From: Chryseolinea soli
GTDB taxonomy: Bacteria; Bacteroidota; Bacteroidia; Cytophagales; Cyclobacteriaceae
Assembly: GCF_003589925.1 (NCBI RefSeq)
Contig: NZ_CP032382.1
Span: forward strand, 2,046,001 to 2,110,000
Length of the DNA stretch: 64,000 bases
Reading direction: 5' to 3'
Part shown: positions 1 to 64,000 of the stretch, piece by piece
Layout of the letters: each line of letters begins with the position of its first letter
Numbering within the stretch: the first letter of the stretch is position 1
Translations under genes and position numbers: made by a program
Notes under the pieces: model-generated
The model's database searches: none
What the model saw: only the letters and a program-made list of their open reading frames with translations
Told to the model about the DNA's origin: nothing

Positions 1-1
1 A

Positions 2-1120
2 AATAACGGCATCAAAAACCTCTTTGTCCACGCCTTTACCGATGGCCGCGACACCGACCCGAAAGGCGGCCTGGATTATCTCAAAAACCTGACGGACCAT
101 CTCGCCAAAACTACCGGCAAACTTGCCAGTATCGTAGGGCGCTACTATGCCATGGACCGCGACAAACGCTGGGAACGCGTGAAGCTGGCCTATGATGTGA
201 TGGTCAATGGCGTTGGCGAAAAAACTACGGACCCCCTGAAGGCCGTACAGCAGTCGTACGACAACAACGTGACCGACGAATTCATCAAACCCATCGTGGT
301 GGTGGATCAGCAGCAAAAACCCGTGGCCACTATTCAGCAGGGCGATGTGGTGCTTTGCTTCAACTTCCGCACCGACCGCGGTCGCGAGATCACCGAAGTG
401 CTCACACAACAGGATTTCCCCGACCACGGCATGAAAAAATTGCCGCTCTACTACATCACGCTCACCAACTACGACGAATCTTTTAAAGATGTGAAGGTGA
501 TCTTCCACAAAGACAACCTGGAAAAAACCCTGGGTGAAGTGGTGGCCGACGCCGGCAAAAAACAGATCCGCATCGCGGAGACCGAAAAATATCCCCACGT
601 AACGTTCTTCTTCTCCGGTGGCCGTGAAGTAGCCTTTGCCGGAGAGTCGCGCATTCTTTGCCCGTCGCCTAAAGTGGCCACCTACGACCTGGCGCCCGAA
701 ATGAGCGCCAACGACATCAAGGACAAGATCATCCCCGAACTGGAAAAGAAAGCCCCCGATTTCATTTGCCTCAACTTTGCCAACCCCGACATGGTGGGAC
801 ACACGGGCGTATTTTCCGCTGCCGTGAAAGCCGTGGAAACCGTTGACGCCTGTGCTCAAAAAGTGACGGAAGCCGCCCTGAAGAACGGCTACTCCACCAT
901 CATCATCGCCGACCACGGAAACGCCGACATGATGATCAACGAAGACGGCACGCCAAACACCGCTCACACCACCAACCTGGTGCCCTGCATTTTGGTAGAC
1001 GACACCTACAAGGGAAAACTGAAGGACGGCAAACTCGGCGACCTGGCCCCGACCATTCTCGCGCTGATGGGCATTCCCATTCCGCCACAGATGACCGGCA
1101 CCGTACTTGTCGACAAATAA
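2..1120 (+). CDS. gpmI: 2,3-bisphosphoglycerate-independent phosphoglycerate mutase, 5'-truncated
   Basis: This is the cytoplasmic glycolytic enzyme that interconverts 3- and 2-phosphoglycerate. The reading frame is open from base 2, so the gene begins before the window. The 372 visible residues correspond to roughly the last three quarters of a family that is usually about 510 residues. The catalytic serine near residue 62 of the family is therefore not visible. Recognised family blocks are HAFTDGRDTDP at the very start, FNFRTDRGRE near base 360, PDMVGHTG near base 788 and IIADHGNADMM near base 900, which carry metal ligands. The internal ATG at 152 lies after conserved sequence and is not the start. 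A lipoprotein gene follows after 45 bases. Identification is secure. Confidence 0.95.
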   Translation, partial: NNGIKNLFVHAFTDGRDTDPKGGLDYLKNLTDHLAKTTGKLASIVGRYYAMDRDKRWERVKLAYDVMVNGVGEKTTDPLKAVQQSYDNNVTDEFIKPIVVVDQQQKPVATIQQGDVVLCFNFRTDRGREITEVLTQQDFPDHGMKKLPLYYITLTNYDESFKDVKVIFHKDNLEKTLGEVVADAGKKQIRIAETEKYPHVTFFFSGGREVAFAGESRILCPSPKVATYDLAPEMSANDIKDKIIPELEKKAPDFICLNFANPDMVGHTGVFSAAVKAVETVDACAQKVTEAALKNGYSTIIIADHGNADMMINEDGTPNTAHTTNLVPCILVDDTYKGKLKDGKLGDLAPTILALMGIPIPPQMTGTVLVDK

Positions 1121-1165
1121 ACCTTTCGGCGGAACGGTTCGTACTACAGCACGTCCACCATCGCG

Positions 1166-1786
1166 ATGTATAGGAAAATAGATTTGAGACCGATCGTTTG
1201 TGTTTTGCTTGTGACCACGCTCTTTTCTTGCCAGACCGGCAAAAACAAGACCGTTGCGCTCTACAATGCCGACAGCCTCATCACCACCCAGGTGGCCTAT
1301 CTCAGCCAGCACAAAGCAAGGCTCCACAAGATCACAAAGCTGGGCGACATAGAAAGCGAGGCCGCCACAATCCCCAATAGCGTGAAGGACTGGGAAAACG
1401 AACTGGACATTTTCAGACAACTGGAAAGCGTCAATAAACCCGTGAACCGCCGCTTGTATGCCGTGGAAAGATCGTCGGATGTCAAAAGCAACCTCGAGGT
1501 GAAATCGTTTATCGGACAACCGGAACTGGGCAAAAAAGAGGTGGAGATGCCCGTCAAATATTTGAAAGTATTTTATCAAAACACACCGGATAACATCCGG
1601 AAAATTGAAGCACAGTACGATGAATCGAACACGCTGTATACCGGCAGCCGTTTTTTAAAGATGGAATTTCAGCAGGTATACAATAAAACGGTGCTCACAT
1701 CCTACTCTATAACCGGGGGACAGAAAATGTTCATGGGCGATTCCGTGAGCTATAACATCAGTGCCTTCGTGACAATACCAAATTAA
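1166..1786 (+). CDS. putative lipoprotein of unknown function
   Basis: The 206-residue product starts with a short charged N-terminus, a hydrophobic stretch and a lipobox LFSC with Cys22, which predicts a lipid-anchored envelope protein. The remainder is mixed alpha/beta in character, charged, and ends with a hydrophobic strand-like segment. I do not recognise a family. It sits 45 bases after gpmI and 9 bases before an ABC exporter, so it may be co-transcribed with both; whether it works with the exporter is unknown. The ATG at 1166 is the only start that gives a complete signal sequence. Confidence 0.75.
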   Translation: MYRKIDLRPIVCVLLVTTLFSCQTGKNKTVALYNADSLITTQVAYLSQHKARLHKITKLGDIESEAATIPNSVKDWENELDIFRQLESVNKPVNRRLYAVERSSDVKSNLEVKSFIGQPELGKKEVEMPVKYLKVFYQNTPDNIRKIEAQYDESNTLYTGSRFLKMEFQQVYNKTVLTSYSITGGQKMFMGDSVSYNISAFVTIPN

Positions 1787-1795
1787 AATTTTATC

Positions 1796-3601
1796 ATGGC
1801 GAAACGAGAAAGAGGAGGAGTGCCGCTGAGCGCAGAGGAGAAGAGGCCGATCAATAAAAAAAGCATTCGCCAGTTGGCGGGTGTCTTCAAGTACGTCTTG
1901 CCCTACAAAGGCGTGTTCATGGTGGGCCTTTTGTGTCTGGCGTTGTCCAGCGGCACGATGCTCGCCTTTCCCTATATGGCGGGGCAATTGCTCGACGTGG
2001 CCAGCGGAAAATCGAACCCGTATTTTTCTTCCATCAACGAAGTAGCCCTGGCGCTGATCGGCATCTTATTTTTTCAAGGCATATTTTCCTTCACCAGGGT
2101 GTATACATTTTCGCTGGTGAGCGAAAAATCGCTGGCCGACTTGCGCAAATCGGTATACCAGAAAATCATCTGGTTGCCCACAACGTTTTTTGATTCGCGG
2201 AGAGTGGGAGAACTGATGAGCCGTATCACATCCGATGTGGGTACGCTGGCCGAGATGCTTTCGTTCACCCTGGCCGAGATGATGCGCCAGGTGCTGACAC
2301 TCGTTTTGGGCACGCTGGTGATCTTCTACCTCACGCCCAAGCTCACGGGTTTTATGTTGCTCACGTTTCCTTTCCTGGTGATACTGGCCCTGTTTTTTGG
2401 AAAATACATCCGCGGACTCTCCAAAAAAACACAAGACAAATTGGCCGACGCCAACGTGGTGGTGGAGGAATCGCTTCAATCCATCTCTGTCGTGAAGTCG
2501 TTTACGAACGAAGCGTTCGAGATCAACCGCTATACGCGGGCGTTGAATGAAGTGGTGAGTGTTGCCATTCGCACAGCGCGTTTTCGCGGCTTGTTCATTT
2601 CCTTTGTCATCTTTGCTTTGTTCGGGGGCATTGTGGCCGTAGGATGGTATGGCGCTTCGCTGGTGCAGAACAATGCCATTTCGGTGGGAGAATTATTTTC
2701 TTTTGTATTGTACACCTCCTTCATCGGTGCCTCCATCGCCGGTTTGGGGGATATCTATACCCAGCTCCAGCGTTGCATTGGAGCGTCGGAAAGACTGTTG
2801 GAGATCCTCGACGAAAAGGATGAGGCAGAGGCCGGTCTCCCCGCACAGCCCCTTAAACTTCACGGCGAGATCGAATTTGAAAACGTTTCTTTCTCATACC
2901 CCACCCGCCAGGATTTCCGCGTGCTGAAAAACCTCGATTTCAAAATCGAGCCCGGCGAAAAGATCGCGCTCATCGGCCAGAGCGGTTCAGGGAAATCAAC
3001 CATCATAAATCTGCTCATGCGATTTTATGGTGTGAAGGAAGGCTCCATCAAAGTGGACGGAAACGACATCGATCAATTCCACCTCACCGCCTATCGCAAA
3101 AATATCGGCATCGTGCCGCAGGAGGTCATCCTCTTTGGGGGGACCATTCAGGAGAATATCGCCTATGGCAAACCCGGCGCCACGTTCGACGAGATCCGGG
3201 AAGCCGCGCGCAAGGCCAATGCCCTGGAATTCGTTGAAAGCTTCCCCGAAAAATTTGAGACCGTCGTCGGCGAACGGGGTGTAAAGCTCTCCGGCGGCCA
3301 ACGCCAACGCATCGCCATTGCCCGGGCCATCCTGAAAGACCCGGCCATCCTCATCCTGGACGAGGCCACGAGCTCGCTCGATGCCCATGCCGAGGTGCTG
3401 GTACAGGAAGCCCTGGAGAAATTGATGGAAGGGCGAACCTCCATAATTATCGCCCACCGGTTAAGCACCATTAAGAAAGTAGACCGTATCTTTGTGATCA
3501 AGGAAGGGACGTTGGCCGAAGTAGGCTCGCACGCCGAGCTGACCCGCATCAATAACGGGAACGGCATCTACAGTAACTTGCTGAAACTACAGCTTCAATA
3601 A
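1796..3601 (+). CDS. ABC exporter, fused permease and ATPase (MsbA/BmrA-like half transporter)
   Basis: A 601-residue half-transporter with the TMD-NBD layout of type IV ABC exporters. Six hydrophobic helices occupy about residues 35-320. The nucleotide-binding domain follows with Walker A GQSGSGKST (about 393-401), a Q-loop VPQEV, signature LSGGQ (about 497), Walker B ILILDEATSSLD and the H-loop IIAHRLSTI. It probably works as a homodimer in the inner membrane exporting a lipid or hydrophobic compound; the substrate cannot be read from sequence. It follows the lipoprotein gene by 9 bases and precedes a Fur-family gene by 15, so one transcript is likely. No key residue is missing. Confidence 0.93.
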   Translation: MAKRERGGVPLSAEEKRPINKKSIRQLAGVFKYVLPYKGVFMVGLLCLALSSGTMLAFPYMAGQLLDVASGKSNPYFSSINEVALALIGILFFQGIFSFTRVYTFSLVSEKSLADLRKSVYQKIIWLPTTFFDSRRVGELMSRITSDVGTLAEMLSFTLAEMMRQVLTLVLGTLVIFYLTPKLTGFMLLTFPFLVILALFFGKYIRGLSKKTQDKLADANVVVEESLQSISVVKSFTNEAFEINRYTRALNEVVSVAIRTARFRGLFISFVIFALFGGIVAVGWYGASLVQNNAISVGELFSFVLYTSFIGASIAGLGDIYTQLQRCIGASERLLEILDEKDEAEAGLPAQPLKLHGEIEFENVSFSYPTRQDFRVLKNLDFKIEPGEKIALIGQSGSGKSTIINLLMRFYGVKEGSIKVDGNDIDQFHLTAYRKNIGIVPQEVILFGGTIQENIAYGKPGATFDEIREAARKANALEFVESFPEKFETVVGERGVKLSGGQRQRIAIARAILKDPAILILDEATSSLDAHAEVLVQEALEKLMEGRTSIIIAHRLSTIKKVDRIFVIKEGTLAEVGSHAELTRINNGNGIYSNLLKLQLQ

Positions 3602-3616
3602 ACGGCGGGGCACGCT

Positions 3617-4033
3617 ATGAACAGTGCGATATCCGATACCTTGCTGAAGGACTTTAACCTTCGCTCCACCCCGAACCGGCAGGAGATCCTCCACCTGTTC
3701 CTGCAAAAAAACTATGCCCTCTCCCACGGGGACATTGAAAAGGAAATCGACAATTCCCTCGACCGCGTAACGGTCTATCGCACCCTAAAAACATTCCTCG
3801 ACAAAGGCCTCATCCATAAAGTGCTCGACGACGAGGGAAGCCTAAAATATGCCCTTTGTAACGAGGCCTGCACCACGGCCGGCCACCACCACGACCACGT
3901 GCATTTCAAATGCACCAAATGCGGACAGACCAACTGCCTGAACATTGAGGTTCCGGTCGTCAAATTGCCAAAGGGGTACCGTGCCAGCGAGGTCAATTTG
4001 TTGATCCAGGGTGTGTGCGAACGTTGTATGTGA
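3617..4033 (+). CDS. Fur-family metal-responsive transcriptional repressor
   Basis: A 138-residue protein with an N-terminal winged helix (about residues 1-80; DRVTVYRTLKTF is the recognition region) and a C-terminal metal domain. The metal domain carries the His-rich segment HHHDHVHFKC, a first CTKC pair and a final CERC pair, the structural zinc site of Fur/Zur/PerR proteins. It would bind DNA as a dimer and repress uptake genes when metal is replete. Which metal it senses cannot be decided. It is 15 bases behind the ABC exporter gene. The feoAB operon at 12124-14477 is an obvious candidate target, but I saw no clear Fur box there. Confidence 0.88.
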   Translation: MNSAISDTLLKDFNLRSTPNRQEILHLFLQKNYALSHGDIEKEIDNSLDRVTVYRTLKTFLDKGLIHKVLDDEGSLKYALCNEACTTAGHHHDHVHFKCTKCGQTNCLNIEVPVVKLPKGYRASEVNLLIQGVCERCM

Positions 4034-4062
4034 AAAAGGGTGTCCGGGTCCCGGTTCCTTTT
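4034..4062 (+). terminator. possible weak terminator after the Fur gene
   Basis: Directly after the stop codon, AAAAGG pairs with CCTTTT and an inner CCGG pairs with CCGG, separated by an asymmetric internal loop. The hairpin ends in a short T run. Imperfect pairing keeps confidence low. Confidence 0.4.
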
Positions 4063-4110
4063 CTAAATCCTTCCGGATAAATCAGCCGTGTATGTTTTCC
4101 GAGATGAAAA

Positions 4111-4118
4111 TATATTTG
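4111..4118 (+). promoter_or_regulatory. candidate -7 promoter element for terC
   Basis: TATATTTG matches the Bacteroidota -7 consensus TAnnTTTG about 75-90 bases upstream of the terC start. No well-spaced TTG -33 element was found. Confidence 0.4.
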
Positions 4119-4194
4119 TAGTTTTGACGTCCATGGTTTCTACCGACCATGATTTTTTTATGTTTTTTGGCTTGAATAACCGGAATAACTCTCT

Positions 4195-5193
4195 TTGCTG
4201 TCATTGGTGAACATACTTCTATTTTCCCTCTTTAGAAACCAAAGTGAAAGGGAGACGATCCTATTTGGCCTTTTTGCGCTGATCATCCTGGTTTTCCTGG
4301 TGTTGGATCTGGGGTTATTTCATAAAAAGGCGCATAAGGTTTCGACAAAATCGGCCCTCTACCAATCCATTTTTTGGGTAATTATCTCCACACTTTTTGG
4401 ATTTTTCATTTATAAATACGACGAAAGCGGGGCCGATGGCGCCGTGGAATACTTCTCCGCCTACCTCACCGAATACGCACTTTCCGTAGATAACATCTTC
4501 GTGATCCTCCTTATCCTGAAATATTTCCAGGTAAAGGAAGAATACTATCACAAAACACTTTTCTGGGGTATCCTCGGAGCCCTGGTTTTCCGCGGCGTGT
4601 TCATTTTCGTGGGCGCCATGCTCATCCATAAATTCCACTGGCTGCTGTATGGCTTTGGCGTGTTCCTGATCTACTCGGGTATCCGGATCTATTTTGAGGA
4701 CGGCGACGAAAAGATCGAGCCCGAAAAGAATCCCATCATGCGCATCTGCCGCCGCTACCTGCCCATGACCCAAGGCGACTACGGGGGGAGCTTTGTGGTG
4801 AGAGAAGCCGGGCGGCTCATGTTCACCCCGTTGTTCCTGGTTATTGTACTCATCGAAACCACTGACCTCATCTTCGCTGTCGATTCCATTCCCGCAGCTT
4901 TTGCCATCACCCAAAACGAATTCCTGGTCTACACGTCAAACATCTTTGCCGTGATGGGTCTGCGGGCGATGTTCTTCCTGCTGGCAGGCGTGATCGATAA
5001 ATTCTACCTGCTCCAAAAAGGATTGTCCATTATCCTCTTCTTCATCGGTGCAAAAATGTTGCTGGAGATATTCGAATTCAACGTCGGGGTATACACCTCG
5101 TTCTCGGTCATCATCGCCACGCTCACCCTTTCCATCATCTTCTCCATCATCGTTCCACGCAAGGACGGTGACGCCGAAGAGGAAAAAAACTAA
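4195..5193 (+). CDS. TerC/Alx-family integral membrane protein
   Basis: A 332-residue polytopic membrane protein with about eight or nine hydrophobic helices. Family hallmarks are TEYALSVDNIFVILLI near residue 95, ETTDLIFAVDSIPAAFAIT near residue 225 and the following GLRAMFFLLAG. Intramembrane acidic residues in these blocks are characteristic of TerC/Alx, linked to manganese efflux, metal handling and stress. There is no ATG at the N-terminus: the start is TTG at 4195 or GTG at 4207. It has its own upstream region. The stop codon overlaps by four bases the end of a convergent gene encoding a TerB/LETM1-like protein, a suggestive pairing because Ter modules commonly combine TerC and TerB. 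Confidence 0.9.
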   Translation: MLSLVNILLFSLFRNQSERETILFGLFALIILVFLVLDLGLFHKKAHKVSTKSALYQSIFWVIISTLFGFFIYKYDESGADGAVEYFSAYLTEYALSVDNIFVILLILKYFQVKEEYYHKTLFWGILGALVFRGVFIFVGAMLIHKFHWLLYGFGVFLIYSGIRIYFEDGDEKIEPEKNPIMRICRRYLPMTQGDYGGSFVVREAGRLMFTPLFLVIVLIETTDLIFAVDSIPAAFAITQNEFLVYTSNIFAVMGLRAMFFLLAGVIDKFYLLQKGLSIILFFIGAKMLLEIFEFNVGVYTSFSVIIATLTLSIIFSIIVPRKDGDAEEEKN

Positions 5194-6461
5194 TCCGGAA
5201 CGCCGTCAGCAAAAAGATTTTTCGGAAGGATCTTCAATAAGATCGGCAGCGTGAGAAAACGCTGCGGCAACGACACGATCACAAACGTGGGAATGGTTTT
5301 CAGAATATGGATCAACTGCAGGCGTACCTCTTCCTTTTCTTCTAACGTAAGCTCATTAGAGCGCGCCTTGCGCATGAGGTTGAGCACGTTGTCGTTCTCT
5401 TTGATCTCTTTAAAAATGCGGCTCTTATTCTTTTCCGCCACCCGCGCTACACGCCGGACGAACTGTTCGCTCACCTGTTGATAGTCTTGTTTGTCTTGCA
5501 GGTGTTCCAACTGTTCCCAGTGCTCCAGGACAAAACCTTCAATGGCAATCATGCTGTTCTCCAGATCTTCGTCGGACACGCCCAGGTAGTGCGTGAAGCG
5601 TTTCAGAAAATCAAGCTCGGCCTGTTCTACTTTCTTGTCGGCCCAGATGGTGAGGATGGCAATTTCTAGGAAGAACTTTTTCAGCAGCCACGAATTTTCT
5701 GTGGGCAGGTTGATGTCCTCCATGGCAAAACCGTCTTCAAATATTTTCAGCGCTTCCCTGCGGCGCTCCGACGACAGGTCGGTGCTTTGAAGAAAGTGCT
5801 CATACAATTTGCGCTCTTCATACACCACTTCCTTGTTGGCGTGCGCGGCGGCGGCGATGACTTTTGTGACGGAGAACCGCAGCTCCTCGCGTTCATATCG
5901 AAAGAAGTCCACGACAATACGGTCGGCATTGGTGTGCATCCATTGCCCGTAGATAAATACATCCAGAAAGAGCAGGCTGTTGTGAAAAAAGAAAGACCAG
6001 AAATTGCCTTCGAACCGCGCCGTATGTTCAATGCGCTTGTCAAGAATTTTCTCCGCCAATTCCAACGGCGATTTCTTCCGGCCCAACAATGTTTTAGTGG
6101 GCGTGGATAGTTCCGGGAAGATGTTGTTGTAGAAATTGCCGATGCTCTCTAAGGTCTTCAGGATAACGACAGACAAATCCTCGGGGGTTTTCACAGGCTT
6201 GTCGTAGTTGAGGAGCGAACTGCTGATGAGACTTTCGGCCAGCAGCACTTTCATGCGCTCCTTCTCATCCCACTCATCGTAATTCGGCAACGGCACTTCA
6301 CCCACCGACTGGCCATACATCAGGCCTGTAGGTTGAAGGATGCGATAAAGCGAATGTTCGGGATGGGACGACTTTCGGCTGTTTTCAGACGAAATGTTTT
6401 TCAGCAGTTCTTTACGGAACTCAAGATAGTCCTTAAGCCATCCTTTGTTGTGAGGGTTCAT
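5190..6461 (-). CDS. LETM1-related protein with a TerB-like central region
   Basis: A 423-residue protein without a signal peptide. The middle (about residues 190-330) is alpha-helical with acidic-turn spacing like TerB (AAAAHANKEVVYEERKL, then IWADKKVEQAEL). The C-terminal 70 residues carry the LETM1-like block LTLEEKEEVRLQLI, then a hydrophobic stretch PTFVIVSLPQRFLTLPILLK. Bacteroidota proteins of this build are often labelled LETM1-related biofilm-associated protein; the function is not established, though LETM1 in mitochondria concerns cation homeostasis. The gene lies 56 bases downstream of purE on the same strand and converges with terC with a four-base overlap. Confidence 0.7.
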   Translation of the reverse strand: MNPHNKGWLKDYLEFRKELLKNISSENSRKSSHPEHSLYRILQPTGLMYGQSVGEVPLPNYDEWDEKERMKVLLAESLISSSLLNYDKPVKTPEDLSVVILKTLESIGNFYNNIFPELSTPTKTLLGRKKSPLELAEKILDKRIEHTARFEGNFWSFFFHNSLLFLDVFIYGQWMHTNADRIVVDFFRYEREELRFSVTKVIAAAAHANKEVVYEERKLYEHFLQSTDLSSERRREALKIFEDGFAMEDINLPTENSWLLKKFFLEIAILTIWADKKVEQAELDFLKRFTHYLGVSDEDLENSMIAIEGFVLEHWEQLEHLQDKQDYQQVSEQFVRRVARVAEKNKSRIFKEIKENDNVLNLMRKARSNELTLEEKEEVRLQLIHILKTIPTFVIVSLPQRFLTLPILLKILPKNLFADGVPD

Positions 6462-6517
6462 GCCGGGTTTTCTGCAATTTCAAGTTACAGATTTTCGGCA
6501 AAACCAACGAATAGGGT

Positions 6518-7030
6518 TTACACGCTCGCTTTCCAGCCCTTTTTCTCCAGATTTTTGGCAGCAGCCTCCACCTTGGTTTTTAGCGATTTTTTGAAGGCAT
6601 CCAGGCGTTTTCCGACCGCTCTATCGGATGCACCCAGGATTTGGGCGGCCAAAATGCCCGCGTTTCGGGCTCCGTCCAGGGCCACGGTGGCCACGGGTAC
6701 GCCGGCGGGCATCTGCAAAATGGAAAGCACGGAATCCCAGCCGTCGATGGAGTTGGAAGATTTCACGGGTACGCCAATCACCGGCAGGGAGGTGACGGAG
6801 GCGACCATGCCGGGCAAATGGGCGGCACCGCCTGCACCGGCGATGATCACTTTCAGACCCTTGCTGCGCGCCTGGGTGGCGTATTCGATCATGCGCAGCG
6901 GCGTGCGGTGGGCCGAGACAACGGTAAGCTCATACGCAATGCCCAGCTCTTCCAACACTTCGGCAGCGTCTTTCATGATCCGCAGATCCGATTGACTGCC
7001 CATGATAATACCGACAAATGGTTTGCTCAT
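6518..7030 (-). CDS. purE: N5-carboxyaminoimidazole ribonucleotide mutase (PurE class I)
   Basis: This cytoplasmic enzyme of de novo purine synthesis moves the carboxyl group of N5-CAIR to give CAIR. The 170-residue length fits class I PurE. Visible motifs are the N-terminal loop IMGSQSDL (about residues 9-16), SAHRTP with the catalytic His (about 40-45) and [15 protein letters not shown] (about 66-80). purK ends one base upstream, so the pair is translated from one mRNA, as expected for consecutive pathway steps. The presence of PurK confirms the class I reading over the class II enzyme that uses free CO2. Confidence 0.97.
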
Positions 7031-7031
7031 A

Positions 7032-8171
7032 TCAGGCGACGACTTTTAAGGTTTGCTTTACAAAAGATACTTTCTTTTTCAGACGCTCCACATCGCCATC
7101 CATGATGGTGACGTGGCCCATTTTACGAAAAGGCTTTGTGAAACGTTTTCCATATAAATGAACATGCACACCCGGCAGCTTCAGTACGTCTTCCAGGCCC
7201 GCATATTTTGCCAGGCCGGTGTGCCCGGCTTCTCCCAGCAGGTTCACCATGGCACTCGGCTGAATGAGCGTGGTGTCGCCCAGCGGCAGGTTCAGGATCG
7301 CCCGGAGATGTTGCTCATATTGTGAGGTGATGTTCGCTTCAATGGTCTGGTGCCCGCTGTTGTGCGGACGCGGGGCCACTTCGTTCACCAACACCTTTCC
7401 TTTTTTGGTCACGAACATTTCGACGGCGAGCAAGCCCACCATCTTCAATTCGTGCACGATTTTCCGCGCAATGGTCTCTGCTTCGTGCACAATGGTTTTG
7501 TTCAATTGGGCAGGAGCAAAGAGATATTCCACGAGGTTGTGCACGGGGTGAAAAACCATCTCCACCACGGGAAATGTGGTGATCTCGCCACGCTCATTGC
7601 GGGCAACGATGACCGAGATCTCTTTTTCAAAATCGACAAGTTCCTCCAGGAGCCCCGGAGCGTCGAAGGCTTTGTCGAGGTCATCCAACGTGCGGAGTAT
7701 CTGCACGCCCCGGCCGTCGTAGCCTTCGCGGCCCAATTTGTTTACCGCAGGGAGAAAGTTTTTATTCTTTTTGACATCGGCGGCGTTCTCCACGAGAATG
7801 AACGGCGCCGTGGGAATGTCGTAGTCGCGGTAGAATATTTTTTGGGTGCGCTTGTCCTGGATCAGCTCGATCACATCGGGCTGGGGAAACACTTTTTTGC
7901 CGGCCCGGGCCAGGGCTTTCAACGCCGCGGTGTTCACGTTCTCGATCTCGATGGTGATCACATCACAGGCCGAGCCGAACTTCATCACCGTGTCGTAGTC
8001 GGTGAGCTTGCCGTGGTGAAATTCCGCGAGCGAAGCGCACGGTGCATGTTCGTCGGGGTCGAGCGTGGCAAAGGGAATGTTGAAATCGATGCCCGACTGG
8101 ATGAGCATGCGCCCCAACTGGCCGCCGCCGAGAATGCCTAGTTTAAAATTTTGCTCGAAAGAAAGGCTCAA
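7032..8171 (-). CDS. purK: 5-(carboxyamino)imidazole ribonucleotide synthase
   Basis: An ATP-grasp enzyme that uses ATP and bicarbonate to convert AIR to N5-CAIR, the substrate of the adjacent PurE. The 379 residues begin with the nucleotide-fold loop [11 protein letters not shown] (about residues 12-22); the C-terminal part holds [15 protein letters not shown] (about 265-279), the ATP/Mg-binding signature of PurK. No ATG precedes the conserved N-terminus, so a TTG at 8171 is the best start. It forms an operon with purE, one base apart. Length and motifs are normal. Confidence 0.96.
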
Positions 8172-8340
8172 GGGTTTGTGAATTTGGCGAGAAAGTTAAG
8201 AAGGATCACGGGATAAACAGAACGGCGAAATGAATTTGTGGATCGGGCCGGTAGTGTAAATCCTTTTCAAAGGGTAGGAAGACCGCCTGTTTTTCGCGAG
8301 CTTAATTCGCACATATCCAGAGAACGTAAACCCCACAGCC

Positions 8341-9711
8341 ATGAACCGCAGACTAAGCCTGAAAAAATTATTTGCCGGCGCCACCGCGGGCAGTCTCTTG
8401 TCCCTGTCGCCACAGCTGGCCGCCGCGCACGAAAAACCAAAATCCCCGGCGGGATTGCCACCCCTCAAGATCACCGACGTCAAGACCATACTCACCGCCC
8501 CCAACGGCATCCGCCTCGTCGTGGTAAAGATCATGACCAGCGAGCCAGGCTTGTATGGCCTGGGTTGTGCCACCTTCACCCAACGCGCCTACGTGGTGCA
8601 AACCGCCATCGAAAAATATCTGAAGCCCTTCCTTCTCGGCCGCAACGTAGACGAGATCGAAGACATCTGGCAATCCTCTTATGTAAGCTCCTACTGGCGC
8701 AACGGCCCCGTGCTGTTCAATGCCATGAGCGGCGTGGACATCGCCCTGTGGGACATCAAAGGCAAGCGCGCCAATATGCCGGTGTATCAACTGTTGGGCG
8801 GCAAGGTGCGCAAGGGAGTGGATCTATATTATCATGCCCAAGGCACCGAACTTTCCGAGTTAGAGAACGCCGTGCAGGCTGCCACAGAAAAAGGCTACCG
8901 CTACGTGCGCATACAACTGGGCCAAAAAGGCAACGCCAACTATGGCGCCAAGGGCCCTTCGGGCACACCCGCCAGTTCCCTGAACGTACCCCCACAGCAG
9001 GCCGGGCCAACCGATCCAAAAGTTATTTTTGATCCCGCCCTGTACGCCCGCTCGGTGCCGAAGATGTTTGAAGCGATCCGGGCAAAATTCGGAGAAGAGT
9101 TGGAATTGCTGCACGACGTGCACGAGCGCATCTCGTTGCCGCAGGCCATCACCCTCTGTAAAGCACTGGAAGAGTATCGTCCGTTCTTTATCGAAGACCC
9201 CTTTGCACCCGAAGACAACGAGCACTTCCGCCTGCTGCGGCAGCAAACCAGCGTGCCCCTCGCCATGGGAGAACTGTTCAACACGCAGCACGAATACGTG
9301 CCGCTCATCAAAGACCGCCTCATCGACTTCATCAGAATACACATTTCGCAGATCGGTGGATTGAGCCCCGCTCGAAAAGTGCAAGCGCTAAGCGAGTTCT
9401 TTGGCGTGCGCACCGCCTGGCACGGCCCGGGCGATGCTTCACCCGTGGCCCACGCCGCCCAGTTGGCACTGGAACTAACAAGCTACAATTGTGGCATCCA
9501 CGAAGGCTACGTCTTCCCACCCGAAACCCGCGAAGTATTCTCCGGCTGCCCGGACGTAAAAGACGGCTACATGTTCGCCCAGGAAGCCCCGGGATTGGGC
9601 ATTGACTGCGATGAAAAACTCGCCGCAAAGTTTCCCTTCCCCGAAGGACCAAACTTCGACTACAGCTGGGGCACTACACGCCGCAAAGACGGAACTGTAA
9701 TCCGCCCATGA
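8341..9711 (+). CDS. exported enolase-superfamily dehydratase, mannonate dehydratase (ManD)-like
   Basis: A 456-residue member of the ManD subgroup of the enolase superfamily. Metal-ligand blocks DVHERI, FIEDPF and MGELFN are all present, as is the family block WHGPGDASPVAHAA and the typical tail ending RKDGTVIRP. Such enzymes dehydrate sugar acids such as D-mannonate or D-gluconate, or have very low activity. Unusually, it begins with MNRRLSLKK followed by a hydrophobic run and an Ala-rich cleavage region near residue 29, a Tat-type signal, so it is probably periplasmic. Neighbouring genes give no sugar-pathway context. The exact substrate is unknown. Confidence 0.85.
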   Translation: MNRRLSLKKLFAGATAGSLLSLSPQLAAAHEKPKSPAGLPPLKITDVKTILTAPNGIRLVVVKIMTSEPGLYGLGCATFTQRAYVVQTAIEKYLKPFLLGRNVDEIEDIWQSSYVSSYWRNGPVLFNAMSGVDIALWDIKGKRANMPVYQLLGGKVRKGVDLYYHAQGTELSELENAVQAATEKGYRYVRIQLGQKGNANYGAKGPSGTPASSLNVPPQQAGPTDPKVIFDPALYARSVPKMFEAIRAKFGEELELLHDVHERISLPQAITLCKALEEYRPFFIEDPFAPEDNEHFRLLRQQTSVPLAMGELFNTQHEYVPLIKDRLIDFIRIHISQIGGLSPARKVQALSEFFGVRTAWHGPGDASPVAHAAQLALELTSYNCGIHEGYVFPPETREVFSGCPDVKDGYMFAQEAPGLGIDCDEKLAAKFPFPEGPNFDYSWGTTRRKDGTVIRP

Positions 9712-9728
9712 GAAGAAACACCTTTCTT

Positions 9729-9760
9729 ACTTGCCGAAGCCTTAGCAAAGGTGAGGCGGT
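9729..9760 (-). repeat. degenerate single copy of the 26-bp repeat seen at 58828-58929
   Basis: Read on the minus strand, this intergenic segment contains CCTTTGCTAAGGCTTCGGC followed by an AAG-rich tail. It aligns with the tandem unit CCTTCGCTGAAGCTTCGGC, which is also followed by AAGCAAG. It lies between the convergent ends of the ManD-like gene and the cyclophilin gene. Confidence 0.5.
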
Positions 9761-9773
9761 TCAAACTTTGATT

Positions 9774-11705
9774 TTATCGAATAAGCTCAACACTCAAGAT
9801 CTCATCCCCAACCTCCATCCGATGCACCACATCCATCCCACTCACCACTTCCGCAAAAACGGAATACTTTCCATCGAGGTGTGGAGTGGGCGAGTGCGTG
9901 ATGAACCATTGAACGCCTTCCGTGTCCTTGCCCGCAGAAGCCATGCCGACGCTGCCCGTGGTGTAGCGTCGCTCTGAAAACTCCGAGCGGATGGAGTAGT
10001 CCTCGCCGCCGTAACCATCGCCGCGCGGACAACCCGCCTGCGCCACGAAATTAGGCACCACGCGGTGGAAGAATTTGTGGTCGAAATATTTTTGTTGCGC
10101 CAGGCTGATAAAATTGGAAACCGAACCCGGCGCTTCTTCCACAAAAAAACGGATGGTGATATCGCCGCGCGTGGTTTTTATAACCGCTTTTTGATCGCGC
10201 GGAATGCCCTTCACCAACGCCCAGTCTATCGGGTGATTGAAGGGATTTTTAGCAGGGGCTGCATTTGGTCTGCCTTCGAAATAGGCGATCGCTGCCTCGA
10301 GGGGTTGCAGATTTTCGTAGTCTTTTGGCAACGAAAGTTTCTTTTTTGCTTCGTATAAAAAGGTGAGATCGCGGATGGCGTGTTTAAATCCCAGCAAGGT
10401 ATCGGCCAAGGCCTGCGAAAAAATTCCGATCACGGCGGGGTCGCCGGTGCGGATGCCCGTTGCATAGATCGATGCAAAGGCCTCCGCCACTGTCGGATCG
10501 TATCGCTTTTGAAAGTTCATAGCCACCAACGCTGTCGCTGCAGCACTGCGAATGACCGGTGGATTTTTCAGGGATATTTTTTCAGCGATGAAATCGCGAC
10601 TGGCAGGCGCGTGTTGAAGGCTGCCCAACAATGCTGATTTTTGATAGACGTTGGTGGCTGATGTGTATGCTTTTTCAATTTCCCGGGCAAGCCCCGCATC
10701 GCCCCGTGATGCACCGAGTGCTGTTTCATATAGATTGGCCTGCACCCGCCAGTTCGTGCTGCTCCGTGCTTCGGCGGCGATTTCTTTCCACGGTGCTTCC
10801 GAAATCCAGCCTTTGATGGCTTCGGATGCTGCAATACAAACTTGTGCATTTTTGTCGTGGAGGGCGTCGATCAGTGCTGATTTTGCGGTTTCGAAAGGCT
10901 TTGCCTGGAGTGCCCGGGTGGCATTTGCGCGCACGCGATAATCCTCATCGGTTTGTAGGATATGTTGTGCGATGATGCGCGCCGAATCTTTTGATATTCT
11001 TCGCAGCGCTAACGTTGTGGCCATGCGCACGTTGACAAGGGCGTCGTGCTGGGTAGCTGCGAAAATGCTATCGCTGAGCGGATCAAATTGCTTTGCGGCC
11101 CTCCCAAAAAAATGAGCGGCTGCCAGGCGGGTCGAGTCAGGGAAAACGGGGTTGAGTAAATGGATAGCTTTCTGATTCACCGCACTGTCGGCAGCGCCGT
11201 TCACGCCGGCCCTGTAAAAAGACCAGCCCAGTCCTTCGCTGAGCGTGGCGTCGGTAGGGATGTTGGCGAGGTTCCAGTGTTTTGTTGTTTTTCCATACCC
11301 TTCTAGAATGGTAGAAAGGACTTTCGGATCTTTCTCCCGGTCAAAAGCTTGTGCCAATATGCGCGCACTTTGCGCACACGCCGTCTGCCCAATGGCAAAG
11401 GCGGCTGCGCGGCGTACGTCTTTCTCGCCATCATTCAACAAAAGTTTGGAAAGTCGTTCCACCGCTAGCGAATCCTGAATGGACGCAAAAGCGAGCGCGG
11501 CGTCCCTCCGGTAGTTTGGATTTTCGTGATCCAAAAATGGGTAGAGGCTGTCCGAAAGTCGCTGGTCCTGGAATTGGGCGATCTGTATGAAGACCGTATC
11601 GGCAAATTTATTCACGCCGGAAACGGAAGGCTTGCCGCAGGACATGACACCGGCCCCAATGACCACGGCGGCGATGGTCTTGCTAAGAAAAGAAGAACAC
11701 TTCAT
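9774..11705 (-). CDS. lipoprotein with HEAT repeats and a C-terminal cyclophilin-type peptidyl-prolyl isomerase domain
   Basis: A 643-residue envelope protein. The N-terminus MKCSSFLSK leads to a hydrophobic segment and lipobox VMSC, so it should be a lipoprotein. Residues about 40-450 form alternating helices of HEAT type (for example YRRDAALAFASIQD, DVRRAAAFAIGQT). The last 150 residues are a cyclophilin domain: FFHRVVPNFVAQAG supplies the catalytic Arg and the Phe/Gln of the active site, and VQWFIT and PHLDGKYSVF follow. The Trp common in eukaryotic cyclophilins is His here, as in many bacterial ones. Longer readings upstream are rejected because this ATG gives the signal sequence. It overlaps the upstream TerB-like gene by four bases (ATGA), implying translational coupling. 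Confidence 0.88.
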   Translation of the reverse strand: MKCSSFLSKTIAAVVIGAGVMSCGKPSVSGVNKFADTVFIQIAQFQDQRLSDSLYPFLDHENPNYRRDAALAFASIQDSLAVERLSKLLLNDGEKDVRRAAAFAIGQTACAQSARILAQAFDREKDPKVLSTILEGYGKTTKHWNLANIPTDATLSEGLGWSFYRAGVNGAADSAVNQKAIHLLNPVFPDSTRLAAAHFFGRAAKQFDPLSDSIFAATQHDALVNVRMATTLALRRISKDSARIIAQHILQTDEDYRVRANATRALQAKPFETAKSALIDALHDKNAQVCIAASEAIKGWISEAPWKEIAAEARSSTNWRVQANLYETALGASRGDAGLAREIEKAYTSATNVYQKSALLGSLQHAPASRDFIAEKISLKNPPVIRSAAATALVAMNFQKRYDPTVAEAFASIYATGIRTGDPAVIGIFSQALADTLLGFKHAIRDLTFLYEAKKKLSLPKDYENLQPLEAAIAYFEGRPNAAPAKNPFNHPIDWALVKGIPRDQKAVIKTTRGDITIRFFVEEAPGSVSNFISLAQQKYFDHKFFHRVVPNFVAQAGCPRGDGYGGEDYSIRSEFSERRYTTGSVGMASAGKDTEGVQWFITHSPTPHLDGKYSVFAEVVSGMDVVHRMEVGDEILSVELIR

Positions 11706-12085
11706 GAGAGTGCACTGGGATTCATTTTGGCGTAGTTCACCACATCGTTGAAACCGATACCCGCGGAGTTGATGGAATACAATAACAGCCGTATTTCTTT
11801 TACGTGAACGCGTCCATCGATCTCCGACAGACAATAGAGGAGGGCGAAGATCTTCAGCTTCTCCTGGTCGGAGCAACGCTGAAGATGCTCCAGGCCACTG
11901 TCGTAGATCTCTTTTTCGGATTTGTTTGACTTGGTTTCGTCAAAATAACGGAGCACCTCGTCGGTGATCTTTTCGTCGGCCGTGATCTTACACAAGGCTT
12001 CCAGTTCGCGAATGTCGATAATGCCGTCGGCTCCGATCAGCAAGTGCACCAGGTGCAGCAATCCCAGTTGGTAGTTTCGATTCAT
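11702..12085 (-). CDS. TerB-like small acidic helical protein
   Basis: A 127-residue protein without signal sequence. It has two similar halves with acidic loops, LIGADGIIDIRELEAL (about residues 16-31) and CLSEIDGRVHVKEIRLL (about 84-100), the pattern of the TerB/DjlA-N fold, in which these acids bind metal. It lies 38 bases after feoB and its stop overlaps the start of the HEAT/cyclophilin lipoprotein gene. Its role is unknown; location in a ferrous-iron operon suggests a link to metal homeostasis (inference). Confidence 0.7.
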   Translation of the reverse strand: MNRNYQLGLLHLVHLLIGADGIIDIRELEALCKITADEKITDEVLRYFDETKSNKSEKEIYDSGLEHLQRCSDQEKLKIFALLYCLSEIDGRVHVKEIRLLLYSINSAGIGFNDVVNYAKMNPSALS

Positions 12086-12123
12086 GGGTTAAGGATTCCT
12101 AAAGATAGGAATTCTAACCTATA

Positions 12124-14244
12124 TCATGACAGGAGATGAAATACGGCGAAAGCCGAAACGTAGGCCAACGTGGTCATATAGGCCAGTTGAATGAGGGGCC
12201 ACTTCCATCCTTTGGTTTCGCGGTACACCACGGCGATGGTGCTCATGCATTGCATGGCGAATGTATAGAAAACCAGTAGTGAAAATCCCGTAGCCGGTGT
12301 GAAACGCGGTCCTCCGGTTTCGGGATTCACTTCTTCTTTCATGCGGTCTTTTATGGTGGCCGCGTCATCCTCGTTCACGCTGCCGATACTGTAAATCGTG
12401 GCCATCGTGCCCACAAATACTTCGCGTGCGGCAAAAGAAGTGATGAGTGCGATGCCGATCTTCCAATCATAGCCCAGCGGCCGGATGATCGGCTCAATAC
12501 CCTTACCGATAACACCGGCATAAGAATGCTCAAGCTTGTAGGCCGCCACACGGTCTTCCAAACCCTGCTCGGTAAGCCGTAGATTTTTTGATTCCTCGAG
12601 TACATTTTCCCGCGCCTTGCTCATGGCATCGCCGGGACCGTAGCTGGCCAGCACCCACAGAATAACGGAAATGGCCATGATCACTTTCCCGGCCTCCAAC
12701 ACGAACGCCTTTGTTTTCTCCAGGATCGTATAGCCCACGTTCGACCACTTGGGGATGCGATAGGTGGGGAGTTCCATGATGAGATAGCTGCGTTCTTTTA
12801 CGCGGATCAAGAGCTTCATCACATAAGCAGAAGTGAGGGCCGCGACAAATCCCAGCAAATACAAGCCCATCAAGGCCAGGCCTTGCAGATTGAAAAAGCC
12901 CCAGGCCTTTTCGTCGGGCACAATGAGGGCTACGAGGATCGTGAACACCGGCAAGCGCGCCGAGCAGCTCATGAGCGGTGTCACAAAAATGGTGATGGTG
13001 CGTTCCTTCCAGTTCTCGATCGTGCGTGTAGCCATGATGGCAGGAATCGCACAGGCCACACCCGACATGAGCGGAACAACGCTCTTGCCGTTGAGCCCGA
13101 ACTTGCGCATCACTTTGTCCATGAGGAAGACAACGCGCGCCATGTAGCCGGATTCTTCCAGCACAGAAATGAAAGCAAACAGGATGGCGATCTGCGGAAT
13201 GAAGATCATGATGCCGCCAATGCCGGGGATCAACCCTTCGGCTACCAAACTGCTGAGCGGTCCTGCGGGAAGCACGGAGCCCAAAAAAGAACTGAGCTTG
13301 GCAAAGCCCAAGTCGATGAGGTCCATCGGCACCTGCGCCCAGGCAAAAATGGATTGAAAGATAAGAAAGAGCAGGGCGAAGAAAATGAGATATCCCCACA
13401 CCTTATGCGTGACAATCCGGTCGAGACGCGAAGAATTCTTTTTCCACGAATGATCCGATGCCTTCAGGGTAACGTCATTGAGCAGATCCTGGATGAAGCT
13501 ATACCGCTGAATGGTTTCTGCGCCTTGAAATTTGCCCGGGAAAAAGGAATATTTATTTCTGATGTTCGTGACTGTCCCCTGGCCTGCCGCTCCTAAAAAC
13601 TTCAGCGAATTTGGTTGTTCTAGGAATTGGTACGCTTCATAGTCGTTGTCGACATTCAACGTGGCGCGAAGTTCTTTCACGGCACTTTCGGCTTCCGGCC
13701 AAATGGAAAAGACAGGCTTCTCGGTTGGCGTCAGCGGCTTTACCATCAGCTTTTTCAGCTCGTCAAGGCCAACGCCTTTGCGGGCGTTGATGGCCACCAC
13801 CGGCACGCCTATTTTTTTTGACAGGGCATTGAAATCGTAGCTGATGCCCGCCTTGGCGGCCAGGTCCATCATGTTCAACGCCAAAATCGTGGGAAGGCCC
13901 ATGTCGATGATCTGCGTGAGCAACAGGAACCCGCGCTTCAGGTTGGTGCCGTCTACGATGACAACAATTTTGTCGGGAGCAGAAGGAGAATGATGGTCCA
14001 GCAGCACCTCGGCCACAATTTGTTCGTCGAGGCTGCGCGGATAAATGCTATAGATGCCGGGAAGATCGATGATATCGGCTGTGGTGCCGTCGGGAAGCTG
14101 CGAATGGCCGGTCCGTTTTTCGACGGTCACACCCGGGAAATTGCCGATCTTTTGGTTAAGGCCGGTGAGGTGATTGAAAAGCGAAGATTTCCCCGAGTTC
14201 GGGTTGCCCACTAAGGCAATCTTAGGCTTCCGCGAAGAGGTCAT
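12124..14244 (-). CDS. feoB: ferrous iron transporter FeoB
   Basis: The inner-membrane Fe(II) permease with an N-terminal G domain. In 706 residues one sees G1 GNPNSGKSS (about 13-21), G3 DLPG and G4 NMMD, then a linker domain, then a transmembrane core from about residue 280 with gate blocks such as SGVACAIPAIMATR and FAAREVFVGT. The length is normal for FeoB. Its start codon overlaps the last base of the feoA stop (TAATG), so both are translated from one mRNA. Two further genes, TerB-like and HEAT/cyclophilin, follow closely in the same direction. Confidence 0.97.
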   Translation of the reverse strand: MTSSRKPKIALVGNPNSGKSSLFNHLTGLNQKIGNFPGVTVEKRTGHSQLPDGTTADIIDLPGIYSIYPRSLDEQIVAEVLLDHHSPSAPDKIVVIVDGTNLKRGFLLLTQIIDMGLPTILALNMMDLAAKAGISYDFNALSKKIGVPVVAINARKGVGLDELKKLMVKPLTPTEKPVFSIWPEAESAVKELRATLNVDNDYEAYQFLEQPNSLKFLGAAGQGTVTNIRNKYSFFPGKFQGAETIQRYSFIQDLLNDVTLKASDHSWKKNSSRLDRIVTHKVWGYLIFFALLFLIFQSIFAWAQVPMDLIDLGFAKLSSFLGSVLPAGPLSSLVAEGLIPGIGGIMIFIPQIAILFAFISVLEESGYMARVVFLMDKVMRKFGLNGKSVVPLMSGVACAIPAIMATRTIENWKERTITIFVTPLMSCSARLPVFTILVALIVPDEKAWGFFNLQGLALMGLYLLGFVAALTSAYVMKLLIRVKERSYLIMELPTYRIPKWSNVGYTILEKTKAFVLEAGKVIMAISVILWVLASYGPGDAMSKARENVLEESKNLRLTEQGLEDRVAAYKLEHSYAGVIGKGIEPIIRPLGYDWKIGIALITSFAAREVFVGTMATIYSIGSVNEDDAATIKDRMKEEVNPETGGPRFTPATGFSLLVFYTFAMQCMSTIAVVYRETKGWKWPLIQLAYMTTLAYVSAFAVFHLLS

Positions 14245-14477
14245 TAATCGAGAATTGAGATCGTGGCGGCTTCTTCCAGCCGTAGGGAAAGTTCATAGCC
14301 CGAAACGCTGATGCACACCGGGTCGCCAAACGGGGCCGTAAAATTAAAGCGAACGGCAGCGCCGGGAAGACATCCCATTTCCATGAGCTTCACCGACAGA
14401 TGGTCATCCGTAAAACCAGAAACAATGCCCACCTCACCCGGATGCATTTCTGCCACATTTTTTGAACCGCCGGCCAT
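14244..14477 (-). CDS. feoA: ferrous iron transport protein FeoA
   Basis: A 77-residue cytoplasmic protein with the SH3-like FeoA fold. It shows the typical GEVGIVSGF, LMEMGCLPGAAVRF and a final ELSLRLEEAATI block. FeoA supports FeoB-dependent Fe(II) uptake, probably by interacting with the FeoB G domain. It is first in the feoA-feoB unit and is preceded by a well-formed Bacteroidota promoter on the minus strand. The stop codon overlaps the feoB start by one base. Confidence 0.95.
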   Translation of the reverse strand: MAGGSKNVAEMHPGEVGIVSGFTDDHLSVKLMEMGCLPGAAVRFNFTAPFGDPVCISVSGYELSLRLEEAATISILD

Positions 14478-14508
14478 TTCCTCTTATTTAGATTAAATTT
14501 AAACAAGG

Positions 14509-14539
14509 CAAATATAAAGGCGGTTCCCCTCTCAAACAA
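14509..14539 (-). promoter_or_regulatory. promoter of the feoAB operon
   Basis: On the minus strand TTG at 14539-14537 is followed after 20 bases by TATATTTG (14516-14509), matching the Bacteroidota pattern TTG-N17-23-TAnnTTTG. The box lies 31 bases upstream of the feoA ATG. No convincing Fur operator was visible over it. Confidence 0.65.
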
Positions 14540-14655
14540 TGATTTATGACAGATTAAAACCTGCGGAAAGGCTTCTTTCCAGTGGGTATTTTCAAATAAG
14601 CAAGGAACAGCGACCAGCGATCCATTAATCCCGATTTTCGGAGAGCGATTCGCCG

Positions 14656-14663
14656 TAATTTTG
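14656..14663 (+). promoter_or_regulatory. candidate -7 promoter element for the 57-residue gene
   Basis: TAATTTTG matches TAnnTTTG and lies 33 bases upstream of the ATG at 14697. No clear -33 TTG was found. Confidence 0.45.
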
Positions 14664-14696
14664 TGTTAGACCAGAAAACGTCCATCCCGAATCAAA

Positions 14697-14870
14697 ATGG
14701 AAACCCCAAACACCGATCCGAAGCCTCCCAAAGAAAAGCCGGAAACAAAGCCTCAGCCTAAACCAGGAGAAGAAATTTCTAAGGACAAAGGGCCTGAGGA
14801 AGCCGAAGATCCATTTGATTTTGGAGGTCTCCCCAAACGCGATCTCAAAAAGAACCTCGGCTGCGGCTAA
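14697..14870 (+). CDS. small charged protein with C-terminal DFGGLPKRDLKKNLGCG motif
   Basis: A 57-residue reading frame starting METPNTDPKPPKEK. The first two thirds are Pro/Lys/Glu-rich and probably disordered. The end, PFDFGGLPKRDLKKNLGCG, looks constrained, with a single Cys next to the last residue. I believe similar short DFGGLP...LGCG proteins occur in other Bacteroidota, but the function is unknown. A -7 type promoter box lies 33 bases upstream, and the frame sits in a gap between genes that point away from it, both of which favour a real gene. The Cys near the terminus could be a modification or metal site (speculative). Confidence 0.65.
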   Translation: METPNTDPKPPKEKPETKPQPKPGEEISKDKGPEEAEDPFDFGGLPKRDLKKNLGCG

Positions 14871-14903
14871 TGGCTAGCCCTGACTTTCCAACGGCAGGCG
14901 TTC

Positions 14904-15707
14904 TCATCCAACCCCGGCAAGCGACGACGGCGTCACCCCAAAAAATTGCTTGAACGCGTATGAAAAGTGCGACAAGCTCTCAAACCCCACCTCCAGATAC
15001 GCCTCCGAAGGCTTCACCTTATTTCTGCTGATCAGATAATGCGCCTGTTTAAGCCGCTGCTGTTGGATCCACCGGTTAGGAGGGCAATTGAAAATTTTTT
15101 TAAAGTCGCGTTTAAACGTTGCCAAACTCCGGCCCGTCAAAAAAGCCATCTCATCCAGAGTCACATTGTACCTGAAGTTTCGATTCATAAAAGCCTCCAA
15201 ATCGATTTTCCCAGGCTCGCCAAAATCAAACAGCACGCTTCGTAGTTCCGGATGTTTTCGTAACAACAGCATGACGGCTTCCTGCTTTTTGTATTGCACC
15301 AGGTCGCTATCCACGCGTTCGTTAAAATAGGGAATCAAGGCATGGAAGTAGTTCGTCAACAAAGCATCCGGACCAATAGAAAGGACAGCATCGTGTGGCG
15401 TGTTGGCATAGCCCACGGGTTGCTGTCCTTTTGCATTTAACAAGGTCTCTTTGTCGAGGAGGACTGTGACGGCAATGAATTGACCTCCCGGTGGAGGTTG
15501 TTTGATAAATTTGGCCAAATGATTTTTTCGCAACAACCCGATATCACCTGCTTTAAACGTATGGATTTTGTCGCCGTCAATAATGCTGAGGCTTCCGGAA
15601 ATGATAAGGGCTAAGTGATGTGCCTTGATCAAATGTTCGCCCGCCCTGTTCTCGTTGTCGTAAACAGAGTAGATGATGCCGCCAATGTCTTTTCCCTCCA
15701 ATTCCAT
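14904..15707 (-). CDS. AraC-family transcriptional regulator
   Basis: A 267-residue regulator with an N-terminal cupin-like sensor domain (about residues 10-130; LIISGSLSIIDGDKIHTFKAGD) and a C-terminal pair of helix-turn-helix motifs (about 170-265; LDEMAFLTGRSLATFKRDFKK and a second ending HFSYAFKQFFGVTPSS). The ATG at 15707 (MELEGKDIGG) is chosen because longer readings run into the upstream SDR gene. It lies 19 bases after that SDR gene on the same strand, so both are probably one transcript and the regulator may control it. The ligand is unknown. Confidence 0.87.
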   Translation of the reverse strand: MELEGKDIGGIIYSVYDNENRAGEHLIKAHHLALIISGSLSIIDGDKIHTFKAGDIGLLRKNHLAKFIKQPPPGGQFIAVTVLLDKETLLNAKGQQPVGYANTPHDAVLSIGPDALLTNYFHALIPYFNERVDSDLVQYKKQEAVMLLLRKHPELRSVLFDFGEPGKIDLEAFMNRNFRYNVTLDEMAFLTGRSLATFKRDFKKIFNCPPNRWIQQQRLKQAHYLISRNKVKPSEAYLEVGFESLSHFSYAFKQFFGVTPSSLAGVG

Positions 15708-15726
15708 TTTGCAAAGGTATTTATAA

Positions 15727-16533
15727 CTAACCCAACAATAGCGTTGCCACGCCCTGCCGGAAAGTTTCGCTGCCTTGTGCATGGCGTTGTGCGTACATGA
15801 CGTTGGCGTCGGGTCCGGCAATGTATCGAACTTGATTCTTGCCGTCGGTGGCTGCTTCATAAACGACGCTGGCGATGGCGTCGGCCGTGGAAAATTTGAA
15901 CATGGATTCCGGGCCCATTAAAACCTTCATCATGTGTGCAATGGGTTCGTTGTAGGCGTCGTGCGAGCCTACGTCCATGGATCTTCCCGCGAAATCGGTT
16001 TCAATGCCACCGGGAGCGACAGTCTTCACGCTAACCCCAAATGGCTCAAGCTCGAACGCCAGGCTTTCGCTGAAGCCTTCCAAAGCCCATTTTGTTGCGT
16101 GATAGAGAGAGGAAAAGGGAACCGTGATCAGACCACCGATAGATGTAGTGGTAATGAACATGCCTTTTCGCTTTTCGCGAAAATAGGGGATGAACTGCTT
16201 GGTGACCCGGATAACGCCCAGTAGGTTGGTGTTGAGTTGCCGCGCGATCTGATCTTCTGAAGTTCCCTCCAGCGGCCCCATCAAACCATATCCGGCATTG
16301 TTAAAAACCACATCGATATCTCCCAACGAAAGTGCTGTCGCCACCGTCGCTTCGATTTGTGTGGTGTTGGTAACATCCAAGGGTAAGAGCGTTACATGGT
16401 TCAGTTGTTTAAGTTCGATCTCTTTTTCTGGTGCACGCATCGTGGCAATAACTTTCCAGCCGTTTGTTGAGAACAGTTTAACCGCTGCCCTTCCGAGGCC
16501 GCTGGAGGCCCCCGTAATAAATATTGTTTTCAT
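15727..16533 (-). CDS. short-chain dehydrogenase/reductase
   Basis: A 268-residue classical SDR. It has the cofactor motif TGASSGLGRA (residues 7-16), NNAG (78-81), a catalytic Ser near 131 and YxxxK with Tyr144 and Lys148, plus the PGG(I) block after the active site. It would oxidise or reduce a hydroxyl/carbonyl group with NAD(P)(H); the substrate is unknown. Arg32-33 region after beta-2 is compatible with NADPH. The AraC gene directly downstream suggests inducible expression of the pair. Confidence 0.9.
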   Translation of the reverse strand: MKTIFITGASSGLGRAAVKLFSTNGWKVIATMRAPEKEIELKQLNHVTLLPLDVTNTTQIEATVATALSLGDIDVVFNNAGYGLMGPLEGTSEDQIARQLNTNLLGVIRVTKQFIPYFREKRKGMFITTTSIGGLITVPFSSLYHATKWALEGFSESLAFELEPFGVSVKTVAPGGIETDFAGRSMDVGSHDAYNEPIAHMMKVLMGPESMFKFSTADAIASVVYEAATDGKNQVRYIAGPDANVMYAQRHAQGSETFRQGVATLLLG

Positions 16534-16709
16534 TTTTTTGATTTTGAATGAATGTCGTTAAGGAATGATCTCTCTGCGCAAAGTGATGTAAAGGTAGGCC
16601 GGAAGATCACACAGCTGTTTTCGTGAGAAGCTCAAAGTGCTTTCATGATTGGCTCAAACGAGGATTCGCCCTGGGCTTTTGTAATTTTTTCGGAGGGATC
16701 TAAAAGCAA

Positions 16710-16737
16710 AAACCTCGAACACGTTTGCCCGAGGTTT
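16710..16737 (-). terminator. terminator of csaA-murF/alr
   Basis: AAACCTCG pairs perfectly with CGAGGTTT around a 12-base loop. On the minus strand the hairpin is followed by a T-rich run (TTTTTGCTTTT). It lies 70 bases beyond the murF/alr stop codon. Confidence 0.75.
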
Positions 16738-16806
16738 CAAAGGAAAAAATCCGCCCTTATGTTGATTCGCAAACTTCCCAGGATCGACGGACTTGCCACA
16801 AAGAAA

Positions 16807-19242
16807 TTAAATTCCTTCCGACACAAACACCCGCTTCACCCGCTCGCTGGTGCTGGTTAAGATCTCATAAGATATGGTGTTGATAGAAGCCGCCACCTCC
16901 TGGATGGGCAGTTCCTTTCCAAACACGATCACCTCGTCGCCTTCGCGCGCATCGATGCCGGTGATGTCCACCATGGTCATGTCCATGCACACATTGCCAA
17001 TCACTTTGGCGGGTGCGCCATGCACAAGCACACGCCCCGCGCCACGGCTAAAGGCGCGGCTAAATCCGTCGGCATAGCCAATGGCGATGGTGCCGATGGT
17101 GAGGTCTTTTTCGGCCACACTACGCCTTCCGTAGCCAATGCTTTCGCCTTTGTGGATCTTTTTTATTTGGGAGATGATGGTCTTTAAGGTGGCCACGGGT
17201 TTTAGGGGATGCACTTCGCTGGTCGGATCCACGCCATACAACCCAATGCCTAGCCGCACCATGTCGAATTGCAACTCGGGCAGGCGAAGAATGCCGGGCG
17301 AATTCAAAATGTGATAGAGCGGCCGGTAGCCCAGGGCCTTCGAAATTTGATTTGCCCACGTCTCAAAAGTCTTGCCTTGCGCTCTTGAAAAGTCATCGTG
17401 TGTGGCTTCGTCGGCGCCGGCCAGATGACTAAAAATGGAGGCGACGCGAATTTGCGGGTTGGCCAGCAACAAAGCGATGACCTCGCTCAAATGCGCGGAT
17501 TCAAAACCCAGGCGGTGCATTCCCGTGTCCAGTTTCAAATGGATCTTGCAGGGTTTGCCCTGCAGATAATTTAACAAGGCATGAAAGATCTTGAAGCTAT
17601 AGATCTCCGGCTCCAGGTTCTGGCTGAACAAAATGTCAAAACTTTCTTCGGAGGGATTCATCACCATGATGGGCAGGGTGATGTTGTTCTTTCGCAAGGC
17701 CACGCCTTCGTCGGCGTAGGCCACGCCGAGATAGTCGGCCTGGTGGTACTGTAGTAAATTGGCGATCTCGGTGCTCCCGCTGCCATAGGCGAACGCTTTC
17801 ACCATCACCATGATCTTGGTTGAAGGCCGCAAAGTGGATTTGAAATAATTGAAATTGTGCACCAACGCATTCAGGTCCACTTCCATCACCGTGCCGTGCA
17901 CCTGACGTTGCAAACGCCCCACAATTTTTTCAAAAGCAAAAACGCGCGCCCCTTTCACCAGCACCACTTCCTGCTGGAGCAAATCAAAATCGAATTGCGC
18001 CAAAAAATCTTCCGTCGAAGCATAGAATAATGATCCCGCGGGAAACACGTTTTTATAGCGACTCAGCACAGGCCCCACACCCACAAAAGCGGGAGACCCA
18101 TTTTTGGTCAGCAAGCCGGCGATCTTCTTCACCAGCGCCTCATCTTCCAATCCCGATTCCAGAATGTCGGAAAGGATGACGCGTTTCTTTTTTTTCTGGT
18201 GCTGATGCGCCAGAAATTGCAGCGCGATCTCCAGGCCACCCAGGTCGTTGTTGTAGGTGTCGTCTATGATTTGACTTTGATAAATACCTTCTTTCAACTC
18301 CATGCGCATGGGCACGCCGCGCAGGCTTTGCACGCTTTCGCGGATAAAAGAAAAGGAATAGCCCATCGTCAACAGCAAGGCCACACAATGCAGGCAATTT
18401 TCGACCGACGCCGTGTCGGTGAAGGGAAGCCGGAGGATCTCGGTCTGTTGCTTATAACGGATGGCCCAGGCATTGTCGTGGGGGGTGACCTGCAGGTCGG
18501 ACTCCGGCGACGCGCCCCAGGTGAATGAAGGCAGGCCGCGTCTTAAAAAAATGTCGTGCAGGGTCTTGTGATCGCGGCAATAAATGACGGTTTGGGCATG
18601 GTCGAACAACCTCAATTTCTCCCGGATTTTTTCCTCCCGGTCTTTAAACCCTTCGTCGTGCGCCGAGCCAATGTTGGTGAAGATCCCGATGGTGGGCTGC
18701 ATCACCTGGGCAATTTTTTCCATTTCGCCCGGGCGCGAAATCCCCGCCTCAAAAATCCCCAGTTGATGATGCGCCTGCATCTGCCAAACCGACAACGGCA
18801 CACCTATCTGCGAATTATAGCTACCGGGGTTTTTAACCACCACGCGGTCTTTCGACAACATCTGGAACAACCATTCTTTAATAATGGTCTTGCCGTTGCT
18901 GCCGGTTATGCCAACCACCGGTGTGGAAAATGTGCTGCGGTGAAACGCCGCCAACCGCTGCAGGGCGGTGATGGCCGAATCCACCAAAATGACATTGGCC
19001 TCTCGAAAGACCTCCGGCGACGACAGCGGCCGCTCCACCACAAACTGGCGGATGCCTTGTGCATAAAGGTTCTGCAAATAGTCATGACCGTCGTGACGCT
19101 CGCCGCGGATGGCAAAAAAAATCGTGCCCTCGGCGGCCGAGGCCTTGCGGCTGTCGAGGCTGATGGTGGCGACGGGCGCATCGGAAGAAAATAGAATGTT
19201 CTTCCCCCCGGTAATGGATTCAAGCTGTGAAAAGCGGATCAT
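16807..19242 (-). CDS. bifunctional UDP-N-acetylmuramoyl-tripeptide:D-Ala-D-Ala ligase / alanine racemase
   Basis: An 811-residue fusion of two peptidoglycan enzymes. Residues about 1-450 are MurF, which adds D-Ala-D-Ala to UDP-MurNAc-tripeptide; the Mur-ligase ATP loop is GITGSNGKT (111-119). Residues about 455-811 are a PLP-dependent alanine racemase: the PLP lysine is Lys482 in MVKAFAYGSG, with LGIGLYGVDP and DMTMVDITG later. The ligase half lacks the usual E. coli MurF spacing in places but keeps its core motifs. The fusion is an established arrangement in Bacteroidota and couples supply of D-Ala to its use. The gene starts three bases after csaA. A hairpin terminator follows. Confidence 0.95.
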   Translation of the reverse strand: MIRFSQLESITGGKNILFSSDAPVATISLDSRKASAAEGTIFFAIRGERHDGHDYLQNLYAQGIRQFVVERPLSSPEVFREANVILVDSAITALQRLAAFHRSTFSTPVVGITGSNGKTIIKEWLFQMLSKDRVVVKNPGSYNSQIGVPLSVWQMQAHHQLGIFEAGISRPGEMEKIAQVMQPTIGIFTNIGSAHDEGFKDREEKIREKLRLFDHAQTVIYCRDHKTLHDIFLRRGLPSFTWGASPESDLQVTPHDNAWAIRYKQQTEILRLPFTDTASVENCLHCVALLLTMGYSFSFIRESVQSLRGVPMRMELKEGIYQSQIIDDTYNNDLGGLEIALQFLAHQHQKKKKRVILSDILESGLEDEALVKKIAGLLTKNGSPAFVGVGPVLSRYKNVFPAGSLFYASTEDFLAQFDFDLLQQEVVLVKGARVFAFEKIVGRLQRQVHGTVMEVDLNALVHNFNYFKSTLRPSTKIMVMVKAFAYGSGSTEIANLLQYHQADYLGVAYADEGVALRKNNITLPIMVMNPSEESFDILFSQNLEPEIYSFKIFHALLNYLQGKPCKIHLKLDTGMHRLGFESAHLSEVIALLLANPQIRVASIFSHLAGADEATHDDFSRAQGKTFETWANQISKALGYRPLYHILNSPGILRLPELQFDMVRLGIGLYGVDPTSEVHPLKPVATLKTIISQIKKIHKGESIGYGRRSVAEKDLTIGTIAIGYADGFSRAFSRGAGRVLVHGAPAKVIGNVCMDMTMVDITGIDAREGDEVIVFGKELPIQEVAASINTISYEILTSTSERVKRVFVSEGI

Positions 19243-19245
19243 GGA

Positions 19246-19587
19246 TCAGAAAAGGCGCGCCCCGTTGGGCACTTTTTTATCGATACTACTCAGCACCACA
19301 AAATTCTCCTCGTCGGGAAAACCCGTCACCAACACCTCAGAAACGAAGGTGGCAATTTGGCGCGGTGCAAAATTAACTACACATATTACCTGCCTTCCCA
19401 CGAGCGTCTCGGGCGAATAATGCTTCGCGATTTGGGCGCTGGATTTTTTTATACCCAGCTCGCCCAGGTCAACCCACAGTTTGATAGCAGGTTTTTTGGC
19501 CTCGGGGAAGGGTTCGGCCTTCACAATGGTGCCGGCGCGCAGGTCTACCTTCGTAAAATCATCCCACTGTATGGTTGGTGAAAGCAT
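19246..19587 (-). CDS. csaA: CsaA-type tRNA-binding domain protein
   Basis: A 113-residue single OB-fold protein of the EMAP-II/CsaA type. Characteristic segments are [24 protein letters not shown] and the later [30 protein letters not shown]. In Bacillus CsaA is a secretion-related chaperone; the fold is known for binding tRNA. Here it stands three bases upstream of murF/alr and is probably co-transcribed; no functional link between the two is established. Confidence 0.9.
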
Positions 19588-19683
19588 GCGTTTAGGGGTT
19601 AAAAAGTGTACAAAAACATAAAATTGCTTACATCAAGCCAAATTCCATACTGTTGCAATACCAAAGAACTGGGAATGACCGTT

Positions 19684-19691
19684 TAATTTTG
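19684..19691 (+). promoter_or_regulatory. candidate upstream -7 element for the 129-residue exported protein
   Basis: TAATTTTG matches TAnnTTTG 57 bases before the ATG at 19749. A second box lies at 19734, so two starts of transcription are possible. Confidence 0.4.
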
Positions 19692-19733
19692 TACTTTTCA
19701 GAAACAAAAAATTAAATTCTGGTGTTCCTGCAT

Positions 19734-19741
19734 TAGTTTTG
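19734..19741 (+). promoter_or_regulatory. candidate proximal -7 element, possibly leaderless start
   Basis: TAGTTTTG matches TAnnTTTG and ends only seven bases before the ATG at 19749. If used, the mRNA would have almost no leader. Confidence 0.4.
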
Positions 19742-19748
19742 CAAAACC

Positions 19749-20138
19749 ATGAAGATAAAACTTCATTATATCTTGTTTGCGATAAGCCTAAGCCTGGTAT
19801 CCCTACTGGGTACGAATACGGCGCACGCCCAAGATAACACCTTCCCCGCCCTGGACGCCGGCACCTACGACGCAGAAGCTGCCGAAAAAGAAAGAGACAA
19901 GGTCATCTACTCTTCCTCCTCCAGCGAGATGGAACCCCAAGCCATCCACAAACTCCAGACACCGGCCGTAAAAGACTCGTTAGCCAACCGCAATAACGCG
20001 CATCGCACCGTCAAGAATGCGTCAGAAAGCGGAAAAAACGCCAATAAGCCTTCTTCCCACAGCGACGACTCAGTGCTCTCCTTCAATTTCCTCTATTATC
20101 TTTTTGAGAAATATAAACTTCAGGATATAGTAGACTGA
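19749..20138 (+). CDS. small exported protein of unknown function upstream of a TonB receptor
   Basis: The 129-residue product has a clear type I signal peptide (residues 1-27, cleavage after AHA). The mature part is hydrophilic and low-complexity, with a serine run, many Asn/Lys/Ser residues, and a more hydrophobic end VLSFNFLYYLFEKYKLQDIVD. No family was recognised. The gene lies 43 bases upstream of a TonB-dependent receptor gene in the same direction, so it may be co-expressed with it. The aromatic C-terminal segment might contact a membrane or partner (inference). Confidence 0.7.
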   Translation: MKIKLHYILFAISLSLVSLLGTNTAHAQDNTFPALDAGTYDAEAAEKERDKVIYSSSSSEMEPQAIHKLQTPAVKDSLANRNNAHRTVKNASESGKNANKPSSHSDDSVLSFNFLYYLFEKYKLQDIVD

Positions 20139-20181
20139 GGTTTTTTGCTTTCCATTCGCTTATTTGCAACCTTGTTGCAAA

Positions 20182-22575
20182 ATGAGGACTTCCATTAAAA
20201 TTTTAATTTTTCTGACCGCTTTGCTCGCCATCCAGGCAAAAGCGCAGCAGCCGTGTGACCTTGTGCTTTCGGGGACGATCGCGTCCAAGGAAGGGGAGCC
20301 ATTGCCGGGGGCCGCTGTTTTTATTTCGGGGTCGGAAAAGGGAGTCGTCACCGATGTGGATGGCCATTATCACATGGCTGGACTTTGCGCCGGGAAATAT
20401 ACCGTCACCATAAAATTTCTGGGCTATAGAGACCAACAGCAATCCATCAATCTAAAAGCTTCACAGGATTTGAAGATCGAACTCGAAGAAGAGGATGAAA
20501 TGCTGCAAGAGGTGGTGATCGAAGACAAGTTCAAAACCGAGAACGAAACGCAAAGTATCTCTGTGTTAAGCGGCAAAACGCTGGACGAAGCGAAAGGCAG
20601 ATCTTTTGGCGAGGTGTTGCGCGAAATGCCGGGTGTAAATTCCATTCAAACCGGTCCCACCATTTTCAAACCCGTGATCCACGGCGTGCACAGCCAACGG
20701 ATATTGATCCTCAACAATGGCATTCGCCACGAAGGCCAACAGTGGGGAGCGGAGCACGCACCGGAAATCGATCCGTTTATTGCTTCCAATATTGTCGTGA
20801 TCAAGGATGCGGGGGCCATTAAATATGGTACCGATGCCTTGGGCGGTGTGATCCTGGTCAATCCCGCCCCGCTTCCCATAGACGCCACGTTGGGGGGCGA
20901 GTGGAACATGATCGCCAATTCCAACGGCCGTTCGGGAACAGCATCAGGCATGTTGCAGGGAGGTTCGAAAAAATGGGATGGCTTTGGGTGGCGAGTGCAG
21001 GGCACGGCAAAAAAAGGAGGCGATTTTCATGCACCGGATTACGTGTTGTCGAATACCGGTTTTAATGAGTTGAATTATTCCGCTGCCGCGGGATATCATA
21101 AAAAGAAAAATGGGATCGAAGCGTTCTATAGCCACTTCAAAAGTAATCTGGGCATCCTGAGGGGCTCCGTCGTAGGGAGTGTGCAAGATCTGGAAAATGC
21201 ACTCGAGCGTGAGCCACCTCAAAATACGCAAGACTTCACGTATCAAATCAACAATCCGCGTCAAGAGGTAAGTCACGATCTGCTCAAACTGAACGGTGAG
21301 CATGTGGAAGGAAAAAATACATACCGCTTTCAATACGGGTTGCAAATCAACAAACGAAAGGAATTCGATGTGCGCCTGGGCAATTTGAATGATATTCCTT
21401 CCATCAACCTAAAATTGTATACGCATACGCTCGACCTCGAATGGCTGCACGCGGGAACGAAGACCGAACGCAGCGTGGGTTTGAATGGCATGTTGCAGGA
21501 CAACAACAATATCTATGGAACGCAACGCATTCCGTTCATTCCCAATTTCACGAGTACATCAGCGGGTGCCTTCCTCGTTGAAAAATTCCATGCCGGCGCC
21601 TGGACGATCGATGCGGGGTGGCGATATGATTTCAAACATTATGATGTGTCAGGGTTTGACTATAAAAATGCTCCGTATCACAGCCAGCTCAATTTTCACA
21701 GCATGACGGGTACCCTGGGCGTGAACCGGCGCATAGGCAAATACATGCAATTCGTGACATCGGTAGGGAGCGCATGGCGGCCTCCGCATGTGGCCGAGCT
21801 CTATAGTTTTGGGCGGCACCAAAGTGCAGGCGCTGTTGAATACGGATTGCTTTTGGGTGGCAATGAGGGAGTGCTCGATATAAATAAAACGGACTACAGA
21901 AACGAGAACGCGTTGAAATGGGTGGCCACCTGGCATTACGATCGCGAAAAAATATCGGTGGAGGCATCGGGGTACTATAACTACATCTTCAACTATATCT
22001 ATTTAAAACCGTCGGGCATCACGCAAACCTTCACCGGCCCTACGCCCTATTTCAACTACCGACAAACCGACGCCTCGTTTTTAGGTGCTGACCTTTCGGC
22101 ATTTTACTGGCTGTATACATCGTTAAAACTTACGGCAAGGGCTTCGCTGCTCCGGGCGACCGATGAAACGAATCACGACTACCTGGTTTTCATTCCTTCC
22201 AATCGGTACGAACTGGGTCTGCGCTACGAAAAAGCGCAGCACAAAAGCTGGAAAAATTTTTATGCCGACTTGCGTCTGAAATATGTGGCGAGACAAAATC
22301 GTGCGCCGCAATATATGTCGTTGCAGCAGATCCAGGCCTTGGAAGATGCGGGCCAGCCCATTCCGAATTTCGACTTTATGGCGGCACCGGATGGCTATTT
22401 TCTCTGTGGTTTCTCCACGGGCATCTCGCATGCTTTTGGTGCTTCGCGCATGGATCTGAAAATTGGCGTCGACAATATGTTGAAAACCAGCTACCGCGAA
22501 TACACCAACCGCATGAAATATTATGCCGACGACCTGGGCCGGAATTTTACGGTAGGAGTGAAATATATCTTTTAG
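20182..22575 (+). CDS. TonB-dependent outer-membrane receptor with N-terminal carboxypeptidase-like domain
   Basis: A 797-residue receptor. After a signal peptide (MRTSIKILIFLTALLA...AQ, about 22 residues) comes a CarboxypepD_reg-like beta-sandwich (about 28-105; GEPLPGAAVFISGSEKGVVTDVDGHY is split over its start), then a plug domain with LNNGIRHEGQQWGAEHAPEI and IKYGTDALGGVILV, and a beta-barrel ending in the aromatic VGVKYIF. It would import a ligand using TonB energy; the ligand is not readable but the plug resembles metal-chelate receptors. ATG at 20182 is preferred over an upstream in-frame TTG because it gives a clean signal peptide. Confidence 0.92.
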   Translation: MRTSIKILIFLTALLAIQAKAQQPCDLVLSGTIASKEGEPLPGAAVFISGSEKGVVTDVDGHYHMAGLCAGKYTVTIKFLGYRDQQQSINLKASQDLKIELEEEDEMLQEVVIEDKFKTENETQSISVLSGKTLDEAKGRSFGEVLREMPGVNSIQTGPTIFKPVIHGVHSQRILILNNGIRHEGQQWGAEHAPEIDPFIASNIVVIKDAGAIKYGTDALGGVILVNPAPLPIDATLGGEWNMIANSNGRSGTASGMLQGGSKKWDGFGWRVQGTAKKGGDFHAPDYVLSNTGFNELNYSAAAGYHKKKNGIEAFYSHFKSNLGILRGSVVGSVQDLENALEREPPQNTQDFTYQINNPRQEVSHDLLKLNGEHVEGKNTYRFQYGLQINKRKEFDVRLGNLNDIPSINLKLYTHTLDLEWLHAGTKTERSVGLNGMLQDNNNIYGTQRIPFIPNFTSTSAGAFLVEKFHAGAWTIDAGWRYDFKHYDVSGFDYKNAPYHSQLNFHSMTGTLGVNRRIGKYMQFVTSVGSAWRPPHVAELYSFGRHQSAGAVEYGLLLGGNEGVLDINKTDYRNENALKWVATWHYDREKISVEASGYYNYIFNYIYLKPSGITQTFTGPTPYFNYRQTDASFLGADLSAFYWLYTSLKLTARASLLRATDETNHDYLVFIPSNRYELGLRYEKAQHKSWKNFYADLRLKYVARQNRAPQYMSLQQIQALEDAGQPIPNFDFMAAPDGYFLCGFSTGISHAFGASRMDLKIGVDNMLKTSYREYTNRMKYYADDLGRNFTVGVKYIF

Positions 22576-22584
22576 GAGAGCGGC

Positions 22585-23328
22585 CTACGATTCCTTTTTC
22601 ACCAGGAATTGCTCCAGGTCTTTCAGGTTGAGGAATCCTTCATAGTAGGCCTTGCCAAAAATAACGGCAAAGATGCCCATGTCATTCAAGCGCTTGATAT
22701 CGTCCACGCCGCGCACGCCGCCGCTGGCGAGAACACATATTTCAGGAAATTTTTGGATGATCTCTTCGTAGAATTCGAAGGCCGGTCCTTCCAACACGCC
22801 GTCGTGCGACACGTCGGTGGATTTTACATATTTCAATCCGCGGGAATAAAAATATTCGAGGTGTTCGAAGAGCGTGAGTTGGGAACGGTTTTGCCAGCCG
22901 CGGAACAGCAGTTGCTTGGTGGTGCGGTCGACCACGTCGGCACCCAGTGTCATTTTTTCGCGGCCGTAGGAAATGATCCAGGAAGCGAAAAGTTCGGGGT
23001 CGGTCACAGCTATACTGGCGGCCGTGATGTAGTCTGCGCCAAATTCGTAGGCCTTGCTGATGTCGCCGTCGGTAGAGATGCCGCCGGTGAAATCTACTTT
23101 GAGGTCGGTGTAGCCGGCCACGGCTTCCAGCACATGCCAGTTGACGGGGCTTCCTTTTTCGGCGCCATCGAGGTCGACCAGGTGAACCACTTCAATGCCA
23201 TGGTCTTCGAAACGCTTGGCCAGGTCCAGCGGATTTTCGTTGTACGCTTTTTCGCTCGACGGATCGCCTTTTCGCATCTTCACTACTTTACCTTTGCGGA
23301 TGGCTATGGACGGAATTACCTGTATCAT
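22585..23328 (-). CDS. HisA-like TIM-barrel protein lacking one catalytic Asp
   Basis: A 247-residue phosphate-binding TIM barrel of the HisA/HisF family. HisA isomerises ProFAR to PRFAR in histidine synthesis. Similarity covers the whole length: VHLVDLDGA (about 48-56), GADVVD with Asp131 (second catalytic Asp kept), KSTDVSHDG, and phosphate loops TGGI (81-84) and SGGV (202-205). The first catalytic Asp, in IIPAIDL of ordinary HisA, is Ala9 here (VIPSIAIRKG). The gene stands alone, with no other his gene in the window, so it may be a paralogue with changed function rather than the histidine enzyme. Identification of the fold is secure; activity is uncertain. Confidence 0.8.
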   Translation of the reverse strand: MIQVIPSIAIRKGKVVKMRKGDPSSEKAYNENPLDLAKRFEDHGIEVVHLVDLDGAEKGSPVNWHVLEAVAGYTDLKVDFTGGISTDGDISKAYEFGADYITAASIAVTDPELFASWIISYGREKMTLGADVVDRTTKQLLFRGWQNRSQLTLFEHLEYFYSRGLKYVKSTDVSHDGVLEGPAFEFYEEIIQKFPEICVLASGGVRGVDDIKRLNDMGIFAVIFGKAYYEGFLNLKDLEQFLVKKES

Positions 23329-23489
23329 GGGCCGGAATTAGAACTTGAATTATGCAACTACCAAGGTACGGTGCAAATCCGAAAAACCTTTTGGGGCTGC
23401 TGAAAATCTGAAAATATTTCAGGTCCGTCGTGCGAACCCGCGCCCTTGGTAAAGAATTCGCTACTTTTAATTGTCCATACTGCGACCCT

Positions 23490-25073
23490 ATGAAAAAATT
23501 GATCGGCATGCTTTTGCTTCTGGCCCTTCCCGCGGCCACACTCTGGGCCCAGGCCAAAACACGGCGACTTCCCGGAATTATCAACCACCCTTCGCTGAAC
23601 CTGTTCGATCCCTACATCAGCCACGACGGCAATGCGCTCCTGTTTATTTCCGACAACGGCGAAGACGGCGCGCTCACGCTTTCCTACACCTCGCGCGAAA
23701 ACGACTGGACAGAACCCGTGACCATTCCAAAAAACATAAATCACCGCCTTGTCTACCTGCGCGGATTCGGGCTCAATGCCGATGGAAAAAAACTATTCTA
23801 CACCTCCACGAAGTCGCCTGTCGTGGGTGGCTACGACATCATGGTCAGCGAACTGAAAGGCACCACGTGGGCCGAGCCTCAAAACCTGATGCTGCCCGTG
23901 AACACAAAATCCAACGAAGGCTGTCCCTCCATCAGCGCCGACGAGACCACGTTGTATTTTATGCGGTGCGAAAAAATGGACCAAAGCAAAGCCGATGGCT
24001 GCAAACTTTTTTATTCGAAGAAAATCAATGGACAGTGGGGCGAACCCGTAGAGCTCCCCGCCAACATCAACACCGGCAACTCCCAAACGCCGCGCATCAT
24101 GGCCGACGGTGAAACCCTGATCTTTTCGTCCAACAAAATGGCAAGCTCCAAAGGCGGCATGGACCTTTACCTGACGCGACTCGTCAATGGAAAATGGTCT
24201 GACCCTGTGCCGATGGATTTTGTGAACACCGAAAAGGACGATCAGTTTGTGAGCGTCGCTGCCTTGGGAAGATATTTATTGAAAGAAGCACCCGGCCCGC
24301 GAAAGAATAGCGAGATCGTAGAATTCCTCATTCCGCAAGAACTTCGGCCAAAAGGCATGATGAAAGTGGAGGGCAAAATAACAGACGCTGCCAACGCACC
24401 CACGGCGGCCTACATCGACATCACCGACCTCGATCAAAACAAGCGCGTGTACAGCGGAAGACCGCTTGCCGATGGATCTTATCAAGTATACCTGCGGGAG
24501 GGTAGTCACTATGAATTGTCGATCGACCCCGAGCAAAGCAACATCACCTACTTCACCAAACGTTTTGATCTGACGACCGATAAAACACCACAGAAAGAAA
24601 AAGTTAACGTGACCCTGAAACAACCTGCGGCCGGCGATGAACTTGTGTTGGATGCCGTCACCTTTAAACCCAACAGCAGCGAATTCGAAGCGTCGTCGAT
24701 GACGGCCTTGAAAAAATTGACACGTCTCGTAAAGGCAAACCCGTCATTGAAATTTGAGATCCAGGTGATGCTGAAAGGCTATCAGCAAGACACGGTGAAA
24801 AGCGACCCGGACCTGACGGAAATGATCATCGACTCGGTAGCTACTCAAGTTACCGCTACTGATAGCCTGGGGCAGCTCTATCAAAAAGAAGTGATGATCG
24901 CGCGGACCACGTATCACAACGACCGCACACCGCTGGAGGCCCAGCAGATCACGGACTACCTGATCGCGCAAGGCGCTGATGCCGGAAAGCTCACCATGTT
25001 TGTGAACGCCATCCCGGCAGCGCCGGAAGAACCTAAGAAACTTACGGTAAAGGCAGTGGCGAGGGCCAAGTAG
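23490..25073 (+). CDS. exported beta-propeller (PD40) protein with degenerate OmpA-like C-terminus
   Basis: A 527-residue protein with a signal peptide (MKKLIGMLLLLALPAATLWA). Residues about 25-280 hold WD40/PD40-type blades recognisable by ISHDGNALLFISD, LNADGKKLFYTS, ISADETTLYFMR and IMADGETLIFSS. A carboxypeptidase-like beta domain follows (about 300-375). The end resembles OmpA: FKPNSSEFEASSMTALKKL and later EAQQITDYLIAQGADAGKLT, but about 45 residues are inserted and the Asp and Arg that grip peptidoglycan are not in place. It is likely periplasmic or outer-membrane associated, as in type IX-secretion and gliding-related PorE-like proteins; peptidoglycan binding is doubtful. Confidence 0.8.
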   Translation: MKKLIGMLLLLALPAATLWAQAKTRRLPGIINHPSLNLFDPYISHDGNALLFISDNGEDGALTLSYTSRENDWTEPVTIPKNINHRLVYLRGFGLNADGKKLFYTSTKSPVVGGYDIMVSELKGTTWAEPQNLMLPVNTKSNEGCPSISADETTLYFMRCEKMDQSKADGCKLFYSKKINGQWGEPVELPANINTGNSQTPRIMADGETLIFSSNKMASSKGGMDLYLTRLVNGKWSDPVPMDFVNTEKDDQFVSVAALGRYLLKEAPGPRKNSEIVEFLIPQELRPKGMMKVEGKITDAANAPTAAYIDITDLDQNKRVYSGRPLADGSYQVYLREGSHYELSIDPEQSNITYFTKRFDLTTDKTPQKEKVNVTLKQPAAGDELVLDAVTFKPNSSEFEASSMTALKKLTRLVKANPSLKFEIQVMLKGYQQDTVKSDPDLTEMIIDSVATQVTATDSLGQLYQKEVMIARTTYHNDRTPLEAQQITDYLIAQGADAGKLTMFVNAIPAAPEEPKKLTVKAVARAK

Positions 25074-25076
25074 AGT

Positions 25077-25631
25077 TTATTGCCAGAAGGGCACGGCCAC
25101 CAGGGTCTTGTCCCAGATGAGCACCATTTCGGCCTCCGCGCCGGTTTTTTCGAATGAGATGGTGAATTGCTCAAATTCACGCTCGCTCTGAACGGAGTGA
25201 ACATCAAGCTTGAGCACGTCTTTTTCCGGGTCGCGGTTGGCTTCGCCGCCGGGGCCAATGCCCCACTGACCGTATTCGGAATTGAAAATGATGGTCCATG
25301 TTTCTTCCCCTGGGATGGTCCAAAGGCTGTATTTGCCTTTTTTCAGTTTTTGATTTTCAAATTCAATGTCTTTGTTGGTCTCGAAGGTAGTGGCCTCGTT
25401 GGCGCCGGTGCGCCAAACTTTGCCATAGGGCACCAGTGAGCCGAAGATCTGCCGTCCTTTTTTGTAGGGGCGATTATAGAACACCTTGATTTCCAGTGCG
25501 TCCTGTTTAAAAACCGTTTCTTCTTCGGGGCTGAACGACTTGGTGTGCTTTTTCAGGAAGTAGTTGGTGACGACTCCCAAAATGATCAAAATGGTCACGG
25601 CGATACCAGCTATGACGAGAAACTTTTTCAT
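25077..25631 (-). CDS. DUF2911 domain protein
   Basis: A 184-residue protein with an N-terminal membrane anchor or uncleaved signal (residues about 4-25) and a beta-rich domain. The DUF2911 signature is visible as GSLVPYGKVWRTGANEATTF followed by LKKGKYSLWTIPGEETWTIIF and YGQWG. The family is widespread in Bacteroidota and has no known function. It converges with the preceding gene, leaving three bases between them. Confidence 0.85.
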   Translation of the reverse strand: MKKFLVIAGIAVTILIILGVVTNYFLKKHTKSFSPEEETVFKQDALEIKVFYNRPYKKGRQIFGSLVPYGKVWRTGANEATTFETNKDIEFENQKLKKGKYSLWTIPGEETWTIIFNSEYGQWGIGPGGEANRDPEKDVLKLDVHSVQSEREFEQFTISFEKTGAEAEMVLIWDKTLVAVPFWQ

Positions 25632-25752
25632 GGGTCTCAGGGGTTGAGTACGCTTTTTTAAATCGAGGTTAACAAGCTAAACAATTTTATGACGCATTGT
25701 TTAAAAATTAATGTCTTTGGGCCTATTTTTACGCTTCTAAAAATAATTGGTT

Positions 25753-25872
25753 ATGGACTTATCATGGTGGCCTTTCTTTGTAGTGATTGCTCTTTTTATC
25801 CTCGCCATTATGGCACCTTGGATTTTCCCCAATAAAATGGTGAGCAAGAACAAGCACGACAACAAGTTTTAG
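25753..25872 (+). CDS. 39-residue single-span membrane microprotein
   Basis: The short frame encodes MDLSWWPFFVVIALF..., one hydrophobic helix of about 20 residues beginning after two tryptophans, then a basic tail PNKMVSKNKHDNKF. This gives a clear N-out/C-in positive-inside topology. It lies alone between a divergent gene and the TIGR00730 gene 32 bases downstream, with which it may be co-transcribed. A near-match -7 box (TATTTTTA, 25724-25731) with a TTG 24 bases before it is present. Small membrane proteins of this size often modulate a larger complex; no partner is known. Confidence 0.6.
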   Translation: MDLSWWPFFVVIALFILAIMAPWIFPNKMVSKNKHDNKF

Positions 25873-25904
25873 TCGGCACAACGTACTCCTCCCCCAAAAG
25901 TGTT

Positions 25905-26438
25905 ATGAACATTTGTGTTTTCTGCGGCTCAGCCGTAGGACATGATCCGGTGCATGCAGAGACCGCCTATTCTTTGGGACGGGCTTTTGCCAAGGGCTCG
26001 CATGGCCTGGTATACGGAGGGGGAAATATAGGCCTTATGGGTGTTGTTGCCGATGCCGTTCTGGAACACCAGGGCGAAGTGATCGGCATTATTCCTCAAT
26101 TTTTAATAGACCGCGAAGTAGGGCACCGTTTTTTGACACGATTGGAGATCGTTGGCAGCATGCACGAGCGCAAAAAACGAATGGCCGATCTCTCCGATGC
26201 TTTTATAGCCCTGCCCGGTGGCTGGGGCACGTTAGACGAACTGGCCGAAATCCTTACCTGGCGCCAGCTGGGTCTTATCCATCAACCCATCGCCGTGCTG
26301 AATATCGGCGGCTTTTTCAACCCCTTGCTCGACCAAATGCGTACAATGGTTAGCGGGGGATTTCTGAAACAGGGGAATCTTGATTTTCTGATCGTCGAAA
26401 ACGATGTAGAAAAGATTTTGTCCCGATTATTCCCGTAA
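25905..26438 (+). CDS. TIGR00730/LOG-family nucleotide 5'-monophosphate phosphoribohydrolase
   Basis: A 177-residue Rossmann-fold protein of the LONELY GUY family. It shows CVFCGSAVG at the N-terminus, LVYGGGNIGLMG (about 44-55), the conserved RK pair in ERKKRM and the signature LPGGWGTLDELAE (about 103-115) with the catalytic Glu. Family members hydrolyse nucleoside monophosphates, such as AMP or cytokinin ribotides, to base and ribose 5-phosphate. Length is usual. It follows a 39-residue membrane-protein gene by 32 bases. Confidence 0.93.
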   Translation: MNICVFCGSAVGHDPVHAETAYSLGRAFAKGSHGLVYGGGNIGLMGVVADAVLEHQGEVIGIIPQFLIDREVGHRFLTRLEIVGSMHERKKRMADLSDAFIALPGGWGTLDELAEILTWRQLGLIHQPIAVLNIGGFFNPLLDQMRTMVSGGFLKQGNLDFLIVENDVEKILSRLFP

Positions 26439-26501
26439 GGGGGGTTATATCACACTCTCTGAAATTTGTCCTATATTGACCATTATGGGTGTTGATTTTT
26501 T

Positions 26502-27752
26502 ATGATCCGGAGTATCCTGTTTGTCTTATTTCTATTCGGAATTGGCATTCATCTTCATGGCCAGAATGTAGTTCAGAACCAGAATCTGGGGTTTTCGCTT
26601 GCCGACGGCAAAAAGAAAGTTCGCATCCCCATCGAGGTCTTTAACAACCTGGTGGTGGTGCCCGTGGTGCTGAACGACGCCCTGCCGCTAAAATTCATTT
26701 TGGACACGGGGGTGCGCACGACCATCCTCACCCAAAAAACATTTACCGACATCCTCAATCTGCCCTACTCCCGCAAGTACACCATTTCCGGTCCCGGCGG
26801 TGTGAAGCTGGTAGATGCCTATGTGACCAACAATGTTTCCATCGATTTGCCCGGCGTGAACGGGCGGGGGCATGCCATGCTGGTTTTGGAGGAGGACTAT
26901 CTGGAGTTGAGAAATTATTTGGGCACCGACGTGCACGGCATCCTGGGCTATGAACTGTTTAGTCGCTTCATCATCGAAATCGACTACGAAAAAAAGATCC
27001 TGACCCTGATGATGCCGGAGAAGTTTCACAAAGGCCGGCGTTTTCAGGCCATCCCCATCATGATCGAGGACACTAAGCCCTACATGATCGCGCCCGTGAC
27101 GCTCGAAAATGGCAGCACGCTCAATGCAAAGATGTTGATGGACTCCGGTGCCAGCCACGGCCTGATGCTGGAACCCTCGTCGGACACGGTCATCAAAGTG
27201 CCCGAGCACACCGTAAGCAGCTTGATCGGCCGTGGATTGGGAGGCGAGATCTTTGGCAAAGTGGGACGGATAAAGTCGCTCTCGTTGGGCACCTATACAT
27301 TAGATAGAGTGATCTGCAATTTTCCCGACCCCAACAGTTACAACGACAGCATAAAGGTGGGCAACGTGTTTCGAAATGGTGCCATCGGCGGCGAAGTGTT
27401 GAGCCGTTTCACGGTGATCTTCAATTTCCCGCGCGAACGCGTGTACTTAAAAAAGAACAGCGCTTTTAAAAAGAACTTCTACTACAACCTCAGCGGGCTT
27501 ACACTAAAAGCAAAAGGCTCGCAGCTCAACATCTTCGAGGTAACGGAAGTGCGCGATCAATCGGCCTCACAACGCGGCGGCATTTTGGCAGGCGATATCA
27601 TTGTGAGCGTGAACGGGATTGCCACACGCGATCTGAATCTGAACATGATCAACGGATTTTTCAACAGCAAGCCCGGCAAAAAAATACGGGTAGAGATCCT
27701 CCGCAAGGGGGCGCGTATGAAAAAAGAAATGCAGCTAAGAGATCAAATCTGA
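26502..27752 (+). CDS. exported retropepsin-like aspartyl protease with PDZ domain
   Basis: A 416-residue protein with a signal peptide (residues 1-20). It has two half-sites of a pepsin-like fold: FILDTGVRTT with DTG at 68-70 and MLMDSGASHG with DSG at 214-216. A PDZ domain follows at about 335-410 (QRGGILAGDIIVSVNG). This single-chain two-lobe arrangement with a PDZ tail is common in Bacteroidota and presumably acts on peptides in the periplasm. The target is unknown. Both active-site Asp residues are present. Confidence 0.88.
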   Translation: MIRSILFVLFLFGIGIHLHGQNVVQNQNLGFSLADGKKKVRIPIEVFNNLVVVPVVLNDALPLKFILDTGVRTTILTQKTFTDILNLPYSRKYTISGPGGVKLVDAYVTNNVSIDLPGVNGRGHAMLVLEEDYLELRNYLGTDVHGILGYELFSRFIIEIDYEKKILTLMMPEKFHKGRRFQAIPIMIEDTKPYMIAPVTLENGSTLNAKMLMDSGASHGLMLEPSSDTVIKVPEHTVSSLIGRGLGGEIFGKVGRIKSLSLGTYTLDRVICNFPDPNSYNDSIKVGNVFRNGAIGGEVLSRFTVIFNFPRERVYLKKNSAFKKNFYYNLSGLTLKAKGSQLNIFEVTEVRDQSASQRGGILAGDIIVSVNGIATRDLNLNMINGFFNSKPGKKIRVEILRKGARMKKEMQLRDQI

Positions 27753-27789
27753 GGCTCACGAAATTTTTTACTGCTGCCTAGCCGGCAGC

Positions 27790-28272
27790 CTACTGCATAT
27801 ATTCCATCAACTGCTTCTTGCGCTTTTTATACGCCTGGTATAAATACAGTTGTGTGCGACGGAACCGCAGGGAATTTTTTATGCTGTTATACAGGTCTTC
27901 CGCCGACAAATTTTGCTTGAGTAAATAATCCAGGATGCTGCCCGAAGCCAATGCTTCGTGGTAGTTGGAATTTTTAAGGACGGTGATGGGAATGTCTTTC
28001 GTCTTATTGTGCGTCGACAATTCGTTCACGGTTTCCAGCAACTCGCGTTTGCCGATGTTGTCGTCGATGAGAATAAAATTCGGGCGAAAGCGAATCAGGC
28101 GTTCCAAAATGCTTGTCAGGTCGAACGCGATTTCGGTGTCCATTTTCTGGCTGCGAACCTGGTGCAACTTGTCCAGGACCTTGCCCATGTCGATGGGATT
28201 GTTTCCGATCAGTAAGACGTGCAAAGGCTCCAATGCTTGACGCTTTTGAAGAGGGGTAGAGATTGTTTCCAT
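27790..28272 (-). CDS. stand-alone receiver-domain protein with degenerate acidic pocket
   Basis: A 160-residue protein (from METISTPLQK) that folds like a response-regulator receiver: beta-1 LHVLLIGNNPID, beta-3 PNFILIDDNIG with the likely phosphoacceptor Asp, and ILDYLLK near beta-5. The usual acidic pair after beta-1 (DD or ED) is replaced by GN, so Mg-dependent phosphorylation may be impaired. No output domain is attached; a basic helical tail YLYQAYKKRKKQLMEYM ends the protein. An upstream in-frame ATG at 28296 would add eight residues. It is probably a single-domain signalling adaptor; partner unknown. Confidence 0.7.
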   Translation of the reverse strand: METISTPLQKRQALEPLHVLLIGNNPIDMGKVLDKLHQVRSQKMDTEIAFDLTSILERLIRFRPNFILIDDNIGKRELLETVNELSTHNKTKDIPITVLKNSNYHEALASGSILDYLLKQNLSAEDLYNSIKNSLRFRRTQLYLYQAYKKRKKQLMEYMQ

Positions 28273-28399
28273 AAAGCCAACTAAGTCCTTAAACACTGTA
28301 TAAACGTAAAAGGTTGCTTCGCAAGATCTATTCCAGCACGGATTTTAATAGCACAGTTGATTCTTTCTTTATAATTTTCTCACTTATGGAAAATAATTC

Positions 28400-29509
28400 T
28401 TGAAACGGGTTGTCGTGATCGGGGGTGGCCTGGCGGGCCTGGTGGCGTCTGTGCAGTTGGCGAAGGCGGGTGTTTCGTGTGCGCTTGTCGAAAAAAAGGT
28501 CTATCCCTTTCACCGGGTATGCGGCGAATACATTTCAAACGAAGCCGTTCCCTTTTTAAAGGCCAACGATCTCTTCCCCGAAGCATTCAACCCACCGCGC
28601 ATCACGCGATTCACCCTTTCTTCGGCAACCGGAAAAAGCAGCACGATGCCGTTGGATCTTGGCGGGTTCGGCATCAGCCGATACACGTACGACCATTTTC
28701 TGTATGAAAAAGCAAAGCAGCTTGGTGTTGAATTTTTTCTTTCGGAAGAGGTTGAAGCCACTGCCTTTGATGGAGAACGATTTCAGCTTCGCACTTCGGC
28801 GCGAACGCTGGAAGCCGACGTCGTGATCGGCTCTTTTGGCAAACGCTCGCGCCTGGATCACACGCTGCAGAGAGACTTCATCCGCGAACGCTCGCCCTAC
28901 GTGGGCGTGAAATACCACATCCGCACGCAGCATCCCGACGACCTCATCGCCCTGCATAATTTTAAAGGTGGCTACTGTGGTATAAGCAACATCGAAGACG
29001 GGAAGACCACCCTCTGTTATTTAACACACCGCGATCATTTGAAACGATTCAAAAATATTCGCGACATGGAAGAGCAGGTGATGTTTCTCAACCCGCTGCT
29101 GAAGGAAATTTTCACGCAGGCAGAATTTCTTTTTGAACGCCCCGAGGTGATCAATGAAGTGTCGTTCCTCACCAAGTCGTGTGTGGAGGATCATGTGTTG
29201 ATGGTGGGGGATAGTGCAGGCATGATCGCGCCGCTGTGTGGCAACGGCATGGCGATGGCCATTCACGGCGCGAAAATGGTGAGCGAACGGATCATTCAAT
29301 TCGATCGGGGAGAGGTGTCGCGCGAGGCGATGGAAAATTTGTACACGCAGCAATGGAATAAAAATTTTAAAGGCCGTTTATGGTCCGGTCGGCAGATCCA
29401 AAAATTGTTTGGCAGCTATTGGGCTTCGAACCTTGCGGTGAACCTGGCGCTCTACATTCGGCCCGTTGCCAACACCATTATGCGCAACACGCACGGTGAG
29501 CCGTTTTAA
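28400..29509 (+). CDS. FAD-dependent oxidoreductase of the geranylgeranyl-reductase / aromatic hydroxylase type
   Basis: A 369-residue flavoprotein. It has the dinucleotide loop GGGLAGLVASVQLA (residues about 8-21), the substrate-side block HRVCGEYISNEA (about 34-45) and the second FAD motif MVGDSAGMIAPLCGNGMAMA (about 271-290). These are typical of the GGR-like group within PHBH-fold enzymes, which hydroxylate or reduce lipidic or aromatic substrates. I recall relatives lying next to type III PKS-methyltransferase genes in Bacteroidota; here that pair is about 5 kb downstream. The start is TTG at 28400, since an ATG at 28386 is in another frame and stops at once. Confidence 0.85.
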   Translation: MKRVVVIGGGLAGLVASVQLAKAGVSCALVEKKVYPFHRVCGEYISNEAVPFLKANDLFPEAFNPPRITRFTLSSATGKSSTMPLDLGGFGISRYTYDHFLYEKAKQLGVEFFLSEEVEATAFDGERFQLRTSARTLEADVVIGSFGKRSRLDHTLQRDFIRERSPYVGVKYHIRTQHPDDLIALHNFKGGYCGISNIEDGKTTLCYLTHRDHLKRFKNIRDMEEQVMFLNPLLKEIFTQAEFLFERPEVINEVSFLTKSCVEDHVLMVGDSAGMIAPLCGNGMAMAIHGAKMVSERIIQFDRGEVSREAMENLYTQQWNKNFKGRLWSGRQIQKLFGSYWASNLAVNLALYIRPVANTIMRNTHGEPF

Positions 29510-29602
29510 TACCTGAAATCTGGCTTTTGCGCCACCCACGGAAAACAGGGATGGCCTTGCCGGAAAGTATCCTTATTTTAAAATATCATCAACCAGAAAA
29601 TC

Positions 29603-30604
29603 ATGAACCAGGAAACCAATCGCAGAAATTTTTTGCGCTCCCTCGGCCTCATCACCGTGAGTGCTCTTCCCGGAGCGGCCCTTTTAAGTGCATGCGGCAA
29701 AAAACCAACCGCCGCCGACACCGCCGCTGCCGTTGACTCGGCCGCCATCAAGGCTGCCGCTGCTGCTCCCAAAGAATTGTTCTTCAAGATCTCCCTTGCC
29801 GAATGGTCGCTGCACAAAACACTGTTTGACAAAAAACTCGACAACCTCGACTTCCCCGCAAAAGCCAAAAACGACTTCGGTGTGTCGGGTGTTGAATTTG
29901 TGAATCAATTCTTCAAGGACAAAGCCAAAGACCAAACCTACCTGACCGAACTGAAAAAGCGCTGCACCGACAATGACATCACCGCGGTGCTCATCATGAT
30001 CGACGGCGAAGGAGGTCTGGGCGATACCAACAAGAAAAAACGCAATGAAGCAGTGGACAATCATAAGAAGTGGGTGGATGCCGCTAAATTTTTGGGTTGC
30101 CACTCGATCCGTGTAAACGCTCACGGCGAAGGCACCCGCGAAGAAGTGGGCAAAGCTGCCACCGACGGTCTGCACCTGCTTTCCGAATATGGAAAAGGAG
30201 CCGGCATCAACGTGATTGTTGAAAACCACGGAGGCTACTCTTCCGACGGCGGCTGGCTGACCAAGGTCATCAAAGACACTGGCATGGCCAACTGCGGTAC
30301 CCTGCCCGACTTTGGCAATTTCTGTCTGAAACGCGAGAAGGATAGCTGCGTGGAAGAATACGACCGCTACAAAGGCACCACCGAAATGATGCCCTTTGCC
30401 AAAGGCGTGAGCGCAAAAACCCATGAATTCGACGCCGCCGGTAACTGCGTTGAGACGGATTACACCAAGATGCTCCAGATCGTGAAAGACGCCGGTTACA
30501 CTGGCTTCATCGGCATTGAATACGAAGGCAGCAAGCTCTCTGAAGAAGAGGGTATCCGCGCCACGAAAGCCCTATTGGAAAAGGCTGGCGCTGCCATATC
30601 ATAA
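29603..30604 (+). CDS. Tat-exported lipoprotein, sugar phosphate isomerase/epimerase-type TIM barrel
   Basis: A 333-residue protein starting with a twin-arginine motif NRRNFLRS, a hydrophobic stretch and lipobox LLSAC (Cys31), so it should be folded before export and lipid-anchored. An Ala-rich linker follows. Residues about 60-330 are an AP-endonuclease-2/xylose-isomerase-like barrel ([43 protein letters not shown]) with His/Glu/Asp suited to metal binding. Such periplasmic barrels are abundant in Bacteroidota and many act on sugars, but the substrate is unknown. A palindromic terminator follows. Confidence 0.87.
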
Positions 30605-30679
30605 ACAGTATTTCCTCTGCGCCGACTTTCTGTACCCGCTGAAGGTGAAAAAAGTAGGCGCAAAAATCATCCATAGTTC

Positions 30680-30703
30680 AAAGGGCCGGTATACCGGCCC
30701 TTT
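30680..30703 (+). terminator. palindromic terminator-like hairpin after the TIM-barrel lipoprotein
   Basis: AAAGGGCCGGTA pairs perfectly with TACCGGCCCTTT, a 12-base-per-arm palindrome, 76 bases beyond the stop codon. The T run is short, so it may act in either direction or need factors. Confidence 0.65.
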
Positions 30704-30821
30704 CTGTTGAAATCGTCGGTGAACGACGAAACTCTTCGGAGCAACCGGGAGTTAATTTTTATGACGTTGCGCCACTTGCTGCGGAACCTCAGATCGAATT
30801 GTTCAACTAAAAAAAATCTCT

Positions 30822-31265
30822 ATGGAAACCCTGAAGATGAACATGACAGCCACGTCAACGGTGCGTATAGACGCACCCGCCACCGAAGTTTGGAAAGCCC
30901 TGACCACGCCTTCCCTCATCAAATTATATTTCTTCGGAACCGAGGCCCAGTCCGACTGGCAAGTGGGCAATCCCATTGTTTTTAAAGGTGAATGGAATGG
31001 CCAGGCCTATGAAGACAAGGGCATCATCATCGCCAACGAGCCCAACCGGCTTTTGCGCTACTCCTACTGGAGCTCCATGAAGGGCACACCCGACCTTCCC
31101 GAAAACTACGCGAACATCTCTTACATCCTCACCCCCGACGGTGCCGCCACCCTGGTGACCGTGGCCCAGGACGGTGTGGAAACCGAAAAAGAGAAAAAAC
31201 AAAGCGAGCAGAACTGGGTCAAGGTGCTGCACAACATGAAAGATCTGCTAGAAAAGAAGGCTTAA
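30822..31265 (+). CDS. SRPBCC (AHSA1/START-like) domain protein
   Basis: A 147-residue single-domain protein of the helix-grip fold. Landmarks are STVRIDAPATEVWKALTTP (about 13-31), the DWQVGNPIVFKGEWNG strand pair and a long C-terminal helix QNWVKVLHNMKDLLEKK. The fold encloses a hydrophobic cavity and binds lipids or aromatic compounds; AHSA1-type members are otherwise uncharacterised. It lies between the TIM-barrel lipoprotein and a TetR efflux unit. Either M1 or M7 could be the start. A role in the nearby polyketide/prenyl locus is possible but not shown. Confidence 0.88.
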   Translation: METLKMNMTATSTVRIDAPATEVWKALTTPSLIKLYFFGTEAQSDWQVGNPIVFKGEWNGQAYEDKGIIIANEPNRLLRYSYWSSMKGTPDLPENYANISYILTPDGAATLVTVAQDGVETEKEKKQSEQNWVKVLHNMKDLLEKKA

Positions 31266-31310
31266 ACCCTTCTTTTTCGGCCTTTTTATTTTTTTTGACG
31301 AGATCATTTC

Positions 31311-31334
31311 ATAAATGAATGAACATTCATTTAT
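31311..31334 (+). promoter_or_regulatory. palindromic operator 1, probable TetR autoregulation site
   Basis: ATAAATGAATG and CATTCATTTAT are perfect 11-base inverted arms around AA. The site overlaps the -7 element at 31332 and ends 13 bases before the tetR ATG, an ideal place for self-repression. An 18-base core recurs at 31978-31995 before the next gene. Confidence 0.75.
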
Positions 31335-31339
31335 ATTTG
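31332..31339 (+). promoter_or_regulatory. -7 promoter element of the TetR gene
   Basis: TATATTTG matches TAnnTTTG. It overlaps the right arm of the palindrome and ends eight bases before the ATG at 31348, so the mRNA may be nearly leaderless. Confidence 0.55.
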
Positions 31340-31347
31340 AGGCGTCA

Positions 31348-31935
31348 ATGAGAACACGCGACGAAGCAAAAGAAGTAGCCATCCGGGAAAAAGCGATCGA
31401 AATGATCGTAAAGGAAGGCTTTGACGGTTTCAGCATGCAGAAACTGGCCAAAGCGGCCAATGTATCCCCGGCCACTATTTACTTGTACTTCAAGAATCGC
31501 GAGGACCTGTTGAACCAACTTTACATCACCATTGATGAAGTGTTTTCGGATTCGAGCCTGAGAGGTTTTGATCCGGAAATGACTTTTGAGGAAGGCTTGT
31601 GGCTGCAATGGAAAAACCGCTTCGACCATCATGTGAATTATCCAAACCATATTTTGTTCATGGAGCAATTCCGGAGCTCGCCCCTCGTCGACCATAAGGA
31701 CATCAAGATCACGAAGTTCAAAGCGGCCATGGAGCAGTTTTTTAGCAACGCCATCAAGCGTGGTGAGCTGACGGAACTGCCCCTGGAGATCTTCTGGGCC
31801 ATTGCCTATGGGCCCCTGTACACCCTCATCAAATTTCACATGTTAAAAAAGTCGTTGGCGGGAAGAAAATTCTCACTGACCGAAGCCAAAATGCGCGACG
31901 CATTTAATTTGGTTGTGAAAGCACTAAAAAAATAA
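31348..31935 (+). CDS. TetR/AcrR-family transcriptional regulator
   Basis: A 195-residue repressor with N-terminal helix-turn-helix FSMQKLAKAANVSPATIYLYFKN (split: recognition helix after ANVSPAT) and a helical ligand domain. It precedes a small HMA-like gene and an MFS transporter in the same direction, the usual layout for a drug or metabolite efflux switch. An in-frame ATG at 31315 lies inside the operator/promoter, so 31348 (MRTRDEAKEV) is the better start. Two copies of the same palindrome, one over its own promoter and one before the downstream genes, suggest it represses both itself and the exporter. Confidence 0.9.
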   Translation: MRTRDEAKEVAIREKAIEMIVKEGFDGFSMQKLAKAANVSPATIYLYFKNREDLLNQLYITIDEVFSDSSLRGFDPEMTFEEGLWLQWKNRFDHHVNYPNHILFMEQFRSSPLVDHKDIKITKFKAAMEQFFSNAIKRGELTELPLEIFWAIAYGPLYTLIKFHMLKKSLAGRKFSLTEAKMRDAFNLVVKALKK

Positions 31936-31971
31936 GTTTTACGTCTACAGCAGCGGAAAGCTTGTATCTAC

Positions 31972-31996
31972 AATAAAGAATGAACATTCATTTATT
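31972..31996 (+). promoter_or_regulatory. palindromic operator 2 upstream of the HMA-like/MFS genes
   Basis: GAATGAACATTCATTTAT (31978-31995) is identical over 18 bases to operator 1. The left arm has a one-base deletion outside the GAATG core. Position, 661 bases from the first copy and upstream of the next gene, supports TetR control of the exporter. Confidence 0.7.
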
Positions 31997-32078
31997 TACC
32001 AAAATGCGCAACCCCATGAGAAATACCGCGTATGGCATTAGTAGCAACCTGGAAAACCACCCTATGAAGGGCACCTAT

Positions 32079-32309
32079 ATGAATGAAATATCCCCCGACA
32101 TTCATGTGTTCAAGACCAACATCGGATTTGCACACGACGTAAAGAAGATTTCACCCGTTCTGGGCGAGGAATCGCGCATTAAGAAGTGGAGTGTGGATGT
32201 CGAGGATGTGGACAATGTTTTGCGTGTGGAGGCCCACCGCATCGAGCCCACGGAGATCATTTCGCTCATTACACAATGCGGCTATTCCTGCGAGGAATTG
32301 ACCGATTAA
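32079..32309 (+). CDS. small HMA-fold (ferredoxin-like) protein lacking the CxxC metal site
   Basis: A 76-residue protein whose pattern fits a heavy-metal-associated domain: FKTNIGFAHDVKKI where HMA proteins have TN-x-CxxC-xxx-I, then IKKWSVDVEDVDNVLRVEA and a last helix IISLITQCGYSCEEL. The metal CxxC is replaced by FAHD, so classical soft-metal binding is lost; two Cys occur in the last helix instead. It sits between TetR and MFS genes, 17 bases before the latter. In-frame ATGs exist at 31980 (inside the operator), 32004 and 32064; 32079 is chosen because the domain begins just after it. Confidence 0.65.
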   Translation: MNEISPDIHVFKTNIGFAHDVKKISPVLGEESRIKKWSVDVEDVDNVLRVEAHRIEPTEIISLITQCGYSCEELTD

Positions 32310-32326
32310 ATTAACACAACCTTTAT

Positions 32327-33625
32327 ATGACCCAACCTTTGACCACTAAGCAAAAGATTTTTTCCTCGTATGAGGTATTCATCATTGCCGTTTTAACCTT
32401 TCTTCAGTTTACGATCATTTTGGACTTTATGGTGTTGTCTCCGTTGGGAGCGATACTCATGCCCAAACTGCACATCACGACCGCCCAATTCGGGATGGTC
32501 GTGTCGGGCTATGCCATCAGCGCCGGTCTTTCCGGATTGCTGGCGGCGGGTTTTGCCGATAAGTTCGACCGGAAGAAAATGCTCTTGTTCTTTTATGCCG
32601 GCTTCATTGCCGGTACCGCTTTCTGCGCGCTGGCCCAGGACTATTACGCACTTTTATTGGCGCGCATCTTCACCGGAATTTTCGGGGGTGTGATCGGCTC
32701 CATCTCGTTTGCCATCATTACCGACTTGTTCAAACTGGAAGTTCGCGGCCGCGTGATGGGCTTTGTGCAAATGGCCTTCGCCGGCAGCCAGGTGTTGGGT
32801 ATCCCGATTGGATTTTATCTGGCCAATAAGTGGGACTGGCATTTGCCTTTCGTGCTCATCGTCGTGGCGAGCCTCATCGTGGGCGTATTGATTGTGATGT
32901 ACATGAAGCCGGTGGATAGCCACCTCCACAACAAGGTCCAGCGAAACGCCTTGAAGCACCTTTTCCAAACCGTGACGCGGTCGGAGTATGCGAAAGCTTT
33001 TGCGGCCACCACGTTGCTGGCCACGGGAGGTTTCATGCTCATGCCTTTCGGTAGCGCGTTCAGCATCAACAACCTCGGACTCAGTGCGGATGTGTTGCCT
33101 GCACTCTATATGATCACCGGTGTTTTCTCCATGGGCACAGGACCGTTCATCGGAAAACTTACCGACTCGATTGGCAAATACAAGGTTTTTGTATTGGGAT
33201 CGGTGCTCACTTCGGTGCTGGTAGCCTACTACTGTAATCTGGGTGTCACACCGTTTTGGCTGGTCACGGTGATTAGCATATTGATGTTTGCCGGGGTATC
33301 GTCGCGCATGATTGCCTCTTCGGCGTTGATCTCGGCCGTGCCCGACCCTCAAGACCGCGGCGCTTTTATGAGCGTTAACTCATCGGTGCAGCAAATCTCC
33401 GGAGGTATCGCCACGTTTATCGCGGGGCTGATCGTGGTGCAGAGCCCCGACGGCAAACTTGAACGTTACGGAACGTTGGGATGGGTCGTTATCGGTGCCA
33501 CCGCGCTGACCGTTTTCCTGATGTATTTCTTGAATCAATACGTGATGCAAAAAGCGGCGGCGACTCCTCCTAAACCCACCGTGGTAGAGGCGGCGCCACA
33601 AGAAGTTGCCCCTTCGATCGAATAG
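32327..33625 (+). CDS. major facilitator superfamily transporter, probable efflux pump
   Basis: A 432-residue protein with about 12 hydrophobic helices. The MFS loop 2-3 motif is visible as GFADKFDRKKMLLF (about 81-94), and the helix-4 arginine lies in LLARIFTGIFGG (about 109-120), as in DHA1-type drug exporters. A disordered Pro-rich tail ends the protein. It is the last gene of a TetR/HMA-like/MFS unit and is followed by a strong terminator. The exported compound is unknown; the neighbouring UbiA-type III PKS locus makes its product a candidate (inference). Confidence 0.88.
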   Translation: MTQPLTTKQKIFSSYEVFIIAVLTFLQFTIILDFMVLSPLGAILMPKLHITTAQFGMVVSGYAISAGLSGLLAAGFADKFDRKKMLLFFYAGFIAGTAFCALAQDYYALLLARIFTGIFGGVIGSISFAIITDLFKLEVRGRVMGFVQMAFAGSQVLGIPIGFYLANKWDWHLPFVLIVVASLIVGVLIVMYMKPVDSHLHNKVQRNALKHLFQTVTRSEYAKAFAATTLLATGGFMLMPFGSAFSINNLGLSADVLPALYMITGVFSMGTGPFIGKLTDSIGKYKVFVLGSVLTSVLVAYYCNLGVTPFWLVTVISILMFAGVSSRMIASSALISAVPDPQDRGAFMSVNSSVQQISGGIATFIAGLIVVQSPDGKLERYGTLGWVVIGATALTVFLMYFLNQYVMQKAAATPPKPTVVEAAPQEVAPSIE

Positions 33626-33651
33626 AAAATATTTTCTCCTTTATAAAGAAG

Positions 33652-33681
33652 AGCCAGCGACAACCTTCGCTGGCTTTTTTT
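33652..33681. terminator. strong terminator shared by the MFS and UbiA genes
   Basis: AGCCAGCG pairs with CGCTGGCT around an eight-base loop, followed by seven T residues on the plus strand. The UbiA stop codon lies in the T run, so the hairpin separates the two convergent transcription units. Confidence 0.88.
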
Positions 33682-34567
33682 ATGCTATGAATTTCAATGT
33701 GGAAAGCGTGAGGTAAAGAAAAAAAGCGTTGAGACATGTCGCCGAAATAAAATTGAGCCACATCGTATGCTGGTAGTCTGCTTTGGTTTCATCACGGTAG
33801 GCCTGGGCGAACCAGTATAAGAAATAGAGCACCACGGGCGACAAGGCGATCAAAAATGCGATGGCCTGACGGTTTGAAAAAAATGCGTTGAAATAGATCA
33901 CGAAGCCCAGCGTAACCACCCCAAAAACGGCGCCCACAAAATAGAACGTACCCCGGATGCCGAGCAAGAGGCTTAGCGTTTTGTCGCCGCGGCGTCCGTC
34001 TTCGTCGTGTTGATAGATCTGCGTCATGGGATAGTTGCCCCAAAGCATGAGAGTAGACAAGGCTGCGGGGATGAGCACGGGCCATTGCCAGGCGGTCTCC
34101 AGCGAAAATTTGTTTATGCCCACATAGCACATGATGAACGTGAAGAACCCCTGGAAGATCCCGGCCACCAACCAGCCGCCGATGGGATACTTTTTTAACC
34201 GGATGGCGGGATGGCTGTAGGCTTTCGACACCAGGCCGTAGACGAAGAGCATCACGGCAAAGGTGAAGCTGATCATCAACCATCCTAAACCAATGGCGAG
34301 TGCGTCGAAAAGCAAGGCGAGGGAATAGAGACCTTTGTTTACAGGAGGAGGATTTTTCAGACCGCCGATGCTTTTTTCATCTTTGTCGAAATAGCTGTTG
34401 TAACCGTTACTCGCCGGGTACAGCAACAGGTGTATAATGATGAATGTCCAGAACACCGTTGCATACATGCTGTTATTAGGAGATACCGAAAGGCTAAAAA
34501 GGAACACGGGCATCAGAAAATAAGAAAACGGAATGCGCATGTGCAACCATGAAGACAAAGAAAGCAT
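33680..34567 (-). CDS. UbiA-superfamily prenyltransferase-like membrane protein
   Basis: A 295-residue polytopic protein with about eight hydrophobic helices. Two Asp-rich motifs of the UbiA family are present: NGYNSYFDKDEKS (about 54-66, NxxxxxxDxD type) and YQHDEDGRRGDKT (about 180-192). These bind the Mg-diphosphate of a prenyl donor, and the enzyme would prenylate an aromatic or similar acceptor in the membrane. It is transcribed divergently from a type III polyketide synthase gene 73 bases away, which suggests that the polyketide is the acceptor (inference). Confidence 0.85.
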   Translation of the reverse strand: MLSLSSWLHMRIPFSYFLMPVFLFSLSVSPNNSMYATVFWTFIIIHLLLYPASNGYNSYFDKDEKSIGGLKNPPPVNKGLYSLALLFDALAIGLGWLMISFTFAVMLFVYGLVSKAYSHPAIRLKKYPIGGWLVAGIFQGFFTFIMCYVGINKFSLETAWQWPVLIPAALSTLMLWGNYPMTQIYQHDEDGRRGDKTLSLLLGIRGTFYFVGAVFGVVTLGFVIYFNAFFSNRQAIAFLIALSPVVLYFLYWFAQAYRDETKADYQHTMWLNFISATCLNAFFLYLTLSTLKFIA

Positions 34568-34640
34568 AGGCGAAAAATTAATTTCCGAAGCTAAGAACAG
34601 CCTGATCTAAATTATAGTTTTTTGGAATATATTGAAACGC

Positions 34641-35744
34641 ATGAGCCACATCAGCGCCATTGGAACGGCCAACCCACCGCATCGCTTCAGTCAGTCACAG
34701 ATCGCCGACTTCATGACCCGGGCCATGCAGTTGTCGTATGAAGACGGTCGTAGGTTGCGGGCGATCTTCAATGCCAGTGGCATCTCCTACCGCCACTCGG
34801 TGCTGGAAGACTACGGACGTTCCGGCGAGTTCACTTTCTATTCCAACACCGACGACTTCGAGCCGTTTCCATCCACCTCCAAGCGCCTGCACTTTTTTAA
34901 GCAGAATGCGTTGAACCTCAGCTATTCGGCCGTGCAGAACATGTTGGCGCAGCGTCCTGGATTTGACGTGAAGAGCATCACGCACCTGATCGTTGTGTGT
35001 TGCACCGGCATGTACGCACCCGGTTTGGACGTGGACCTGGTGAAGAAGTTGAGCTTGTCAACAAACGTGCAACGCACAGGTGTGAACTTTATGGGCTGCT
35101 ATGCCGCCTTCAACGCCTTGAAAGTGGCCGATGCCTTTTGCAAGGCCGACGCCAAAGCCAAAGTGCTGGTGGTGTGCACCGAACTCTGCAGTCTGCACTT
35201 TCAAAAAGTGGCCACGGAAGATAATCTTTTGGCCAACGCGCTTTTTGCCGATGGCTCGGCAGCCGTGCTGGTGGAAGGTGAAACCACAGCTTCCCCACGT
35301 TTGCTGCTCGAAAATTTTTGCAACGAGCTTGCCATCGAAGGCGAGGGGGACATGGCGTGGGCGATCGGTGACCTGGGGTTTGAGATGAAGTTGTCGACGT
35401 ATGTGCCGGATATAATAAAGAGTGGCATCGCCCGCCTCACAGCTGCGCTACTGAAAAATATCTCGTCCGACATTTCGGCGATCCGTTTTTTTGCCATCCA
35501 CCCCGGAGGCAGAAAAATACTGGAAAGCATAGAGGATGCGTTGGGGATCGACAAGGAAAAGAACGCACCGGCCTACCGCGTGCTGAAGAACTATGGCAAC
35601 ATGTCGTCGCCCACCGTCTTGTTTGTGTTGAAAGATATTTTTGACGGGCTGACCCCCGAGCACAATGGCCAACCCATCTTGAGTTTTGCATTTGGTCCGG
35701 GGTTGACGCTGGAAAGCATGGTGTTAAGAATAGAAACCGAATAA
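34641..35744 (+). CDS. type III polyketide synthase
   Basis: A 367-residue chalcone-synthase-like homodimeric enzyme. The catalytic triad is in place: Cys121 in VVCCTGMYAPG (second Cys), His287 in FFAIHPGG and Asn320 in LKNYGNMSSPT. It would extend an acyl starter with malonyl-CoA and cyclise to a pyrone, resorcinol or phloroglucinol; the starter is unknown but bacterial relatives often use fatty acyl chains. The ATG at 34641 (MSHISAIGTA) is preferred to a TTG nine bases earlier. The methyltransferase gene follows after eight bases, and a UbiA gene is divergent. Confidence 0.93.
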   Translation: MSHISAIGTANPPHRFSQSQIADFMTRAMQLSYEDGRRLRAIFNASGISYRHSVLEDYGRSGEFTFYSNTDDFEPFPSTSKRLHFFKQNALNLSYSAVQNMLAQRPGFDVKSITHLIVVCCTGMYAPGLDVDLVKKLSLSTNVQRTGVNFMGCYAAFNALKVADAFCKADAKAKVLVVCTELCSLHFQKVATEDNLLANALFADGSAAVLVEGETTASPRLLLENFCNELAIEGEGDMAWAIGDLGFEMKLSTYVPDIIKSGIARLTAALLKNISSDISAIRFFAIHPGGRKILESIEDALGIDKEKNAPAYRVLKNYGNMSSPTVLFVLKDIFDGLTPEHNGQPILSFAFGPGLTLESMVLRIETE

Positions 35745-35752
35745 AAAAATCT

Positions 35753-36463
35753 ATGCCCGATTTTTCGACCCGCAGCACCGACGCCGAGATCATGGACGAC
35801 CTAGACTATGCGGGTGGATTGATGGACAAGACGCTGCGTGAGTTGGAGATCATCAACAAATGGCTTGGCGGAAATGCCGTTACGTTCTCGGCGTTGTCGC
35901 AGTTGTTGAATGGAGTTGATCGCGAAGGAACGGTCCGCATCGCCGACCTGGGTTGTGGCCGGGGAGATATGCTGGCGTTGGTGGATGCCTGGGCTTCGAA
36001 GCGCGGCTATAAAACGGAGCTCACGGGCATCGATGCCAATCCGTACATCGTCCGTGCAGCCGAACACCAACTAAAGCATTATCCACACATCCGGCTCTTG
36101 GCGCAAAATATTTTCTCGCCCGCATTCCGGGAACAGAAATTTGATGTGGTCATCGGCACGTTGTTCTATCATCATTTCACTCAAGAGGAGCTTGCGACTT
36201 TTTTCATGCAGCTGAAGCATCAATGCACCAAAGGATTTATCATCAATGACATTCATCGCCACCCCTTGGCCTATTACTCTATTAAATGGTTGACCCAGAC
36301 CTTTTCGCGTTCGTCGATGGTGCAGTATGATGCGCCGCTGTCGGTTTTGCGGGCGTTTAAAAAAGGCGAATTGTTGGAGTGCCTGGAGAAGGCTGGAATA
36401 AAAAAGTATTCCATACGCTGGAAATGGGCATTTCGATGGCAGGTGGTGGTTTGGACGCACTAA
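35753..36463 (+). CDS. class I SAM-dependent methyltransferase partner of the type III PKS
   Basis: A 236-residue Rossmann-fold methyltransferase. SAM-binding motif I is ADLGCGRGDMLAL (about 64-76), the acidic end of beta-2 is GIDANPYI, and motif IV-like DVVIGTLFYHHF follows (about 130-141). It starts eight bases after the PKS stop and must be co-transcribed with it. The likely task is O- or C-methylation of the polyketide (inference). The last 70 residues are hydrophobic and basic and may touch the membrane, fitting a lipophilic substrate. Confidence 0.87.
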   Translation: MPDFSTRSTDAEIMDDLDYAGGLMDKTLRELEIINKWLGGNAVTFSALSQLLNGVDREGTVRIADLGCGRGDMLALVDAWASKRGYKTELTGIDANPYIVRAAEHQLKHYPHIRLLAQNIFSPAFREQKFDVVIGTLFYHHFTQEELATFFMQLKHQCTKGFIINDIHRHPLAYYSIKWLTQTFSRSSMVQYDAPLSVLRAFKKGELLECLEKAGIKKYSIRWKWAFRWQVVVWTH

Positions 36464-36557
36464 AGTGTGGCGACCTGGAGGTGCAGGCAATATCCACTCG
36501 TGTATTCTCCCCCGACAATTGGCACAATTTTCGTAGTTTTACGATTGTTTAAACCGA

Positions 36558-37121
36558 ATGGGCTTTATGAGGTCATTTTGTTCGCTTCTGATATTGTTTT
36601 CGCTGTTTTCGTGCGCTTCGGGGCCGTTTGGCAAGAAGGTGAAAGAACCTTTTCAGGGGAATGCCTATGAATCGAACAATCGTTTTTTCAGAGGCACCGG
36701 CAAGGGCACCAGTTCGCAAGACAACATTGCGCGCGCCAAAGCCGACCTGGAAGCCAAGGCTGAACTGGCGGGACAGGTGAACACCACTGTCAAACAAGTG
36801 GCTGACCAGTACCTGGGGCAAGCGGAAAATGAAAAGGGTGCCGACGTAGCCGACAAATTCCAGAGCCTGGTGCGCCAGGTAATGAACACCAGCATCAGCG
36901 ACCTGCGCAAGACCGGGGAGAAGAAATATTACGATAAGAAGGAGAACGAATACACGGTGTTCATCGCCTACGAGATCAAGAAAAACGCCATGTTCCGGTT
37001 CCTGAAAAAGCAGGCCAAAACCGACCAGACCATCGATGAAAGACAACGCGAGGTGATCGAGAAGATCATCGACGAAGAAATAAAGAAAGCCGATGCCGAT
37101 GATGCGGCGGGCGACAACTGA
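36558..37121 (+). CDS. putative lipoprotein, LPP20-like
   Basis: A 187-residue protein with a signal sequence and lipobox LFSC (about Cys19). The mature region contains FRGTGKGTSSQDNIARAKADLEAKAELAGQ in two parts, resembling the LPP20 fold in which residues after the start form a strand-helix unit with Ala-rich helix. The end is a charged coiled-coil-like helix. Function is unknown. A hairpin terminator follows. The ATG at 36558 gives the full signal; a second Met at residue 4 is also possible. Confidence 0.72.
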   Translation: MGFMRSFCSLLILFSLFSCASGPFGKKVKEPFQGNAYESNNRFFRGTGKGTSSQDNIARAKADLEAKAELAGQVNTTVKQVADQYLGQAENEKGADVADKFQSLVRQVMNTSISDLRKTGEKKYYDKKENEYTVFIAYEIKKNAMFRFLKKQAKTDQTIDERQREVIEKIIDEEIKKADADDAAGDN

Positions 37122-37150
37122 TCATTAAAGATCGTTTTACAGGTAGAATC

Positions 37151-37185
37151 AGACCTGTTGGGCTTCGCGCCTGGCAGGTCTTTTT
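37151..37185 (+). terminator. rho-independent terminator
   Basis: AGACCTG pairs with CAGGTCT; an inner GGC/GCC pair caps the hairpin with a TTCGC loop, and five T residues follow. It ends the transcript of the LPP20-like lipoprotein gene. Confidence 0.82.
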
Positions 37186-37243
37186 CATTTGCAACCTGCG
37201 GTCCAGGGAATGCGTCTAATGGGATATAGACTACCCCTTCACT

Positions 37244-38104
37244 ATGAAAAATCTGATCCTAACCCTGTTTGCCGTGATCTTTGCCTCAAATCTTTTTGCC
37301 GGCGAGGGCGATTTCCATCTCGATAAAGAATATAAGATCGACAAGGCCGGGCTGCTGGACTTGCGGACGTCCGACGCCAAAGTGTTCATCACCGGCTCCG
37401 TGCGCGGCACGGCGCATGTGAAGATCGACCGCACCATCACGGCCAAGGGATGGACGTGGGGATCGGATGATTTTAAAGTGGAGGTGAAGGAAGAGAACGG
37501 CAACCTGATCGTGCAGGAAAGACAAAAAGGGGATCACGTGGCGGCCATCGGCTATTATATGGAAGTGTACCGGATCGAAATTGAAATACCCGAAGGCGTG
37601 AGCCTGAAGGTGCGGGGTGATGACGGCGACTATTACATCAAGAACGTGAACGGCGCCATCTCCCTGCGCATGGACGATGCCGACGCGGAGCTGGCCGGTT
37701 GCAAAGGCGACCACTTCGAGTTTAGGCTGGACGACGGCGACATTCACATGGACCAGGGCCGTGGCTCGCTCGAAATAGTGGGCGACGATGCGGATGTCGA
37801 GATCTACAAAGCCAACTTCACTTCCATCCGCGCCGATGTGGACGACGGCGACCTGGTTATTGAAACCTCGCTGGCCAACAACGGCGACTACAACATCGCT
37901 TCCCAAGACGGCCTCATTTCCCTGAACATCACCGGCGGCGGTGGCGAATTTGAGATTCGTCACGACGATGGCCGGGTCATTACGGATGGTGGCTTTAAAA
38001 CCCTGGAAGAAGGCGAACACGAAACACGCCTGGCCCTGGCCAACGGCACGGCTAAGGTAAACCTGAAGGCAGACGATGCCCGGGTGAAGTTAAGAGCGCA
38101 ATAA
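37244..38104 (+). CDS. exported beta-rich protein with alternating DDGD/DDAD ladder
   Basis: A 286-residue protein with a signal peptide (residues 1-19, cleaved after FA). The centre (about 125-235) repeats an acidic tetrapeptide every 18-19 residues: DDGD, DDAD, DDGD, DDAD, DDGD, then DDGR. Between these lie short alternating hydrophobic strands. This regularity fits a stacked beta-ladder with the acidic turns aligned on one face, similar in style to DUF4097-type adhesin domains. The aligned Asp residues could bind calcium (inference). It stands alone, after a terminator. No enzyme motif is visible. Confidence 0.75.
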   Translation: MKNLILTLFAVIFASNLFAGEGDFHLDKEYKIDKAGLLDLRTSDAKVFITGSVRGTAHVKIDRTITAKGWTWGSDDFKVEVKEENGNLIVQERQKGDHVAAIGYYMEVYRIEIEIPEGVSLKVRGDDGDYYIKNVNGAISLRMDDADAELAGCKGDHFEFRLDDGDIHMDQGRGSLEIVGDDADVEIYKANFTSIRADVDDGDLVIETSLANNGDYNIASQDGLISLNITGGGGEFEIRHDDGRVITDGGFKTLEEGEHETRLALANGTAKVNLKADDARVKLRAQ

Positions 38105-38124
38105 TTTTCCGCAGCCGGTCTTTT

Positions 38125-38889
38125 CTACACATCGCAGAGTTGCACCGCCGCGCGCAATGACGTGAGCGGGTCTTTGACAGGAATGAATTCCTGCGCAACA
38201 AATCCTTTATAGCCTGTGGCCACGATGGCCTCCATGATGGCCGGGTAATACAACTCCTGGGTCGTGTCGATCTCATGCCGGCCGGGAACGCCGCCCGTGT
38301 GGTAGTGAGCAATGTATTTTTTGTTTTGCCGGATGGTCGCGATCACATCGCCTTCCATGATCTGCATGTGATAGATATCGTAAAGCAGTTTGAAATTTTC
38401 AGAGCCCAGTTTTTCGCAGAGGGCCACGCCCCAGGCGGTGTGGTCGCATTGATAATCTTTGTGGTCCACCCGGCTGTTGAGAAGCTCCATGCAAACCGTG
38501 ATGTTGTGACGGGCCGCTATTTTCAAGATAGGTTCCAGTCCGCGGGCGCAGTTTTCCAGGCCTTGTGCGTCGCTGAGGCCGTTCCGGTTGCCGGAGAAAC
38601 AGATCACGTTTTGGAGACCGGCGTCGGCGGCCTTGGGGATATTGAGGGAATAGTCCTTGAGCAATTGTGCGTGCAGCGACAAATCATTAAAGCCCGTTTC
38701 CAGACCGAGTGGCGTGGCATGGGCCATGGCGCAGGTGAGACCGTGTTTTGTCACCAGGGGCCATTGTTCGGGGGTGAGCAGTTCGACGGAGGTGATGCCG
38801 ATATCTTTCGCGGCCACGATGAGATCTTCCAGGGGCATCGCGTAGCACCAGGGACAAACGGAATGACGGATATTGCCTTTTAAAGCCAT
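38125..38889 (-). CDS. hydroxypyruvate isomerase-like TIM barrel
   Basis: A 254-residue cytoplasmic protein of the sugar phosphate isomerase/epimerase fold, nearest to the Hyi group. Metal and catalytic regions are VCMELLNSRVDHKDYQCD (Glu in ELLN), LLYDIYHMQIMEGD and HYHTGGVPGRHEID, with a final FVAQEFIP Glu. Hyi interconverts hydroxypyruvate and tartronate semialdehyde; related enzymes epimerise ketoses. No glyoxylate genes are adjacent, so the substrate is open. No signal peptide is present, in contrast to the TIM-barrel lipoprotein at 29603. Confidence 0.83.
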   Translation of the reverse strand: MALKGNIRHSVCPWCYAMPLEDLIVAAKDIGITSVELLTPEQWPLVTKHGLTCAMAHATPLGLETGFNDLSLHAQLLKDYSLNIPKAADAGLQNVICFSGNRNGLSDAQGLENCARGLEPILKIAARHNITVCMELLNSRVDHKDYQCDHTAWGVALCEKLGSENFKLLYDIYHMQIMEGDVIATIRQNKKYIAHYHTGGVPGRHEIDTTQELYYPAIMEAIVATGYKGFVAQEFIPVKDPLTSLRAAVQLCDV

Positions 38890-38952
38890 AGAGTTTAGGG
38901 TTCGGTTGGAGGCGAGCGTGTAGACTGTGTCGTTAGGTTTTTATGATCCCTT

Positions 38953-38960
38953 CAAAAGTA
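38953..38960 (-). promoter_or_regulatory. candidate -7 promoter element for the Hyi-like gene
   Basis: On the minus strand TACTTTTG matches TAnnTTTG, 63 bases upstream of the ATG. No well-spaced -33 TTG was found. Confidence 0.4.
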
Positions 38961-39073
38961 ATGAATCCACCCTTGTCTTGGGTGCCGGTCATCTGTCTTT
39001 GCAACCCAAAAAAGTAATGAAACAATAAAGACTTGGGATGGAGAAAACGGGGTCAAAATCGAAATAATGGTAA

Positions 39074-39081
39074 TAAATTTG
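39074..39081 (+). promoter_or_regulatory. -7 promoter element of corA
   Basis: TAAATTTG matches TAnnTTTG and ends 17 bases before the corA ATG, giving a leader of about 10 bases. Confidence 0.5.
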
Positions 39082-39098
39082 CGCCGGAGGGTTTTATT

Positions 39099-40052
39099 AT
39101 GATCCGCGTCTACACCATCAGCCAGGGAAAAATCAACCAATACAAAAATCCGTCTTTTAAAGAGATCGATTCGCTGGAAAATATGGTGTGGATCGACCTT
39201 CAGTCGCCTACGCGCGAAGAGAAGGAATTCATTGAAAAGAACTATCACATCGAGTTTTTTACCTCGCAGGAGTTGCAGGAGATCGAAAGCAGTTCGCGCT
39301 TCCTGGAAACCGACGAGACCGTGGAAATGAACCTGGGCTTCCTCAGCAATGAGGCCGAGCTCACGGTGCAGAGCGTGACTTTTATTTTGAAGGAGAACCT
39401 GTTGTTCACCTATCGCCAGGGGGACTTGAAGATCTTTGCGGAAACGGTGCGCCGTCTGAAATCGGCCAGCTCGTCGGAAAAGAAGGAACACGGGCTCAAC
39501 GTTTTCCTCACCGTTTTGGAGACCCGCATCGACGGCGATGCCGACTTGATTGAAGGGATCAATCGCAAGCTGAATGGTATCAGTAAGGAGCTCATCTCCC
39601 AACAATCGTTGAAACAAGATCTGCTGTTGGGGATCGCGCAATTGCAGGAGAACGTGATGCTGCTGCACGAGACCATCACGGAGAAACAACGGGTGGTGAG
39701 TTCGCTGGTGCGCATCCCCGAATTTAACCGGATCGAAAGCGAGCGGCTCAAGATCATCCTCAAAGACATTGCCTCCCTGTTGCAACACTCCCAGTTCAGC
39801 TCCGAGCGCTTGGAATATTTGCAGAACACCTTCCTGGGTTTGGTGAACATCGAACAAAACCAGGTGATCAAGATCTTTACCGTGGTGACGGTGGTGTTTA
39901 TGCCGCCGACCCTGATCGCCAGCATTTACGGCATGAACTTCACGTTTATGCCCGAACTGCAATGGATGGCCGGCTATCCGTTTGCCATTGCTTTGATGAT
40001 CTTTTCGTCGCTCATCTTTTTATGGTATTTCAAGCGAAAACGTTGGCTATAA
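39099..40052 (+). CDS. corA: CorA-type magnesium/cobalt transporter
   Basis: A 317-residue protein with a large cytoplasmic N-terminal domain, a long stalk helix (about 195-260) and two C-terminal transmembrane helices. The selectivity motif YGMNFTFMPE (about 283-292) closes the first of them, and the basic tail KRKRWL follows the second. It forms a pentameric Mg2+ channel in the inner membrane. ATG at 39099 (MIRVYTISQ) is chosen because a -7 promoter box lies 17 bases upstream, inside the longer alternative reading. A TPR-like gene follows after 42 bases. Confidence 0.93.
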   Translation: MIRVYTISQGKINQYKNPSFKEIDSLENMVWIDLQSPTREEKEFIEKNYHIEFFTSQELQEIESSSRFLETDETVEMNLGFLSNEAELTVQSVTFILKENLLFTYRQGDLKIFAETVRRLKSASSSEKKEHGLNVFLTVLETRIDGDADLIEGINRKLNGISKELISQQSLKQDLLLGIAQLQENVMLLHETITEKQRVVSSLVRIPEFNRIESERLKIILKDIASLLQHSQFSSERLEYLQNTFLGLVNIEQNQVIKIFTVVTVVFMPPTLIASIYGMNFTFMPELQWMAGYPFAIALMIFSSLIFLWYFKRKRWL

Positions 40053-40094
40053 TCGTCTACTGAATCCTTCAACTTTTAAAAACGTGCAAGCACG

Positions 40095-40961
40095 ATGAGC
40101 AAGAATCGCGAAAAAATAATGCACGACCTCCAGCGGCTGCTCGCTTCTCAAAATTTTCAATCGAAAGAGGAAGCGGAGAAGTTTATGGACAAACTCAAAG
40201 GTCAGTCCATCGGTGAAGGGTCTGCCACGCCGGAGGGACGTGCTCAACACCTGGTGTATGAAGCGCGCGAACTACGCTCGGCCTTGGACGCGGACAAGAA
40301 GATCTTCTCTGCGCTGAAACTGGACCCGGAATGCGTGGAGGCCTTTGAGTATATGGCGGAGTTTGCGGTCAGCCCGTTGCAGAGCCTTATTTTTTATCGG
40401 AATGGGATGAACGCCGGCCGTCGCAAGCTGGGAGAAAAATTCTTTGAAGAAAATAAAGGACGCTTTTGGGCACTGCATGAAACACGACCTTTTATGCGAT
40501 GTCTGTTCGGCTATGCTATGACGCTCTATGAACTCGATGAGAAACAGGCTGCCTTGAACCTGTTCAAAGAACTATTGACGCTCAACCCGAACGATAACCA
40601 GGGCGCCCGCGACTACGCCATGCTTTACAGCCTTGATCTTTCACAACCCGATGTGTTTGATGAAATTCAGTCGCTATACGTCGACGATCGAAGCACGTTC
40701 AGGTTATTCAATAAGACTCTGCACATCTTTAAAAAAGAAGGCGACACCGCCGCAGCCAGGGAAATGTTGCAACAAGCCCGGTCGCAAAACGGTCATGTGA
40801 TGGCGTTTTTGATGTCGGATAAAACGCTGCCACCGGGTGGAAGTGAATATGTGAAGGGAGAAAAAAGTGAGGCGGTTTATTATGCCACTGTTGCCCGTGG
40901 TGTTTGGCATCATACTCCGGGAGCGCAGGCTTGGCTGAATAATGTTTACCGGAAAAAGTGA
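40095..40961 (+). CDS. tetratricopeptide-like protein of unknown function
   Basis: A 288-residue soluble, mostly helical protein. The segment FWALHETRPFMRCLFGYAM (about 128-146), followed by LYELDEKQAALNLFKELL and LNPNDNQGARDYAML, is a recognisable TPR-like unit found in several uncharacterised bacterial proteins. Helical pairs with TPR spacing occur elsewhere in the chain. TPRs mediate protein contacts; the partner is unknown. It follows corA by 42 bases and may share its transcript. Its end converges with the amidohydrolase gene, two bases apart. Confidence 0.65.
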   Translation: MSKNREKIMHDLQRLLASQNFQSKEEAEKFMDKLKGQSIGEGSATPEGRAQHLVYEARELRSALDADKKIFSALKLDPECVEAFEYMAEFAVSPLQSLIFYRNGMNAGRRKLGEKFFEENKGRFWALHETRPFMRCLFGYAMTLYELDEKQAALNLFKELLTLNPNDNQGARDYAMLYSLDLSQPDVFDEIQSLYVDDRSTFRLFNKTLHIFKKEGDTAAAREMLQQARSQNGHVMAFLMSDKTLPPGGSEYVKGEKSEAVYYATVARGVWHHTPGAQAWLNNVYRKK

Positions 40962-40963
40962 CA

Positions 40964-42229
40964 CTATTCATAAAGGACACCATCCTTCATCACCCATTTC
41001 ACCTGGCGCAGATCCGAAATGTTTTTGGAAGGGTCGCCTTTCACCACGAGAATGTCGGCTTTTAAATTTTCCTTGATCCTTCCCACTTCCTTGTCGAGGT
41101 GAAATACTTTGGCGTTGACGCTGGTGGCTGAACGCAGAACTTCCAGTGGATTCATGCCATAGGCCACCATCAGCTCGAGCTCATAGGCATTTTGACCGTG
41201 CGCGAAAACGCCCACATCGCCACCGGCGCAGATCACAACGCCTGCCTTGAGTGCTTCCTGAAATGTTTGGCGTTTTTGCACCAGGCGTTCAGGCTCCGGC
41301 TGTGAATCTTTTTTCCATCCACGATACTGGGCAATCGAAGCGCCTGCCGCGAGCGTTGGACAGAGGGCAATGCCTTTTTCCTTCATGAGCCTGAACACTT
41401 CCGGTGTTCCATTGTCGCCGTGTTCGATGGTTTCCACGCCGGCGACCGCAGCCCGTCGCATGCCTTCGGCGGTGACGGCGTGAGCGACTACGGGACGGCC
41501 ACTGCTTTTGGCAGTTTCTACCACCAGCTTAAGTTCTTCCACAGAAAACGTCGGTTGTGCTTCTTCTTTCAGACCCCAACGATAGTCGGCGTATACTTTT
41601 ACGATGTCGGCGCCTTTGCCAATCTGGTCCCGGACCACCTGGATCAGGTTGGGGCCGTCGGCTTGTTCGGCGCCCAGCATCACCGTGAAGTCGGTGTCAA
41701 ATCCTTTGGGGCCATAGCTTCCGGTGGCTACGATGGCGCGACCAGCCACCAACATGCGGGGGCCGGGGATGATGTTTTGGTTGATGGCTTGTTTCAAACC
41801 CACGTCGGCATAGCCGGCACCCTCCGAGCCGAGGTCGCGCGTTGTGGTGAAGCCGGCGCGCAATGTTTTTTCGGCATGCACGGTGGCGCGGGCTACCCGC
41901 AAGGCGTCGGATTCTTTGAGCACCTGGTCGTCCCACGGCGTTTCGTTATAAGGATGGAGGAGCAGGTGCGAATGACCTTCGATGAGTCCCGGCAGAAGTG
42001 TGCAACCGGGTAGCTTTAGCGTGGTGGCCTCCGGGGGCAGGTTGAGTTGGGATGGGACTCCGGCGGCCGTAATTTTGTCGCCGGTCACCACCACCACCCA
42101 GCCACTGTGCAGTTGTTCGCCATCGAAAACGCGGTCGGGCTCGAGAATATATTTTTGTTGGGCATGAACGGCGATCACCAGCAAGAAACCAACGGCGGCC
42201 AGCGTTGTTTTAGCGAAGGGTTTTTTCAT
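40964..42229 (-). CDS. exported metal-dependent amidohydrolase
   Basis: A 421-residue protein with a signal peptide (residues 1-24, ending VHAQ). It is an imidazolonepropionase/prolidase-like amidohydrolase: HxH metal ligands His86 and His88 in EGHSHLL, the lysine in DIVKVYADYR, later His residues in VVAHAVTAEG and TIEHGD, and the Asp in ICAGGDVG. Such exported enzymes often cleave dipeptides or cyclic amides. It ends two bases from a convergent gene and is divergent from the TolB-like gene over a 42-base intergenic region. The substrate is unknown. Confidence 0.9.
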   Translation of the reverse strand: MKKPFAKTTLAAVGFLLVIAVHAQQKYILEPDRVFDGEQLHSGWVVVVTGDKITAAGVPSQLNLPPEATTLKLPGCTLLPGLIEGHSHLLLHPYNETPWDDQVLKESDALRVARATVHAEKTLRAGFTTTRDLGSEGAGYADVGLKQAINQNIIPGPRMLVAGRAIVATGSYGPKGFDTDFTVMLGAEQADGPNLIQVVRDQIGKGADIVKVYADYRWGLKEEAQPTFSVEELKLVVETAKSSGRPVVAHAVTAEGMRRAAVAGVETIEHGDNGTPEVFRLMKEKGIALCPTLAAGASIAQYRGWKKDSQPEPERLVQKRQTFQEALKAGVVICAGGDVGVFAHGQNAYELELMVAYGMNPLEVLRSATSVNAKVFHLDKEVGRIKENLKADILVVKGDPSKNISDLRQVKWVMKDGVLYE

Positions 42230-42271
42230 GATTAAAAGGTAACTTTAATTGCAGATGCTTACAACACTTCT

Positions 42272-43135
42272 ATGATCAGGATATTTGCCTTCATCTTTTT
42301 TATGATGTGTGGCGGACTGGCCTATGCACAGCCCGGCACCGAAATTTATCTCTTCGACCTGTCGCTGGAGAAAGATCGCATCACCTTGGTGCAATCCAAA
42401 AACATTACCGACCGGCCCGGCTATGACAACCAGCCGTTCTTTCATCCTGACAAAACCGTGCTGTACTATAGTGCCGCCGACAGCGCCGGGCGAACGGACA
42501 TCATCGAGTTCAACTATGCGACCTTCAGCCGGCGAAACATCACGCGAACACCGGAAAAGGAATTTTCACCCACGGTCACCCCCGATAAGAAATTTCTCAG
42601 CTGCATCATCCAACGCGACGATGGCAAACAGGACCTGGGTAAATATCCCATCGACGGCGGCGCCCCTGTGGTGTTGATCGACAATCTGACGGTGGGCTAT
42701 CATGCCTGGGAAAATGCTCAAAGCCTGGTGCTATTTGTTTTGGGCGAACCCCATACGTTGCACCGTCACGCGATAAAAGATCATACCGATAATGTGGTGG
42801 CCGAGAACATCGGGCGTTCACTGCACAGCATCCCCAAATCGTCCAACATCAGCTTTGTTCAAAAAACGGGCGACGATGCCTGGATCATCAAAAGACTGGA
42901 GAAGGACGGCACATCTACCGAACTGGCAAAGACGCTTCCAGGCCGCGAGGACCTGACCTGGACGCCCGACGGACGGATCATCATGAGCGATGGGGAAAAA
43001 TTATTTTTTATTCGTCCCGGCAAAGATGCAGTGTGGAAAGCGGTGGAGATCAACACGTCACTGCCGTTGAAGGGGATTACCCGCCTGGCCGTGAATGCTA
43101 AAGGCGACAAGATGGCGATCGTGGTTTCAGAATGA
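42272..43135 (+). CDS. exported TolB-like beta-propeller protein
   Basis: A 287-residue protein with signal peptide MIRIFAFIFFMMCGGLAYA. The mature chain has six-bladed TolB/PD40 character: QPFFHPDKTVLYYSA, SPTVTPDKKFLSCI, LTWTPDGRIIMSD and LAVNAKGDKMAIVV. These repeats form protein- or ligand-binding platforms in the periplasm. It is divergent from an exported amidohydrolase gene and 52 bases upstream of a deoxynucleoside kinase. No enzyme residues are evident. Confidence 0.8.
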   Translation: MIRIFAFIFFMMCGGLAYAQPGTEIYLFDLSLEKDRITLVQSKNITDRPGYDNQPFFHPDKTVLYYSAADSAGRTDIIEFNYATFSRRNITRTPEKEFSPTVTPDKKFLSCIIQRDDGKQDLGKYPIDGGAPVVLIDNLTVGYHAWENAQSLVLFVLGEPHTLHRHAIKDHTDNVVAENIGRSLHSIPKSSNISFVQKTGDDAWIIKRLEKDGTSTELAKTLPGREDLTWTPDGRIIMSDGEKLFFIRPGKDAVWKAVEINTSLPLKGITRLAVNAKGDKMAIVVSE

Positions 43136-43187
43136 AAGGCTTAACGACAGGGAATTATTTTTACCTTGGCGCCTTGAAAAAATAAGG

Positions 43188-43823
43188 ATGCAGCACAAGA
43201 TCAAACACATTGCCATCAGCGGCAACATCGGATCAGGGAAAACCACGTTGGTGGAAAAACTTTCCAAACACTATAACTGGCTCCCGGTCTACGAGTCGGC
43301 GGACGACAATCCTTATCTGAAAGATTTCTATGAGGACATGACCCGGTGGGCATTCCACCTTCAGATCTATTTTCTCAACAGCCGCTTCAAACAGGTGACG
43401 TCCATCAAGCACAGCGACCGGACCATCGTGCAAGATCGCACCATCTATGAAGACGCCTATATTTTTGCATCCAATCTCCGCGAAAGCGGTCACATCGCCG
43501 AACGCGACTATCAGAACTACCTCGACATTTTCAACTCGATGGTAAACTTTGTGCAGCCCCCGGACCTGCTCATCTACTTGAAGGCCGACATTCCCAAGCT
43601 GGTGCAGCAGATCCAAAAGCGCGGCCGTGAATACGAATACGCGATGAGCCTGGACTATCTCAGAAAGCTGAATACACACTACGAGCAATGGATCAGCAAC
43701 TACACGCTGGGTAAATTGCTGATCATCGATGTGAACCATCTGGATTTCGTGGAGCGCATCGAGGACTTTGCTTTCATTATCGGTAAGGTAGAGCTGGAGT
43801 TGAACAACCTGTTCGAGATGTGA
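43188..43823 (+). CDS. deoxynucleoside kinase
   Basis: A 211-residue P-loop kinase of the dNK/dGK family. The phosphate loop is GNIGSGKTT (about 11-19), the ERS-like block appears as QDRTIYEDAYIFA (about 82-94) and the lid arginines as QIQKRGREYE. It phosphorylates deoxynucleosides for salvage using ATP. ATG at 43188 starts directly before the conserved first strand; a longer reading would add 31 residues unlike the family. A near-match -7 box TACCTTGG (43162-43169) sits 18 bases upstream. Confidence 0.92.
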   Translation: MQHKIKHIAISGNIGSGKTTLVEKLSKHYNWLPVYESADDNPYLKDFYEDMTRWAFHLQIYFLNSRFKQVTSIKHSDRTIVQDRTIYEDAYIFASNLRESGHIAERDYQNYLDIFNSMVNFVQPPDLLIYLKADIPKLVQQIQKRGREYEYAMSLDYLRKLNTHYEQWISNYTLGKLLIIDVNHLDFVERIEDFAFIIGKVELELNNLFEM

Positions 43824-43847
43824 CCATCTCCCTCGAAGACATTCGCT

Positions 43848-44759
43848 TTACTTTTTCTTTACGCTGATCATCAGCACGCCCATGAGGATCAGCAACGTGC
43901 CCACTAGTTGCAACGCGTGAATCGGCTCCTGCAAGAAGAAATAGGCCTGCAAGATCGTGGACACCGGTCCAATGCTCCCCGCAATGGCGGCATTGTTTGA
44001 GCCAACACGTTTAATGCCCCAGGTGACGAGATAAGAAGGAATGACGGTGCCGAGAATGGCCATGAGAAAACTATAGAGATAGGTGGAAGCATCCTGATCC
44101 CACAGCGAATTGGATGACGTCACAAAAAAATGAAGCAGCACGGCCGCTGCTGCAAAGCTCATGGCATAGCTGTTGAACTTGGCTGCACCCACGGAAGGGA
44201 TGAGCCGCCCGCTGCCCACGATGTACATGGCATAAGTGATGGCGCACGTAAAAATGAGCAGCGCACCTTTGTAAAAATCATTGGCCACGTCCACACGGGC
44301 CTCGCCCCAAAAAGCGATGAGCAAACCGCCATAGGTAATGAGCAAGGCCAGCCACTGCTGAACGCTGATCTTCGAGCGAAACACCAGGGCCGACATGAGC
44401 AGCACAAACGTGGGATAAATGAAGAGAACTAGCCGCTCGATGCCTGCCGAAATGTATTTCAGCCCCATAAAGTCCAGCAAGCTGCTCACATAATAACCGA
44501 GGCATCCCACCAAGGCAATGCCCAACCATTGTTTTCCCGTGAATTTCACGTTATCGCTTTTTTGAGACGACACAAACGCAGACACGACAAAGAAAGGAAG
44601 CGAGAAAAGCATGCGCAGGGCCAACAGCGTGATGGCATCCACGGGTGCTTCACGATAGGCGAGCTTGACAAAGATGGCCTTCGTGGAAAAGAAAATTGAC
44701 CCCAGTAAGCAAATGACAATCCCACCAATGAAGTAGGCGTACGATTTTTTGTCAGACAT
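43848..44759 (-). CDS. EamA/DMT-family transporter
   Basis: A 303-residue membrane protein with ten predicted helices in two EamA repeats, for example GIVICLLGSIFFSTKAIFVK at the start and LGTVIPSYLVTWGIKRVG in the second half, ending with LLILMGVLMISVKKK. Family members export amino acids or small metabolites. The gene starts three bases after a PLP-dependent aminotransferase-like gene and is surely co-transcribed with it, so it may move that enzyme's substrate or product (inference). Confidence 0.88.
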   Translation of the reverse strand: MSDKKSYAYFIGGIVICLLGSIFFSTKAIFVKLAYREAPVDAITLLALRMLFSLPFFVVSAFVSSQKSDNVKFTGKQWLGIALVGCLGYYVSSLLDFMGLKYISAGIERLVLFIYPTFVLLMSALVFRSKISVQQWLALLITYGGLLIAFWGEARVDVANDFYKGALLIFTCAITYAMYIVGSGRLIPSVGAAKFNSYAMSFAAAAVLLHFFVTSSNSLWDQDASTYLYSFLMAILGTVIPSYLVTWGIKRVGSNNAAIAGSIGPVSTILQAYFFLQEPIHALQLVGTLLILMGVLMISVKKK

Positions 44760-44762
44760 GCT

Positions 44763-45908
44763 CTAGCGTGATATCAACGTAGCGAATTTTTTCAGGTCTT
44801 TTTCCGTGTTGTACACGTTGGGTGCTACGCGGATGGCGTTGCCCCGGAACGACACATAGATATTGTTTTTAAGCAGTTGGGTTTTGATCTTTTCAGGATC
44901 GTGCTGACCAAGCCGGATGCCGAACAGGTGTTTCGCACGATGGGCTTCATCTTCAATGAGAAACCCTTTGTCGCGCAGGGTTAGGGTGGCCTCGCGACTG
45001 ATGTGACCGCAATACTCCTGGATATTGGCTACTCCCCAACGGTTGAGCTGTTGGATGGACTTCAGCAGCATGGGCACCAGCACAAAGTTGCTATGCTCAC
45101 CCACCTCATAGCGCAAGGCTCCCGCCTGGTATGTGGATTGATAGTTGGTGAGTTGTGAAAACTGCTCGCTATGCGCCCGGTTCAGCCAGCTTTCTTCGAT
45201 GGGCTTGCCGTGATCAAAATACTCCCCGTAGTACGCCAGGCCGGTGGAATAGGGACCGAGCAGCCATTTGTATCCTGCGCAAACCAATGCATCGGGTTGG
45301 AAAGCTTGTACATCGAAGGGCAGGGCTCCGACGGACTGGGTGCCGTCGATGATGAGCGCGGCGCCCACCTCGCGGGTGCGCCGGCGAATGGCCATCAGGT
45401 CAAACAGGGTTCCGTCCACCCAGTGGACGTGCCCCAGGGCGACTGCTTTTGTGTGGATGTCGATGGCGTCGAGGATGCGCTCGTTCCACTTTTGGCCGCG
45501 GCCTGAAAATTCTTCGGGAGGGGCGATGGATTTTAGTTGGGCGCCGGTCTCTTCACACAGGCGTTGCCAGGGATAGTAGTTGCTCGGAAACTGCTCGGCG
45601 GCCACGATCATGTTGTCGCCGCGACCGATCTTGAGGTTGCGCGCCACGTTGGCCATGCCATAGGAAACCGAGGGAACGACGACAATGCGTTTGGGATCGT
45701 CCGCATGAATGAGTGTGCCAAATTCCTGTCGCAACAATTCGGTGTCGCTGAAAAAATCTTCGGGTTTGATAGCGGCCGGGTTGCGCTTGCGGCGCAGGTT
45801 CCGGATGCCCACCTTCTCGGCATCTTTCAATTGAGGCGACATATAGCCGCAATTGAGATAGGTGATGCGCGGCGGCAAGGTGAAAGCAGAGCGTTTACAA
45901 GTGAGCAT
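44763..45908 (-). CDS. class V PLP-dependent aminotransferase-like enzyme (isopenicillin-N-epimerase/NifS type)
   Basis: A 381-residue fold-type I PLP enzyme. It has IVVVPSVSYGMANVARN with the phosphate-cup region, the cofactor Asp/His-like LIIDGTQSVGALPFDVQ (about 190-206), and the Schiff-base lysine in CAGYKWLLGPYSTG (about 214-227). It lacks the flexible Cys loop of cysteine desulfurases, so aminotransferase or lyase chemistry on another amino acid is more likely. It lies between a DUF2905 gene (23 bases upstream) and an EamA exporter (three bases downstream). Confidence 0.85.
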   Translation of the reverse strand: MLTCKRSAFTLPPRITYLNCGYMSPQLKDAEKVGIRNLRRKRNPAAIKPEDFFSDTELLRQEFGTLIHADDPKRIVVVPSVSYGMANVARNLKIGRGDNMIVAAEQFPSNYYPWQRLCEETGAQLKSIAPPEEFSGRGQKWNERILDAIDIHTKAVALGHVHWVDGTLFDLMAIRRRTREVGAALIIDGTQSVGALPFDVQAFQPDALVCAGYKWLLGPYSTGLAYYGEYFDHGKPIEESWLNRAHSEQFSQLTNYQSTYQAGALRYEVGEHSNFVLVPMLLKSIQQLNRWGVANIQEYCGHISREATLTLRDKGFLIEDEAHRAKHLFGIRLGQHDPEKIKTQLLKNNIYVSFRGNAIRVAPNVYNTEKDLKKFATLISR

Positions 45909-45931
45909 GGATGATGTTAAGCGATATACGA

Positions 45932-46141
45932 TCAGGATTTATAGCGATTATAGAGAAACAGCAGGAGCGACAGCAGCAGACTGATGAGGATGCAGGTGGT
46001 GAGCGGAAAATAAAATTTGAAATTTCCCCGCTCCACGGAAATATCGCCCGGGAGTTTGCCCAAAGGGAACTTGTCGGCATAGGTAAGGATGAGTCCTATC
46101 GCGATGCAGACGATGCCTATTACGATCAGCCACTTGCCCAT
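45932..46141 (-). CDS. DUF2905 small membrane protein
   Basis: A 69-residue protein with two hydrophobic helices flanking the DUF2905 block KFPLGKLPGDISVERGNF. The family is conserved in many bacteria and has no assigned role. It is the first gene of a three-gene minus-strand unit with the aminotransferase-like and EamA genes, and is divergent from the RsmI-like gene 53 bases away. Confidence 0.92.
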   Translation of the reverse strand: MGKWLIVIGIVCIAIGLILTYADKFPLGKLPGDISVERGNFKFYFPLTTCILISLLLSLLLFLYNRYKS

Positions 46142-46194
46142 ATTAAAAATTTCTTCTCAACTTGGAGCCTCAAACCGCGACTTTGTCACGAAGC

Positions 46195-46902
46195 ATGCCA
46201 GGAAAGCTATACCTCATCCCCAACGTCATTGCCGACGACACGCAGAACGTGGTGATAACGGCACAAGTCCGGAACGAGTTGCCCCACATAGCTCACTTTC
46301 TGGCCGAAGATATACGCACGGCCCGACGATACCTAAGCAGCCTGAAGATTTATGAGTCCATCGAGCCGTTGCATTTTGGCGTGCTCAACAAGGACACGAA
46401 ACCCCAGGAGCTGGAGCAATTGTTCGAGCCCATCACACAGGGTCACGACATGGGGGTCATTTCCGAGTCGGGTTGCCCGGGTGTGGCCGACCCCGGGGCG
46501 CTGGCCGTGAAGTATGCACACGATCGCGGCATTCGGGTAGTGCCCCTGGTGGGTCCGTCGTCGTTGTTGCTGGCATTGATGGCCTCGGGTCTGAACGGTC
46601 AGCGCTTTGCTTTTCAAGGCTACCTGCCCATCGATGCGCGCGAAGCCGCCAAGGCGGTGAAAGAATTTGAGAAGGAGTCCCGGCAAAAGAACCAGACGCA
46701 GCTCTTTATTGAAACGCCCTACAGGAACAACGCTGTTTTCGAGGTGTTGCTAAAAAATTTAAACCCGGAGACCTTGCTTTGCGTAGCCGTAGAGGTTACC
46801 GGCAAGGAGGAGTCCATCCTAACCCAACCGGTAAGCCGGTGGCGCAAGACGAGCCCCACCTGGCCGAAGGCCCCGGCCATATTCTTGTTTTTAGCCATTT
46901 AA
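46195..46902 (+). CDS. RsmI-like tetrapyrrole-methylase-fold SAM-dependent methyltransferase
   Basis: A 235-residue protein with the fold of rRNA (cytidine-2'-O) methyltransferase RsmI. Landmarks are GKLYLIPNVIADD at the start, the GVISESGCPGVADPGA block (about 95-110) that binds SAM and substrate, VVPLVGPSSLLLALMASGLN, and FIETPYRNNAVFEVL. The C-terminal HTH extension of canonical RsmI is absent, so this may be the shorter Bacteroidota paralogue and its target base is uncertain. ATG at 46195 is chosen over 46162 because the first strand follows directly. Confidence 0.85.
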   Translation: MPGKLYLIPNVIADDTQNVVITAQVRNELPHIAHFLAEDIRTARRYLSSLKIYESIEPLHFGVLNKDTKPQELEQLFEPITQGHDMGVISESGCPGVADPGALAVKYAHDRGIRVVPLVGPSSLLLALMASGLNGQRFAFQGYLPIDAREAAKAVKEFEKESRQKNQTQLFIETPYRNNAVFEVLLKNLNPETLLCVAVEVTGKEESILTQPVSRWRKTSPTWPKAPAIFLFLAI

Positions 46903-46945
46903 TTCGATTGATTTGGTAGACTTTTTTCTTTTTCAATAATCGCTC

Positions 46946-46953
46946 TAAATTTG
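46946..46953 (+). promoter_or_regulatory. candidate -7 promoter element of metK
   Basis: TAAATTTG matches TAnnTTTG, 60 bases before the metK ATG at 47014. The leader of about 55 bases is too short for a SAM-I riboswitch and I see no such fold. Confidence 0.5.
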
Positions 46954-47013
46954 CGATTCGAAATTTTTCAAAACAGTCCTTTAATCTATAAACACTTTAA
47001 TCCAAAAATCCTT

Positions 47014-48270
47014 ATGCCGTATTTATTCACCTCAGAGTCCGTTTCGGAAGGGCACCCCGACAAAGTAGCCGACCAGATCTCGGACGCGCTTATTGATTAC
47101 TTCTTAGCCTACGACCCCAATTCCAAGGTGGCTTGTGAAACCCTGGTAACTACCGGACAGGTCGTATTGGCCGGCGAGGTGAAATCTGAGGCATACCTGG
47201 ATGTGCAGGACATCGCCCGCGAAGTGATCCGCAAGATCGGTTATACCAAAAGCGAATACATGTTCGAAGCCAATTCGTGTGGTATCCTTTCAGCTATCCA
47301 CGAACAGTCGCCCGACATCAACCAGGGCGTTGAGCGCAAGAAGAAAGAAGATCAAGGCGCCGGCGACCAGGGGATGATGTTTGGTTATGCCACCAACGAA
47401 ACCGACAACTACATGCCGCTGCCGTTGGACCTGGCCCATGCCCTGCTCCGCGAAATGGCCACCATCCGCAGAGAAGGCAAAGTCATGACCTACCTCCGCC
47501 CGGATGCCAAGTCGCAAGTGACGATCGAATACAGCGACGACAACAAACCCATGCGCATCGACACCATCGTGGTCTCCACCCAGCACGATGATTTTGCAAA
47601 GGATGCCGTGATGTTGAAGCAGATCAAAGAAGATGTGATCAACATCGTTGTTCCCCGCATCAAGAAAAAGCTCCCGAAACGTGTTCAAAATCTTTTTGGC
47701 GACGATATCAACTATCACGTGAACCCCACCGGCAAGTTCGTGATCGGCGGTCCCCACGGCGATACCGGTTTGACCGGCCGCAAGATCATCGTAGACACCT
47801 ACGGTGGCAAAGGCGCTCACGGTGGTGGAGCCTTCTCCGGTAAAGATCCCTCTAAAGTAGACCGCTCGGCAGCCTACGCAACCCGTCACATCGCCAAGAA
47901 CCTGGTTGCTGCCGGTGTATGCGACGAAGTGCTGGTGCAGGTAGCTTACGCCATCGGCGTGGCACAGCCTGTGGGCTTGTATGTGAACACCTACGGCACC
48001 GCCAAAGTGGGACAAAGCGATGGCGAGATTGCCAAGCGCGTTGCCAAGATCTTCGACATGCGTCCTTACTTCATTGAACAGCGCTTCAGCCTCAGAACTC
48101 CTATCTATGCGGAAACCGCTGCCTATGGTCACATGGGCCGCGAGCCGAAAGTGGTAGAGAAGATCTTCAACAAAGGCAAGAAGAGCGAGAAGAAAGTGAA
48201 AGTAGAATTGTTCCCCTGGGAAAAATTAGACTTTGTGGATGCGGTTAAGAAAGCTTTCAAAATAGCGTAA
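47014..48270 (+). CDS. metK: S-adenosylmethionine synthetase
   Basis: A 418-residue enzyme making SAM from methionine and ATP. Family signatures are [17 protein letters not shown] (about 4-20), [11 protein letters not shown] (about 110-120) and the P-loop-like [16 protein letters not shown] (about 266-281). The ATG at 47014 is used; an in-frame TTG 63 bases earlier overlaps the promoter box and adds residues not seen in the family. The C-terminal half has a Lys/Glu-rich insert [11 protein letters not shown] typical of Bacteroidota versions. A strong terminator follows. SAM feeds the several methyltransferases in this window among others. Confidence 0.97.
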
Positions 48271-48294
48271 GCATCTTCCAGATATTCAAGGAGA

Positions 48295-48324
48295 AGAGGT
48301 TGCCGGAAGGCAGCCTCTTTTTTT
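48295..48324 (+). terminator. rho-independent terminator of metK
   Basis: AGAGGTTGCC pairs with GGCAGCCTCT (one G-U) around a GGAA tetraloop and is followed by six T residues, 25 bases beyond the stop codon. Confidence 0.92.
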
Positions 48325-48475
48325 GCTTATTCAAATACAATGAACACCCCCGAACCCATCGGTGTGCGCTGTGTTCAGGTTGATTGACCATTGAAACCGC
48401 CATTTCACGAACTCTTCCCAAAACGAAATGGAGGAATGCTTTTCCTTCCCTATCTTTCTTTCATAATCAGATCCC

Positions 48476-50560
48476 GTGAAAAAAATTCTACTCTTTAGTT
48501 TTTCGATACTCTCCGCCGGCTTTGCTTTTGCTCAGGAGGCCGCAGCCCCTTCGGCACCAGCGGATACGACAAAAATCCTGAATGAGGTGGTGGTGCAGGC
48601 CTATGTTTACGACCGGCCCATGAGTGAAGTGCCCGCCGCGGTGGGTGTTGTGTCCACCAAAGACCTCGAACGTTTTAGCAACACGTCTATTCTCCCCGCG
48701 GTGAACACCATACCCGGTGTGCGCATGGAGGAGCGGTCGCCCGGAAGCTACCGCTTTAGCATCCGGGGCAGTTTGCTTCGCTCGCCGTTTGGTGTGCGCA
48801 ATGTGAAAATGTATTGGAATGGTTTGCCGTTAACGGATGGTGGCGGCAATACCTATTTGAATTTGATCGACTTCAACGCCATCACCAACGCCGAGATCAT
48901 CAAGGGGCCCGGTGGAAGTTTGTATGGCGCCGGTACCGGTGGAGTAATGTTGTTGACAAAACAGATCGAGCCGGTTCCCCAGCTTCAGTTTTCAGCGATG
49001 GCAGGCAGCTATGGTTTGCAGCGTTATCAATTGTCGGCCTCCGGCGGATCGGATAAAGTGAAAGCATCGGTACAATTTGCGCATCAACAATCGGATGGAT
49101 ACCGGCAGCAGACGGCTATGCGCCGTGATGCGGTGAATGCGGATCTGGCATTCAAATTAAATTCAAAGAGCACGCTGTCGGCTACGATTTTTTATACGGA
49201 CCTTTTTTATGAAACACCCGGTGGCCTCACGAAAGCGCAGTTCGAACAGGATCCCAGCATGGCTCGACCCACTACCCCGGCAGCGAAAGGCGCCGTGGAT
49301 CAAAAGGCGGCGGTCTACAATAAAACAGCGTATACAGGACTTGTGTATGACTATGCCTGGAACAACCGCTGGTCTATAAAGACTGCGGCCTATGGCTCGA
49401 TCACGGATTTCAAAAACCCCACGATCCGAAACTTCGAAAAGCGCCATGAAGACAATGTCGGTGGGCGCGTGACGACTCAATATAATTTCGACAAAGAAAA
49501 ATGGAATGGAAAGATCTCCTTTGGCGGTGAGTATCAATACTTTTATTCACCTGTAAAAGTATACGACAACAACCTCGGCGTCGCGGGCAACATCCAATCG
49601 GACGACAAGTTGAAATCCAATCAGCTCCTTGCTTTTGCGCAAGCCGACCTGGAATTACCAGGCGATCTTTTTTTGACGTTGGGAGGCAGCATGAACTTTT
49701 TGAAATATGACTATGCATCGCTGATCGTCACACCGGTGATCAATCAAGAGCGCAAATTCGATCCTGTATTTTCACCGCGGGTCGCGCTGTTGAAAAAATT
49801 AACGCATACACTTTCGGTGTATGGCAGTGTGAGCAAAGGCTTCTCGCCGCCTTCCTTAGCAGAAGTACGCCCGTCGACTGGAAATTATAACAACAGCCTG
49901 AACCCCGAGCGGGGCCTCAGCTATGAAGTGGGCATACGCGGCAGCGCGCTCAATCGTCAGGTCTCCTTCGATCTGACAGCCTATGACTTCCGCCTCGATG
50001 AAACCATCGTGATCCAACGCACACCCGATGGTGCCGATTATTTTATAAACGCCGGCAGAACCTCTCAACGCGGGCTTGAAGCCACCCTTTCGTGGATGCC
50101 GTCGCTCGCGGCCGACCAAACTGTGTCCTACCTGCGCGTGTGGGGAAGCTATACGTATAATCACTATCGTTTTTCGGACTACGTACAAGACGGTGTGAAT
50201 TATTCCGGCAACCAACTCACGGGCGTTGCACCCAACATCGGGCTCATCGGGGTGGATCTTACGGTGAAGAAATTCTACGCGAACATCACCACCAGCTTCA
50301 CAGACGACATTCCGTTGAACGATGCCAACAGCGAGTTCGCCAAGTCCTATGTATTGGTGGGTGGCCGCATTGGTTACCGCACCCTGCTCACAAAGAATGT
50401 TCCGTTTGAGGTCTTCTGCGGCATCGACAATGCATTGAACAAGACCTATAGTCTTGGCAACGACTTGAATGCTGTGGGCGGCAGATTTTACAACGCCGCT
50501 GCGCCGCGTAATTATTATGGAGGCATTCGCATCAAGCCGCTGCTAAAGAAAGGATCGTAG
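48476..50560 (+). CDS. TonB-dependent outer-membrane receptor
   Basis: A 694-residue receptor with a signal peptide (MKKILLFSFSILSAGFAFA), a possible TonB box around ILNEVVVQAY (about 35-44), a plug with IPGVRMEERSPGSYRFSIRG and IKGPGGSLYGAGTGGVMLL, and a 22-strand barrel with an NALNKTYSLG motif close to the end. It lacks the carboxypeptidase-like N-terminal domain of the receptor at 20182 and resembles FecA-type siderophore or metal-citrate receptors; the ligand is unknown. The start is GTG at 48476. Six bases downstream begins a fructosamine-kinase-like gene in the same operon. Confidence 0.9.
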   Translation: MKKILLFSFSILSAGFAFAQEAAAPSAPADTTKILNEVVVQAYVYDRPMSEVPAAVGVVSTKDLERFSNTSILPAVNTIPGVRMEERSPGSYRFSIRGSLLRSPFGVRNVKMYWNGLPLTDGGGNTYLNLIDFNAITNAEIIKGPGGSLYGAGTGGVMLLTKQIEPVPQLQFSAMAGSYGLQRYQLSASGGSDKVKASVQFAHQQSDGYRQQTAMRRDAVNADLAFKLNSKSTLSATIFYTDLFYETPGGLTKAQFEQDPSMARPTTPAAKGAVDQKAAVYNKTAYTGLVYDYAWNNRWSIKTAAYGSITDFKNPTIRNFEKRHEDNVGGRVTTQYNFDKEKWNGKISFGGEYQYFYSPVKVYDNNLGVAGNIQSDDKLKSNQLLAFAQADLELPGDLFLTLGGSMNFLKYDYASLIVTPVINQERKFDPVFSPRVALLKKLTHTLSVYGSVSKGFSPPSLAEVRPSTGNYNNSLNPERGLSYEVGIRGSALNRQVSFDLTAYDFRLDETIVIQRTPDGADYFINAGRTSQRGLEATLSWMPSLAADQTVSYLRVWGSYTYNHYRFSDYVQDGVNYSGNQLTGVAPNIGLIGVDLTVKKFYANITTSFTDDIPLNDANSEFAKSYVLVGGRIGYRTLLTKNVPFEVFCGIDNALNKTYSLGNDLNAVGGRFYNAAAPRNYYGGIRIKPLLKKGS

Positions 50561-50565
50561 CGATC

Positions 50566-51453
50566 ATGTTGACAGAAGTTCCATCGGAGGTTCAACAGGC
50601 GGTGAGCGCCTTTCTGCAAACCACGATGCCTTCTGTAGCGTTGAAAGATTTTTCGTTTGTGAGCGGGGGCTGCATCAACAGCGCTGGCAAGTTGAAAACC
50701 ACTGCGGGTGATTTCTTCCTGAAATGGAATCTGGCCGGCAAGTATCCGCGCATGTTTGAAAACGAGCGAAGCGGACTGCAACACCTTCGCCAACCAGCCG
50801 TGATCGATATCCCGGAAGTACTCACCGCAGGACAGGCCGGTTCTTTTCAATTTATTCTGATGGAATTCATCGCCAAAGCACCCATTGCAAAACGGTATTG
50901 GGAAATGCTCGGCGAAAGACTGGCACAACTGCATCGCGTCACAGCCGCCCGGTTTGGGTTGGACCACGACAATTACATCGGATCACTTCCCCAAAGCAAC
51001 GCACAACACGACGCCTGGATCGATTTCTTTATTCATGAACGACTGGGGCCGCAATTGCAACTTGCCTACAACACCCATCGCATAGACCCATCGTGGCTCC
51101 ACGCTTTTGAAGGCCTCTATCCCAAGCTTCGTTCCCTGCTCTCGGATGAAAAGCCGGCGCTGCTACACGGCGATCTCTGGAGTGGCAACCTGATGGTAAA
51201 TGAAAAAGGGGAACCGTGTCTGGTTGATCCGGCCGTATATTTCGGTCACCGCGAAATGGAATGGGCCATGACAAAACTTTTCGGAGGTTTCCACGAAGCG
51301 TTCTACGCATCCTATCACCAGGCCTTTCCCTTGCAACCTGGCTACGACGACCGTGAGGATATTTACACCCTGTATCCTTTACTCGTGCACCTCAATTTGT
51401 TTGGTGCATCCTATAAACTTTCGCTCGATAGCATTCTGCGAAAATATAGCTGA
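50566..51453 (+). CDS. fructosamine kinase family protein
   Basis: A 295-residue protein kinase-like fold enzyme of the FN3K family. It shows GGCINSAGKLKT (glycine-rich N-lobe), FFLKWN with the ATP lysine, the catalytic loop LLHGDLWSGNLMV (about 199-211) and LVDPAVYFGHREMEWAMTKLFGG. FN3K enzymes phosphorylate protein- or amino-acid-bound ketosamines and so start deglycation. It starts six bases after the TonB receptor, an odd pairing that suggests co-expression, perhaps because the receptor brings in a glycosylated or sugar-like ligand (speculative). Confidence 0.9.
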   Translation: MLTEVPSEVQQAVSAFLQTTMPSVALKDFSFVSGGCINSAGKLKTTAGDFFLKWNLAGKYPRMFENERSGLQHLRQPAVIDIPEVLTAGQAGSFQFILMEFIAKAPIAKRYWEMLGERLAQLHRVTAARFGLDHDNYIGSLPQSNAQHDAWIDFFIHERLGPQLQLAYNTHRIDPSWLHAFEGLYPKLRSLLSDEKPALLHGDLWSGNLMVNEKGEPCLVDPAVYFGHREMEWAMTKLFGGFHEAFYASYHQAFPLQPGYDDREDIYTLYPLLVHLNLFGASYKLSLDSILRKYS

Positions 51454-51465
51454 CGGGTCAGCGGC

Positions 51466-52449
51466 TCAAAGACGGACAAACTTTTTCTTCAGCGCGTCCA
51501 CGATCATGACCGCATGCACACGGCTATTTTCGATAAACCATTTATTTGTTTTCAAACCTCCCACCATAACACCCGCCAGGTAGAGATTTTCAACATTGGT
51601 TTCCATGGTCTCCTCGTTGTATACGGGCGTGTGAAAGGCATCGTCGTGAAACGTGATGCCACACGCGCGCATAAATGCGAAAGGAGGCTGGTAGCCGGTC
51701 ATGGCCAGCACAAAATCGTTCTCCAGCGTTTTTTCGCCTTGCGGCGTTTTGATGACTACGGTGGTGGGATTGATCCGCAGCACTTCCGACTCGAAATAGG
51801 CCGTGATGGAGCCTTCGGCGATCCGGTTTTCAATGTCCGGCCTCACCCAATATTTGACGCTTTCGCGGATGGTTTTTTCGCGGATCACCATGGTGACCTC
51901 GGCGCCCTTGCGAAAAGTTTCCAAAGCCACGTCCACCGCCGAATTGGCGGCGCCTACCACCACGATCTTTTGCGCGTAATAGGGGTGGGGCTCGTCGTAG
52001 TAATGTTTCACTTTTGGCAACTCCTCGCCGGGCACGTTGAGCAGATAGGGCAGATCATAAAATCCCAGCGCCAGGATCACCGCCGCGCTGCGATAGTTTC
52101 CTTTGGATGTGACGACCTCGTGCGCGCCCTGCCGGTTGTGAATGGAGAGCACCGGCTCATACAAATTGACATGCAACTTCCATGTTGACGCTACCCGGCG
52201 GTAATATTCCAGCGCTTCCGAGCGAACCGGCTTGGGTCCGTGCGAAACAAATGGCACCTCGCCGATCTCCAGCCGGTCGGACGTAGAAAAAAAGGTCATG
52301 TTCAACGGATAGTGATAGAGCGAGTTGACAAGACAACCCTTTTCCAAAATGCAATAGCGCAATCCCGCCTTTGCCGCCTCAATGCCACACGCGAGGCCGA
52401 TGGGTCCTGCGCCAATAATAATAAGATCGTATTCGGATTCTGAATTCAT
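51466..52449 (-). CDS. ypdA: YpdA-family bacillithiol disulfide reductase
   Basis: A 327-residue flavoprotein of the thioredoxin-reductase-like superfamily. The FAD motif is IIIGAGPIGLACGIEAA (about 10-26), the NADPH motif VVVGAANSAVDVALET, and ATG-like MTGYQPPFAFM comes late. It has no CxxC redox pair in the second domain, matching YpdA rather than thioredoxin reductase. YpdA reduces bacillithiol disulfide with NADPH, so the organism probably makes bacillithiol. The sequence CYIL and similar family blocks agree. It is divergent from an FtsX-type permease. Confidence 0.92.
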   Translation of the reverse strand: MNSESEYDLIIIGAGPIGLACGIEAAKAGLRYCILEKGCLVNSLYHYPLNMTFFSTSDRLEIGEVPFVSHGPKPVRSEALEYYRRVASTWKLHVNLYEPVLSIHNRQGAHEVVTSKGNYRSAAVILALGFYDLPYLLNVPGEELPKVKHYYDEPHPYYAQKIVVVGAANSAVDVALETFRKGAEVTMVIREKTIRESVKYWVRPDIENRIAEGSITAYFESEVLRINPTTVVIKTPQGEKTLENDFVLAMTGYQPPFAFMRACGITFHDDAFHTPVYNEETMETNVENLYLAGVMVGGLKTNKWFIENSRVHAVMIVDALKKKFVRL

Positions 52450-52522
52450 GAATAATTGCTAATTTTAATCTATCGGCTATGATCTGACCCCTGATTAGCT
52501 CTCACCTTTAAAGTGATATCGC

Positions 52523-54925
52523 GTGTTCCGTAACAATTTCAGGGTGGCTTTTCGAAGCTTACTCAAAAATAAGGTTTATTCGCTCATCAACATCGCCGGA
52601 CTTTCCATCGGCATGGCGGTGTTTGTGCTCATCCTTCTCTACATTCAACACGAGCGCACCTTCGACCAGTTCCACACCAACAAAGACCGCATCTTCCGCA
52701 TCCAGCAAGATCGTTTCAACCGTGGCGAGCGCACGCTGCATTCGGTAACGGGCTGCTATGCGGCAGGCCCCGCCATAAAAGCCTCTTTCCCCGAAGTGGA
52801 AGACTATGTGGCCCTCCACAAAGTGGAACCCATCATCGCCTACAAAGGTGAAGGCTTCAAAGAAGAAAACACCTGCTTTGCTACCGATAAATTTTTCAAA
52901 TATTTTTCATTCCACCTGCTAGAGGGCGTCGACACGCTTGTGCTCAAGGAACCACACACGGCGGTGGTGTCGCGCTCGTTTGCAAAACGGGTTTTTAAAA
53001 ACGAAGATCCCATAGGCAAGACGTTAAGCTTCCGAGGCACCTACGACTTCGATGTGACCGGCGTGTTTGAAGACATGCCCGAAAACTCGCAGATGAAGTT
53101 CGACCTCATGATCTCCTATCCCACGTTGGAGCAACATCCTTACAAGGGAGTGCTCGATCTACCGTGGCAATACGACGGCATCATGACCTATCTCGTGTTG
53201 CGCAACGGCGCCAGTGCAGCCGAATTGGAAGCCAAGTTCCCGGACTTCATCATGGCCAACACCGGCACGTGGCTGGAAGAGACCGACCAGAAGATGACCT
53301 GGCAACTTCAACCACTCACCAGCATCCACCTGTACTCGGATTTCGATCACGAGCTGGAACAAAACGGCGACTATCACAACATTGAATACCTCACGGTAGT
53401 GGCTATTTTTATCCTGGTCATCGCATGGTTCAACTACATCAGCCTGGCCACGGCCAAATCGCTGGAGCGCGCCAAGGAAGTGGGCATTCGAAAAGTGCTG
53501 GGGAGCTACCGGATCCAACTGGTTGGGCAATTTTTACTGGAGTCTATATTTCTAAACCTGGCGGCGGGCGTGCTGGCGTGTTTTATTGTGTATGCCATGC
53601 TGCCTACGTTCAACAACCTGATGAGCACGCACGTAACGCTATCGTTGCTGCGCCCGGAATTTTGGTGGATCATGGCGGGGATTCTTTTTGGCGGAAGCTT
53701 CGCGTCGGGAATGTATCCTGCTTTTTTTCTCAGCACATTCAAGCCGTCGCTTATCCTGAACGGAAACTTCACCACGTCGAGTTCGGGGCGGTGGGTGCGC
53801 CGCGGCATGGTAATGATACCCTTCATTACGGCCATTATTCTGGTGAGCTGTTTGTATATTATTTTTAGCCAGATCAGCTTTCTGCGCAAACAACAGCTGG
53901 GATTTGATGTGACCCAAAGGTTGGTGATCCGCGATTCGGAGATCTACGACTCACTGGCAGACCAGCGCATTGCGACCTACAAAAGTGAGATGATGCGCAT
54001 TCCCGGTGTGAAAGCCAACACGTTTTTGAACGTGGTGCCGGGCGACCACATTTTATACTCGGCCAACGGTGTGCGCCGGGTCAAAGACGATGACACCAAG
54101 TCGTATCAATACCAGCGCATGTGGGTGGATGAAAATTTTGTCGACGTGCTCGATCTCCGGTTGCTCGCGGGCCGGAACTTCACCCAGAAGAGCATCCCGC
54201 GCAAAACGCTTTTTGTGAACGAACGAGCCCTGTCTACGCTGGGCTTCGAGAAGCCAGAGGACGCCATCGATGAGAAAATTCTTTTTATGGACGACACGGC
54301 CACCATCATCGGGGTGGTGAACGACTTTCATCATGAGTCGCCGCGCGATCCGATACTCCCCGTCATCTATGCCTACCGGCCCGAAGGCGGGTTGTTCTAT
54401 CTGATCAAGATCGAAACCGCCCAAGCCCAGCCGGTGGTGCAAAAATTGGAAACGCTTTTCAAACAGGTTTTCCCCGGCCAGCCTTTCAGCTATTATTTCC
54501 TGGATGAAAAATATAACCGCCAATACAAACGCGACATACAATTTGGAGAGCTGATCGGATTTTTCTCCACGCTGCTGGTCCTTGTCACGGCCTTGGGCCT
54601 CTTTGGATTATCGGCCTACATGGCGTCGGTACGGACCCGGGAGATTGGCATTCGCAAAGTGTTGGGCGCCACCGAGCGGGGCATTGTGTTGTTGCTCTGC
54701 CGCGAATACCTGATCCTGATTTTTTTGGCCACCTGCATCGCCATCCCTGCGGCTTGGTATGCGATGGACAATTGGCTTAACAATTTTGCGATCAAGGTGG
54801 AGATCAACCTTTGGATGTTTGCGCTGCCAACCTTATTGCTGTTGCTCATCACGCTATTGACCATCAGTTTCCAAACGTTGCGGGCGGCCCTGTCGAACCC
54901 GGTGGATGCGTTGCGTCACGAATAG
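52523..54925 (+). CDS. FtsX/MacB-type ABC transporter permease
   Basis: An 800-residue membrane protein with the two-module layout of Bacteroidota MacB-like permeases. An N-terminal helix (NKVYSLINIAGLSIGMAVFV) and a periplasmic MacB-PCD domain are followed by three helices with LERAKEVGIRKVLGSYR; then a second periplasmic domain and a last trio with VRTREIGIRKVLGAT. Its ATPase partner is not encoded nearby. Such proteins are mechanotransmitters that act on envelope substrates without passing them across the inner membrane. The start is GTG at 52523. The DPP IV-like gene follows after 58 bases but with its own promoter. Confidence 0.92.
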   Translation: MFRNNFRVAFRSLLKNKVYSLINIAGLSIGMAVFVLILLYIQHERTFDQFHTNKDRIFRIQQDRFNRGERTLHSVTGCYAAGPAIKASFPEVEDYVALHKVEPIIAYKGEGFKEENTCFATDKFFKYFSFHLLEGVDTLVLKEPHTAVVSRSFAKRVFKNEDPIGKTLSFRGTYDFDVTGVFEDMPENSQMKFDLMISYPTLEQHPYKGVLDLPWQYDGIMTYLVLRNGASAAELEAKFPDFIMANTGTWLEETDQKMTWQLQPLTSIHLYSDFDHELEQNGDYHNIEYLTVVAIFILVIAWFNYISLATAKSLERAKEVGIRKVLGSYRIQLVGQFLLESIFLNLAAGVLACFIVYAMLPTFNNLMSTHVTLSLLRPEFWWIMAGILFGGSFASGMYPAFFLSTFKPSLILNGNFTTSSSGRWVRRGMVMIPFITAIILVSCLYIIFSQISFLRKQQLGFDVTQRLVIRDSEIYDSLADQRIATYKSEMMRIPGVKANTFLNVVPGDHILYSANGVRRVKDDDTKSYQYQRMWVDENFVDVLDLRLLAGRNFTQKSIPRKTLFVNERALSTLGFEKPEDAIDEKILFMDDTATIIGVVNDFHHESPRDPILPVIYAYRPEGGLFYLIKIETAQAQPVVQKLETLFKQVFPGQPFSYYFLDEKYNRQYKRDIQFGELIGFFSTLLVLVTALGLFGLSAYMASVRTREIGIRKVLGATERGIVLLLCREYLILIFLATCIAIPAAWYAMDNWLNNFAIKVEINLWMFALPTLLLLLITLLTISFQTLRAALSNPVDALRHE

Positions 54926-54935
54926 AAAATTTGTT

Positions 54936-54964
54936 TTGCCCGCAAGAGGGAAAGTGTAGCTTTG
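54936..54964 (+). promoter_or_regulatory. promoter of the DPP IV-like gene
   Basis: TTG at 54936-54938 is followed after 18 bases by TAGCTTTG (54957-54964), matching the full Bacteroidota pattern TTG-N17-23-TAnnTTTG. The ATG is 19 bases downstream. Confidence 0.7.
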
Positions 54965-54983
54965 CCGAAATTTTTTTTAAGCT

Positions 54984-57152
54984 ATGCACCCACGTCTTGT
55001 CCTGATTCTCGTTTTGGCGGCCTTTTTTACGAGCGCAATCGCGCAAAAAGAGATCACCGTAGAAGATTTTACCACAAAAAACACCTTTGCCGAAAGAACC
55101 GTTACGGGCATCAATTGGATGAACGACGGCAAATTTTATTCGACCCTCGAGGGCAATAAGATAGTGAAATACAACATCGCCACCGGCCAACCGGTGGAGA
55201 CGCTGCTGGATGGTAACCAACTCACGCCAGCGCTGGTCATCCAACAATACAGCTTTAGCGCCGATGAACAGAAGCTGCTCGTGCTCAATTCGCGCGAAAG
55301 CGTTTACCGCCGGTCGTTTACGGCGGAATATTATGTGTATGACCGGACCGCGAAAACACTAACGCCATTGTCCAGCCAAGGCCGGCAATCGTACGCCACT
55401 TTTTCGCCCGATGGAAAACGCGTGGCGTTCGTGCGAAAGAACAATGTGTTCTACGTGGACCTGGAAACCAAAACGGAAACCCAGGTGACTTCCGATGGTC
55501 AGTTTAATGCGATCATCAACGGCACCACCGACTGGGTATATGAAGAAGAATTTTCATTTGTAGAAGGTTTCTATTGGTCGCCCGATGGAAAGAAGCTGGC
55601 CTATTATCGTTTCGACGAATCGGCCGTGAAGGAATACGACATGCAGGTGTGGGGCACGGCGTTGTATCCGCGTGAATACAAGTTCAAATATCCGAAAGCC
55701 GGCGAAGTTAATTCTTCCGTGGAAGTATGGATCTATGACCTGGCCAGCCGCCAAAAAGTGAAGGCTGCTCTTCCGGAGGAAAAGGATTTTTACATTCCCC
55801 GCGTGAAATGGACAACCCATCCCAATGTTTTGTCCGTGTCGACGCTGAACCGTCTTCAAAATCATTTCCAGCTTTTTCACGCCGACGCCACTACCGGTGC
55901 GTGCACACGCGTTCTGAATGAAAAGAATGAAACGTATGTGGACTTGGAATTGCTCGACGACCTGATCTATCTGCAAAACGGCAAGCAATTCATTCGCGCC
56001 AGCGAGTCCAGCGGGTTCAAACATTTTTACCTGCATAACCTGGATGGATCGCTTGTGCAGCCCATCACCACGGGGCCCTATGAAATTTCCACCGTCGTGG
56101 GATGTGATGAAAAAACAAAGACGTTGTATTACACGGGCACGGAAGCTTCGCCGATGCAGCGCCAATTTTATTCTATTTCGTTCGATGGAAAAAAGAAAAC
56201 AAAGCTTTCCGCAGCGGCCGGCACACACGTGATCAACATGAGTCCCGACTTTCAATTTTATCTCGACTATCACAACAGCACGACGCAGCCGAATGTGGTG
56301 AGCCTGTATCAAACGAAAAAGAACACGCTGGTGAAAGTCTTGGAGAAGAACGAGAACTTGTCAAAAACTGCCACAGAGTACAAACTGGCGCAAAAAGAAT
56401 TCTTCACCTACAAGACCGTGGACGGCACAGAATTGAACGGTATGATGATGAAGCCCGAGCATTTCGATGCATCCAAAAAATATCCGGTCTTAATTTACCA
56501 ATACAGCGGCCCGGGTTCACAGAACGTGAGCGATGCGTTTGCCGGCGGTCATTATTATTTCCACCAAATGCTAACACAAAAGGGCTACATCGTGGCTGTC
56601 ATCGACACGCGGGGTACAGGTGGCCGGGGAGAGGCTTTCCGGAAAATTACTTACAAGCAACTCGGCAAGCTGGAACTGGAGGATCACATCGCCGGGGCAA
56701 AATTTCTCTCGGGTCTGAATTATGTCGACGGCAAACGCATCGGCATTTGGGGATGGAGCTATGGCGGCTACATGACCTCCCTGGCGATGACCAAAGGCGG
56801 CGACACTTTTGCGATGGGCATTGCCGTGGCGCCGGTGACCAACTGGCGTTTTTATGACACGATCTACACCGAGCGCTACCTCCAAACTCCGGCCCTCAAC
56901 GCGGCCGGCTATGACGAAAACTCTCCCCTGACCTTCGCCGCAAATCTGCAGGGAAAATTCCTGCTGGTTCACGGCACGGGCGACGACAACGTGCACTTCC
57001 AAAACTCCGTCGCCTTCGAAAATGCGCTGGTCAATGCGGGCAAACAATTCCAGTCGTTCTACTACCCCGACAAGCACCATGGCATCCAGGGAGCAAAGAC
57101 GCGCCTGCATTTGTATACCATGCTCGTCAGCTACGTTGTGGAACATCTCTAA
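54984..57152 (+). CDS. exported S9 family peptidase, dipeptidyl peptidase IV-like
   Basis: A 722-residue serine peptidase with a signal peptide (MHPRLVLILVLAAFFTSAIA). An eight-bladed beta-propeller (about 40-480; EEEFSFVEGFYWSPDGKKLAYY carries the double-Glu type motif in two pieces) is followed by an alpha/beta-hydrolase domain with Ser592 in GWSYGGY, Asp667 in GTGDDNVHF and His699 in DKHHGIQ. It would release N-terminal X-Pro dipeptides in the periplasm. All catalytic residues and the substrate-anchoring Glu pair are present, and the length fits DPP IV. Confidence 0.94.
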   Translation: MHPRLVLILVLAAFFTSAIAQKEITVEDFTTKNTFAERTVTGINWMNDGKFYSTLEGNKIVKYNIATGQPVETLLDGNQLTPALVIQQYSFSADEQKLLVLNSRESVYRRSFTAEYYVYDRTAKTLTPLSSQGRQSYATFSPDGKRVAFVRKNNVFYVDLETKTETQVTSDGQFNAIINGTTDWVYEEEFSFVEGFYWSPDGKKLAYYRFDESAVKEYDMQVWGTALYPREYKFKYPKAGEVNSSVEVWIYDLASRQKVKAALPEEKDFYIPRVKWTTHPNVLSVSTLNRLQNHFQLFHADATTGACTRVLNEKNETYVDLELLDDLIYLQNGKQFIRASESSGFKHFYLHNLDGSLVQPITTGPYEISTVVGCDEKTKTLYYTGTEASPMQRQFYSISFDGKKKTKLSAAAGTHVINMSPDFQFYLDYHNSTTQPNVVSLYQTKKNTLVKVLEKNENLSKTATEYKLAQKEFFTYKTVDGTELNGMMMKPEHFDASKKYPVLIYQYSGPGSQNVSDAFAGGHYYFHQMLTQKGYIVAVIDTRGTGGRGEAFRKITYKQLGKLELEDHIAGAKFLSGLNYVDGKRIGIWGWSYGGYMTSLAMTKGGDTFAMGIAVAPVTNWRFYDTIYTERYLQTPALNAAGYDENSPLTFAANLQGKFLLVHGTGDDNVHFQNSVAFENALVNAGKQFQSFYYPDKHHGIQGAKTRLHLYTMLVSYVVEHL

Positions 57153-57155
57153 GGA

Positions 57156-57176
57156 CCGGCGGAAAACCGGGTTTTT
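57156..57176 (+). terminator. possible weak terminator after the DPP IV-like gene
   Basis: CCGG pairs with CCGG over a seven-base loop, followed by GTTTTT, directly beyond the stop codon. The stem is short. Confidence 0.35.
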
Positions 57177-57246
57177 ACGGAGAGGGGAGGGGTACTGTGG
57201 GGAGGCAAAAAGGTTTGAAATCCTGTCGTAAATCGCAAATTCACTT

Positions 57247-57254
57247 TACCTTTG
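57247..57254 (+). promoter_or_regulatory. -7 promoter element of gltX
   Basis: TACCTTTG matches TAnnTTTG, ending 25 bases before the gltX ATG. The nearest TTTG upstream (57214) is farther than the usual spacing. Confidence 0.5.
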
Positions 57255-57279
57255 CAGTCCGAAAAACGGAAGCTAAGGA

Positions 57280-58818
57280 ATGAGAGATGTTCGCGTAAGA
57301 TTTGCCCCCAGCCCCACCGGCGCCCTCCATATTGGTGGAGTCAGGACGGCCCTGTACAATTATTTGCTGGCCCGCCAGAACAACGGCACCATGATTCTGC
57401 GCATCGAGGACACGGATCAAACCCGCTTTGTGCCCGGCGCCGAAGAATATATTTTGAAATCGCTGGCCTGGGTGGGCATCAAGATCGACGAAGGCATGGG
57501 CGTGGGTGGACCCCATGCGCCGTATCGCCAGTCGGAACGCAAACCCATGTACATGGAACACGCATTGCGCCTCATCCAGGAGGGCAATGCCTACTACGCT
57601 TTTGATACCGAACAAGAACTGGAAGCCATGCGCGAGCGCCTGAAGGCAGGCGGTGTGGACTTGCCCCAATACAACAGCATCACGCGCACACAAATGCGCA
57701 ACTCGCTCACCTTGTCGGAAGACGAAGTGAAAGCGTTGTTGCAAGCCAACACGCCCTATGTGATCCGCCTCAAAGTGCCCCGCAAAGAAGAGGTGCGGCT
57801 CAACGACATGATCCGCGGATGGGTGATGGTGCACTCCTCGCAGATTGACGACAAAGTGTTGATGAAAAGCGACGGCATGCCCACCTATCACCTCGCCAAC
57901 GTGGTGGACGATTACCTTATGAAAATTTCGCACGTGATCCGCGGAGAAGAATGGTTGCCTTCGGCGCCCCTCCACGTGTTGCTGTACAAATACCTGGGCT
58001 GGGAAAAAGAGATGCCTCAATTTGCTCACCTTCCCCTTCTGCTAAAGCCCACCGGCGATGGCAAGCTGAGCAAACGCGACGCCGACCAGATGGGCTTCCC
58101 CATTTTCCCGCTGGATTGGGTTGATCCCAACACCAACGAAAAAGCCTCCGGCTTCCGCGAGTCAGGCTACCTGCCCGATGCCCTGGTGAACTTCCTGGCC
58201 TTCCTGGGTTGGAACCCCGGCACCACGCAAGAACTGTTTTCGATGGACGAGCTCATCAAAGAATTTTCCGTGGAACGCATCGGAAAGGCAGGAGCGAAAT
58301 TCGACATCCAGAAAGCGAAATGGTTCAACCAACAATACCTGCGTGCCAAACCCGACGAAGCGCTGACGGAATATCTCCTCGCTTCGCTCGCGAAAGAAAA
58401 CATCGCCTGCACCAAGGAGAAAGCCCTCAAGATCGTTTCCATCATGAAGGAGCGCGTAACGTTCCCGAAAGATTTTTGGGAACAAGGCAAATTCCTGTTC
58501 CAGGCCCCGGCTACATTCGATGAATCCGTAGCGGCCAAGAAGTGGAACGATGAAGCGGTGAAGGTGCTGACAGCTTATAAAGAAGAGGTAACAAAGCTGG
58601 CGCAATTTGACGCCGCGATCGCCAAAGCCACTTTAGAACAAGTGGCGGCTAGCCTTGGCGTTGGCACGGGCAAGATCCTGCAGGCCTTGAGACTCTCCAT
58701 TACAGGAGCCGGGGGCGGGCCTGACCTGATGATGATCATGGAGATCATTGGCAAGGAGGAAGTGGTGAAGCGGATCGGGTTTGCATTGGAACAATTGAAA
58801 GTGAAAAGCAGCGTATAA
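57280..58818 (+). CDS. gltX: glutamate--tRNA ligase
   Basis: A 512-residue class I aminoacyl-tRNA synthetase. The HIGH-type signature is PTGALHIGG (about 11-19) and the KMSKS-type loop is KLSKRD (about 260-265). The C-terminal helical anticodon-binding domain (about 335-510) ends in a typical ALRLSITGAGGGPDLMMIM block. It charges tRNA-Glu in the cytoplasm. It has its own promoter; its 3' flank carries a 26-bp tandem repeat and a strong terminator. Confidence 0.97.
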   Translation: MRDVRVRFAPSPTGALHIGGVRTALYNYLLARQNNGTMILRIEDTDQTRFVPGAEEYILKSLAWVGIKIDEGMGVGGPHAPYRQSERKPMYMEHALRLIQEGNAYYAFDTEQELEAMRERLKAGGVDLPQYNSITRTQMRNSLTLSEDEVKALLQANTPYVIRLKVPRKEEVRLNDMIRGWVMVHSSQIDDKVLMKSDGMPTYHLANVVDDYLMKISHVIRGEEWLPSAPLHVLLYKYLGWEKEMPQFAHLPLLLKPTGDGKLSKRDADQMGFPIFPLDWVDPNTNEKASGFRESGYLPDALVNFLAFLGWNPGTTQELFSMDELIKEFSVERIGKAGAKFDIQKAKWFNQQYLRAKPDEALTEYLLASLAKENIACTKEKALKIVSIMKERVTFPKDFWEQGKFLFQAPATFDESVAAKKWNDEAVKVLTAYKEEVTKLAQFDAAIAKATLEQVAASLGVGTGKILQALRLSITGAGGGPDLMMIMEIIGKEEVVKRIGFALEQLKVKSSV

Positions 58819-58827
58819 ATATTAACC

Positions 58828-58929
58828 ACCTTTGCAAAAGCTTCGGCGGGGCCCTCCTTCGCTGAAGCTTCGACGGGCCCTCCTTCGCTGAAGCTCCGGC
58901 GGGCCCTCCTTCGCTGAAGCTTCGGCGGG
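58828..58929 (+). repeat. 26-bp tandem repeat, three full units and one degenerate unit
   Basis: Three consecutive 26-base units at 58852-58877, 58878-58903 and 58904-58929 read CCCTCCTTCGCTGAAGCTTC... with one or two differences, and a degenerate unit (ACCTTTGCAAAAGCTTCGGC) precedes them. Each unit contains the palindromes GGGCCC (at the junction) and GAAGCTTC-like sequence, and GCTTC/GAAGC arms that could fold as RNA. There are no spacers. It lies between the gltX stop and its terminator, so it is probably in the gltX 3' UTR. Confidence 0.88.
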
Positions 58930-58952
58930 CAAGCAAGCAAGTACGACATAGG

Positions 58953-58981
58953 AAAGGCGCAGACGGGTTCTGCGCCTTTTT
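58953..58981 (+). terminator. rho-independent terminator of gltX
   Basis: AAAGGCGCAGA pairs perfectly with TCTGCGCCTTT (11 pairs) around a CGGGT loop, followed by further T residues. It closes the gltX transcript after the tandem repeat. Confidence 0.93.
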
Positions 58982-59017
58982 CGTTTTGCCTTGGAGATCA
59001 TTTTTAGGGGAAATTGT

Positions 59018-59025
59018 TACCTTTG
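59018..59025 (+). promoter_or_regulatory. -7 promoter element, probable leaderless start
   Basis: TACCTTTG matches TAnnTTTG and ends four bases before the ATG at 59030. A TTG lies 24 bases upstream of it. Transcription would begin at or next to the start codon. Confidence 0.6.
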
Positions 59026-59029
59026 GTCT

Positions 59030-59248
59030 ATGGCCAAGAAAGAAAAGAAACCCACTCCCAAAGCGAAGCCGCGCGTGCATAAAGAGCTGCAGGGCCTCGA
59101 CATCACCATCGATCAGTTTGGTGAGATCAAGGCAAACATGAACATCGACAAGCTGAACGAGTTCCTCGACAAGAACGTGGACGACAAGAAGCTGGCCGAG
59201 CGCGATGATTATGATGAAATGAAGAAAGGGAAAAAGAAAAAGAAGTAG
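59030..59248 (+). CDS. small lysine-rich cytoplasmic protein
   Basis: A 72-residue protein with basic, Lys/Pro-rich ends (KKEKKPTPKAKPR at the start, KKGKKKKK at the finish) and a conserved-looking core HKELQGLDITIDQFGEIKAN followed by NEFLDKNVDDKKLAERDD. I recall related short proteins in other Bacteroidota; no function is known. The core could form a strand-turn-helix unit, and the tails could bind nucleic acid (inference). Start at 59030 is supported by the -7 box four bases upstream and the strong gltX terminator before it. Confidence 0.8.
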   Translation: MAKKEKKPTPKAKPRVHKELQGLDITIDQFGEIKANMNIDKLNEFLDKNVDDKKLAERDDYDEMKKGKKKKK

Positions 59249-59424
59249 ACCACCCCAATCCCGGCCCCCCGCGTCTCCACTTTTTTCATTTTCATCCTCC
59301 CCTTACCGGTTTCCCGGCCTTTGGAATAATCCGTTTTTTTCGAATGCAGTCGGTAACGAGGTGAGGGTATGTTCCGTTTTAGGAAGATAGTCTAGAAGCA
59401 GGTTTTAATTTTAATCTATCCCCC

Positions 59425-60198
59425 ATGAAAAAATCACACGAAATTGATTACGAGATCAAAGGCGAGAGCATCCAGATCGTAGAAGTGGAGCTGGACCCCA
59501 ACGAAACCGTTGTTGCCGAGGCGGGCGCCATGCTCTTTATGGAAGACGGCATCCAGTTCGAAGCCAAGATGGGCGACGGCTCCAATCCCAGCCAGGGGTT
59601 GTTCGACAAATTGCTTTCGGCGGGTTCGCGCGTGCTCACCGGCGAATCGCTTTTCATGACACACTTCACCAACCGCGGTGGCCGCAAAGCAAAGGTGGGC
59701 TTTTCGGCTCCCTATCCTGGCACGGTCATTCCTGTAGACCTTTCACAAAGTCCCAATAACGAACTCATCGTTCAGAAAGATGGCTTCCTCTGTGCTGCCT
59801 TTGGCACGAAATTGTCCATCACCTTCAACCGGAAGTTGGGCTCGGGTCTGGTAGGTGGCGAAGGCTTTATCTTGCAAAAACTTCAAGGCGACGGTAAAGT
59901 ATTTGTTCACGCCGGCGGCACCGTGATCGAGCGAACACTCAACAATGAAACCCTGCGTGTAGACACTGGGTGTGTTGTGGCATTCGAATCGCAGATCGAC
60001 TTCGACGTGCAAACTTCCGGCGGCCTTCGCTCGATGGTGTTTGGCGGCGAAGGCGTTTTCCTGGCCACGCTGCGGGGCACGGGTCGCGTGTGGCTGCAAT
60101 CCATGCCCATCCGCAAGCTGGTGCAGGCGCTGGCGCCCTATGGCCGCAACCGGGGAAAAGAAGCCAGCTCGTTGCTGGGCGGATTATTTGAGGAATAG
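59425..60198 (+). CDS. AIM24/TIGR00266 family protein
   Basis: A 257-residue protein of the AIM24 family, a double-psi beta-helix-like fold. Visible landmarks are [21 protein letters not shown] (two pieces) near residue 20, [20 protein letters not shown] near 140 and [14 protein letters not shown] near 190. Yeast AIM24 affects mitochondrial organisation; bacterial members are uncharacterised. It is eight bases upstream of a Crp/Fnr-type gene and so is probably co-transcribed with it. Confidence 0.9.
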
Positions 60199-60206
60199 GC
60201 CTGCCC

Positions 60207-60782
60207 ATGAACGCGGAGCAGGAGAAACTCATCGCTATTTTCAATTCGAAGATCACCCTCACCGGGGAAGAGGCAACCGCATTGCTGGACCGCTGGCATC
60301 ACGCGTCCACGCTGAAGCGAAACGATTTCCTCATCAGCAAGGGCCAGGTGGAATCTAACCTGTTTTATGTGATCCGGGGCAGTATGCGTATTTACTACCC
60401 GCATCGCGACGACGAGATCTGTGTGGGCTTTGCGCACGAGGGAAATCTGATCTGTTCGTATCCTTCTTTTATCCGAAACCAACCCTCGGACTATTTTATC
60501 CAGGCCCTTGCTAAAACGGATGTGGTGGCCATCCGGCGACAGGATTTCTATGGGTTGTTCGATGCCTATCCACGCATAGAAAGGGCGTGGCGCTTGTTGG
60601 AGGAAGAAGCGTTGCTGGGCAAGATCGAAAGAGAAGTGGAGATGCTCACGTTCACACCCGAAGAGCGCTACCACCGGCTGCTGGAACGCAGCGGCCACAT
60701 TTTTCAAACGATCCCCCGGAAATACATTGCGTCCTACCTGCGGATGACGCCGGAGACGTTGAGCCGCATACGGCCTTCGTGA
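60207..60782 (+). CDS. Crp/Fnr-family transcriptional regulator
   Basis: A 191-residue protein with an N-terminal cyclic-nucleotide-binding-like beta-roll (about 20-120; LFYVIRGSMRIYY) and a C-terminal helix-turn-helix (IPRKYIASYLRMTPETLSRIR). No Fe-S cysteines are present, so it is not an oxygen-sensing FNR. Bacteroidota carry many such CRP-like regulators of unknown ligand. It follows an AIM24-like gene by eight bases. The HTH ends almost at the C-terminus, as in this subgroup. Confidence 0.9.
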   Translation: MNAEQEKLIAIFNSKITLTGEEATALLDRWHHASTLKRNDFLISKGQVESNLFYVIRGSMRIYYPHRDDEICVGFAHEGNLICSYPSFIRNQPSDYFIQALAKTDVVAIRRQDFYGLFDAYPRIERAWRLLEEEALLGKIEREVEMLTFTPEERYHRLLERSGHIFQTIPRKYIASYLRMTPETLSRIRPS

Positions 60783-60850
60783 GCGCAACGAACACACCGG
60801 GTTACACGTTCTTCTTGACGGCGATCAATTTTTACGACGTCTTGCCCCGG

Positions 60851-60858
60851 TAGTTTTG
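60851..60858 (+). promoter_or_regulatory. -7 promoter element of the DinB gene
   Basis: TAGTTTTG matches TAnnTTTG and ends 14 bases before the ATG at 60873. Confidence 0.5.
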
Positions 60859-60872
60859 TCAAAAAAAATCAC

Positions 60873-61454
60873 ATGACAACAAACCAACTCCTCTCCACGC
60901 TACAATCCAACATCCACGCCCTCGTCGAAACGGTGGAAACCGAATTTATGCCGTTGCCCGATGCGGCCTTGAACACCAAAGAGGCTCCGGATCGCTGGAG
61001 CATATTGGAATGCCTGGAGCACCTGAATCGTTACAGCCGCTACTACAATACGGCCCTTGCCAAAGCCATTGCCCGAGCAAAGACGCAAAATCAGGCCCGC
61101 GATGAACAAGCACGATCCACCTGGCTGGGACAGAAGTTTATCGCGATGGTCCATCCCTCCAACGTGAAAAAGCAAAAGACCTTCAAATCCATGAATCCCG
61201 CACAAAGCGTATTGGACCGTTCGGTGGTGGACGAATGGATGCACCACCAGGAACAACGCCTGGAGCTTTTAAAAGAGGCCCGGTCGATCAACCTAAACCA
61301 AAGCCACGTGCCCATCGAATTCTTCAAATGGCTGCGGTTGAACGTGGGCGACACGTTTCAACTGCTCGTGGCACATGAGCAACGGCACCTGTTGCAGGCT
61401 TTGCGCGTGAAAGCGAGGGTAGAGCCCGTCTTTGCTCCGGCGTTGAAGGTTTGA
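60873..61454 (+). CDS. DinB-family protein (possible bacillithiol transferase-like)
   Basis: A 193-residue four-helix-bundle protein. The DinB metal triad is visible as His in WSILECLEHLNRY (about 47-59) and HxxxH in VAHEQRHLLQ (about 172-181). DinB/YfiT members include metal-dependent thiol transferases that use bacillithiol, mycothiol or glutathione. The presence of ypdA in the same window makes bacillithiol a reasonable cosubstrate, but this is inference. It has its own promoter box. Confidence 0.85.
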   Translation: MTTNQLLSTLQSNIHALVETVETEFMPLPDAALNTKEAPDRWSILECLEHLNRYSRYYNTALAKAIARAKTQNQARDEQARSTWLGQKFIAMVHPSNVKKQKTFKSMNPAQSVLDRSVVDEWMHHQEQRLELLKEARSINLNQSHVPIEFFKWLRLNVGDTFQLLVAHEQRHLLQALRVKARVEPVFAPALKV

Positions 61455-61480
61455 GGATGTGAAGGCAGGTGTTAGCTTTG
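61450..61480 (+). promoter_or_regulatory. promoter of the lysine-ketoglutarate-reductase-like gene
   Basis: TTTG (61450-61453) is followed after 19 bases by TAGCTTTG (61473-61480), the best full match to the Bacteroidota promoter in the window. The ATG is 19 bases downstream. Confidence 0.75.
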
Positions 61481-61499
61481 TGTCCGTTAAACAATCCCT

Positions 61500-62705
61500 A
61501 TGCGACTAGGTCTTATCCGCGAAGGAAAAACTCCGCCCGACAAACGGGTTCCCTTCACTCCCCATCAGGTTGAAGAAATCGTACAACGGTTTGCCCACGT
61601 CACCGTGGTGGCGCAACAAAGTGAGTTTCGATGTTTTAAGGATAACGAATATGAAGCCCTGGGCATTGCCGCACAGCCTTCGGTGGCGGATTGCGATATC
61701 CTGATGGGTATTAAAGAAGTGCCCGTGGCACAGCTCCTCGAAGGCAAGACCTACCTTTTCTTTTCGCACACCATCAAAAAGCAACCCTATAACCGGAAGC
61801 TGCTGCAGGAAGTGCTGAAGAAAAAGATCAGGCTGATCGACTATGAAGCTTTGAAAGACAAACAAGGCAACCGCCTGGTGGCCTTCGGACGCTACGCCGG
61901 CATTGTCGGCGCGTTCAACGGGTTGTGGACCTATGGCAAGCGATATGGTGGCTACACCTTGCGCCGGGCCTTCGAATGTTTTGATGTGAACGACCTGAAG
62001 CTGGAGTTGCGCAAAGTAAAACTCCCCGCCGTGAAGATCATTTTAACCGGCGCGGGCCGCGTGGGCAAGGGTGCTATGGAGACACTGGACACCGCCGGCA
62101 TCCGCAAAGTGTCGCCCCAGGATTTTTTAACACGCACGTTCGACGAGCCGGTCTATGTTCAACTGGCCAGCGCCGACTATCACACACGCAAAGACGGCGG
62201 ACATTTTAACCGCGAAGAGTTTCATGAATACCCCGAACGTTACACCTCGCACTTCAAAGACTTCACAGCCGTGACCGACATCCTGATGGCCGGTGCCTTT
62301 TGGAATCCGAAGGCCCCTGTGCTGTTCACCCGCGAAGAAATGATGTCGCCCGATTTCAAGATCAAGATCATCGCCGACATCACGTGCGACATTGGAGGAT
62401 CTGTCCCCAGCACCAAACAAGCGAGCTCCATCGCTGACCCCATCTACGATTTCGATCCGCGCACCGATGCCGTGAAGCCTCCGCTGAGCAACTCCGGGTT
62501 TGTTACCGTGATGGCTGTCGATAATTTACCCTGTGAATTGCCGCGCAGTGCCTCCGAAGAATTTGGGCGCGATCTGATCGACCGCATTCTCAAGCCGCTG
62601 TTGCTGGACGATCCCGAAGGCATTATCGAGCGTGGCACCATTGCCCGCGACGGAGCGCTGACGGAGACTTTTCAATACCTGAGCGATTACGTGAAGGGAA
62701 ATTAG
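61500..62705 (+). CDS. saccharopine dehydrogenase / lysine-ketoglutarate-reductase-like oxidoreductase
   Basis: A 401-residue two-domain NAD(P)-dependent enzyme of the AlaDH/PNT-like saccharopine dehydrogenase group. The N-terminus has GLIREGKTPPDKRVPFTP, the substrate Arg/Lys region of this family; the dinucleotide loop is LTGAGRVGKGAME (about 182-194); and DITCDIGGSVPST follows (about 298-310). The family makes or splits saccharopine in lysine metabolism, or acts on related imino acids. No other lysine genes are adjacent. It converges with the next gene with a four-base overlap. Confidence 0.87.
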   Translation: MRLGLIREGKTPPDKRVPFTPHQVEEIVQRFAHVTVVAQQSEFRCFKDNEYEALGIAAQPSVADCDILMGIKEVPVAQLLEGKTYLFFSHTIKKQPYNRKLLQEVLKKKIRLIDYEALKDKQGNRLVAFGRYAGIVGAFNGLWTYGKRYGGYTLRRAFECFDVNDLKLELRKVKLPAVKIILTGAGRVGKGAMETLDTAGIRKVSPQDFLTRTFDEPVYVQLASADYHTRKDGGHFNREEFHEYPERYTSHFKDFTAVTDILMAGAFWNPKAPVLFTREEMMSPDFKIKIIADITCDIGGSVPSTKQASSIADPIYDFDPRTDAVKPPLSNSGFVTVMAVDNLPCELPRSASEEFGRDLIDRILKPLLLDDPEGIIERGTIARDGALTETFQYLSDYVKGN

Positions 62706-63127
62706 AAGGTGAAGCCGTGACGGCGGGGGAAAACTAATTTTAAGCCGCGTTTATTTTTTCCGGCAATGTCCAGGAACAGGTAAGACTCGCGCAGATTTCC
62801 CTGCATATCCCAATAATAATAGCGACCGATTTTTCCCTGGTTATACGACTGGCTGGTGACCGACCCGATCCAATACGATTCGCTGACGGGCAGGCTGGCG
62901 GGTGTGATCATGGAGGGAACGGTGGGTTTATAGACCACCCTGTCTCTGTCGCCGGTCAGGCCGGGAATAAACCATTTTCCGGAAATCTTGGTTTTTGTGC
63001 TGTTGTCCGTGGGCATGGGTACGCGCATGGGCCTCGGGGCATAGCTCGGTCTAAATTGGGCCATGGCCGTGGAGGTAATCAGCACGGTGAAGAAAAGCAC
63101 GGTAGGTAAAGCGATGCGTAACTTCAT
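62702..63127 (-). CDS. small exported protein of unknown function
   Basis: A 141-residue protein with a signal peptide (residues 1-23, cleaved after AMA). The mature part starts with a Pro/Arg-rich stretch (QFRPSYAPRPMRVPMP) and continues as a basic, aromatic, strand-rich domain (GRYYYWDMQGNLRESYLFLDIAG) ending RRHGFTF. I do not recognise a family. Its stop overlaps the convergent oxidoreductase gene by four bases; it is divergent from hemolysin III. Confidence 0.7.
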   Translation of the reverse strand: MKLRIALPTVLFFTVLITSTAMAQFRPSYAPRPMRVPMPTDNSTKTKISGKWFIPGLTGDRDRVVYKPTVPSMITPASLPVSESYWIGSVTSQSYNQGKIGRYYYWDMQGNLRESYLFLDIAGKNKRGLKLVFPRRHGFTF

Positions 63128-63201
63128 TTGATGAGGAAGATACTATTTTTTCGGATCATTCCGTTACCTGACCACAGATATTCACGTTCAAAAAAAGAAT
63201 T

Positions 63202-63834
63202 ATGGAACACAAAACTCCCTCGCTCGGTGAAGAAATAGCCAACGCCATAACGCACGGTGTGGGTGCCTTGCTGGCCATTGCCGGACTGGTGTTGCTGGTG
63301 GTGTTTTCGTCGCTCTATGGAACGGCGTGGCACATTACAGGCTTCACGGTGTTTGGAACGATGTTGGTGATCCTGTATGTAATGTCCACCCTGTATCACA
63401 GTTTGCCGTCGCCCCGTGTGAAACGGCTGTTCCGGAAATTTGATCACATGGCCATCTTCCTGCTCATTGCCGGCACGTACACGCCCTTTTGTCTCACCGT
63501 GCTGAACGGCTGGTTGGGTTGGACGATCTTTGGATTGGTGTGGGCATGCGCCATCGGTGGCGTCGTGTTGAAAGCCTTTCACACAGGCAAAGCCGAATGG
63601 ATCTCGACGTTGCTGTATGTGACGATGGGATGGGCGGTCGTATTCTTTATTAAACCGGTGTACGACCACATGACGACGCAAGGATTTCTTTTTTTGGTTT
63701 TGGGTGGAGCTTCCTACACCGCCGGTGTTTTCTTTTTCATAAAAGATAAAATGAAATATGCCCACAGCATCTGGCACCTGTTTGTGTTGGGTGGCAGCGT
63801 CTTTCATTTTTTCTCGGTGATGAGTTTGTTGTAA
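63202..63834 (+). CDS. hemolysin III (YqfA/PAQR) family membrane protein
   Basis: A 210-residue protein with seven hydrophobic helices. PAQR-type residues are in place: STLYHSLPS near residue 61, FDHMAIFLLIAGTYTPF near 79-95, and HSIWHLFVLGGSVFHFF near 190-206, which together give the His/Asp metal site of the superfamily. Bacterial members were first called hemolysins, but a membrane-homeostasis or hydrolase role is more plausible. It has its own upstream region. Confidence 0.93.
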   Translation: MEHKTPSLGEEIANAITHGVGALLAIAGLVLLVVFSSLYGTAWHITGFTVFGTMLVILYVMSTLYHSLPSPRVKRLFRKFDHMAIFLLIAGTYTPFCLTVLNGWLGWTIFGLVWACAIGGVVLKAFHTGKAEWISTLLYVTMGWAVVFFIKPVYDHMTTQGFLFLVLGGASYTAGVFFFIKDKMKYAHSIWHLFVLGGSVFHFFSVMSLL

Positions 63835-63912
63835 CGCAAATGCCTATTTTATTCTATCCTCCAATTTATGTTAAACCCCGTATCGCGCGTTCGTTCTGAA
63901 ACTAGAAAGCGA

Positions 63913-63920
63913 TACCTTTG
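63913..63920 (+). promoter_or_regulatory. -7 promoter element, probable leaderless start
   Basis: TACCTTTG matches TAnnTTTG and ends three bases before the ATG at 63924. Confidence 0.55.
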
Positions 63921-63923
63921 AAC

Positions 63924-64000
63924 ATGCTTCTATACAACGTAACGGTCGGCATCGATAAGGAAATTCAGGAAGAATGGCTCGCCTGGATGAGAGAAAACCA
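63924..64000 (+). CDS. DUF4286 family protein, 3'-truncated by the window
   Basis: Twenty-five codons are visible, beginning MLLYNVTVGIDKEIQEEW and continuing LAWMREN, the typical N-terminus of the roughly 100-residue DUF4286 proteins of Bacteroidota. The frame is open at the window edge. A -7 box lies three bases upstream. The family is of unknown function. Confidence 0.75.
   Translation, partial: MLLYNVTVGIDKEIQEEWLAWMREN

Follow-up and report, generated by a model that had tools for sequence, protein, structure and literature searches.

The agq cluster of Actinoplanes missouriensis is a system in which a type III polyketide synthase (PKS), a methyltransferase (MT), a monooxygenase, and a UbiA-type prenyltransferase act on one phenolic lipid, and the products of the 2011 agq study by Awakawa are said to be alkyl-O-dihydrogeranyl-methoxyhydroquinones. 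The agq cluster resembles the locus described below in bringing together a PKS, an MT, an FAD oxygenase, and a UbiA-type gene; it is actinobacterial, however, the likeness is one of gene content and not of compared sequence, and the gene order differs from any that could be checked. The srsABC genes of Streptomyces griseus direct the synthesis of phenolic lipids by a PKS, an MT, and a flavoprotein hydroxylase. To our knowledge, srsABC includes no prenyltransferase, and it is in this respect that it differs from the present locus, with which it shares the PKS/MT/flavoprotein set (a comparison made by gene and not by sequence).

According to a published account, the agq prenyltransferase O-prenylates a small polyketide (PMC4044012). 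The hidABC (hierridin) genes and the planctomycete MT-oxidoreductase-PKS operons are like the present locus in placing an MT, an FAD oxidoreductase, and a type III PKS together, and the PKSs tested form alkylresorcinols; they have no UbiA gene as a rule and a different gene order, and they too are likened by gene content rather than sequence (PMC10896814, PMC8086630). That the planctomycete PKSs make alkylresorcinols speaks for our proposal; in the same study, no role could be assigned to the oxidoreductase and methylation seemed to be on carbon (PMC10896814), which counts against it. A prenyltransferase is given for 1 of 47 cyanobacterial hierridin-like clusters (PMC8086630). In the loseolamycin locus of Micromonospora endolithica, a UbiA-family gene and a putative MT gene lie at a distance of two to three genes from losA, which encodes the type III PKS, whereas the rows listed contain an acyl-CoA dehydrogenase and no such FAD oxidoreductase (PMC7587189, Table 1). 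Type III PKS clusters of this kind are reported in one paper, by software only (PMC10752948), and among the matches listed in the open-access literature none gave a product for the cluster in this phylum.

We analyzed a locus of Chryseolinea soli that lies within a 64,000-nucleotide stretch (NZ_CP032382.1, positions 2,046,001 to 2,110,000), which we call the window and to which all coordinates refer. We propose, with a probability of roughly 0.6, that four enzymes of this locus make a membrane phenolic lipid and that the TetR-109aa-MFS genes are a separate unit.

Genes and catalytic residues of the locus

The features of the locus are the following.

28400-29509, + strand: FAD protein of the aromatic monooxygenase/halogenase/GGR superfamily, 369 aa (FAD_binding_3, 57.5 bits)
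29603-30604, + strand: TIM-barrel (AP_endonuc_2) protein, between FAD and UbiA (PF01261, 76.8 bits)
30822-31265, + strand: AHSA1/SRPBCC protein of the inserted block (PF08327, 76.3 bits)
31315-31935, + strand: TetR regulator of the inserted efflux unit (PF00440, 52.7 bits)
31980-32309, + strand: 109-aa protein of the efflux unit
32327-33625, + strand: MFS exporter of the efflux unit (PF07690, 197.9 bits)
33680-34567, - strand: probable prenyltransferase, a membrane protein of UbiA fold whose Asp motifs are altered
34568-34631, no strand: 64 bp spacer between the divergent UbiA and PKS start codons
34632-35744, + strand: type III PKS, 370 aa from TTG, or 367 aa from the ATG at 34641 (PF00195, PF02797)
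35753-36463, + strand: SAM-dependent MT, 236 aa (Methyltransf_25, 46.4 bits; cut-off 27)

All of the genes named in a preliminary description of this DNA were found where it had placed them, with Pfam matches above the curated cut-offs; the TIM-barrel gene and the 109-aa gene are additions to it, and the 109-aa protein matched none of the Pfam and NCBIfam models searched. The FAD gene is located 6.2 kb upstream of the PKS gene. The UbiA gene is divergent from the PKS gene, as had been described, and the 64 bp between them is likely a shared promoter region; in loci that have the divergent pair, the spacer measured between match edges is 21-336 bp and does not exceed 106 bp in 45 of 55. The MT gene starts 8 bp downstream of the PKS stop codon, a gap that points to a likely operon; the two genes are not a fusion.

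The PKS scored 89.6 bits with PF00195 and 85.1 bits with PF02797 (cut-offs 27), which places it in the chalcone/stilbene synthase domain families, and in comparison with solved type III PKSs its best E value was 1.5e-46, with the lipid-using pks18 among the best matches. It contains the Cys-His-Asn triad of type III PKSs, as Cys156/His290/Asn323 counted from the TTG or Cys153/His287/Asn320 counted from the ATG three codons later; the numbering Cys121/His287/Asn320 given previously is right for His and Asn from the ATG, but Cys121 fits neither start. In an alignment of 169 PKS rows (omitting L009, L081, and L125, which have in-frame stops, and two short matches), C156 and H290 are present in 169/169 and N323 in 168/169, the exception being a gap. 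In all, 13 short matches were omitted when the alignments were read. The PKS is predicted to condense malonyl-CoA iteratively. The MT reached 137.1 bits with NCBIfam PRK06202, below the cut-off of 243 for that model.

Co-inheritance of four enzymes and the probable role of the FAD protein

Among 194 genomes of the order, all four genes (PKS, MT, FAD, and UbiA) are present in 113, none in 47, and some in 34. PKS and UbiA occur together in 139 genomes, PKS alone in 3, UbiA alone in 4, and neither in 48, so that UbiA is present in 139 of the 142 PKS genomes, often unlinked to the PKS gene. FAD is present in 129 of the 142; at the thresholds used, 13 PKS genomes have no FAD and 21 no MT, which counts against the pathway. 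The order FAD>, <UbiA, PKS>, MT> was found in 19 of the 140 PKS loci of the order and the one-strand arrangement UbiA>PKS>MT>FAD> in 21, bearing out the statement in the preliminary description that FAD lies near the PKS-MT pair in relatives. In several genomes, gene pairs of the set remain adjacent away from the PKS gene. The co-occurrence supports the conclusion that FAD, UbiA, PKS, and MT form a single, largely co-inherited set. With co-inheritance in about three quarters of the order, what would be an ordinary cluster prediction becomes a claim of a common lipid that can be tested, and a minimal gene set for expression is defined that excludes the pump.

Our analysis shows which genes are present, how they are ordered and inherited together, their catalytic residues, and the folds predicted for their products; from these we infer the following chemistry, order of steps, and product. 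The PKS would load a long fatty-acyl starter, add malonyl units, and cyclise the chain to an alkylresorcinol, an alkylpyrone being less likely. The MT would methylate this product, the FAD enzyme would hydroxylate the ring to give a hydroquinone-type head, and the UbiA protein would attach an isoprenoid from a diphosphate donor. By analogy with agq, the product would most likely be a membrane lipid of the alkylresorcinol type that is methylated, prenylated, and hydroxylated on the ring.

In this pathway the FAD protein probably hydroxylates the ring. It is retained in three genomes that have no UbiA match, in two of them in a FAD-MT-PKS row, a retention that fits action on the ring. Its predicted structure (pLDDT 88.0) gave fold matches, those listed being halogenases and aromatic hydroxylases, and the halogenases came on top, which we counted against a ring hydroxylase. 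It is doubtful that the enzyme instead reduces an isoprenoid chain in the manner of a geranylgeranyl or menaquinone reductase. The geranylgeranyl reductase family TIGR02032 is its best curated model, several relatives are annotated by a source as menaquinone-9 beta-reductase, and the agq product bears a reduced geranyl group, going by the title of the agq study. However, the score of 103.3 bits falls below the TIGR02032 cut-off of 158.8 and does not confer membership, which leaves the earlier label "GGR-like" loose, and the three UbiA-less genomes and the nature of the fold matches count against a chain reductase (no geranylgeranyl reductase occurs among the 50 listed, an absence that excludes nothing). 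Halogenation of the ring by this enzyme is very improbable. The FAD alignment includes one apparently non-orthologous row (L166).

The inserted block and the efflux unit

The preliminary description held that an insertion had separated FAD from the other genes, and our comparison agrees. Of the 32 named loci, only two, those of C. serpens and C. lacunae, share with the window the whole TIM-SRPBCC-TetR-109aa-MFS block in the interval from FAD to UbiA. Separation by insertion fits because the block is limited to these loci, which form with the window a supported clade among relatives that have no block. The tree still contains two very long PKS branches (L048 and L111), and only the clade of the window, L002, and L003, with its near relatives, was used. 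The TIM-barrel gene also lies between FAD and UbiA in loci L007, L008, and L021, and its product was not considered part of the pathway. An SRPBCC gene lies within 5.5 kb of the PKS gene in only 1 of 140 loci of the order; SRPBCC was set aside as a polyketide cyclase on this count, and the AHSA1/SRPBCC protein of the block was likewise not considered part of the pathway.

The further proposal, that in Chryseolinea the lipid or one of its intermediates is exported through the MFS pump under TetR control, is unsupported, and we regard it as improbable. In the window, as in C. serpens and C. lacunae, the pump does sit within the locus, and MFS presence correlates with PKS presence: the odds ratio is 14.6 for all MFS matches in genomes of the order, and the closest MFS group occurs in 26 of 142 PKS genomes versus 1 of 52 others (p 0.002), phylogeny being uncontrolled in both figures. 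However, the TetR, 109-aa, and MFS genes gave no match in any of the 140 PKS neighbourhoods fetched from the order, and in this analysis they are found at the PKS locus in Chryseolinea only. Moreover, L005, a locus named Chryseolinea sp., is without the pump, and genome G008 has the MFS gene and no PKS. Among the MFS relatives examined (20 of the 26 closest), no pathway gene was nearby; a 109-aa gene lies upstream in 16 of the 20 loci, TetR adjoins in 14, and both of these genes accompany the MFS gene in 13. A membrane lipid would also make MFS export unnecessary. The preliminary description had named relatives that keep PKS-MT-UbiA unlinked to FAD or MFS as evidence against its scheme; this is what we found for MFS in the neighbourhoods fetched, and for FAD it applies to 8 of the 140 loci, which have MT and UbiA and no FAD nearby. 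The best curated match of the MFS protein is the myxochelin exporter MxcK (NF038077), at 248.5 bits, below the cut-off of 525 for that model. We set the pump aside as a pathway component on synteny, despite the correlation between MFS and PKS. TetR-109aa-MFS is probably a separate efflux unit that looks like a later, unrelated arrival and does not serve the pathway; it would have come between FAD and UbiA in Chryseolinea.

The UbiA-fold protein

The UbiA protein scored above the curated cut-off for its family (Pfam PF01040) and is predicted to have the UbiA fold. The family motifs are defined as NDxxDxxxD and DxxxD (PMC4106721), and the protein carries N57-S58-x-x-D61-x-D63 and Q186-H-x-x-D190. 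The departure from both definitions is conserved: N57 and D61 occur in 84/84 rows, the second letter is Ser in 83/84, position 65 varies, and Q186xxxD190 is found in 84/84. Conserved Ser and Gln residues thus replace Asp residues of the Mg-binding motifs of the family, the fold and most catalytic residues are kept, and D63, Q183, and Y185 are additional invariant residues. At best, the protein works like a UbiA enzyme, and it is not classed among those with the usual motifs. A phmmer search against solved structures gave no match at E<=1, and a 16-row profile matched chlorophyll a synthase only (E 0.0012). The departure of the motifs from those of the family was counted against the proposed pathway.

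A menaquinone role for UbiA and FAD, with a merely accidental position beside the PKS, as source annotations of several relatives (1,4-dihydroxy-2-naphthoate octaprenyltransferase and menaquinone-9 beta-reductase) might suggest, is extremely improbable and was set aside, given that UbiA tracks PKS and that the same genome has another UbiA family member with the usual motifs (NDYGD and DIESD). A BLASTP comparison of the locus protein with one paralogue from its own genome gave no useful alignment.

The locus stands out because it is so widespread in the order and because of the changed UbiA site, which poses a concrete question of enzymology. A broader proposal, which we offer tentatively as a possibility, is that a single old pathway supplies most of the order with a near-core isoprenoid-phenol membrane lipid that is undescribed, that the rebuilt metal site of its UbiA-fold enzyme (Ser and Gln for Asp, with the invariant D63, Q183, and Y185) uses one Mg2+ or an unusual donor, and that the lipid serves generally in the membrane or in redox processes rather than as a specialised metabolite. 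A close UbiA relative is missing from 114 of the 135 PKS genomes of the phylum, which counts against the proposed pathway; the close UbiA relatives outside the order are in PKS genomes in 10 of 10 cases and adjoin the PKS gene in 9.

Gene order at the locus and in its relatives

The preliminary description placed genes for a type III polyketide synthase (PKS), a methyltransferase (MT), a flavoprotein (FAD), and a UbiA-type prenyltransferase (UbiA) at this locus, together with SRPBCC, TetR, and MFS genes, and gene calls and family scans bore this out. The genes lie in the following order:

FAD gene, + strand
TIM-barrel protein gene (29603-30604), + strand
AHSA1/SRPBCC gene, + strand
TetR gene, + strand
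109-aa protein gene (31980-32309), + strand
MFS gene, + strand
UbiA gene, after MFS, - strand, separated by 64 bp from the start of PKS
PKS gene and then MT gene, after UbiA, with a spacing of 8 bp

A genome-wide family search of the 8.24 Mb, single-contig genome gave one PF00195 match, above the cut-off; among 14 control genomes, the same search produced a match in 5, above the cut-off in 3. The nearest named record is Chryseolinea serpens, in which the PKS is 95% identical and all 16 compared window genes occur in the same order (tblastn).

We queried 32 named loci, chosen by PKS similarity, with 16 window proteins (tblastn). In ten (L005, L009, L010, L011, L015, L016, L017, L019, L020, and L031), the FAD gene stands ahead of a divergent UbiA-PKS-MT core with an FAD-UbiA gap of <0.5 kb and none of the 16 query genes in between. 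The TIM-barrel gene lies between FAD and UbiA in three loci (L007, L008, and L021), the FAD-to-core gap is 2.5 kb in L012, and the complete TIM-SRPBCC-TetR-109aa-MFS block is found between FAD and UbiA in two (L002 and L003). The remaining named loci lack FAD or UbiA within the fetched stretch, and some of these stretches are short. On the Sericytochromatia contig L018, from a different phylum, UbiA, PKS, MT, and FAD are all on the same strand.

A PKS match (E ≤ 1e-20) is present in 142 of 194 Cytophagales genomes, and PKS surroundings of up to 19 kb each were taken from 140 of them, that is, from all except the own genome and G029. Neighbors were scored by tblastn (E ≤ 1e-6) within 5.5 kb of the PKS, where FAD, UbiA, and MT all occur at 42 of 140 loci: 19 as FAD>, <UbiA, PKS>, MT>, 21 as UbiA>PKS>MT>FAD>, and 2 in other arrangements. 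Two partners were near the PKS at further loci (FAD+MT, 17; UbiA+MT, 8; FAD+UbiA, 2), as was a single partner (UbiA, 11; MT, 9; FAD, 3), and 48 loci had none; at 22 of the 140, the contig leaves <3 kb on one flank, so some absences are contig cuts.

In L036 (genome G064), the LOG-PDZ-RR-FAD-TIM segment is inverted with respect to the PKS. UbiA and MT map to other parts of that contig, so that the cluster is rearranged with all four genes retained. The PKS gene of L081 (G132) contains an in-frame stop, and another PKS piece is located 3.9 kb downstream, ahead of MT, as if the gene had been broken up by an insertion.

Co-inheritance of the pathway genes

Matches to UbiA (E ≤ 1e-30), FAD (E ≤ 1e-40), MT (E ≤ 1e-25), and MFS (E ≤ 1e-70) were found in 143, 131, 123, and 82 of the 194 genomes, respectively. 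All four pathway genes (PKS, MT, FAD, and UbiA) are present in 113 genomes, none in 47, and some in 34.

Co-occurrence with PKS in 194 Cytophagales genomes; odds ratios ignore phylogeny and genome size
Partner; both; PKS alone; partner alone; neither; odds ratio
UbiA; 139; 3; 4; 48; 556
FAD; 129; 13; 2; 50; 248
MT; 121; 21; 2; 50; 144
MFS (odds ratio only); 14.6

The closest MFS group occurs in 26 of 142 PKS genomes versus 1 of 52 others (p = 0.002, likewise ignoring phylogeny and genome size). As a partial control, we considered the ten genomes of at least 90% completeness and at least 2.5 Mb among 20 listed of the 52 PKS-negative genomes. None of the ten had an FAD match, one had a UbiA match (31% identity), one an MT match (35%), and two an MFS match. 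Genome G144 lacks all four pathway genes, which the same-genus G064 and G173 carry, and G164 lacks PKS, FAD, and MT, which are present in the same-genus G035, G050, G091, and G156. Where pathway genes are scattered, pairs often stay linked: by match coordinates, FAD and UbiA are ~3 kb apart in G004, FAD adjoins MT in G058, G085, G129, and G138, and UbiA, FAD, and MT are grouped in G186.

The inserted block and its pump

In the PKS tree (FastTree, 170 rows), the window, L002 (C. serpens), and L003 (C. lacunae) form one supported clade within a supported group of 13 rows, and the forks attaching L010 and L005 have support of 90-91. The remaining members of the group lack the block. Because the block-bearing clade thus nests among block-free relatives, the block is most simply read as a derived state. 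Along their whole length, none of the 140 PKS stretches had a tblastn match to TetR, the 109-aa protein, or MFS; the TIM barrel was found in one and SRPBCC in four, one of these within 5.5 kb of the PKS.

The closest MFS relatives lie in 26 other genomes (E ≤ 1e-120), and we fetched 20 of these loci. The 109-aa gene is just upstream of MFS in 16 of them and TetR is beside it in 14; both are present in 13 and neither in 3. None of the 20 stretches contains a pathway gene, SRPBCC, or the TIM barrel. As the trio recurs at MFS loci without these genes, TetR-109aa-MFS is a separate unit of its own. The 109-aa protein has no match in Pfam or NCBIfam, and its recurrent position just upstream of MFS suggests a possible role as a small partner of, or sensor for, pumps of this family.

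The TIM-barrel protein carries an RR and a lipobox-like Cys close to its N-terminus, and its gene also adjoins the FAD gene in L007, L008, L021, and L036.

Known systems and the altered UbiA

The agq cluster of Actinoplanes missouriensis reportedly comprises a PKS, a methyltransferase, a monooxygenase, and a UbiA-type prenyltransferase. A membrane enzyme from Actinoplanes O-prenylates a small polyketide (as cited in PMC4044012). Tested planctomycete PKSs from MT-oxidoreductase-PKS operons yielded pentadecyl- and heptadecylresorcinols, and addition of the two further genes added one methyl group, probably on carbon, with no role assigned there to the oxidoreductase (PMC10896814). One of 47 hierridin-like clusters is described as including a prenyltransferase (PMC8086630), and a UbiA gene is reported near losA (PMC7587189). 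Alkylpyrones, alkylquinones, and alkylresorcinols are described as electron carriers or membrane components (PMC12766979). Given these comparable clusters, the gene content of the locus is of an already known kind; what this analysis adds is the breadth of the gene set in the order and the altered UbiA, a UbiA-fold protein with changed Asp motifs.

In a phylum sample of 296 genomes, PKS matches occur in 135 and UbiA matches (E ≤ 1e-20) in 38, of which 11 belong to the order. All 21 close UbiA matches (E ≤ 1e-40) are in PKS genomes, so a close UbiA implies a PKS; the converse fails, with a close UbiA missing from 114 of the 135 genomes that have a PKS match. Ten of the close matches are outside the order, and in nine of these UbiA adjoins PKS by coordinates. 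The other 17 matches have ~30% identity and no copy adjoining PKS. Many other genomes of the class and phylum carry a distant second group of PKSs (~28-35% identity) and lack the close UbiA. The own genome encodes further UbiA-family proteins with the usual ND motif, L197 (G000:C1:5266650-5267090) and L196 (C1:7732592-7733314), the latter of which, from its DIESD motif, looks like a menaquinone-type enzyme.
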